From positions 1-28,329 of IMG/VR virus record IMGVR_UViG_3300032722_000095: DNA of 28,329 nt; one strand, 5' to 3'. Below are positions 1 through 28,329 of the stretch, piece after piece. The notes under the pieces were generated by a model, which was given only the letters and a program-made list of their open reading frames with translations, was not told the origin of the DNA and made no database searches. The DNA comes from a virus. The position numbers and the translations under genes were made by a program. Position 1 is the first letter of the stretch, and each line of letters starts with the position of its first letter.

Positions 1-1563
1 GACGAAGCCGCCGATCTTGGCGAGACGGTCGGAGTCCATGGGTTTGATAGCTGCCTGCTTCTCGGCCTTCCATCCTTCGAGGGACTTGGTTCCTGGGGTC
101 GCAGACTCTTCAGGAGTAGCCGCCTTGATGCCGGCGGTGATGGCCGCCCCGGCAGCAACTGCAATATTTTTTGCATTGGCAATTACGGAAGATGGATAGG
201 GAGCCCCCTCGCCTCCAGTGGCGGTCTGGCTGAAGGTGTTATTCCCGCGTTTTCTGCGGGCGGCGGCCTCAGCGTCAAAATCGTCTGCCGTCATCGCTTT
301 CCCTGAAGCCAAATTGAAGAGAGAAGCCTTTCGCACGCCCTCGGTCATGCGTTCCTGTGGGGATTTGACGCGGTTTTCCTTTTCGATCTGGGCGGCCCGG
401 GCGCTGGCTTCGTTGAGGTCTTTTATGTAAAACTCGATTCCGACCTGGTCATGACTTTTCGCTGATATCTGGAGCTGTTCATTGTCGCGGCCCGTGCGGC
501 CTTCAAGATGGATAAGCTCAGCTTGCGCCTTGAGGTTTTTTGGCTTCATCAGATCCATGTCTGTCTCGATGCATGCCTGAAAATAACTGAGCGGCCCCTC
601 GAAAGCCCGGAGAAGGGTGGCGGTAATGGAGTCGCCTGACGCAGCGAACTCATCCACAAACGAATTGACGATTCCGGCCATGACGTTGGAGCCATACATT
701 CCGACGACATCGAGCTCCTTCTGCATGAGGTCGGAAAATTTCCCCTGGCCGATGGCGGCGGTGAGGACGGAAACCTGGGAGCCGATCTTTTTTCCGATGT
801 CAATCGTGTCGATTTTTTTGATTGAGTCCAGGAGAGGCTCCAGGGAAGAGGCGACCGGGCCGGCCATGCCGAGGAAGATCCCCTGGGTCTTAACGCCGAT
901 GGCCTCGAACTGGTTGGTGACCCGGGTGAAGAGGGCGGCGTCGCGTTCGAGGATAGCTGCCTTCTCGGCGGTGGACTTCGAGGCTTCGTCGATGGCCTTG
1001 GGGTCCGCCAGGATGTTGAGCATGGGTGCTCCCTGGCGTCCGAAGATGGCCTTGACGGCCGCCATCTTGTCCGCCTGGGTAGCGAGCCCGGAGATCGCGG
1101 TGCCGATGGCGTGGAACTGTTCGACGGCGGACTGGCCCTTGAGATTTTCCACCGAGAGGCCGAGCTGGTCGAAGATGTGCTTGGTGGGCTCGCCTTCAGC
1201 GTTCACGCCGCCCAGGGCGCTTTGGAGCATAGCGAGGTTCTGTTGCAGGCTGCCGGCATCCATACCGACCTCCTGGTAGGCTTTCTTGAGCGCGACGAGG
1301 GATGTGATGGATTCCCCTGTTGCCTTGGATTCGGAGCGCAGTGCCTTGCCGCTTTCAAAAACGGACTTGAGCCCCTCTCCGATCCCCTCGATGGACTTGA
1401 ATGCCGCAAAGGAAACGCCCAGGAGCTTGAGCGCGTCGCCGACTTTTGTGAGCTCGCCGAGCTGGGCGGCATCGTGCTTGAAATCGCCGATGGCGCCCTT
1501 GCAGCGCTCGATCCCGGTGGTGAGCGGCTTGTGGTCGAGACCGAAGACGAATTTCAGATCCAT
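1..1563 (-). CDS. Phage tail tape measure protein, partial at the window edge
   Basis: This open frame of at least 521 codons begins MDLKFVFGLDHKPL and runs off the left edge. The N-terminal part has the helical, Gly/Ala/Ser-rich character of tape measure proteins. The stretch around residues 95-185 (KKAYQEVGMDAGSL, then AIFGRQGAPMLNIL) is typical of the conserved region in tail length proteins. In the virion it would set tail length and serve as a scaffold for tube polymerisation. Its place directly after a frameshifted chaperone pair supports the call, because that order is near universal in long-tailed phages. The ATG lies 10 bp past an island of 7-bp repeats, with a pyrimidine-rich leader and no clear Shine-Dalgarno sequence. 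The C-terminus and any fused domain cannot be seen. Confidence 0.85.
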   Translation of the reverse strand, partial: MDLKFVFGLDHKPLTTGIERCKGAIGDFKHDAAQLGELTKVGDALKLLGVSFAAFKSIEGIGEGLKSVFESGKALRSESKATGESITSLVALKKAYQEVGMDAGSLQQNLAMLQSALGGVNAEGEPTKHIFDQLGLSVENLKGQSAVEQFHAIGTAISGLATQADKMAAVKAIFGRQGAPMLNILADPKAIDEASKSTAEKAAILERDAALFTRVTNQFEAIGVKTQGIFLGMAGPVASSLEPLLDSIKKIDTIDIGKKIGSQVSVLTAAIGQGKFSDLMQKELDVVGMYGSNVMAGIVNSFVDEFAASGDSITATLLRAFEGPLSYFQACIETDMDLMKPKNLKAQAELIHLEGRTGRDNEQLQISAKSHDQVGIEFYIKDLNEASARAAQIEKENRVKSPQERMTEGVRKASLFNLASGKAMTADDFDAEAAARRKRGNNTFSQTATGGEGAPYPSSVIANAKNIAVAAGAAITAGIKAATPEESATPGTKSLEGWKAEKQAAIKPMDSDRLAKIGGFV

Positions 1564-1572
1564 GGGAAAAAA

Positions 1573-1678
1573 AAGGATGAAGGATGAAGGATGAAGTTGA
1601 GATCAGCCGCGCTTCGCGCGGGATTTGGCCGCCTTGCGGCCCACTTCATACTTTTTACTTCGTCCTTCATCCTTCTGA
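1573..1678. repeat. Heptamer repeat islands flanking the end of the tail chaperone frame
   Basis: Three exact AAGGATG units lie at 1573-1593. Five related units (CTTCATA, CTTTTTA, CTTCGTC, CTTCATC, CTTCTGA) lie at 1644-1678, in roughly complementary orientation. The second set is translated as the Lys/Glu-rich C-terminus of the frameshifted chaperone product, so the repeat seems to have been absorbed into coding sequence. Confidence 0.75.
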
Positions 1679-2318
1679 AGTGCCTCCAGTCGCTTGAGGA
1701 AGTCCTGATCGAAGTATGTAGGGCCGCGCGGGGTAAGGTCGTAGCGGGCCGCGATCGCGCTGTAGAGTGCGCAGGCCTGGGCGAGCGGCAGTGAGTCCTG
1801 GATGAAGCAGAGAGCCCAGCCGTATTCATGGGCTAGGCAATCTGTGAGGGTGAGGAACCACCCGAGGCCGTTGCCGGGCTCGGGTGCCCCGCTAAAGGGC
1901 CGGATTCGCCCTTTCCGTAAGGGACAGCGGTAGAGAAGCCCGCTTCGACATGGGCGTTGATTTGGTCGGCTGCTCCGCTCAGTGCGCGGGCTGGCAAAGC
2001 ATCGGCAAATGCGGTGACGGCATCGGAGAACTTTCCGGATCCGATAAGCCGGCGACATTCGTCGTTCGATGGATTCGCCAGGATGAAGATCGCCTGGACG
2101 ATATCCTCGATCTTCGTCGGGCGGTCGGTTCTTGAGATGAAGGGAGAGCCGATTTTTTCCAAGAGAAGGACTTTGCCCATGTTGAGCGGAGAAAGCACAA
2201 CGGCCCCGGCCTCGGTGAACGCGGGGATGAATGCGGACAGGATCGCCGATGGTGTCCCATGTCCGGTCTGGGACTTGGCAGTTTGGAGGGCGGAGAGCCC
2301 TGGAATTTTCTTCTTCAT
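1603..2318 (-). CDS. Tail assembly chaperone, -1 frameshift fusion product
   Basis: This is the long product expected if ribosomes slip back one base at CCCTTTA (1893-1899). It would join 142 residues of the zero frame to 96 residues of the overlapping frame, 238 aa in all. The second frame is clearly protein-like (GWFLTLTDCLAHEYGWALCF, then ALYSAIAARYDLTP) and has no start codon of its own in a plausible place. Paired chaperones G/GT in lambda and gp41/gp41' in Mu are made this way just upstream of the tape measure and coat it during tail assembly. The last ~25 residues are Lys/Arg-rich and encoded by heptamer repeats. The frameshift itself is inferred from the slippery site and frame arrangement. 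Confidence 0.75.
1833..2318 (-). CDS. Tail assembly chaperone, unshifted short form
   Basis: The 161-aa zero-frame product begins MKKKIPGLSALQTA and ends at a TAG 60 bases beyond the slippery site. The central part (DIVQAIFILANPSNDECRRL) is helical and resembles the small chaperones that precede tape measure genes. Its last ~19 residues are Ser/Pro/Ala-rich and low in complexity, as expected of a tail used only by unshifted ribosomes. It would act in the cytoplasm with the longer fusion to keep the tape measure soluble. The start lies after a short hairpin spacer that separates it from the tube-like gene. Confidence 0.72.
   Translation of the reverse strand: MKKKIPGLSALQTAKSQTGHGTPSAILSAFIPAFTEAGAVVLSPLNMGKVLLLEKIGSPFISRTDRPTKIEDIVQAIFILANPSNDECRRLIGSGKFSDAVTAFADALPARALSGAADQINAHVEAGFSTAVPYGKGESGPLAGHPSPATASGGSSPSQIA
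1893..1899 (-). other. Programmed -1 frameshift slippery heptamer CCCTTTA
   Basis: On the minus strand the zero frame reads GGC CCT TTA GCG. The heptamer C CCT TTA fits X XXY YYZ exactly, so both tRNAs can re-pair on CCC and TTT. GC-rich sequence follows immediately (GCGGGGCACCCGAGCCC) and could form a stimulatory stem. The -1 frame stays open for 96 codons afterwards. Confidence 0.75.
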
Positions 2319-2330
2319 AAATTATTCCAT

Positions 2331-2349
2331 GGCAGGCGAGACGCCTGCC
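2331..2349. repeat. Short perfect hairpin repeat between tail genes
   Basis: GGCAGGCG, then AGA, then CGCCTGCC form a perfect 8-bp stem with a 3-nt loop in the only gap between the tube-like gene and the chaperones. The unit with its flanks resembles a dispersed palindrome I recall from Verrucomicrobia and planctomycete genomes. That recollection is not verified. It lacks a following T-run, so it is not an obvious terminator. Confidence 0.65.
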
Positions 2350-2354
2350 CCACG

Positions 2355-2705
2355 TTAGAAGTTGGTGTATTTGGTGGCTTTGAGGCGGCACTTGCGCACG
2401 CCCTTCTGCTCCCACATTTGCTGGAATCCGCCGGGCTGGACGATGCAGCCGGTGACGCCGCAAATCGAAACCGCATCGCCGATCTCGATCGAAGGGGCGG
2501 CGGTCTGGATGATGATCTCGCACTCGATGTCCTGCTTGTTGTTGAAGAACACGACCGCGGCGGCAAAGCCGTTCGTGTCGGCGACCTCCTGGGCTTCCGC
2601 ATTTTTCGTGAGAGTTGCCGAAACAACGAGGCCGCCGGAGTAGACTGAGCCTGTGCCCCAGAGGATGGTGGAGTCGCCTTTGATGACGGGATTTGGTGCG
2701 GACAT
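2355..2705 (-). CDS. Small virion protein, candidate tail tube subunit
   Basis: The product is 116 aa and beta-rich, beginning MSAPNPVIKGDSTILWGTG. It contains alternating hydrophobic strands (QDIECEIIIQTAAPSIEIGD, then AVSICGVTGCIVQPG) and no helical or catalytic motif. It lies between the head-completion genes and the tail chaperones, the usual slot of a tail tube or tail terminator protein. No sheath-sized gene lies beside it, which fits a non-contractile tail. Function is inferred from position and fold character only. The start codon follows an AT-rich leader without a clear ribosome-binding site. Confidence 0.5.
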   Translation of the reverse strand: MSAPNPVIKGDSTILWGTGSVYSGGLVVSATLTKNAEAQEVADTNGFAAAVVFFNNKQDIECEIIIQTAAPSIEIGDAVSICGVTGCIVQPGGFQQMWEQKGVRKCRLKATKYTNF

Positions 2706-2708
2706 AAA

Positions 2709-3197
2709 TTAGAGGTTGCGGTATTCGACGTGTGGCTTCGCGGTGGTGATGGTGAAGGTGAGTTTGAAAGCGGTAGTTTCGAGGTTCGGTGCCTGGAGGG
2801 CATCGAGCGGATCCGCGCCCTTGTAGTGAAGGAACCGGGAGGTTTCCTCGTCGGGCAGGACGTTCGAACGCACGCGGGCTGTGATGTCGTCCAGGAGCAC
2901 CAGGAACGGCGGCTGGTCTCCCTGCGGCTTGATGAGAAGATCGCCGGGGTTGAGCAGGAGGCCCTTCGCCTTGATCACCCAGACCTCGATCTGGTTATCG
3001 ACGATCGCGGCCTGCGGCTGGTCGGTCTGGTCCTTGTCTCCCGCCCAGTGGAGAACGACGCGGAACGAGAGCGGTTTGTCCAAGAGCTGGTCCAGCACAT
3101 CGCCCGGATCCTGTGCGATCCGGAGCTGGCCCTTGCGTGCCTGGACAAAAGGCACGAGGTCATCGTGGATGATTTGAATGAGCTGTGCCGTGTTCAT
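2709..3197 (-). CDS. Mu gp37-like head-tail joining protein
   Basis: This 162-aa protein starts MNTAQLIQIIHDDLVPFVQA. It has an N-terminal helix followed by strand-rich sequence (LSFRVVLHWAGDKD, QIEVWVIKAKGLLLNPG). Size and order, immediately after a gp36-like gene and before tail genes, match Mu gp37, thought to join head and tail. It follows the gp36-like stop by one base, so the two are probably translated together. No catalytic motif is visible. A tail terminator role is an alternative. Confidence 0.55.
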   Translation of the reverse strand: MNTAQLIQIIHDDLVPFVQARKGQLRIAQDPGDVLDQLLDKPLSFRVVLHWAGDKDQTDQPQAAIVDNQIEVWVIKAKGLLLNPGDLLIKPQGDQPPFLVLLDDITARVRSNVLPDEETSRFLHYKGADPLDALQAPNLETTAFKLTFTITTAKPHVEYRNL

Positions 3198-3198
3198 T

Positions 3199-3612
3199 TC
3201 AGATCGAGCTTCCCGTCGTGCGGGAGGGTTCGGAGATCACGCTGGCGCTGGGTTTGGCGCGGGACTGCTCGGGGTCGAGCGGCTCCTCGCCTTTGGAGAT
3301 CGATTCCATCTCCTTGCGCACGGAGGAAACCTCTTCGGAGAAGGGGTTCTTTGCCTCACCGCGGCGCTTGTAGATGAGATCGACGGCGATGAGCTCGGCG
3401 GCGCGAGAAACGAAAGCTGGCAGCGGGTTGGAAAACGGGACGCTGTAGCGCTTGCCGAGCGCCCCATCGATTTCCTTGGCGACATTCTCGGCGACCTTGT
3501 CCCAGACCTCGGAGTCCGCCAGGCCATCGGCGTTATCGTCGAGGGCCTGGATGAGGAACGGGCCGGGAATGCGCCCGGCCACGTCGCCCATGATGACGTA
3601 GGGAGCCCCCAT
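3199..3612 (-). CDS. Mu gp36-like protein (DUF1320 family)
   Basis: The 137-aa product has a helical N-terminal half with ALDDNADGLADSEVWDKVAE and the segment IDGALGKRYSVPF. That pattern is typical of DUF1320: an acidic loop, then a helix ending in a Tyr/Val/Pro motif. A long helix (AELIAVDLIYKRRGE) follows, then a polar tail rich in Ser and Glu. In Mu the gene follows the major capsid gene and encodes a head-tail connector component. The same order is seen here, with only a 3-bp gap from the capsid gene. Confidence 0.75.
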   Translation of the reverse strand: MGAPYVIMGDVAGRIPGPFLIQALDDNADGLADSEVWDKVAENVAKEIDGALGKRYSVPFSNPLPAFVSRAAELIAVDLIYKRRGEAKNPFSEEVSSVRKEMESISKGEEPLDPEQSRAKPSASVISEPSRTTGSSI

Positions 3613-3615
3613 GGC

Positions 3616-4563
3616 CTATGCTCCGCCGGTGGAACCGACAGCGAGCTGTGGCAGGCCGTAGCCGCCATTGTAGCGGCCATAGGTCTGGTAGAGGAACTCG
3701 TGGCGCTTGAAGACGTGATCGCTGTCCGGGTTCGTGAGGCTCGCGAACGTCGGCTCTTTCTCCACCTGGAGGATGAGCGGGCGGATCGGGAACGCGGTTT
3801 CCAGCAAGAACCAGTTGGTGTCGTTGCCGGCGAGCTGCGGCCACACGATCAGATCGGCGGTGCCTTTGTTGACGTTGGTGACGGCCGTTGCGGCGACGAT
3901 CTCGGAGCCGGCCTTGTTCGTGGCCAACTGGGAGATGAAGTCCGCTTGCAGGATCTGGCGGCCGATGGCCTCCAGCGCGGGCGGGACGACGAGCTGGAGC
4001 TTGATGCCGAGGCCCATCGGGCGGCCCTGGGCGTTCAGCCGGCTCTTGATGAGGGCGCGGGCCGCCTGGAAGCTGTCGGCGCTCAGCACGGTCGTGAGCT
4101 TGTTGGTGAACTTCGCGCTCTTGCTGTTGTCCGGCTCGTGGAGCTTGTCGGTGTCGAAGAAATTCTTGCCGGTGTAATCCTTCGCGGCGAACCCGCCGGA
4201 AAGGAGCGTGGCGACGAGCTGGTCCTGGTGCTGGCGCGCAGCCAGGCCCATGCTTTCCATGATCGGGTTGTAGATCCCGAAGGTGTCCCGCTCGATGTCC
4301 GCCTGCTTGACGGCGACCGTGGATTCGAACTCCTTGTTCAGGATCGAATACCGGGCGGCCGTGAGATTCTGGATGACGATGTCACCCACGAGTTCGCGCA
4401 TCCCGGGCACGCTGCCCAGCCAGTGGTAGATCTCCTCGGCGGCGGTGGAGGGAGTGCGCAGGGCGATCTGCTCCCAGATGGTCTTTGCGCCCTGGTAGGC
4501 TTCCAGGAACAGGGTGCGGTAGCCTTTGAAGAGGGCGGCGAGTGTGGATTGGTTGATTTGCAT
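3616..4563 (-). CDS. Major capsid protein, Mu gpT family
   Basis: The 315-aa protein begins MQINQSTLAALFKGYRTLF, the characteristic opening of Mu gpT-type capsid subunits, in which a helix recognises the target portal/scaffold side. Further conserved features are a TIWEQIA segment, VPGMRELVGDIVIQNLTAARY, FESTVAVKQADIERDTFGIY and a later NFFDTDK. Length is close to the ~305 aa of Mu gpT. It would polymerise with the upstream scaffold and be matured by the protease. The ATG follows a heptamer island and an A/C-rich leader (TTAACCAAAACC) without a Shine-Dalgarno sequence. It sits between decoration-like and gp36-like genes, as expected. Confidence 0.92.
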   Translation of the reverse strand: MQINQSTLAALFKGYRTLFLEAYQGAKTIWEQIALRTPSTAAEEIYHWLGSVPGMRELVGDIVIQNLTAARYSILNKEFESTVAVKQADIERDTFGIYNPIMESMGLAARQHQDQLVATLLSGGFAAKDYTGKNFFDTDKLHEPDNSKSAKFTNKLTTVLSADSFQAARALIKSRLNAQGRPMGLGIKLQLVVPPALEAIGRQILQADFISQLATNKAGSEIVAATAVTNVNKGTADLIVWPQLAGNDTNWFLLETAFPIRPLILQVEKEPTFASLTNPDSDHVFKRHEFLYQTYGRYNGGYGLPQLAVGSTGGA

Positions 4564-4575
4564 GGTTTTGGTTAA

Positions 4576-4603
4576 TTAGGAATTAGGAATGCGGAATTTG
4601 AGG
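4576..4603. repeat. Heptamer island at the decoration/capsid junction
   Basis: Four consecutive 7-bp units (TTAGGAA, TTAGGAA, TGCGGAA, TTTGAGG on the plus strand) fill the gap between the stop of one gene and the leader of the capsid gene. The unit family recurs at several other junctions in the window. Confidence 0.75.
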
Positions 4604-4604
4604 A

Positions 4605-5165
4605 CTACTTGACGAGGTTTTGGGCTTGGAGGATTGCGAGCACGGCGGCGCGTAGGGCGGCGACTTCGGGGCCTGTGGCTCCGCCGGTGGTGAAGGTCAA
4701 CGCGGTAAGCGTGTCGGTGCTCGGAACGACCGAGCTCATGTGCGTGGTGTCCACGAGCGGCTTGCTCGTGTCGCCGTCCAGGAACCCGAGGAAGAGGCCG
4801 GCGATCACCTTGTTCGTCGAGGTGACGCACACGGTGGAGTCGTCCTTCACGTAGACCGGCTTGCCCAGGTAGGCGGCCGTCACTGGATTCGTTCCATCGT
4901 TGGTGAGCTGGAAGATCCCGCGCTTGACGGTGACGCTCAGGTCGCCAGCTTCGCCGGCCGAGTTGTCGATGACGCTCAGGTTCGGCTGGGGCTCGATGCG
5001 GCCGAGGACGCGCAGGCCCGCGGTGTCCGCTGCCGGCACGATGTAGCCGGAGGAGTTCACGGCGGCGAGAGCGCCGGCGAAAAGTGTGGTGGTGGCAGCG
5101 ACGGGGGCCTTTTCAATGAAGAGGCCGGAGCGCTCGGGAGTGTTGACGGGTGCGGTGGCGGACAT
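4605..5165 (-). CDS. Putative capsid decoration/cement protein
   Basis: The 186-aa product has an N-terminal region rich in Ala, Thr and Val (PVAATTTLFAGALAAVNSSGY, shown in part) followed by GLRVLGRIEPQPNLSVIDNS and strand-rich repeats. It ends in a short helix (LRAAVLAILQAQNL). Small beta-rich proteins encoded between protease and capsid in Mu-like phages are usually capsid cement or decoration proteins, and this matches in size and place. No enzyme motif is visible. A head fibre or minor capsid role is possible. The start is preceded by a heptamer island and the leader TTAACTAACC. Confidence 0.6.
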   Translation of the reverse strand: MSATAPVNTPERSGLFIEKAPVAATTTLFAGALAAVNSSGYIVPAADTAGLRVLGRIEPQPNLSVIDNSAGEAGDLSVTVKRGIFQLTNDGTNPVTAAYLGKPVYVKDDSTVCVTSTNKVIAGLFLGFLDGDTSKPLVDTTHMSSVVPSTDTLTALTFTTGGATGPEVAALRAAVLAILQAQNLVK

Positions 5166-5176
5166 GGTTAGTTAAT

Positions 5177-5204
5177 TTTGAATGTTGGATGTGGGATTTT
5201 GATG
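5177..5204. repeat. Heptamer island at the protease/decoration junction
   Basis: Units TTTGAAT, GTTGGAT, GTGGGAT and TTTGATG occupy the gap between the protease stop and the start of the decoration-like gene. The 7-bp step is exact while the sequence is degenerate. Confidence 0.7.
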
Positions 5205-5210
5205 AGCGGA

Positions 5211-5690
5211 TCAGGAGTTGTGCTTGTCGTAGGTGGCCTTCGAGAGGCCGAGCTTGCTGTTGACTTCGGCCTGGATCGAATCCGCTCCGGTGGCTCCTGA
5301 GGCGGAAAGGGCGACGACGCTCGCGGCGGCCGAGGTGCGCTTTTCGAGCGGCACGGTGACCGGAAGATCGGAGACCAGGGCGCGGAGATCTTCGTTGCCG
5401 AGCTTCAGCGCGGCGGCGGGGATGACCTTGCCCTCGTGCGAGGCCAGGGTAATGATCGATTGACGCTCGGTGGCCGTCGAGGCCCCGAGGACTTTGCTCA
5501 CGTTCCCTTCGAGGGTGACGATCTTGGCGGAGAGGGATTCGACGGTCGGCTTTTCGTCGCCATCGGGTGCGACCTCGGCCGCCTCCTCCTCATTGGCAGC
5601 TTTTTCAGCGGCTGTTTGGATTTCCTCGTCGGTGGCTTTTTCCGGGTCGAGGTCGAGGATGGCGCAGAGGAGCTTTTTGAAGTCGGGCAT
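5211..5690 (-). CDS. Probable scaffold protein from an internal start in the protease gene
   Basis: Codon 178 of the protease frame is an ATG that begins MPDFKKLLCAILDLDPEKA, a good N-terminus for a helical scaffold of 159 aa. The sequence just upstream (CCAACCAAAACCAACACC) resembles the A/C-rich leaders of the capsid and decoration genes. Mu makes gpZ scaffold from gpI in the same nested way. Expression from this start is inferred. Confidence 0.5.
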   Translation of the reverse strand: MPDFKKLLCAILDLDPEKATDEEIQTAAEKAANEEEAAEVAPDGDEKPTVESLSAKIVTLEGNVSKVLGASTATERQSIITLASHEGKVIPAAALKLGNEDLRALVSDLPVTVPLEKRTSAAASVVALSASGATGADSIQAEVNSKLGLSKATYDKHNS

Positions 5691-6221
5691 GGTGTTGGTT
5701 TTGGTTGGATTGGTTTGATCGGCTGAGAAAAGGATGAGCCCCGGCACAGCCCCCTGGCGGCAGGCGGCTGCGGAGTGGAGGAAGATGACGTTGTTTTTGT
5801 CGTCGCGCTTCACGGCGGGCGAGAGGTCGCGGTAGTGGCCGCCTCCGATGAACTGCCGGCCTTCGGCTGTCCACTCGATGTCCTCATAGACGATGCCTTC
5901 ACCGGAAAGGCAGACGACCCGTGCGGTGGCGGCGATCGCGGCGGGCTCGCCTTTGTAGGTGGCGGAGCCGGGGACGGTGTTGTGATCGAAATCGAGGACG
6001 ACGCGATCAAAATTGGAAAGTGCTTGATTGGCGGGCAGCGCGGAGAGCGTCACCTCATTGACATTGAAAGACCCTTTTGCCGTCTTGTGCTCGCCCCAGG
6101 GAAAAACGACCATCCGCGTCGGGAGCTTCGCGGGATCCTCGATCTGCCCGATCCGCGAGTTGGCGTGGAGGGCGATCAGATCACCGGGAATAAGGGCGGC
6201 ATTGCGTGGCACGGGGCGCAC
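5211..6221 (-). CDS. Phage protease/scaffold, Mu gpI family
   Basis: The 336-aa protein has an N-terminal protease-like region (about residues 1-165) with PWGEHKTAKGSFNVN, VVLDFDHNTVPG and GHYRDLSPAVKRDDKNN, as in Mu gpI. The FDHN segment carries the acidic/His motif of the family, and a later Ser is expected for catalysis. The C-terminal half (about 178-336) is acidic, helical and scaffold-like, with an Ala/Glu-rich stretch. Mu gpI cleaves scaffold during capsid maturation, and its C-terminal part is also made separately as scaffold. Here too a strong internal start is present. A 142-bp repeat-filled spacer lies upstream, so translation is probably not coupled to gpG. Confidence 0.85.
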   Translation of the reverse strand: MRPVPRNAALIPGDLIALHANSRIGQIEDPAKLPTRMVVFPWGEHKTAKGSFNVNEVTLSALPANQALSNFDRVVLDFDHNTVPGSATYKGEPAAIAATARVVCLSGEGIVYEDIEWTAEGRQFIGGGHYRDLSPAVKRDDKNNVIFLHSAAACRQGAVPGLILFSADQTNPTKTNTMPDFKKLLCAILDLDPEKATDEEIQTAAEKAANEEEAAEVAPDGDEKPTVESLSAKIVTLEGNVSKVLGASTATERQSIITLASHEGKVIPAAALKLGNEDLRALVSDLPVTVPLEKRTSAAASVVALSASGATGADSIQAEVNSKLGLSKATYDKHNS

Positions 6222-6253
6222 GATGCCTGATGTCTGGCATGCCCGCTAAGGAT

Positions 6254-6278
6254 GCTGGGCGCTCTGGGGACGGTGGGG
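6254..6278. repeat. 25-bp dispersed repeat, copy 1
   Basis: The segment beginning GCTGGGCGCTCTGGGG matches the reverse complement of 21037-21061 at 24 of 25 positions. Both copies lie in intergenic gaps next to heptamer repeats, so repeat and heptamers may form one composite element. Confidence 0.75.
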
Positions 6279-6288
6279 CGGAAAGAGA

Positions 6289-6365
6289 AGTGGCGGGTTA
6301 AGAGTGGCGCGTGGCGGGTGGTTGACACTCTTTACTCGCCACCCGTCACCCGCTACCCGCCACTC
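6289..6365. repeat. Longest heptamer island, self-complementary
   Basis: Eleven consecutive 7-bp units run from AGTGGCG through GGTTAAG, CGTGGCG and GGTGGTT to GCCACCC, GTCACCC, GCTACCC and GCCACTC. The first and last halves are roughly reverse complements, so a transcript could fold into a long imperfect hairpin. The island fills most of the 142-bp gap between gpG and the protease, where no gene is seen, and touches the gpG stop codon. Confidence 0.75.
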
Positions 6366-6822
6366 ATAGCTCCAGCTTCTTCCGCATGGCCGCCTCCGCT
6401 GCCTTGGCGACTTTCTCCATCGCCCATGGAGCCATCGCCCCGCTTTTATTGAACGGGAAGAACGGCCGCGCCGGGATGGTGACCTTGTGGCCCCGTCCGG
6501 TCTTTCCTCCAAACTGGTGGATCGCGGCGTAAGGCATCGGGTTCCCGATCTCGACGGAATCTCCATTAACCTTCACGAAAAAGGATTTCCGCAAGGCGGT
6601 GGTCTTGATGAGGAGTGGGCGCGCATCGTCGCCTTTCTTGCTCTTCTTGCGGGCCTGCCAGGCGGCGATGCGCATGCCGGGGTCGTCGAAGGCCCGCTGG
6701 GCGATGCTCTCGACCTGGGTGCCCATCGCCAGCAAGACTGGCCGGACATCCCGTCCCTGCCGCATGAGCTTCTCCAGGCGCGGAGAGATGTTGTCGATGG
6801 AGACGTGGATCGACGCGCTCAT
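6364..6822 (-). CDS. Phage virion morphogenesis protein, Mu gpG / P2 gpS family
   Basis: The 152-aa protein has the family signature near the middle and end: PYAAIHQFGGKTGRG, then VTIPARPFFPFN, and a terminal helix. Upstream is a helix with a basic cluster (AWQARKKSKKG). These proteins act in tail completion or head-tail joining. Its ATG overlaps the stop of the 58-aa gene by 4 bp (ATGA), and MuF lies just upstream, as in Mu (F then G). The repeat-filled gap downstream separates it from the protease. Confidence 0.85.
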   Translation of the reverse strand: MSASIHVSIDNISPRLEKLMRQGRDVRPVLLAMGTQVESIAQRAFDDPGMRIAAWQARKKSKKGDDARPLLIKTTALRKSFFVKVNGDSVEIGNPMPYAAIHQFGGKTGRGHKVTIPARPFFPFNKSGAMAPWAMEKVAKAAEAAMRKKLEL

Positions 6823-6995
6823 TCTCGGGGAAGCCCTCCGGCATCGGCAAGCCATTCGGCTTCTTCTTGGTCGAATCCTTGGAGCATGCGGCCCCGGACG
6901 GTCTCTTCGCGTGTGAGTTTGCGCGTTCGGGATTCGAGGCAGAGGCGCTCCAGTTCCTCGGCTTCTTCCTCGGTGAGTTCGCGGTGTTGTTTCAT
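6819..6995 (-). CDS. 58-aa acidic helical protein between MuF and gpG
   Basis: This small frame (MKQHRELTEEEAEELERLCL, ending GLPRE) is linked by ATGA overlaps to MuF upstream and gpG downstream, which argues strongly that it is translated. It is highly charged and predicted helical. I do not recognise a family. A role in head assembly is inferred from position only. Confidence 0.65.
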   Translation of the reverse strand: MKQHRELTEEEAEELERLCLESRTRKLTREETVRGRMLQGFDQEEAEWLADAGGLPRE

Positions 6996-8533
6996 GGCTT
7001 TCCCCCCAATGCTTCGCTGAACAGCTTATCAATTTGCGCGGCTTCTTGCTCGCTGAAAAAACGCACGCCGTGATATTTTGGGTTTTCTGCGGCGATCTGG
7101 GCGAGCAGCCTCGAGTGGCCGCTTTTGCGGGCGATCCACTGGGCGTAGGCGCGGGCCAGCATTTCGCCTGGCTTAATCATGTCGCGCAGGTCGGCAATGT
7201 CGCCTGCAAAAAGGTCGCTCCTGATCCCCGGACGAGATTTCCCCGTGCGGATCATGCTGCGTATCTTTTTGGCCGTAACGGTTTTTTCCAGTGCGGCGGT
7301 GATGCGGGCGCTATCGCCTGGACTCATTATCCCGAGTTCGACCCAGTGGCCGATCTCGTGGAGCAAGGTCAGCTCCGGGTGAGGCCCCTTGCTGCTGATC
7401 GTGATGCTGGTGGCCTTGCCGGTGATTTCGTTCCAGATGAACTCCCCGACAACACGCGTGCCACGGCTGGCGAGGAGCGGGATGGAGTTGAGGCCACCAT
7501 CGTCATGCACGCTGTCCACCACGGTCATCGTGGCGGAGAGCGCGGCGGCATCGGGATGAGACTCGGGGATCCGGAGTTTTCCGCCCACCGGGTCAACCCG
7601 AGGCGGCACGGGCACCGGCGTCATCACGCCGGGGAGCCTCGACGCCGCCCGGGCGGTCGAAGCCAGGGTCTCCGCGACAAGTTTCTCGCCGCTGAGCCAG
7701 CCGAAGATCGAGGTGCCGGTCTCCGGGATCTGGTTGTTCCGCGCCCATTTCTCGAACGCTGCCCAGACGTGTGGCTCGTAGCGTTCCTTGAGCTTGTCGA
7801 GCGGGATGCGCAGGTCGCGCGGGTCCCAGGTAAAGGCTCCCGGCTCGCCTTTTTCTGCCGGGGTGCGGACATCGAATATCTGGTTCACCCCGCGCACGAG
7901 GTGGCCGGTTGTCTCGACGTGCTTGAGCTGCGCCCCCTCGATGACCTCGCGGTGGTCCGGCTCCCGGTCCGCGTCCTTCTCGCGGAACTCCCGCGCGTCA
8001 TCTTCGCTGAGCGGAGTCCATCCGCATTTGCAATTCCAGTCCCATGGGCACTGGTGGGTTTGAACAAATTCGCTGTCGAAGGGGAAGATCAGCCCGTGAA
8101 GCGCGACGTGCGAGGGGCGCGGCTGGGCATCGTAGTTGTGGACATACTGGCAATACGGGAAGATGTCCTTCTGCGCGGCCTGGTTCCGGTAGCGGGCCGC
8201 ACCGTAAGCCTGGAAGCCATGGGTCCTGAGCAGCGTCTCCGCCCGGCGCTCGGCCGCATCGGTGTTGTCCGGATCCTCCGGGTCGGCGAGGAACGGGTGG
8301 ATTTCCTCGACGATCTTCTTCTTCGCGTCGTCCCACCGAGCGCCGGCGGGAACGGTCGCCACCTCGTCCCGCACGCGCTGGAGGACATCGAAAGCCGTGA
8401 CCCCGCTGATCGTGAACGCCCGGGCCTTCAGCTCGGGGAGCAGTTCCTGGAACACCTCGCGTGAAACGACAGGCTTCGAGGCGATGAAGTCAATGGCCTC
8501 TTCGTGGGGAGTTGGTTCGAGAAGGTATTTCAT
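6992..8533 (-). CDS. MuF-type head morphogenesis protein with C-terminal zincin domain
   Basis: The 513-aa protein has a MuF/SPP1 gp7-like domain at about residues 20-185, with the conserved SHVALHGLIFPFDSEF and the cysteine cluster CPWDWNCKCGWTPLS. MuF proteins are minor capsid proteins injected or packaged with DNA. After a linker rich in Pro and Ala (about 290-330) comes a second domain with HEIGHWVELG at 392-401, a canonical HExxH zinc-protease motif. GEMLARAYAQW at 456-466 may supply the third (Glu457) ligand, as in gluzincins. MuF proteins with C-terminal toxin or enzyme domains are known from temperate phages. This one would carry a metallopeptidase. The start follows a heptamer island. 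Confidence 0.85.
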   Translation of the reverse strand: MKYLLEPTPHEEAIDFIASKPVVSREVFQELLPELKARAFTISGVTAFDVLQRVRDEVATVPAGARWDDAKKKIVEEIHPFLADPEDPDNTDAAERRAETLLRTHGFQAYGAARYRNQAAQKDIFPYCQYVHNYDAQPRPSHVALHGLIFPFDSEFVQTHQCPWDWNCKCGWTPLSEDDAREFREKDADREPDHREVIEGAQLKHVETTGHLVRGVNQIFDVRTPAEKGEPGAFTWDPRDLRIPLDKLKERYEPHVWAAFEKWARNNQIPETGTSIFGWLSGEKLVAETLASTARAASRLPGVMTPVPVPPRVDPVGGKLRIPESHPDAAALSATMTVVDSVHDDGGLNSIPLLASRGTRVVGEFIWNEITGKATSITISSKGPHPELTLLHEIGHWVELGIMSPGDSARITAALEKTVTAKKIRSMIRTGKSRPGIRSDLFAGDIADLRDMIKPGEMLARAYAQWIARKSGHSRLLAQIAAENPKYHGVRFFSEQEAAQIDKLFSEALGGKP

Positions 8534-8541
8534 TGGGAAAA

Positions 8542-8576
8542 TTAGGAATGCTGAATTTGTAATGCGGAATTGAGGA
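8542..8576. repeat. Heptamer island at the integrase/MuF junction
   Basis: Units TTAGGAA, TGCTGAA, TTTGTAA, TGCGGAA and TTGAGGA span the last codons of the integrase and the gap before MuF. They encode the final residues NSALQIQHS of the integrase, so the repeat has supplied its stop codon. Confidence 0.75.
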
Positions 8577-9519
8577 GTGGCCTCGATCTCGTCGGCGGCG
8601 CGAGATCCAGCGGGGACACTCCTCGGGCGAAGTCGGCGTGGAGGTAGATCATCGTGGTCTCCACATGCTCGTGCCCCATGAGATCCTGGATTGTGCGGAT
8701 GTCGTTGCCGGCGTGGAGCGCGTGGGTCGCGAAGGCATGGCGGAGCGTGTGTGGCGTTACGCGCTTGGTGACACCAGCTGCGCGAACGGCCGCCCGCATG
8801 GATTTTTGGACACCCTCGGGGACCGCATGCCAGCGGCGCTGGTCGCGGATGCACTGGCTCGGAAAAAGGAACTGCCAGCGGAGCTCGCGGGCGGCGTTGC
8901 GATATTTCTGCGCGAGGCGGCCGGGCAGTTCCACGATGCCCGCGCCGGCGGCCAGGTCTTGATCGTGCAAGGCGGCACGCCAGGCGATCTGGCGGCGGAG
9001 GTGCGGCGCGATCAATGCGGGCAGGAGGCACAGGCGATCTTTGTCGCCCTTTCCACCGTGGATGCGGATTGTCTGCGCGTCGAAGTCGAGATCTTGAACG
9101 CGCAGCTTGCACGTTTCCTCGACGCGGAGCCCTGCCCCATACATGAGCGCGGCCATTAGCCGGGGCTGGCCTTTGAGGCCCGCGAAGATCCGTGCGAGCT
9201 CTTCTCGGCTGGGAATCGTGCGCAGATGGAACTTTTCCCGAGGCGGCTTCGGAAGTCCTAGGTTCGGAAGGTCCGCTTTGAGGACGTGCTTGAAAACAAA
9301 GACCAATGCGCACAGCGCCTGCTTTCTGGAGACAAAGGAATAGTTGTTGCGATCCAGCTCATGCAGCCACCGCGAGACCATTTCCCCGTTCCATGCAGAT
9401 GCCGGTTGGCGGCCAGACTCATTGTAAAACTTCCGAAGCCAAAATTCGTAAGTGGCAATCGTGCGCTTCTGGAGATCCCGGCAGCTCGCCTGGACACGGA
9501 ATTGGTCAATGAGTCCCAT
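8542..9519 (-). CDS. Integron-type (IntI-like) tyrosine recombinase
   Basis: The 325-aa protein has a SAM-like N-terminal domain (about 5-90) and a catalytic domain with R132 (YGAGLRVEE), a Lys in GGKGDKDR, H257 and R260 (TPHTLRHAFATH), H283 (LMGHEHVETT) and Y292. Between patches II and III it has the extra segment typical of integron integrases (GIVELPGRLAQKY, then WQFLFPS). It ends with GVSPLDLAPP, matching the IntI SPLD tail. Such enzymes recombine attI and folded attC sites. It is an odd passenger in a transposable phage, sitting between early and head genes. An attC-like half site lies about 220 bp upstream. Xer-like recombinases without the insertion are the alternative, but the insertion argues against them. 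Confidence 0.88.
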   Translation of the reverse strand: MGLIDQFRVQASCRDLQKRTIATYEFWLRKFYNESGRQPASAWNGEMVSRWLHELDRNNYSFVSRKQALCALVFVFKHVLKADLPNLGLPKPPREKFHLRTIPSREELARIFAGLKGQPRLMAALMYGAGLRVEETCKLRVQDLDFDAQTIRIHGGKGDKDRLCLLPALIAPHLRRQIAWRAALHDQDLAAGAGIVELPGRLAQKYRNAARELRWQFLFPSQCIRDQRRWHAVPEGVQKSMRAAVRAAGVTKRVTPHTLRHAFATHALHAGNDIRTIQDLMGHEHVETTMIYLHADFARGVSPLDLAPPTRSRPLLNSALQIQHS

Positions 9520-9522
9520 AAA

Positions 9523-9813
9523 TTAATCCGAACCTGGTTTGTTGATTACACTGTTGGGCTGGCCCAGATTGTGCGAGTGGACTACGGAGACGAGTCCGAG
9601 AGACAACCACCAGTGCCATCCCTCACACTGGATGCGATGCAGGCCGAGCGGCTGCCATCCCCACGCTATCCAGACGGATCGCCAGTGATCCGCCGCGATG
9701 CGATACCTCCAAAACGGGTTTTTGATCCTGTGCAATATCCGCCCAACAAGGCGCTCCAGCGAACCCCTACCGGGGTTCACTTTCGCTGCCGCGCATTTCG
9801 TAACGGTTTTCAT
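9523..9813 (-). CDS. 96-aa Trp-rich hypothetical protein
   Basis: The product starts MKTVTKCAAAKVNPGRG and is rich in Trp and His (FWRYRIAADHWRSVWIAWGW, then GWHWWLSLGL). Its ATG overlaps the zinc-ribbon stop by 4 bp. The early codons coincide with an attC-like/palindromic element that translates here as GSLERLVG. I do not recognise the family. Because much of the N-terminus is repeat-derived, the true start could lie further in, or the frame may be opportunistic. Confidence 0.5.
   Translation of the reverse strand: MKTVTKCAAAKVNPGRGSLERLVGRILHRIKNPFWRYRIAADHWRSVWIAWGWQPLGLHRIQCEGWHWWLSLGLVSVVHSHNLGQPNSVINKPGSD
9741..9790 (+). other. attC-like half site / palindromic repeat upstream of the integrase
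   Basis: GCCCAAC at 9741-9747 fits the attC outer core RYYYAAC and is followed by AAGGCGCTCCAGC, as in many chromosomal integron attC sites. A stem GAACCCC (9761-9767) / GGGGTTC (9772-9778) and a partial inner match CGCTGCCGCGC come next. No clean GTTRRRY partner is seen on the far side, so this is at best degenerate. The same opening is also common in dispersed repeats of other genomes. Confidence 0.45.
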
Positions 9814-9953
9814 AGAGTGGTTTTCGTCGCGGGGCCGCTGATCTTTGCGTTCGACAAAATATCATCGGGTTCGCTGATCTCCTCGTGACCGCAAACGGGG
9901 CACCGCTCGAAATACGCAGCCTTGTATTCCTCTCCGCATTTCTCGCAGATCAT
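9810..9953 (-). CDS. 47-aa zinc-ribbon microprotein
   Basis: The frame encodes MICEKCGEEY, a spacer, then FERCPVCGHEE, giving two CxxC knuckles at residues 3/6 and 18/21. That is a compact zinc ribbon followed by an acidic tail. It is joined by ATGA overlaps to the genes on both sides. Such small ribbons in phages often bind nucleic acid or an RNA polymerase subunit. The specific role here is unknown. Confidence 0.7.
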   Translation of the reverse strand: MICEKCGEEYKAAYFERCPVCGHEEISEPDDILSNAKISGPATKTTL

Positions 9954-10309
9954 GGCTTGCTCTCCTTGGACAGAATTACCACGGCGTCGGTGATCCAGTC
10001 ATCGGCCTCGGATGGAGAATCGAATTTCCCGTTTTCGATCAGCCCGCGAGCGCGTTGCACCATGTCCCGCAGTTGCGCGTATGAAGATTCGTTGGCGAGT
10101 GCTGTCTTTGCCATTTGAACCGCGCAGTCATAGCCCCACCGGGTATCTGTGATGAGGCGAAGCGCGGACCGCATTCTCGCGTTATCAGCGGCCAGCATTT
10201 CGATGTGTGTTTTGTTTTCCATAAGAATTGTCGAACCAGCCGAGCGAGCCAACGGCGGGTCTTCGTGACGCGAATCGTCTAGGAGATTGTCTTCCTGCTC
10301 TTTAGTCAT
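9950..10309 (-). CDS. 119-aa hypothetical early phage protein
   Basis: The frame begins MTKEQEDNLLDDSR with an ATGA overlap. An internal ATG at 10222 (MENKTHIEMLAADNARMRSA) is an alternative start that would give a well-behaved helical 90-aa protein. The C-terminal part (KFDSPSEADDWITDAVVIL) is acidic and helical. No catalytic motif is recognised. It sits in the block of small early genes. Confidence 0.65.
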   Translation of the reverse strand: MTKEQEDNLLDDSRHEDPPLARSAGSTILMENKTHIEMLAADNARMRSALRLITDTRWGYDCAVQMAKTALANESSYAQLRDMVQRARGLIENGKFDSPSEADDWITDAVVILSKESKP

Positions 10310-10665
10310 GGCCGTGGCTCCTCTTGATCGTTGTGCTGTGGATGGGCTGGAGCTTCCGCTCCGGCGCGTTGAAGGCGATGTATCTCCGCCACGATCAGCG
10401 CCCCGGCCTTGACGAGATTTCTGATTTTGTCGTCCGCTGGTCGCCAGCATTCCGCAGTCCACGGCCAATGTTTCGGCGCTTCTTTATCTATCGTCCTCGT
10501 CGGAGTGTATCGTTCTGCCACTACCTGATAAGCCTCGAAGAGGGCATAGCTGGCAGCGGCTGCCGAGAGTTCCCCGTCTGTGTGCTCGTCGTCGTGGGTT
10601 GAGTTGTATCCGTGCGCGAGGGTCTGCCGCTCGCGCTCGGCTTTGATTAGTTCGATTGGATTCAT
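10306..10665 (-). CDS. Phage protein with dNTP-pyrophosphohydrolase-like signature
   Basis: The 119-aa protein begins MNPIELIKAERERQTLAHGY. It contains HDDEHTDGELSAAAASYAL followed by HWPWTAECWRPADDKIRNLV and KAGALIVAEIHRLQRA. This order of ERERQ, HDDxHxxGEL, WPW and LVKAGALIxAEI motifs is shared by a common phage family often labelled as an all-alpha NTP-pyrophosphatase-related domain (MazG-like superfamily). If catalytic it would act on nucleotides. The last residues (APAHPQHNDQEEPRP) come from a repeated sequence shared with the upstream 44-aa frame. The start Met follows an AT-rich leader. Confidence 0.7.
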   Translation of the reverse strand: MNPIELIKAERERQTLAHGYNSTHDDEHTDGELSAAAASYALFEAYQVVAERYTPTRTIDKEAPKHWPWTAECWRPADDKIRNLVKAGALIVAEIHRLQRAGAEAPAHPQHNDQEEPRP

Positions 10666-10720
10666 ATATTTTAGGCCGCTATCGCGGCGGTTGGTTTTTC
10701 GAGCCCATCCACAGCACAAC
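10330..10720. repeat. Pair of 19-bp inverted repeats
   Basis: GTTGTGCTGTGGATGGGCT at 10330-10348 is the exact reverse complement of 10702-10720. The two copies lie in the 3' ends of two consecutive genes, 353 bp apart, flanking the whole nucleotide-metabolism-like gene. Confidence 0.8.
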
Positions 10721-10813
10721 AGGCTGGTCCAGCGAATCCTTCGGATTCGCAACTTTCGAGGCGGACACCGATGGCTCAGGATCGCTGACCAGCGCGTTGA
10801 ATGTGGCGCTCAT
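10679..10813 (-). CDS. 44-aa microprotein
   Basis: The frame MSATFNALVSDPEPSVSASK, ending MGSKNQPPR, overlaps the preceding 32-aa frame by ATGA and precedes the next gene by 13 bp. It is Ser/Pro-rich, and part of it is encoded by a 19-bp inverted repeat. Only its place in the translation chain supports it. Confidence 0.45.
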   Translation of the reverse strand: MSATFNALVSDPEPSVSASKVANPKDSLDQPVVLWMGSKNQPPR

Positions 10814-10908
10814 AAAGTTTTCAGGCTGCCCCTTCGCCGCGCTTCGCCGTGGCCTAGAACGGGTTTCTCCCGGTTTTCCGACTCATGGCGCATGCAGGGC
10901 GGTTTCAT
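10810..10908 (-). CDS. 32-aa basic microprotein
   Basis: The frame MKPPCMRHESENREKPVLGH, then a basic tail, ends in an ATGA overlap with the next frame. It lies 16 bp after the excisionase-like gene. The codons spell several repeat-like GCGAAGCGCGGCGAAGG stretches, so it may be fortuitous. Confidence 0.4.
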   Translation of the reverse strand: MKPPCMRHESENREKPVLGHGEARRRGSLKTL

Positions 10909-10924
10909 GGCGATTTTTGGCGAT

Positions 10925-11380
10925 TCAGATGACGGCGCTGTATCGCTCGCGGTTGGTGAGGCGGGTGGAGGGGTCGGAACGGAGATCCCAGAACTCCGGA
11001 TCGGAAGATGCGTGCAAGTGCTCGAACCAGGACTCCACATCGATGACGGTGGTATTCGGCGCCGGACGGCGGGATGCGACGAACCCGGCCTTGATGAGGC
11101 GCATGAGCGTGTTGTAGTCGATCCCCATGCCGAGGTGCTCGGGTAGAGCGCCGGTGAGCCGGACCCAGCGCTCGTGGATCCGGACGACCGGCCGGTATTC
11201 GCTCGGGCCGATCTTTTGCCAGGAGACCAGGGCGACCTTCGGGAGATCGATGTCGTCCGGCGCCGGGAAGACGGTCTTGCCCGGGGCGACTTCGATCTGG
11301 CGGCCGTTCGGGAACTCTTTGCACTTGGAAAAGAGGTTTGCGCGGGTGGGGCGTTGTGCCGGGTGTTCTGCGGTCATCAT
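10925..11380 (-). CDS. Excisionase-like DNA-binding protein
   Basis: The 151-aa product begins MMTAEHPAQRPTRANLF. Its central part has a helix-turn-helix-like arrangement (EHLGMGIDYNTLMRLIKAGF) followed by a strand and ASRRPAPNTTVIDVESWFEH. That resembles the wing and final helix of excisionase/MerR-type domains. The N-terminal half, with KVALVSWQKIGPSEYRPVVR, is not recognised. It overlaps the upstream winged-helix gene by ATGA. A role in recombination directionality or early gene control is possible, and the integrase a kilobase downstream makes the former attractive, but this is inference. Confidence 0.55.
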   Translation of the reverse strand: MMTAEHPAQRPTRANLFSKCKEFPNGRQIEVAPGKTVFPAPDDIDLPKVALVSWQKIGPSEYRPVVRIHERWVRLTGALPEHLGMGIDYNTLMRLIKAGFVASRRPAPNTTVIDVESWFEHLHASSDPEFWDLRSDPSTRLTNRERYSAVI

Positions 11381-11697
11381 AGGAGCTGGAGCTGCGGGTT
11401 GGTGGATTGGAATTTCTGGCGGCGGAAAAAGTCGAAGGCCTCGGTGTCGGTGAAGGCCATGTAAGTCCCTTCGCGGGCCGGGGTCTCGTCGGATGTCGCG
11501 TCCACAACGAATCCGATCTGGACGAGTTCTGTGACACGGGGGCGGACGTTGAGGATGTCCCAGTCCATGGCGGCTGCGAGCTCCCGCGTGGTGCATGGGC
11601 CATGCTCGCGGAGCGCGTCCAGAACGGCGCGGCGGTTTCCGACGATCTTGTTCTGGATGCCGTCCCAGGTGGCGTTGCGGTAATCGATGGGGCTCAT
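11377..11697 (-). CDS. Winged-helix transcription regulator-like protein
   Basis: The 106-aa protein starts MSPIDYRNATWDGIQNKIV. It contains RRAVLDALREHGPCTTRELA, then AMDWDILNVRPRVTELVQIG and FVVDATSDETPAREG, a standard helix-turn-helix plus wing ending in a strand for MarR/ArsR-type folds. It is linked by ATGA overlaps on both sides. In Mu the middle operon regulator Mor controls late genes. This protein occupies a comparable position but is not a Mor homologue by eye. Confidence 0.65.
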   Translation of the reverse strand: MSPIDYRNATWDGIQNKIVGNRRAVLDALREHGPCTTRELAAAMDWDILNVRPRVTELVQIGFVVDATSDETPAREGTYMAFTDTEAFDFFRRQKFQSTNPQLQLL

Positions 11698-12209
11698 ATC
11701 TTGAAGCCAAAGGCTGGTTTATTGGATTCTGATCTGCGGTTGCGGACGGTGAAGACGAGCCGCCAGACCTGTTGTGCGGAGGCCTCGGATAGGCCGCAGC
11801 GGTATTGCCGGCGGCAGATGGCCTCGGGATAGGCGAGCGGGAGCCGGCGCTTGTTGCATTCGATCTGGAGCCGGTGGAGCGCGATGCGGTATGGCTCGCT
11901 TTCGGCCTGGAGAAGGACGTTCATGGCGACCTCGGGCCGACCGGCCAGGTCGAGGAAGTGGGCGCGGAGCGGTAGGAAGTCGCGCTGGCCGGCCTCGGTG
12001 ATCCGGCGTCCCACCGCCTTGATGCACTGCGCATGGCGCCATGGGTCGAACGCCTCGCCACGGCCCCATTTTAGCCAGGCTTTACGCGAAAGCATGGCGA
12101 GGCTCTGGCGCTGCTCGCGATCGAGCGGAGCCCAAGCCATGTCGGGAGCGTAGTTTGCGCGGCTTTGCCGCGAATGCGAAATGGGCAATGTGGAATTTGG
12201 AATGCTCAT
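11694..12209 (-). CDS. Phage early protein, conserved but unnamed
   Basis: The frame is 171 codons from an ATGA-coupled ATG, but the first 23 residues (MSIPNSTLPISHSRQSRANY...) are encoded by heptamer repeats. The more protein-like start is MAWAPLDREQRQSLAMLSRK at 12140. The core has SRKAWLKW, FDPWRHAQCIKAVGRRITEA, LPLRAHFLDLAGRPEVAMN and a basic C-terminus with YPEAICRRQYRCGL. I recognise the pattern from other phage genomes but not a function. Position between HTH genes suggests a regulatory or replication role. The repeat appears to have been captured as a new N-terminus. Confidence 0.65.
   Translation of the reverse strand: MSIPNSTLPISHSRQSRANYAPDMAWAPLDREQRQSLAMLSRKAWLKWGRGEAFDPWRHAQCIKAVGRRITEAGQRDFLPLRAHFLDLAGRPEVAMNVLLQAESEPYRIALHRLQIECNKRRLPLAYPEAICRRQYRCGLSEASAQQVWRLVFTVRNRRSESNKPAFGFKI
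12170..12204. repeat. Heptamer island within a 5' coding region
   Basis: Units GCGAATG, CGAAATG, GGCAATG, TGGAATT and TGGAATG follow each other without spacers. They overlap the start of the gene ending at 11694 and would add about 15 residues to its N-terminus if translated from the ATGA-linked start. Confidence 0.7.
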
Positions 12210-12445
12210 AGGAGGGCTTCGGGTTGCTGGCCTGATGAAACAAAGGAGTGGGCCGGACCGTTCCAGCGGAGCTGCCAGCCGAGGTTTCGGCGCATGTAAT
12301 TGATGTCGCGGATCCCGGTCTTCGAGCTGATCTGGAACTCGCTGGCAACGATCCTGGCGTTGAGCGGGAGCCGGTCGCGGATCCTGCCGGCGATCCACCT
12401 CAACCGCTCGATGGCTACACGGTCGCGTCCAGTGCGTGCGCTCAT
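12206..12445 (-). CDS. 79-aa winged-helix (DeoR/HTH_11-like) protein
   Basis: MSARTGRDRVAIERLRWIAG, then RIRDRLPLNARIVASEFQIS and TGIRDINYMRRNLGWQLRWN, gives two helices, a turn and a recognition helix followed by a wing. This is the arrangement of DeoR-type N-terminal domains. There is no effector domain. ATGA overlaps link it to both neighbours. It probably binds DNA and may regulate phage genes. Confidence 0.65.
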   Translation of the reverse strand: MSARTGRDRVAIERLRWIAGRIRDRLPLNARIVASEFQISSKTGIRDINYMRRNLGWQLRWNGPAHSFVSSGQQPEALL

Positions 12446-12933
12446 GGCTTTTGCAGGGATGCTCTGCATTCCTCCCGAACAGACTCCGGGAGATCGCAGA
12501 AGAATTTCGGGATTGAGGCATTGGGATAGTTTTCGGTGATCCAGGCAACCCAGCCTTTCGGTGCAGGGGAGGGCGAGGCTCCGTGTGAGCCGTAATTATA
12601 GGGTTCGGACGGAGCCTCGCCCTCCCGGCGGCAAAAGGCCTTCCGGGCGAGGTTGAGCCGGTCTTCGAAGAGGTCGGCATCCTGGATGAGCCGGGAGAAC
12701 TGGAGCGAGCTGGGCGAATAGCCGGATCCGGGTCGTCCCATCTGGGCCTTGATCCAGCGGATCGCGAGCGCCACGTCCGCGGCCGTGTAGCCGCGCTTGA
12801 TGAGCTCGTCCCAGGCGCGCATGCGCTGGTAGCTGAGCGTGAGGCGCTGTTGTGTGAGGCTCTCGAAGTGGGCATGCAGGGCGGAGACCAGTTTTTTGAG
12901 CCGTTCGGCCTGCTCGATGAATGTCTCAGACAT
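12442..12933 (-). CDS. Hypothetical early protein interrupted by an in-frame palindromic repeat
   Basis: The 163-aa product begins MSETFIEQAERLKKLVSALH. It has a helical N-terminal region with RLTLSYQRMRAWDELIKRGY and ADVALAIRWIKAQMGRPG, then SLQFSRLIQDADLFEDRLN. After CRREGEAPSEPYNYGSHGAS, encoded by a 60-bp palindromic repeat, the conserved-looking WVAWITENYPNASIPKFFCD follows. The repeat adds about 20 residues without breaking the frame. It overlaps the upstream gene by 8 bp and the downstream one by ATGA. No function is recognised. Confidence 0.65.
   Translation of the reverse strand: MSETFIEQAERLKKLVSALHAHFESLTQQRLTLSYQRMRAWDELIKRGYTAADVALAIRWIKAQMGRPGSGYSPSSLQFSRLIQDADLFEDRLNLARKAFCRREGEAPSEPYNYGSHGASPSPAPKGWVAWITENYPNASIPKFFCDLPESVREECRASLQKP
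12567..12626. repeat. Palindromic repeat inside a coding frame
   Basis: Perfect 18-bp arms (12567-12584 and 12609-12626, core GAGGGCGAGGCTCCGT) flank a 24-nt loop. The arms translate as REGEAPSE and GASPSPA. This resembles REP-type dispersed palindromes I recall from Verrucomicrobia. No second copy lies in the window. Confidence 0.8.
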
Positions 12934-13144
12934 AGGAAGCCTCCAATGGTTGCGGGCCAAGGCTCCGGACCCAGACCTCCACCAGTCCATTGTGATCTAG
13001 GACAAGCGCCCATTTCCGGCCGGACCGGCTCATGTCGCGGATGACGTTTTCCAGCATCGAATGTTCGGAAGGTAAATATCCGGTCGTGAGCGGTTGGAGT
13101 CCCAGAGCTCTGGCGACTTCTGCTGCGATAAGGTGGGCTTTCAT
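12926..13144 (-). CDS. 72-aa hypothetical protein
   Basis: MKAHLIAAEVARALGLQPLT begins a small mixed alpha/beta protein. RSGRKWALVLDHNGLVEVWV suggests a two-stranded hairpin. It follows the membrane protein gene by 12 bp and overlaps the next gene by 8 bp. No family is recognised. Confidence 0.6.
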   Translation of the reverse strand: MKAHLIAAEVARALGLQPLTTGYLPSEHSMLENVIRDMSRSGRKWALVLDHNGLVEVWVRSLGPQPLEASYV

Positions 13145-13156
13145 ATTCTTTGCTGC

Positions 13157-13354
13157 TCAGACCCGTTTGAGGACAGTGCGGCCCGCGATGCGTTCTTCCT
13201 CTGCCTGCCGCGCGTCGATCCAGATGCGGACCTTAATCCAGAGGATCAGGACAATGACGACCAGGGCGGCGCCAACGGCCGCAGACACCAGGCACATGGT
13301 CAGGGCATCTGCAGCAGTGAGCGGCGCCGGGGCGTTGAGGAAGGAGGCGATCAT
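13157..13354 (-). CDS. 65-aa single-span membrane protein
   Basis: MIASFLNAPAPLTAADALTM precedes one strong hydrophobic segment (about residues 21-42, including AALVVIVLILWI), followed by a basic, cytoplasmic-type tail (KVRIWIDARQAEEERIAGRT). It is joined to the 31-aa frame by ATGA. Small membrane proteins in early phage operons may act in superinfection exclusion, but there is no direct evidence for this one. Confidence 0.6.
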   Translation of the reverse strand: MIASFLNAPAPLTAADALTMCLVSAAVGAALVVIVLILWIKVRIWIDARQAEEERIAGRTVLKRV

Positions 13355-13446
13355 TTCCCCTCCCTCGCGCGGAGCCAGGCGACGATGGCCGGCAACGCGC
13401 TGCGCCGGGCGATGATCTCTGCTCCGGTGATCGGCGTGTAGATCAT
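13351..13446 (-). CDS. 31-aa microprotein after Gam
   Basis: The frame MIYTPITGAEIIARRSALPA, then IVAWLRAREGK, is joined by ATGA overlaps to Gam upstream and the membrane protein downstream. It looks helical and amphipathic. The linkage and plausible composition support translation. The function is unknown. Confidence 0.5.
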   Translation of the reverse strand: MIYTPITGAEIIARRSALPAIVAWLRAREGK

Positions 13447-13997
13447 GCGGCCTCCTGGCTGAGCCTGTCCTGGATGACCGTGAGGTCGGGCTCGATGTAG
13501 AATGCTTCATCCTGTTCGACCTTGACGCCGATCTCGCGGAGCTCGGCCGGCTGGAGGATGCCCTGGCTGACCTGGGCGATGAGCCCTTCCTTGTCCACCT
13601 CGCTCTTCACGCGGACGAATGCCGCTCCCCAGGCGAGGCTCTGGAGTTTTTCCAGCACGCGGGCGAAGGTCCAGCCGCTTAGGGTTTTCAGCTTGGGCGT
13701 CCCGGTGCGGAACCCGACTGCGCCGGCGTAAAATTTGACGTGCTTCTTCTTGGAGAACTCTTCCGGAGCGGACTCGGCCCACGCCTGGACGATCACGCTT
13801 TTGGCTTTGATGTCTGAGGAGCACTGGTCGAGCGCCGGGGTGTAGGACTCGCGGATCGCGAGGATTTTTTCATCCATCTCCGCGTTCAGGGCGCGGCGGC
13901 GGTTTTCGGCAAGGGCGATGTCGTTGACGAGGAGCTCGGCCTCCTCGCGGGTGACGATGATTTGTTCGGTGGAACGGATGCGGGGTTTTTTTGTCAT
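13443..13997 (-). CDS. gam: Gam-like host-nuclease inhibitor
   Basis: The 184-aa product has the typical Mu Gam layout: a long N-terminal coiled region (TREEAELLVNDIALAENRRR, then LNAEMDEKILAIRESY), a middle GAVGFRTGTPKLKTLSGWTF, and a C-terminal AELREIGVKVEQDEAFYIEP. Gam is a Ku-like DNA-end binding protein that protects linear DNA from exonucleases such as RecBCD. The order after the transposase and ATPase genes matches Mu. The ATG lies 3 bp past a heptamer island, with a poor Shine-Dalgarno context. Confidence 0.9.
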   Translation of the reverse strand: MTKKPRIRSTEQIIVTREEAELLVNDIALAENRRRALNAEMDEKILAIRESYTPALDQCSSDIKAKSVIVQAWAESAPEEFSKKKHVKFYAGAVGFRTGTPKLKTLSGWTFARVLEKLQSLAWGAAFVRVKSEVDKEGLIAQVSQGILQPAELREIGVKVEQDEAFYIEPDLTVIQDRLSQEAA

Positions 13998-13999
13998 AA

Positions 14000-14020
14000 T
14001 TTGGAATGTGAAATGTGGGA
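14000..14020. repeat. Heptamer island at the ATPase/Gam junction
   Basis: Units TTTGGAA, TGTGAAA and TGTGGGA sit exactly between the ATPase stop (14021) and the Gam leader. They are members of the same degenerate 7-bp family as the other junctions. Confidence 0.65.
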
Positions 14021-15016
14021 TTACCGGGTGCGGGCGATGGCCTCGCGGGCTTGGTCGAATGTTTCCGGTGTGACGGGCTCGCCGCGGGAGAGCTGGGTCG
14101 CGCGGCGGACCATGAGGGCGAGGGCGGAGAGCGTGCGGGTGTCGGGCGGAAGCGAGGAGAGGGCCTTCACGGCCGGTGCGGCCGCCGCCGCGTCCCAGCC
14201 GAGGCGGCGTCGCAGGAAGAGGGCCGCGTCGCTGTCGGGAAGCGTGCTCATCCACACGCGCTCGCCCATGCGGTTGCTGTTGAGCTGGCGGCACTCCTCG
14301 TAGGCGGTCTCGCGTTCGAGTTTGCGCCAGAGGCTCGGGATCGTGAGGAGGATGAACTCTCCGGGGGTCCGGTTGATGAGCGTCTTTAAGATGTTGAGCG
14401 TCTGCGGCCCGAGGTGGTGGCCCTCGTCGAGGACGACCGTGCGGCGGCTCTCGCGCAGCCGGGCGATGACCCGGTCGAGCGCGGCGGCGGCCCCGGCGCG
14501 GTCGGCGGTGCCGCCGAGCGCGGCGAGCAGGCCCGCGAGGAACGCGCAGACGCTCCCCTTGTGGGTCTCGTTGCACTCCAGCGTCACGACGCGGGAGCCG
14601 TATTGCGCGACGAGCAGCTTGCCGATGCTGCTCTTGCCCTGGCCGCTCGGCGCCTGGATGATGACGAGGCGCCGAAGCGTGTCCGTGCTCATCGCGTCGC
14701 GGACCGCGAGCCGCGCGGCGTGCGGCAGGCTCAAATCCTCGTATATGGGGTCATCGGTGCCCAGGATGCTCTCGGCCTGCTCGATGAGCCGGCAGACCGC
14801 CTGGTATTCCGCCAGCCAGTGCGGGGCGCTCCCCGCCGGGGCCTCGCCCGCCAGGATGCGCTTGTATTGCCGGTCGCTGCCGACCCCGCTGTAGCGGGAG
14901 CGGAGCTGGCCGAAGCTCAGCCCCTGGGCCGAGCGGTAAGTTTCGATCCTGATCGCCGCTTCGCGCAGCGCCGCCACTTCCTCGCGGAAGAGGTCTTCGT
15001 TTTCTTCTTCTTTCAT
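14021..15016 (-). CDS. Mu B/TniB-like AAA ATPase, transposition target selector
   Basis: The 331-aa protein has an N-terminal helix-turn-helix-like region (QGLSFGQLRSRYSGVGSDRQ), a Walker A motif APSGQGKS at 122-129 and a Walker B motif TVVLDEGH at 193-200. A sensor-like ILLTIPSLW segment lies near 222-230. Mu B binds target DNA as an ATP-dependent filament and stimulates the A transposase. A strand order ending in an Arg-finger-like NSNRMGERV supports the AAA+ fold. It lies 101 bp downstream of the transposase gene, the gap being filled by a dispersed repeat. A heptamer island follows it. Confidence 0.92.
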   Translation of the reverse strand: MKEEENEDLFREEVAALREAAIRIETYRSAQGLSFGQLRSRYSGVGSDRQYKRILAGEAPAGSAPHWLAEYQAVCRLIEQAESILGTDDPIYEDLSLPHAARLAVRDAMSTDTLRRLVIIQAPSGQGKSSIGKLLVAQYGSRVVTLECNETHKGSVCAFLAGLLAALGGTADRAGAAAALDRVIARLRESRRTVVLDEGHHLGPQTLNILKTLINRTPGEFILLTIPSLWRKLERETAYEECRQLNSNRMGERVWMSTLPDSDAALFLRRRLGWDAAAAAPAVKALSSLPPDTRTLSALALMVRRATQLSRGEPVTPETFDQAREAIARTR

Positions 15017-15058
15017 TTGGTTCTTTCTAATTTGCCTCCGGCAAAACCCTCACCCCTG

Positions 15059-15081
15059 CCCTCTCCCAGCGGGGGAGAGGG
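15059..15081. repeat. Palindromic dispersed repeat between A and B
   Basis: CCCTCTCCC and GGGAGAGGG enclose AGCGG in the gap between the transposase and ATPase genes. With the flanking CCCTCACCCCTG this matches a dispersed repeat well known from many bacterial genomes, recalled rather than searched. It may also act as an RNA hairpin. Confidence 0.7.
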
Positions 15082-15117
15082 TGGTGGTGCTGGCCTTGGC
15101 GGCGGCGGGTTGGTTTT

Positions 15118-17115
15118 TCAAAAGTGTGCTTTCTCCCATTCTTCGAGGTCTGCCGCGCGGGGGTCGGCGGCCACGCGGGCCGCGAACGCGTTCCCCTCGT
15201 GCTCCGCGGCGGCCGGACGGCGGGGCGCGGAAACCTCCGCCCCCTCGCCGCCGGTTGCTTTCCCCCCACGAGAAATTTCTGTGAAGTTGCCGAGGCCATC
15301 GCGGGCGGTGCTGGTGCGGGCTACAATTCCTTTTGGCTCGATGGCCCGGGTCTCGGAGCGGATCGCTTGCACCGTGGTCCGGCGGTGGCGGCGGGCGAGG
15401 TCGGCGGCCTCGGGACGGAAATCCATTTCCCACCCCTTCATGTCGCGGACCAGCGAGGGCGCGTTGCTGATGCAGTCGGCCTTGCGGGCGATGACCTCGC
15501 CGATGCGGGCGTGCCGCGAATTTTGGAGCGCGACGATCGTAGCGCCCTCCGCCGGGGCGAATGGGTCGAAATGCACGCGCACCTTCTCGCCCTGGTGCCG
15601 CCAAAGCCCTTCGCTCTGGAAATAGTATTTGATGCTCTCGCCGAACGGGCTCATCACTGAGCCGCCAACGCTGTCGCAGCGCAGAACGGTCCATTCCTTG
15701 GCCTCGCCCTGGTAGTGGTGGGAGAAGTCGCCGACGAGGCGGGGGCGCGCTGCGGCTTCCTCTTCCCAGATCTCCGCCGGAATGCTCTGCCCGTAGATGT
15801 CGCTTTCCGTGCGGGTTCGGTTGCGCAAGGTGATCGCGTGTTCGAGCGTGTTCATCACCTCGTCGAGCCTGGGGAAAAACTTGGTCGGGTCTTTGTGCCC
15901 GGATTTGCAGGCCTCGGCGATTTTCGAGTTTTCCTCCATCTCGCCGCGGAACCGCCCGATCTGGCCGGGCAGGTCGCCGAGCGCGGTCCAGAGCCCGTTG
16001 AAATAATTTTCGATGAGCTTGTGGTTTGGCCGGTAGGCGCGGGTCACGGCTACCCCGGCGGCGGCGAGGAACTCCTGCACCCGCTTGCTCTCCCACACGC
16101 CGCGCTCCAGCACGACCTCGGCGGGTTTGCCGGTGGCGGCCCAGGTGCGCGCCATCGCGCGGATCACGTCCTCGCTCCGGTAACTCTGGCGCGGGCGCAT
16201 CGTGAAGTCGAATCCGGGGCAATACGGCACCGCATCATCGATACCGATGAGGAGCTGGAAGCGGCCCAGCTTCACGCCGAACTTTCGCGAGCACACGTCG
16301 TCGGCCAACTGCCAGGGCACGCACACGAGAAAATTGATCGATCCGTCGTCCCAACTCTGCCGCCAGCCTGCCCGCAGGCGTGCACCGTCCCGGCCAGCCC
16401 GCATGCAGCCTCGGCGGTTCGCCAGGCTGTTCTCGACCTCGCGGGGTGTCCGGTGGTATCGGATCACTTGCTCCTCCACCGCGAAGGCCCGGCGGAGCGT
16501 CGGCGTGAGCGTGTGCCTGCTCGCCCTCGGCTTCAGGATCGCGGCGCGGGTCTCCTCGCTGCACCCCTCCCACTCGGCCAGCGCCTGCGCGGCGGCCGTG
16601 ATGCTCCCGGCGCCATCCGCCCGGTTGAGCACGAGCACTTTTTCCCTGGCAAACTGGACTTCCGCCTCGGTCGGGATCGCCAGCGCGGTCCGTCCACACT
16701 CGGAATAGTCGTCCTCCAACCCCTCTGGCCCGCGCTCCCGGAGACGCTTCGACCACCGGTCGAAGTTAGCCCGATGGACATGGCTGACCTTGCACGCCGC
16801 CGCCACGCTCAGCCCTCGCCGCGCAACCGCCGATTCCACGGCGCGGATCGCGGCCAGCCTCGCCTGCGCGGCGGGCGAAATCGAATGTTGACCCTTTTCT
16901 CCGAAACCGGCATTTTTCCCGGCATGGAATCCCCCTGCTCGATCCGGTTCCCCGATGGCCAGCGGCTGCCGGGCGTCGTCGTCTCCCGGCGGGACTGCGG
17001 GCGGGATGTCACCTTGGAGGTGATGGTCGAAGGCCAGGCCAGCACCGCCGGGCAGTGCTACATCGATTTTCCGGGGCTGGAGCACCGGGTGAAGGTGGAT
17101 CTCCTGTGGGCTCAT
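15118..17115 (-). CDS. Mu A-like DDE transposase
   Basis: From the ATGA-linked ATG the frame is 665 aa, but the first ~78 residues oppose a protein-like plus-strand frame and look non-coding. The true start may be nearer 16881-16839, where no ATG is present. A DNA-binding HTH (about 101-125, AACKVSHVHRANFDRWSKRL) leads to an RNase H-like core. The candidate acidic residues are D293 (LLIGIDDAVPY), E337 (EVVLERGVWES) and E369 (NHKLIENYF). The middle position is Glu where Asp is usual, though the rest of the pattern resembles a large transposase family I recall with the same LERG. Phage integration and replication depend on this enzyme acting on the TG/CA ends with the ATPase. The C-terminal region is basic and Ala-rich. 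Confidence 0.9.
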   Translation of the reverse strand: MSPQEIHLHPVLQPRKIDVALPGGAGLAFDHHLQGDIPPAVPPGDDDARQPLAIGEPDRAGGFHAGKNAGFGEKGQHSISPAAQARLAAIRAVESAVARRGLSVAAACKVSHVHRANFDRWSKRLRERGPEGLEDDYSECGRTALAIPTEAEVQFAREKVLVLNRADGAGSITAAAQALAEWEGCSEETRAAILKPRASRHTLTPTLRRAFAVEEQVIRYHRTPREVENSLANRRGCMRAGRDGARLRAGWRQSWDDGSINFLVCVPWQLADDVCSRKFGVKLGRFQLLIGIDDAVPYCPGFDFTMRPRQSYRSEDVIRAMARTWAATGKPAEVVLERGVWESKRVQEFLAAAGVAVTRAYRPNHKLIENYFNGLWTALGDLPGQIGRFRGEMEENSKIAEACKSGHKDPTKFFPRLDEVMNTLEHAITLRNRTRTESDIYGQSIPAEIWEEEAAARPRLVGDFSHHYQGEAKEWTVLRCDSVGGSVMSPFGESIKYYFQSEGLWRHQGEKVRVHFDPFAPAEGATIVALQNSRHARIGEVIARKADCISNAPSLVRDMKGWEMDFRPEAADLARRHRRTTVQAIRSETRAIEPKGIVARTSTARDGLGNFTEISRGGKATGGEGAEVSAPRRPAAAEHEGNAFAARVAADPRAADLEEWEKAHF
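16888..16899 (-). other. 12-mer shared with the phage terminal region
   Basis: GAAAAGGGTCAA on the minus strand here also occurs at 27843-27854, 135 bp inside the phage end. It lies at the 5' side of the transposase core, so it might be a transposase-binding site used for autoregulation. The function is inferred from the shared sequence only. Confidence 0.35.
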
Positions 17116-17160
17116 AAAGCCGTCTCGAAATTCCGGGTGGAAGCTTTCGCCGAAAAATAG
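16924..17160 (+). CDS. Possible opposite-strand 78-aa protein
   Basis: MESPCSIRFPDGQRLPGVVV, then DVTLEVMVEGQASTAG and VKVDLLWAHKAVSKFRVEAF, looks like a compact beta-rich protein with about 80% GC at third positions. The minus frame over the same bases reads as an unnatural His/Pro-rich sequence. It would overlap the end of the 89-aa gene by 49 bp tail-to-tail and face away from the transposase. A longer start at 16888 adds 12 residues. No clear Shine-Dalgarno is seen. It is the only plus-strand gene proposed inside the left arm. Confidence 0.45.
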   Translation: MESPCSIRFPDGQRLPGVVVSRRDCGRDVTLEVMVEGQASTAGQCYIDFPGLEHRVKVDLLWAHKAVSKFRVEAFAEK

Positions 17161-17381
17161 TTGATGCCCGCCGCCTCGGTGACCCGCTCGATCGCCTCGC
17201 TGCTCCCGATCCAAATGAGCGGCTTCTTTGGCTCGTAGGTCGCCCGGGCGATCACGTCCCCCTCGCCGTCGCAGATCTCGACTGTCAGCGGCAGGATCAT
17301 TTTCCGGCGCTTTGCTTTGGCGACAGCAGCATTCACGCGCCGCACGGCGGCGGCTTTTTCCCCGGCGGTGTGGCTTTTCAC
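17112..17381 (-). CDS. 89-aa basic early protein with GTG start
   Basis: The frame begins at a GTG whose last bases overlap the previous TGA (GTGA). It encodes MKSHTAGEKAAAVRRVNAAV, then ILPLTVEICDGEGDVIARAT and a helical end. The N-terminal 28 residues are strongly basic and the rest is mixed alpha/beta. It is linked at both sides by overlaps. No family is recognised. Confidence 0.6.
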   Translation of the reverse strand: MKSHTAGEKAAAVRRVNAAVAKAKRRKMILPLTVEICDGEGDVIARATYEPKKPLIWIGSSEAIERVTEAAGINYFSAKASTRNFETAL

Positions 17382-18217
17382 TTTCCGGCCCTCCAGACCC
17401 GCAACTCGGCGGGCAGGGTCTCGATGAGTTCCCGCCACTGGGCGCGGAAGGCGAGCCGCGCTTCTTGCGGAAGCCCTTCCCACTTCGCGAACCCGTTTTT
17501 CATCGAAGCCAGCGACCTGGGAAGCATCCCGTCGAGGAATCCGCTCACCTCGTCGATATCGAGATACACCGTCTCCGCCCGCGAGGTCACTTTTTTCCCG
17601 GCAATCGCGCTCTTGAGACGGTTTAGCGGCGTGTCGCCGCGGATGATGTCCAGCTCGTGCTCCTCCCGCAGGTCCGGGTTCGCCGCGAAGATCTCGTGCG
17701 CCTCCTTCGCCCACATCACCATCTCCCGAGATACCCCCAGGATTTTGCCGATCTCATCGAAGGTCAGCGGGCCGTCTGAAATCAAAGTCGAATATTCGAC
17801 TTTGATTTTTTTGGACGCAGATTTGCGGTCGCCCCCACGACCATTCGCCCGTCCGGCGAACATGGGCCAATACCAGTAAGCGCGAGCGCCCTTGTCGAGG
17901 TGGTTGCGGCCGAGGCCGCGCGAAAGGATGAGCGCCTCGGCGTCGCTCTCGGCGAACACGTCGCACTCGGCCTCTTCGATGCCGATGGAGAGCCCGAAAC
18001 TGAGCCGGTGCCGACCGTCGATGACCTCGCCCTCCTCGTTGATGGCGAGCACCTCGCCCAGCATGTGCGTGTCGTAGATGTGCCGCTGCATCTCGGCCAG
18101 GTGCTCTGTGGGAACCATGGGCAGCCGGGCCGCCAGCGGGTGAATCGTGAGGGAGTCGAGGCGCCGCATCTCGCGGCGTAGCGGGACCCCGGGAATTGTT
18201 TCTGAGGTTTTTTTCAT
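17378..18217 (-). CDS. ParB-like nuclease-domain protein with HTH
   Basis: The 279-aa product has a ParB/sulfiredoxin-like N-terminal domain: LTIHPLAARLPMVPTEHLAE, then NEEGEVIDGRHRLSFGLSIG with the DGRHR motif at 67-71. RGLGRNHLDKGARAYWYWP follows, and an HTH-like segment lies at about 152-175 (FDEIGKILGVSREMVMWAKE). Proteins of this type bind DNA and nucleotide, and some phage members are linked to modification or partition. It carries a perfect 30-bp palindrome in its coding sequence (about residues 138-147). ATGA/GTGA overlaps connect both sides. Whether it acts on phage DNA is unknown. Confidence 0.78.
   Translation of the reverse strand: MKKTSETIPGVPLRREMRRLDSLTIHPLAARLPMVPTEHLAEMQRHIYDTHMLGEVLAINEEGEVIDGRHRLSFGLSIGIEEAECDVFAESDAEALILSRGLGRNHLDKGARAYWYWPMFAGRANGRGGDRKSASKKIKVEYSTLISDGPLTFDEIGKILGVSREMVMWAKEAHEIFAANPDLREEHELDIIRGDTPLNRLKSAIAGKKVTSRAETVYLDIDEVSGFLDGMLPRSLASMKNGFAKWEGLPQEARLAFRAQWRELIETLPAELRVWRAGK
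17779..17808. repeat. 30-bp perfect palindrome inside the ParB-like gene
   Basis: The sequence from AAATCAAAGTCGAAT to its exact complement is centred between 17793 and 17794 and reads IKVEYSTLI on either strand. It is AT-richer than the surrounding gene. It could be a dispersed repeat or a binding site for the ParB-like protein itself. Confidence 0.75.
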
Positions 18218-18405
18218 GATCTTTTTGGAAAGCGGGCTTCGCGTAGGGAGATGGTGACGCGGACTTCGGGAAGGTCGGCGGCTTCTTCGGCGGGGATCAC
18301 ATACACCCCGTCGATGAGCAACTCGGGGTGGGCGGCATGGAGCCGGTGGATCGCCTCCGCGATCCATGCCTCGGTTTTCAGCAGGCTGGCGGCGACGGCG
18401 CTCAT
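18214..18405 (-). CDS. 63-aa early protein
   Basis: MSAVAASLLKTEAWIAEAIH, then ELLIDGVYVIPAEEAADLPE, forms a small helical and mixed protein linked by ATGA to both neighbours. No known motif is visible. Confidence 0.6.
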   Translation of the reverse strand: MSAVAASLLKTEAWIAEAIHRLHAAHPELLIDGVYVIPAEEAADLPEVRVTISLREARFPKRS

Positions 18406-18599
18406 TGGTTTTTCAGGGCTTCGGTTGCCGGTGGTTGATTCGCGGATTTGCGTGATGCCTCGGCTGCGGCCCAGGCGAATAAAAACGCCCATGCGGCAAG
18501 CACCAGAAGGCCGTGCCGGAGTCCGGTAAGGAATCCCGGCACCACCGTGAAGAACACGCAGAACAAAAGAAAATATCCGCAGGCTTCGGAGGGATTCAT
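18402..18599 (-). CDS. 65-aa two-span membrane protein
   Basis: MNPSEACGYFLLFCVFFTVV begins the first hydrophobic segment (about 8-26). A short loop (GLRHG) and a second span (LLVLAAWAFLFAWAA, about 29-47) follow, then a basic tail. It lies in the early operon with ATGA overlaps. Superinfection exclusion or membrane anchoring is possible, not shown. Confidence 0.6.
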   Translation of the reverse strand: MNPSEACGYFLLFCVFFTVVPGFLTGLRHGLLVLAAWAFLFAWAAAEASRKSANQPPATEALKNQ

Positions 18600-18793
18600 T
18601 CTCCGCGTCCTCCGTCGAGGTCGCCGCGCAGGTCTTCCACCCGCGCGGCGATCCGGAAAAGCAGCTCCCGGTATGTCCGCATGTCCGTAAACCGCAGCGG
18701 CTGGACCTGCTCGGGGTGGTGGTGCAGGAGCTCAAGGCAAGCGTCCGCGTTCTTGAGCAAGGTGATCGGCGAGGGCGGGGTTTGGCCGTTCAT
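18596..18793 (-). CDS. 65-aa helical early protein
   Basis: MNGQTPPSPITLLKNADACL, then ELLHHHPEQVQPLRFTDMRT, is a small helical protein ending in GDLDGGRGE. It is ATGA-linked on both sides. Function unknown. Confidence 0.6.
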   Translation of the reverse strand: MNGQTPPSPITLLKNADACLELLHHHPEQVQPLRFTDMRTYRELLFRIAARVEDLRGDLDGGRGE

Positions 18794-19662
18794 CGGTCGC
18801 CCTCCAGGCGGAAGGTGGAGAGGGCGGCGAGCGTCTCGACGTTCTCGGGCTGGTCGCTGGCGAGTGCGGAGAGGGCGCTGTCGTTCTCGGGGATCCGCCC
18901 GAGCTGGCGCATGTCGGCGTAGGCGAGGTAGGCGGCGGCGGTGGCGCGGGCCATGCGCAGGGAAAATCCCGCGCCCTGCTTCGTGTCTTTCACTTTGCTG
19001 GTCGCGAACTTCCGCAGGAGCTTCGCCGGGTGCCCAGGCTCCAGCCCGTCTCCGCTGAACACCATTTTCGCGAAGGCATCGACGCGCTTGGGCTGGTGGA
19101 AGCGGGCGAATGCGAGCGTCGCGAGGATCGCGGCCACGCGCAGTTGCTTCGGCCACGCGGCGTTGGAGAGCGGCAGGAGCGCGAGGATGTGGGGCTCGTA
19201 AATGTCGAGCACTTTGAGCGCGGTTGGCACGGACGCGGGCAGCGCCCCGCGGTCGGCGATGCGGAGGATGGTGTTCGCGCAGCTCGCGAGCCGCGTGCCT
19301 TGCGCCCGCCCGTGGCTGAGCTGGAGCACCTGGCCGACGTTGCGCAGCTTGAGCCGGTCGATGGCCGCGAACGTGCTTTGCGTGATGCCGTTCCGCGTCT
19401 GCTCGGCGGGCACGTCGCGCGTGACCAGCATGTCCACGGTCACGCCGCTTTTCGCGACGCCGTGCAGCCGGTGCTGGCCGTCGATGAGGTTGCCCTTGTC
19501 GTCGAAGGCGATGCCTTGGTGCGTGAGCATCCAGTGGCCGTGCTGCATCTCGGCCGCGTATCTCTTCACGGTCGAGGCCGACAGCGTCCGGTTGCTCTTC
19601 AGGTTTTTTTCCAGGTATGCCAGCGCGCGCGCCGGCGTGATGTGTTCTACGGTGGTCTTCAT
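18790..19662 (-). CDS. ParB-like/DGQHR-domain protein
   Basis: The 290-aa protein has NRTLSASTVKRYAAEMQHGH, then GIAFDDKGNLIDGQHRLHGV with DGQHR at 61-65, followed by MLVTRDVPAEQTRNGITQ. This is the pattern of ParB-like phage proteins that precede replication or modification genes. The C-terminal half is helical, with a repeated Leu pattern. It overlaps the upstream gene by ATGA and starts the early operon with the first gene. A partner of the second ParB-like protein downstream is plausible. Substrate unknown. Confidence 0.75.
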   Translation of the reverse strand: MKTTVEHITPARALAYLEKNLKSNRTLSASTVKRYAAEMQHGHWMLTHQGIAFDDKGNLIDGQHRLHGVAKSGVTVDMLVTRDVPAEQTRNGITQSTFAAIDRLKLRNVGQVLQLSHGRAQGTRLASCANTILRIADRGALPASVPTALKVLDIYEPHILALLPLSNAAWPKQLRVAAILATLAFARFHQPKRVDAFAKMVFSGDGLEPGHPAKLLRKFATSKVKDTKQGAGFSLRMARATAAAYLAYADMRQLGRIPENDSALSALASDQPENVETLAALSTFRLEGDR

Positions 19663-20312
19663 TTCTTTTCTTTCTTGGTTTGGTGTTGTTGTCCGGGGAG
19701 ACAGAGAGCTTTCGGGGCCTGCGCGAGCACCCACTCGAAGAACGCGAGCCGCGTCGCGGGCGACGAGGCGACCAGCCCGCCGCGCAGCGAGCGCGTGAAC
19801 TGGCTCTTCAGCGAGGCCAGCATGTGCGCGTCGTTGCTCGCCGTGATCCTCGCCAGCGTCACCGGGCAGCGGACGTGCGATGCCTCGTCCTCGCCGAGCA
19901 CTTCCTCGACCACCGCCCCGACCTGCGCCGCGGTCGGCTGCCCGCCTCCGGCGGACTCGACGGCGCGCGCCCAGGCCGCGGGTTGCCGCTCGGCGGGGAG
20001 CTTCGTCAGCGGCCGGGCCGTTTCGGAAGTTTCCGGATTTTGGGACATCGATGTCCCATTCCCGTGCGCTTCAAGGTTGTGGACGACCTTCGCGCCAGCA
20101 ATGAGCCGGTTCGCGTGACGGCGACTCCACCCCAAAACATTCCGGCAGTAATCTTCGAATGTGCCGAAGTCGGCGCGGTAGAGTCGGGAATCGCGAATTT
20201 CGAGCAAGGCATCGCCGACTTCGACGAATGTTTGTGCGCCACGCCGGACGATGGTTTCAAGTTCGACTTTTCGGTTGATCTCTTTTTTTGTGAGTGCGAG
20301 CTGGTTCTTCAT
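19659..20312 (-). CDS. Phage DNA-binding-like protein, first of the early operon after Ner
   Basis: The 217-aa product begins MKNQLALTKKEINRKVELET. It contains GAQTFVEVGDALLEIRDSRL and FGTFEDYCRNVLGWSRRHAN, an arrangement common in phage and plasmid proteins with a helix-turn-helix (GWSRRHANRLIAGAKV). The C-terminal half is Ala/Glu-rich and helical. It lies 25 bp after the Ner-like gene and is coupled to the DGQHR gene by ATGA. It probably binds DNA; a specific role is not known. Confidence 0.7.
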   Translation of the reverse strand: MKNQLALTKKEINRKVELETIVRRGAQTFVEVGDALLEIRDSRLYRADFGTFEDYCRNVLGWSRRHANRLIAGAKVVHNLEAHGNGTSMSQNPETSETARPLTKLPAERQPAAWARAVESAGGGQPTAAQVGAVVEEVLGEDEASHVRCPVTLARITASNDAHMLASLKSQFTRSLRGGLVASSPATRLAFFEWVLAQAPKALCLPGQQHQTKKEKK

Positions 20313-20337
20313 TTCATTTTTCTTTCTTGGTTCGGTT

Positions 20338-20508
20338 TCACTTCACGGATGACTGGAGTTGGTTCCACCGGGCGGTCAGACTGCGGCTGACGCGACGCCC
20401 ACGAAGAACGTGGTTTAGATGGAAGCGAGTGACGCCAAGTATGCGGGCGGCTTCCACTTGACTGACTGCCCGCTTGGGTGTTGGCTTTGGTTGTCCCGTC
20501 AACTTCAT
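20338..20508 (-). CDS. 56-aa Ner/Cro-like regulator
   Basis: The frame MKLTGQPKPTPKRAVSQVEA, then ARILGVTRFHLNHVLRGRRV, contains a textbook helix-turn-helix (residues about 14-40) followed by SRSLTARW. That pattern is frequent in small phage Cro-like proteins. It is transcribed away from the repressor and precedes the early operon, the position of Ner in Mu. Ner there represses early transcription and the repressor gene. Its start is 17 bp from the repressor start. Confidence 0.75.
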   Translation of the reverse strand: MKLTGQPKPTPKRAVSQVEAARILGVTRFHLNHVLRGRRVSRSLTARWNQLQSSVK

Positions 20509-20557
20509 AGTTGACTGGATAACATATGAGCGCGACTGGTCAACATAAATTGTTATC
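20498..20557. promoter_or_regulatory. Operator region between Ner-like and repressor genes
   Basis: GTCAAC (20498-20503), GTTGAC (20510-20515) and GTCAAC (20539-20544) are inverted copies with 6 and 23 bp between them. GATAACA (20518-20524) pairs with TGTTATC (20551-20557). These nested symmetric sites cover both start codons and lie in AT-richer sequence. Promoters must lie within the coding 5' ends, since only 17 bp separate the genes. Binding by the repressor or Ner is inferred. Confidence 0.55.
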
Positions 20558-20990
20558 TGCCGAAAAATATTTTTCGGGCCGCCTCACGCACGCAATGAAA
20601 TTGAGAGGAATGAGCGGGTCTGAACTCGCAGGAAAAATCGGTGTAGATCGAGGCTACATAAGCCTTCTCAAGTCCGGCAGGAGAAAAAATCCTTCACAAG
20701 AAGTCGTGCATGGAATCTCGGTGGCTTTGCGCGTTTGCGTTGACTGGTTGTTAACTGGCGAGGGCGAAATGGACGTTCCCGACGAAGCCGAAATTGAAGC
20801 GCACGTGGCGCAGACGTTATCCGGGGGGCCGCAAGCGGCGGCGGCGGCGATGAGCGACGAGCGTCTGGAAGAAGCGCTTGCGGAATGGCAGGCGATGCTG
20901 GCGACCGCCCAGCCGTTCATGCGGTCGGCGATCCTCGGCAACATCAGCCTCTTCGCGGCAGAGCTCCAGCGGCGGGAGCAGAAGAAATAA
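20526..20990 (+). CDS. XRE-family phage repressor
   Basis: The 154-aa product has an N-terminal HTH (about 16-78): FSGRLTHAMKLRGMSGSELA, then GVDRGYISLLKSGRRKNPSQ and VALRVCVDWLLTGEGEM. The WLLTGEG motif is common in phage repressors. The C-terminal half is helical (DERLEEALAEWQAMLATAQP) and lacks a Ser/Lys LexA-type peptidase domain, so RecA-driven self-cleavage is unlikely. It faces the Ner-like gene and should hold the early operon silent. Lysis and packaging genes lie downstream on the same strand, so termination or a separate promoter after this gene is needed. Confidence 0.85.
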   Translation: MSATGQHKLLSAEKYFSGRLTHAMKLRGMSGSELAGKIGVDRGYISLLKSGRRKNPSQEVVHGISVALRVCVDWLLTGEGEMDVPDEAEIEAHVAQTLSGGPQAAAAAMSDERLEEALAEWQAMLATAQPFMRSAILGNISLFAAELQRREQKK

Positions 20991-21003
20991 TCATCGCCCT
21001 CCC

Positions 21004-21061
21004 CTTTCCGATTTCCACTTTCCGCTTTTCTCCCTCCCCCACCGCCCCCAGAGCGCCCAGC
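21004..21061. repeat. Heptamer island plus 25-bp repeat, copy 2
   Basis: Units CTTTCCG, ATTTCCA, CTTTCCG, CTTTTCT and CCCTCCC (21004-21038) lead into the 25-bp repeat at 21037-21061. That repeat matches 6254-6278 in inverse orientation with one mismatch. A small hairpin CGCCC-AGC-GGGCG lies at 21054-21066. The gap of 113 bp between repressor and lysis genes holds no gene. Confidence 0.75.
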
Positions 21062-21103
21062 GGGCGTGGCAGGTGACGGGGATCGTTGGCAGGCTGGCCG
21101 GGC

Positions 21104-21463
21104 ATGTTTGCTCCAGCCTTTTTTGTTTCCTTTCTCGCCGACGCGTTGCCTCCACTGACGAAGGCTGAATGGGGAGACTCGCTCATCGTCGGGCTCGTCC
21201 TCCTGGCCGTGGCCGCGGTGGTGGCGATCTTCATCAAGAACATCCGGCGGGATCCGCCAATCGAGCGGGAGATGGAGCAGAAGATCTCGGCGGCGGTGGT
21301 CATGCTGGAGCGCCGGATCGACGACAAGCTCAACGGCCTGTGGAAACAACTCGAACGGCAGGCGGACTCGCAGGCGACCCTCCAGTCATCCATTGAAAAA
21401 GGCTTCCACGACCTCGAACGCTCGATCGGGCGGATCGAGGGCAACCTGGACGCGCGAAAATGA
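21104..21463 (+). CDS. Membrane-anchored coiled-coil protein
   Basis: MFAPAFFVSFLADALPPLTK precedes one transmembrane segment (about 26-46, SLIVGLVLLAVAAVVAIFI). A charged coiled-coil of about 60 residues follows (EREMEQKISAAVVMLERRID). Mu gp25-type proteins and spanin-like lysis proteins have comparable layouts. It begins the lysis/packaging arm and its stop overlaps the next start (ATGA). Assignment to a lysis role is inferred. A TTG at 21086 gives a longer alternative start. Confidence 0.65.
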   Translation: MFAPAFFVSFLADALPPLTKAEWGDSLIVGLVLLAVAAVVAIFIKNIRRDPPIEREMEQKISAAVVMLERRIDDKLNGLWKQLERQADSQATLQSSIEKGFHDLERSIGRIEGNLDARK

Positions 21464-21732
21464 GCGCCGAGGAACAGGAACGCCGGGAAGAATGCCGTGC
21501 GCTCGTGCGGGAGCACCTCGCGGCCCGCCAGGTGCTCGCGTGCCACCCGCAGGACATCCGCCGGAGGCTCAACGCGGGCCGCGAACACGATTTCACCCTG
21601 GCAGAAGTCGAGGCGGCATGCGTCTTCCTCGCAGGGCTTGGCCACGCGGAAGTCGTGCGGGCCGAACTTGGAGCAACGATCTACTATAAAGCGACGAGCG
21701 CCGGCGTGCTCGCGGCGGAAAGGAGCCTGTGA
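21460..21732 (+). CDS. 90-aa winged-helix-like protein
   Basis: MSAEEQERREECRALVREHL, then ARQVLACHPQDIRRRLNAGR, EVEAACVFLAGLGHAEVVRA and IYYKATSAGVLAAERSL, fits a small winged helix with an ending typical of ArsR-like phage proteins. Mu-like phages encode a comparable protein (gp26 position) just before gp27. It overlaps both neighbours. Confidence 0.6.
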   Translation: MSAEEQERREECRALVREHLAARQVLACHPQDIRRRLNAGREHDFTLAEVEAACVFLAGLGHAEVVRAELGATIYYKATSAGVLAAERSL

Positions 21733-21935
21733 GCGCTCGGAACATGATCGCGGCAATGGTTGGCGCGGCGATCTTCTGCCTCGCGATGGCGATCGCGACC
21801 CTTCCCACACATCCGGCGAGGAAGCGTGCGGAGATTGATTTCGTCACGCCAAATCCGGACGTGCCGGCGGCCGGCCCACCATCGAAGCAGGTTCAGGAAA
21901 CAGCCGCCTGGCTGAAAACCGCTTTCAATTTATGA
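21729..21935 (+). CDS. 68-aa small membrane or exported protein with GTG start
   Basis: The GTG start overlaps the previous TGA (GTGA). MSARNMIAAMVGAAIFCLAM gives one N-terminal hydrophobic segment (about 7-24), then a polar Pro-rich tail. It may be an uncleaved signal-anchor lysis accessory protein. It is linked by ATGA to the holin. Confidence 0.55.
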   Translation: MSARNMIAAMVGAAIFCLAMAIATLPTHPARKRAEIDFVTPNPDVPAAGPPSKQVQETAAWLKTAFNL

Positions 21936-22258
21936 CAACACTCCTCATCAAAATACTCGGGTGGCTGAGCGGATCGACAAAGGTCGTCTTTCAGTTCCTG
22001 CTGCCGATCCTCGAAGACAACTCCGCAAAATTGCTGGCGGCATTGTTGCCGATCGCTCTCGACGTGGTGACCTCGCTGGCTGACTCGTCGAAAACCGGCG
22101 AACAAAAAAGGGCGGCGGCGGTGGACGCGATCAAAGCCCAAGCTATCCAGACCGGCATCAATGCCACCACCAGCGCGGTCAATCTGGCCGTCGAGTTGGT
22201 GGTGCAAAAGCTCAACCCGCCTGCGGCTCCGGCGCCGGCAACAACTCCCGCAAAATGA
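21932..22258 (+). CDS. Phage holin, LL-H-like family
   Basis: The 108-aa protein has two hydrophobic regions near the N-terminus (MTTLLIKILGWL and LLAALLPIALDVVTSLADSS). A charged amphipathic helix (EQKRAAAVDAIKAQAIQTGI) and a C-terminal helix before a Pro/Ala tail follow. That layout resembles holins of the LL-H superfamily. Holins form lesions in the inner membrane that let endolysin reach the wall. It is in a chain of ATGA-linked lysis genes with a GH75 enzyme downstream. Confidence 0.65.
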   Translation: MTTLLIKILGWLSGSTKVVFQFLLPILEDNSAKLLAALLPIALDVVTSLADSSKTGEQKRAAAVDAIKAQAIQTGINATTSAVNLAVELVVQKLNPPAAPAPATTPAK

Positions 22259-22884
22259 GCGACGAAAACGAAATCGTTCTCCCGCTGGACCCGAAGAAGC
22301 CGTGGGAGTCCCGCACGATCATCGGCGCCGTCATCACGATCATTTCCCTGGTGGCGAGCTTCAAGAACGTGAAGATCGATGTCTCATCGCTCACCGACAA
22401 CGTGATGGACGTGATCGGCCTTTTCGGCGCCGCCATGGTTATCTGGGGGCGCTTCAAAGCGACGCGCCCGATCTCTTTCATCGGAGGCACCATGCCAGGC
22501 GGACAATTCAATCCGAAGGCTGAGGTGAAAAAGGCCGAGCCCGTCTCTCCGGCTCCACGGCCTCCAGGACAGAGCGGCCGTGCGGATGTGGACGCGCTGC
22601 TGATCATCGCCGGATTATTTTTGCTGGTCGGCATCGCGTTCTGCGGTTTCCCGAATAACTCGCCGATGGCCTCTCGCGAAGTCCCGGAAGTGATCGCGCA
22701 CCACCAGGCGGCAGACTGGATGCAGGTCGTCCGGGTCGAGGACTCTCGGCCGTTTTTCACGCGACTCCTGTCGAGCCTGAAATGCACTCCGACTCTTGCG
22801 ATCGTTCGCGGCACAACAGCCGGCGAATCGTCTTACGGCATCACTCTCACGGAAATCGAAATCACCGGCGGAGCGGACTTTTAA
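22255..22884 (+). CDS. Second holin-like multi-span membrane protein
   Basis: The 209-aa product begins MSDENEIVLPLDPKKPWESR. Spans are visible at about 21-36 (TIIGAVITIISLVASF), 50-66 (VMDVIGLFGAAMVIWGR) and 113-131 (ALLIIAGLFLLVGIAF). The first half resembles phage holins of the type with a KPWxSRTxxGA N-terminus and WGRFKA after the second span. The C-terminal half after about 135 is soluble and unrecognised. It may be a fusion of a holin and another lysis factor. Confidence 0.6.
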   Translation: MSDENEIVLPLDPKKPWESRTIIGAVITIISLVASFKNVKIDVSSLTDNVMDVIGLFGAAMVIWGRFKATRPISFIGGTMPGGQFNPKAEVKKAEPVSPAPRPPGQSGRADVDALLIIAGLFLLVGIAFCGFPNNSPMASREVPEVIAHHQAADWMQVVRVEDSRPFFTRLLSSLKCTPTLAIVRGTTAGESSYGITLTEIEITGGADF

Positions 22885-22888
22885 GAAC

Positions 22889-23092
22889 ATGGACGTGAAG
22901 GAGAGAAGGATGGAGCGGGCGCAGCGTCCGAGATCAGTGATCTTCCGAGCGCGGAGGGTATCCGTGACGCGCGAAGGGCCGGACTCGATCCACCTGCACC
23001 TGTTCCTCGACGTTAAAAAGCGGATGACTTTTGCGATCCCACGCGGACTCGCCCTGGAAATGGCCGGCAACCTGGAGGGCGCAACATTTTGA
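22889..23092 (+). CDS. 67-aa basic protein
   Basis: MDVKERRMERAQRPRSVIFR, then VTREGPDSIHLHLFLDVKKR, is a small basic, beta-rich protein. A 4-bp gap separates it from the holin-like gene and a TTGA overlap joins it to the next. Function unknown. Confidence 0.6.
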   Translation: MDVKERRMERAQRPRSVIFRARRVSVTREGPDSIHLHLFLDVKKRMTFAIPRGLALEMAGNLEGATF

Positions 23093-23688
23093 AAACCCTT
23101 TTCATGGTCGGAGGAACCCCGGTGTTTCTCCGCGACGATGGTTCCGTTTCCTTCATCGGCGAAATGACCATCGACGCGGATGGCTCGCCACGCGCCTACG
23201 GCCCGAAGGGCACGAGCCCGCTGGATGACCTGGATAATGCCGGCCACGACGGAAACTGGTGGGGCATCGCCACCGACAACGGAGCGTCGGACGGACGTCC
23301 GCTGATCCAAGGCCAGCACGACCCATTTCCCGGCTACTATATATCTACCACCGCTTACCAGGTTCCGGGATTTGCTCTGACCGACCCGCATGCCTACCTG
23401 GACAGCGAGAAAGTGCCGTTCATCGTCGTGCCGGGGCGCCTCGTCCGGGCGGTGCCGGGTGTCGTGCTGGGATGCAAGGCCCGCATCACATATCCGCGCA
23501 CGGGTAAAACCGTCGAGGCCGTGGTCGGCGACAGGGGCCCGAACGACCACATCGGCGAGGCGAGCATGGCGACGGCGGCAGCACTGGAAGTCCCGAACGA
23601 CCCGCGCCACGGCGGATCCGCTGGAATCTTTCTTTACGAACTATGGCCGGACGTGCCCGCGCCTGGCTTCCAACTCCAAAAATCATGA
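23089..23688 (+). CDS. GH75-type chitosanase-like endolysin
   Basis: The 199-aa frame starts at a TTG overlapping the previous TGA. An ATG at 23104 (MVGGTPVFLRDDGSVSFIGE) is the alternative. The motifs NAGHDGNWWGIATDN, then PFIVVPGRLVRAVPG and VEAVVGDRGPNDHIGEASMA, are the hallmarks of glycosyl hydrolase family 75. A conserved DRGP and the acidic residues serve catalysis. It has no signal peptide, so export would depend on the holin. Phages of Verrucomicrobia-related hosts often carry such enzymes in the lysis slot, so the likely substrate is cell-wall glycan. Family name and role rest on motifs and place. Confidence 0.8.
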   Translation: MKTLFMVGGTPVFLRDDGSVSFIGEMTIDADGSPRAYGPKGTSPLDDLDNAGHDGNWWGIATDNGASDGRPLIQGQHDPFPGYYISTTAYQVPGFALTDPHAYLDSEKVPFIVVPGRLVRAVPGVVLGCKARITYPRTGKTVEAVVGDRGPNDHIGEASMATAAALEVPNDPRHGGSAGIFLYELWPDVPAPGFQLQKS

Positions 23689-23849
23689 GCTGCAACAAAA
23701 CGCGCTACGCATCAAAGAAGGATGCCCTCACGGCCATGAATGCCAGGCTGCGCGGACGCCAGCGCAGGCGCCACGGCCGGCCTGACCAGCTCCGCGTCTA
23801 CGAGTGCCCGGCATGCGGCGGCTGGCACCTCACACACAAACCAGCATGA
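23685..23849 (+). CDS. 54-aa zinc-finger-like phage protein
   Basis: MSCNKTRYASKKDALTAMNA, then RVYECPACGGWHLTHKPA, includes C41xxC44 followed by H48 and H51. This is the Y(E)CPxCGxWHLT motif common in small phage proteins. It is ATGA-linked to the endolysin and to the gp27-like gene. Confidence 0.7.
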   Translation: MSCNKTRYASKKDALTAMNARLRGRQRRRHGRPDQLRVYECPACGGWHLTHKPA

Positions 23850-24496
23850 GCGAAGAACCTACACGACGCGGAAAAATCGCGCGGCTGCCGGTGCCGCTCC
23901 GGGAGGAGCTGAACCTCCGCCTGCTCAACAACGTAAGCGGACCCCGCATCCTGGCATGGCTCAATTCGCTGCCGGCTGTCCTGGAGATCCTTGAGCAGGA
24001 GGGAGAGGAGCAGATCACACCGCAAAACCTCAGCGTCTGGAGGGACGGCGGATATGCGGACTGGTTGCGGCGGAGGGAGCGCGTGGAAAATCTCAAATCG
24101 CTTTCCTCCTACGCCTATCAGCTCGCCCAGGCGGGAGGATCATTGAGTGAGGGAGCTGCGGCAATCGCTGGCGGGAAAATCCTCGAAATGCTGGAGAGCC
24201 TCGACGAGGAAAACATCGGGAAGCTGACAGCCTCACTGGCTTCGCTGCGTTCATCAGAAGCTGCGGCTCTGAACGCGAAGACCAACAGCGCCCGGCTCGC
24301 CCAGAAGGACCGCCAGCTCGACCTGGACGAAAAGAAATTCCAGCGCGGGACCGCAGAGCTCTTCATCAAGTGGGCGCGGCAGCCGGAGGCGCAGGCGATC
24401 CTGGGATCCGGCGACACGCAAACGGTCCAGATGGACAAACTCGTCCAGCTTTTCTTTGGTACGGCCCCGGAGATGCAGGCGCGGGAGGGCGAATGA
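23846..24496 (+). CDS. Mu gp27-like terminase small subunit (DUF3486)
   Basis: The 216-aa product has RRGKIARLPVPLREELNLRL, then ILAWLNSLPAVLEILEQEGE, QNLSVWRDGGYADWLRRRE and long coiled C-terminal helices. That matches the DUF3486 family, which precedes gp28 in Mu and is considered the small terminase. It lies upstream of terminase and portal genes with ATGA links. It would bind phage DNA to start headful packaging. Confidence 0.85.
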   Translation: MSEEPTRRGKIARLPVPLREELNLRLLNNVSGPRILAWLNSLPAVLEILEQEGEEQITPQNLSVWRDGGYADWLRRRERVENLKSLSSYAYQLAQAGGSLSEGAAAIAGGKILEMLESLDEENIGKLTASLASLRSSEAAALNAKTNSARLAQKDRQLDLDEKKFQRGTAELFIKWARQPEAQAILGSGDTQTVQMDKLVQLFFGTAPEMQAREGE

Positions 24497-24588
24497 TTTT
24501 CTTCAGTCCGGCGGGCGGCGATCAGGTCTCAACGGGCTCTGCCGCCTTCTTCTCGGTGAACCCGTCCCGCCGGACTGTCTTCTTATGA
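24493..24588 (+). CDS. 31-aa microprotein between terminase genes
   Basis: MIFFSPAGGDQVSTGSAAFF, then SVNPSRRTVFL, is linked by ATGA to both terminase genes. Its DNA contains a 12-bp perfect inverted repeat, CAGTCCGGCGGG (24504-24515) and CCCGCCGGACTG (24566-24577). The frame may serve only for translational coupling, or the hairpin may regulate translation of the large subunit. Confidence 0.45.
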   Translation: MIFFSPAGGDQVSTGSAAFFSVNPSRRTVFL

Positions 24589-25502
24589 GCGAGCAACCTC
24601 TCATCGTTCTGCGCGAATACGCGAAGGAGCCGTTCTGGGACGACTCGCTGGGGATCATGTTCTGGATCTGGCGACGACAGGCAGGAAAGAGCTTCACGGC
24701 GGCGGCGAAGGCGCTGCGACGGATGATGATGATCCGCGGACTGCTCTCGGTCTTCTGCTCGGCCTCGGTGAACCTCGGCGTCGAGTTCGTGCGCAAGGAG
24801 GCGATGATCTGGGCGCTCATGCTCGACAAATACCGCCGGCTGGTGAAGGATCAGGGCCTGCGGCTCACCAGCTCGGCGGATGACGAGCGGGGGAACCTGC
24901 TCGACCTGGACGCGATCGCGGATCTTTTCGAACACCAGAAGCTGGAGACAAAAATCTGGCACGACCGGACGACCTACAGCCGCTCTATCGTGGTGGCTCC
25001 GAACCCGGACACGGCCGTTGGCTGGACGGGCGACATCTGGCTCGACGAGTTCGGACGCATGCCGGAGTTCAAGGATGTGCTGGAGGCCGTGCTGCCGTTC
25101 ATGTCGAGCAACCCGCAGTTCCGGCTGCTCGGGATCACGACGCCACCTCCGGATGACAAACATTATTCGTGGGAGCTCACGATCCCGCCTGAGCAGGAGT
25201 TCAAAACCAACCCGAAGGGGAATTGGTATCGCAGCGCCGCCGGCTACATGTGCCATCGCGTGGATGCCTGGGATGCTCACGCGGCCGGCGTGCCGATGTT
25301 CGATGACCAGACCAGACAGCCGATCTCCCCGGAGGAACACCGGGCCAGGGCGTTTGACAAGCAGGCATGGGACAGGAATTTCGGGCTGCGCTTCATCACG
25401 GGCGGCCAGGCGGCGGTAAGCCTGCCGGCGCTCCAGCTTGCCATGGCCGGAGGAACGTCCGGATGCCTGGGCGTGGATATCACGGAGGAGATCGAGGCAT
25501 GA
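24585..25502 (+). CDS. Terminase large subunit, ATPase domain (Mu gp28-like)
   Basis: The 305-aa product starts MSEQPLIVLREYAKEPFWDD. The Walker A-like motif is RRQAGKS at 30-36, a form common in terminases (R-Q-x-GKS). Walker B is IWLDEF at 151-156, followed by a coupling motif GITTPPP near 183-189. The protein ends before any nuclease motifs. This translocase would drive DNA into the prohead. The nuclease is encoded separately by the next gene, with an ATGA overlap. Mu encodes both in one gp28. Confidence 0.85.
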   Translation: MSEQPLIVLREYAKEPFWDDSLGIMFWIWRRQAGKSFTAAAKALRRMMMIRGLLSVFCSASVNLGVEFVRKEAMIWALMLDKYRRLVKDQGLRLTSSADDERGNLLDLDAIADLFEHQKLETKIWHDRTTYSRSIVVAPNPDTAVGWTGDIWLDEFGRMPEFKDVLEAVLPFMSSNPQFRLLGITTPPPDDKHYSWELTIPPEQEFKTNPKGNWYRSAAGYMCHRVDAWDAHAAGVPMFDDQTRQPISPEEHRARAFDKQAWDRNFGLRFITGGQAAVSLPALQLAMAGGTSGCLGVDITEEIEA

Positions 25503-26218
25503 ATGGGAAGCGCCGATCGGTCACCCTGGCGGATGTCCTGCCTCGCGATCTCCCGTCGATGCTCGTGGAGCACAGCCGGATCGGGCTGGGGTATGACATC
25601 GCGACGACCACAAAAGAGAAGAGCAACCCTTCCTCTCTCTCGGTCGTCGAACAGGTGGGGATGAGCTTCTATGTCAGGTTGATCATGCGGTGGAAGACAG
25701 CGGATCCAGACATCGCCCGGGCGATCATCATCGGCGTGCTCATGCTCCTCTCCCCTCGGCGGCCTGTGCGGATCTGCATCGATGCCTCGAACGAAAAATA
25801 CTACGCAGCAGGACTCAAAAAATCTTTGCAGGGCCTCGTGCTCGCCGACCTCGTGACCTCATCGGAAACGACAGTCTATCTTGGCGAAAAAATGTCGTTC
25901 AAAGTTTACCTTGGTAACCTGCTCGTGAACGCGCTGGAGGACGGCCTGATCTCCATCCCGAATCTCACATGGGTGAAAAACGATTTTCGCCTGGTGAAGC
26001 GCGCTGGAGGCTCCTTCGAGACCGAGGTGGATGAAAGCGGAAACCACGGCGACACGTTTGACTCGACCAAACTCGGGCTGCATGCCCTATCCGCCGGTGG
26101 CGGCACGGCCGAGGCCGAGGCGGCCCGCGTGGGAGGATCCATAGATCGCGGAGCCGGCAGGATTCTAAAAAACCCTTTTGCCAGACTATTTGAACCAGGA
26201 AGAAAAGCACTATGTTAA
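25499..26218 (+). CDS. Terminase large subunit, nuclease domain as a separate gene
   Basis: The 239-aa product has RNase H-like acidic positions: D33 (IGLGYDIATTTKEKS), D95 (PVRICIDASNEKYY) and D185/D188 (GNHGDTFDSTKLG). This is the order seen in the C-terminal nuclease domain of terminases. It begins MNGKRRSVTLADVLPRDLPS and overlaps the ATPase gene by ATGA. It would cut DNA at initiation and headful termination. Its separation from the motor domain is unusual. The stop overlaps the portal start by 7 bp. Confidence 0.78.
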   Translation: MNGKRRSVTLADVLPRDLPSMLVEHSRIGLGYDIATTTKEKSNPSSLSVVEQVGMSFYVRLIMRWKTADPDIARAIIIGVLMLLSPRRPVRICIDASNEKYYAAGLKKSLQGLVLADLVTSSETTVYLGEKMSFKVYLGNLLVNALEDGLISIPNLTWVKNDFRLVKRAGGSFETEVDESGNHGDTFDSTKLGLHALSAGGGTAEAEAARVGGSIDRGAGRILKNPFARLFEPGRKALC

Positions 26219-27768
26219 ACGCACAAATCAAATCCAGGCTCCGCGCATTTTTCGCGAAGATGATCCCGACCGGACGGGTGACCGTCATGAACCCATGGGC
26301 CGAACAGGCGAGCATGACCGAGCGCCTCGACGTGGAGCGCGTCCATGAGATCATCGAGGCGGCAAAGTCGGGAGATCCGCGCGACCTCTTCTCTCTTTAC
26401 CGGGACATCATCACTTCAGATAGCCACCTGCAAAGCGAGTTCGCCAAGCGGAAGCTGGCCGTCCTGGGAGACACGCTCGCGGTCGTCCCGAAGGACAAAA
26501 AGAACCCGGACGACGTGGTGGCAGCCAAGGTGATCACCGACATGATCGACTCGCTCAAGGTTCCCGATCCCGGGAACGTGGCGAGCTGCTCGTGGCTCCG
26601 GGCCTGCTCCCATCTCATGGACTCGATCCTCTGGCCGGTGGCCGCCGTCGAAAAGGTTTTCCGCCCTTCGTCCAAGCCGGGACTGCGGTATGAGCTTTCA
26701 GAACTGGTGGCCGTCCCCCACTTCCTCCTCACCTACGTCCCCAACCAGGAGGATGCGACCGGGCTGATGAAGGTGCGCGAAGTAAACGACTTCGGATACC
26801 CGACCGGAAGGACGACCGAGGTTGACGGCAACCGCTACATCATCCACCGCGGGCACCTTCTAACGACCCACGATCTCTGGGGCGGCCCAATGCGGTCGAT
26901 CCTTTTCTGGTGGCTCCTCGGAACAATGAACCGCGAATGGTGGGGCAGGTTCCTGGAGCGCTACGGCTCCCCGTTCCTCTTGGGGAAATACGACCAGGGC
27001 GACGACGCCAGCCGGTCGATCCTCGAACGCGCCTTCGGATACGCGGTGAAAATTGGAGGGCTCGTCGTCAGCAGGAACACCGAGGTCGAGCTCGTCCAGG
27101 CTGCCAGCTCGCAAAGCGCCGATGGGTATGAAAAATTCATCCGCCTCTGCAACGAAGAAAAGAGCAAACTTGTCGTCGGACAGATCCTGTCGTCGAACAC
27201 GAAATCCACCGGGCTGGGATCCGGTGTCGCCAACCAGCACGGCAAGGTTCGCGACGATATCCGGCAGTTCGATTCGATCATGCTGGCCGAGACCATCGAC
27301 GTCCAACTCTGCGCCCAGTATCTTCGCATCAACGGGATCCCGGGCCGTGTGAAGCTGCTCTGGGGAGCCGTCTCCCCAGAAGAAAAGCAGGCGCTAGGGG
27401 ATATGCTGGTCTCACTCAAGCAGGCAGGACTAGAACCGGCGGACGACGCGATCGAGGCGATCTCCGAAGAGGTCGGATTTGAAGTCCGCAGATCTACGAC
27501 GCCAGCCCCCACGTTGCCCGGCGTGACGACACTTTCCTCTTCCGGCCTCATCGACCCAACCGACACCCTGGCGGCAAACGGTGCCGCGAAACTCTCGCGG
27601 ACATTCCGCGGCAGTCTCGCTCCAGTCCGGCGGATCATCCTTTTGAGCTCGTCCCCCGACGATTTAAAAAAGCGACTAACCGAGTTCTATTCCGACTGGG
27701 CGCCCGATCAAGTTGCCGAGGTAATCGACCAGGCGCTCCTGGCATTCGCCGCGAACGGGATCAAATAA
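26212..27768 (+). CDS. Portal protein, Mu gp29/DUF935 family
   Basis: The 518-aa protein shows the DUF935 pattern: an N-terminal region with HEIIEAAKSGDPRDLFSLYR, then DSHLQSEFAKRKLAVLG, GHLLTTHDLWGGPMRSILFW, WGRFLERYGSPFLLGKYDQ and KLVVGQILSSNTKSTGLGSG. DUF935 members form the dodecameric portal through which DNA enters. Length matches Mu gp29 (512 aa). It is the last gene of the right arm. In Mu the next gene is F, but here MuF lies in the other arm and a terminator follows. Confidence 0.93.
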   Translation: MLNAQIKSRLRAFFAKMIPTGRVTVMNPWAEQASMTERLDVERVHEIIEAAKSGDPRDLFSLYRDIITSDSHLQSEFAKRKLAVLGDTLAVVPKDKKNPDDVVAAKVITDMIDSLKVPDPGNVASCSWLRACSHLMDSILWPVAAVEKVFRPSSKPGLRYELSELVAVPHFLLTYVPNQEDATGLMKVREVNDFGYPTGRTTEVDGNRYIIHRGHLLTTHDLWGGPMRSILFWWLLGTMNREWWGRFLERYGSPFLLGKYDQGDDASRSILERAFGYAVKIGGLVVSRNTEVELVQAASSQSADGYEKFIRLCNEEKSKLVVGQILSSNTKSTGLGSGVANQHGKVRDDIRQFDSIMLAETIDVQLCAQYLRINGIPGRVKLLWGAVSPEEKQALGDMLVSLKQAGLEPADDAIEAISEEVGFEVRRSTTPAPTLPGVTTLSSSGLIDPTDTLAANGAAKLSRTFRGSLAPVRRIILLSSSPDDLKKRLTEFYSDWAPDQVAEVIDQALLAFAANGIK

Positions 27769-27783
27769 TCAGGCGCAAACCAA

Positions 27784-27819
27784 CCCACGGTCTGCGATCA
27801 AAGCGACCGTGGGTTTTTT
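27784..27819 (+). terminator. Rho-independent terminator after the portal gene
   Basis: CCCACGGTC (27784-27792) and GACCGTGGG (27805-27813) form a 9-bp perfect stem with a 12-nt loop, followed by six T residues. It lies 15 bp after the portal stop and just before the phage end, so it would stop late transcription from entering the host gene. Confidence 0.92.
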
Positions 27820-27820
27820 C

Positions 27821-27989
27821 TACCCTTTCAGCGGTGGGATACTTGACCCTTTTCAACGACCCTTCCCAAACTTTTCTAGGATGAAAAAGCTGATGCGAAA
27901 TGTTTGGTATCCACAACTCTTTGGCTTTCAAAGCACATCGCGGTTAATCCAAGCAAATCATTCTTCATCACACTCAAAACATGGTCTCA
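27821..27989. other. Right terminal region of the prophage, non-coding
   Basis: The 169 bp between the terminator and the host junction are AT-richer and show no gene. Three ACCCTT motifs (27822, 27846, 27859) recur at 24- and 13-bp steps. One of them belongs to a 12-mer also found at the transposase gene (16888-16899). The inner-reading end is TGAGACCATG, with TG at 27989-27988. Transposase-binding sites are expected here, but the assignment of these motifs is inference. Confidence 0.7.
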
Positions 27990-28329
27990 GTGGTTGCCGG
28001 GTGCCCGGGGTAGCGGTTGTATTCCTTGGCAACGGGTTTGTATCGCGAAAATGCGAGATCGATGTCCGATGCGAACATCGGCTGCTCCCAGTAAGTTCCG
28101 CCGCATGCAGTGTTGAGGTTGAGCTTGCAGGTCTCGTCGTCGGTCCAGAAGGCGATGCGGCCGACGATGGGGTTGTCGTCGGTCGGCGTTTGGGCGGCGT
28201 TGGTGAAATCCGCGGTGGTGCCGGTGCTGTCGTCGGCGATGGGCGCGGTGAGCGTGCCGTCGCGCAGGACGTAGATCCACTTCACCGGCATGGGGGCGGG
28301 GTTCGGGGTTGTCCCGGTGGCCGTCGGGG
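27974..28329 (-). pseudogene. Interrupted host gene, Verru_Chthon cassette protein A-like
   Basis: Read on the minus strand from the window edge, the frame encodes PMPVKWIYVLRDGTLTAP, then NPIVGRIAFWTDDETCKLNL, NTACGGTYWEQPMF and YNRYPGHPATT. It then meets phage sequence and stops after four foreign residues (ETMF). The W-DDE-K-N-NTA and RYPGHPATT motifs fit my memory of TIGR02600, a family found mainly in Verrucomicrobium and Chthoniobacter in four-gene pilin-like cassettes. The phage end lies between the two Thr codons' bases at 27989/27990. The 5' part of the gene is outside the window. The remaining part would continue beyond the other phage end. Confidence 0.7.

Follow-up and report, generated by a model that had tools for sequence, protein, structure and literature searches.

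In BcepMu-type phages the transposition genes are transcribed away from the late genes, and the late genes form one block. In Pseudomonas phage Bise portal is followed by F, the gene for the Mu F-like minor head protein, and both are encoded on one strand; in Shewanella phage vB_SspS_MuM16-1 the genes terS, terL, portal and F make up one operon on one strand. Among the transposable prophages of Leptospira, one group has a separated TerS-TerL-Portal block and B3-like divergent arms (PMC8705779); the same work describes duplications of 6 bp, and reports that the modules for head and tail always share one orientation (PMC8705779). Integron integrases in phages are also already known (PMC9892861).

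We examined a window of 28,329 bp, which is a complete IMG/VR record and whose left edge falls inside a probable tape-measure gene. We are highly confident that a Mu-type transposable prophage transposed into a Verru_Chthon_A gene of its Verrucomicrobiota host, and that its right end lies exactly at 27989|27990. The border between phage and host in this IMG/VR record is in this way fixed to the base pair, and an undescribed lineage of transposable phages is tied to Verrucomicrobiota, with terminal motifs that are usable for finding its prophages.

Gene order and lineage

The right-hand arm of the prophage is encoded on the plus strand. It begins at the divergent centre with an Xre-type regulator (20526..20990; RstR-like NF041951, E 3e-7; PHROG 8, E 7e-13), followed by a probable terminase small subunit (23804..24496), which is called from its position and from being conserved ahead of the large-subunit gene in relatives, and which had no family match in the PHROG search. 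The terminase large subunit (24456..26218) is spread over two frames (24456-25502 and 25367-26218); it has a weak Terminase_6N match (E 7e-4) and adjoins the portal gene in relatives. The portal gene (26212..27768; Portal_Mu PF06074, E 1.6e-56; PHROG 113, E 1.4e-54) is the last before the right end.

The left-hand arm is encoded on the minus strand, and runs outward from a MuA-type transposase (15118..17214; PHROG 310 transposase, E 2.7e-8; IS481-type match, E 3e-6) and a MuB-type transposition ATPase (14021..15016; AAA_22, E 1.4e-13; PHROG 296 DNA transposition protein, E 1.3e-13). Beyond the early genes are an integron-integrase-type tyrosine recombinase (8542..9519; TIGR02249, 278.3 bits against a cut-off of 265) and, on the arm opposite the portal, the Mu F-like minor head protein (6992..8485; Phage_Mu_F PF04233, E 1.3e-17). 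A head maturation protease (5211-6221) and a decorator-like protein (4605-5165), both assigned from their position and from the synteny that relatives share, precede the major capsid protein (3616-4563; NF045541, E 1.2e-8). The arm finishes with a probable tape measure protein (1..1563), cut by the left record edge and called from its position; the profile search returned no family match for it, and it reaches 570 aa in G001. The MuA/MuB-type transposition genes, the Mu portal and the Mu F protein in the window uphold the claim of the first-pass annotation that the element is Mu-like.

Read from left to right, the order is tail, capsid, protease, F, (IntI), early genes, MuB and MuA on one strand, then regulator, terS, terL and portal on the other, and then the end. 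The canonical order of portal then F is absent: the portal is the final gene, and F is on the opposite arm. We found the same two-arm order in the MAGs G254, G492, G308, G054 and G041, and in the viral contigs G599, G600, G602, G608, G613, G614 and G618. A profile search yielded 25 loci, in nearly all of which the portal gene was within about 3 kb of a contig edge. Among the 21 records in which F could be located, 16 have it on the strand opposite the portal, 4 have it upstream of the portal on the portal's own strand, and 1 (L004) has it directly downstream. In the portal tree the 37 portal-at-the-end sequences formed one clade (100/100); L004, with portal then F, is nested in this clade on a long branch, and its placement is unsure. 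None of the catalogued phages has a portal more than 30% identical to that of the window. This lineage is widespread and undescribed, and its right end directly follows the portal gene. Because the lineage separates the portal from the other head genes, though head operons usually stay together, it could serve as a system in which to study the importance of late gene order, either for assembling heads or for packaging DNA from a transposed genome.

Variations on this layout were also seen. G254 and G492 carry extra genes after the portal, and their right ends are beyond those genes. G607 has the whole MuA-MuB-early-F-gp31 block inverted, while its portal stays at the right end; G605, L230 and L235 also have F on the portal strand, and are similar to G607 where they can be read. 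At L028 (G034:C153) a portal of the lineage separates a transposase fragment from the accompanying ATPase gene, all on one strand and beside probable host DNA, which may be a third arrangement or a decayed prophage.

The simplest history that we infer for the two-arm layout is a single inversion in a BcepMu-like ancestor, taking in everything from one end up to the border of portal and F. An invertible segment would be expected to carry inverted repeats, but a search for pairs of at least 11 bp linking the portal end to the F/IntI region found none. The recombinase (8542-9519) is directly upstream of F, and G041 has a relative, 59% identical, in the same position; further relatives are present in G005 (39% identical), G618 (36%) and G613 (34%). 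One could imagine that one lineage of transposable phages, spread across Verrucomicrobiota, split its head operon between two outward arms, that the central block (gp31-F-early-MuB-MuA) was flipped as a unit in G607 and probably in G605, L230 and L235, and that the IntI-type recombinase, beside F in several members, might mediate such inversions. We give this scenario as a whole very little credence; if it were true, the recombinase-mediated inversions would be a phage-encoded system of genome rearrangement.

The junction and the interrupted host gene

To the right of the break is a 5'-proximal fragment of a host Verru_Chthon_A gene (27990..28329, minus strand), which runs off the record. The first-pass annotation had called it a Verru_Chthon cassette gene, and a profile search with the fragment confirmed this identity: TIGR02600 (Verru_Chthon_A) matched residues 2-113 of 117 with an E-value of 5.1e-43. 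Because only a fragment of the gene is present, covering 108 of the 1296 profile positions (185-292), its score of 147 bits is under the full-length cut-off of 332. The sequence at the break reads ...CACTCAAAACATGGTCTCA|GTGGTTGCCGGGTGCCC..., and the minus-frame translation across it reads ...AFSRYKPVAKEYNRYPGHPATTETMF*. Positions 28327-27990 of the minus strand encode ...FSRYKPVAKEYNRYPGHPATT, after which there are four codons (ETMF) and then a stop. The final residue of the profile alignment is the last T of HPATT, so that the match ends at the very base pair, 27989/27990, at which the frame encoding RYPGHPATT had been proposed to be broken.

Among 210 genomes from a single Verrucomicrobiota order, 40 carried homologues of Verru_Chthon_A, mostly as open frames of 1200-1800 aa. 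The intact homologues that were sampled read RYPGHPATT-[SC]L[SK]xVFP... with no stop. Because they read through the break, the stop after HPATTETMF is not native, and because the profile match ends at the break while the homologues run on, the frame was broken by foreign DNA exactly here. Counted in profile positions, the insertion severs the host gene some 290 codons into a length of roughly 1300, and the function of the gene was presumably lost. The suggestion that the fragment hints at the host taxon also held, in that relatives of the prophage sit in Spartobacteria/Verrucomicrobiota MAGs.

On the phage side, the right terminus is CATGGTCTCA (27980..27989, plus strand), which in the right-end alignment finishes in ...CA. 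The identical ten bases end the prophage of G002, on the Spartobacteria MAG contig JAJPJG010000005 (L009), where different DNA follows; the portal of G002 is 57% identical to that of the window. In the same alignment the terminal motif GGTCTCA is also present at the phage ends of G426 and G599, the phage end in G054 is GGTCACA, and TCTCA is found at the right ends of L234, L246, L230 and L235. L230 and L235 are 91% identical to each other, and their match is lost immediately after ...CGCTCTCA, which includes their own CTCTCA; the flanks differ. The recurring terminal motif and this divergence after TCTCA establish 27989|27990 as the prophage end, where it had first been placed from an inward TG reading, so that the placement now rests on comparison as well.

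The insertion sites of the lineage are unrelated to one another, and include the Verru_Chthon_A gene, an amine oxidase, a polB-like gene (L003) and others. We compared nine right ends with NYSRN, the Mu target consensus, but it fitted only four of them and was too weak for use. Searching viral contigs for the right-end pattern TTYNAANNNTTNNNNNTGGTCTCA returned mostly chance matches, yet it yielded G599. Beside the G002 prophage end (L009:5391-5830) there is an attC-core-like GTTAGGC motif together with a small orphan gene, and this insertion site possibly holds integron cassettes.

Between the portal gene and the break is a non-coding region (27769..27989, plus strand). It includes a terminator-like hairpin, AACCCACGGTC...GACCGTGGGTTTTTTC (27782..27821, plus strand; an 11-bp inverted repeat, 100% matched, with a T run), which follows the portal gene and is separated from the break by about 170 non-coding bases. 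Transposase-site-like repeats of the C[AT]TTTCA type are found at -141 and -166 from the end. In ten right ends we counted 17 occurrences of C[AT]TTTCA, where 1.5 were expected and the maximum in 2000 simulations was 8, and most of them recur at offsets of about 24-26, 46 and 137-141 bases from the right end. These repeats resemble transposase-binding sites, and they may function as such. The DDE transposase (15118-17214) and its ATPase (14021-15016) would most likely have bound the repeats in 27769-27989; the transposase would then have cut after ...GGTCTCA and joined the phage end to the host gene at a staggered cut, with a short, probably 5-bp, duplication (GTGGT here) left behind.

Left ends, target duplication and alternative readings

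The first five host bases, GTGGT (27990..27994), had been predicted to be the target-site duplication. The relative G054 allows a comparison. Its prophage splits a gene, which we take from its sequence to be a copper-amine-oxidase gene, with one half left of the tail genes and the other half right of the portal gene; GTGAT flanks the prophage on either side, and the reading frame ...VPYGDPHPNHARKNAFD... is recovered when the flanks are joined. If the left end of G054 is put at GTAA, the duplication is 5 bp; if a TG start is assumed, it is 4 bp (GTGA). The left ends of G054, G041, G308, G599, G602, G608, G613 and G618 all open with GTAA, after which come repeats in the opposite orientation, and the base before GTAA in these eight is T, C or A; it is G in L091 and L093, a pair of records that share a GTAA left end and that may or may not belong to the lineage. 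Because the left ends of the lineage start with GTAA and the preceding base is variable, the expected left mate of this right end is GTGGT|GTAA rather than GTGGT|TG. The left end of this prophage lies outside the window, and we regard GTGGT as no more than a reasonable prediction of the target duplication.

Both ends are also visible in G599 and G608, where the flanks are unmatched (GCGGT and CTGAT, and GTAAT and AGCCG, respectively), perhaps reflecting several insertion sites assembled together. In G308 the flanks have GTCGGG in common, but its offset misfits GTAA, and a search for the right end of G041 found none. G001, which is identical to the left part of the window, adds 5.3 kb leftward with a second transposase/ATPase pair and no left end. 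Past the tail gene, a helix-turn-helix gene and this pair (L013:2764-7180) occupy the place of the tail-fibre genes of relatives; the second transposase is 47% identical to the G041 transposase, and the module may be a real insertion or the product of a chimeric contig. G001 and L002, which are from one metagenome, overlap by exactly 127 bases (window 20738-20864) that are bridged by the window contig, and this is likely an assembly-graph break.

The record is a metagenomic contig, and a portal gene beside host DNA is not the arrangement expected of Mu, in which portal leads into F; an assembler might therefore have joined phage and host DNA and left 27989|27990 without biological meaning. However, L002, a 7592-bp contig from another IMG/VR record, is identical to the window at 7592 of 7592 bases, junction included, and because of this the junction is not a private chimera. 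L002 and the window may share a sampling site or a project. The terminal motif, the repeats at fixed distances and the portal-then-host layout recur in independent MAGs and contigs, and in G054 the interrupted gene is restored on joining the flanks, so we consider a chimera extremely improbable. An inversion after insertion could instead have brought the portal beside the host gene, making the break a rearrangement breakpoint rather than a transposition end; a single inversion would, after all, turn the canonical order into this layout, and in the distant relative L004 portal is followed by F. Because the layout is common to the clade of 37 portals, with the same end motif and repeats, it is inherited and not a local accident, and we find this explanation even harder to credit than a chimera.

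A true right end at 27989|27990, the reading that we prefer, could still be accompanied by a duplication of 4 or 6 bp, or by a gene cut through later deletion. G054 permits the 4-bp form if a TG start is used, the base before GTAA is variable, and 6-bp duplications are made by B3-type phages (PMC8705779); with the G054 left end placed at GTAA, the duplication nevertheless comes to exactly 5 bp and the frame is intact. We think that such a variant is unlikely, though worth keeping in mind.

Comparison with described transposable phages

The prophage resembles Mu and MuM16-1 in its MuA/MuB-type transposition genes, its Mu portal and F families, its CA right end with repeats near that end, and its insertion in unrelated host genes. 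Where the MuM16-1 operon continues from portal into F, however, the genome in the window ends after portal. The genes from F to the tail run in the direction opposite to the portal block, and the GTAA start of the left ends also distinguishes the lineage from Mu and MuM16-1. As in BcepMu-type phages, the transposition genes are transcribed away from late genes; the single late block of those phages would become the layout of the window through one end-to-portal inversion.

With the B3-like and Leptospira prophages, the window has in common two arms transcribed outward from central regulators. The split layout itself is not wholly new, because a separated TerS-TerL-Portal block has been described for Leptospira prophages (PMC8705779). 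By that published description the Leptospira prophages are set apart from the window, in which the portal block and the other head genes are on opposite strands. Shewanella prophage M16-3 likewise carries an integron-integrase-type recombinase, 37% identical to that of the window. In contrast to integron-carrying phages, a comparison drawn from the integrase gene alone, the gene here occupies a structural position beside F, and does so in several members of the lineage.
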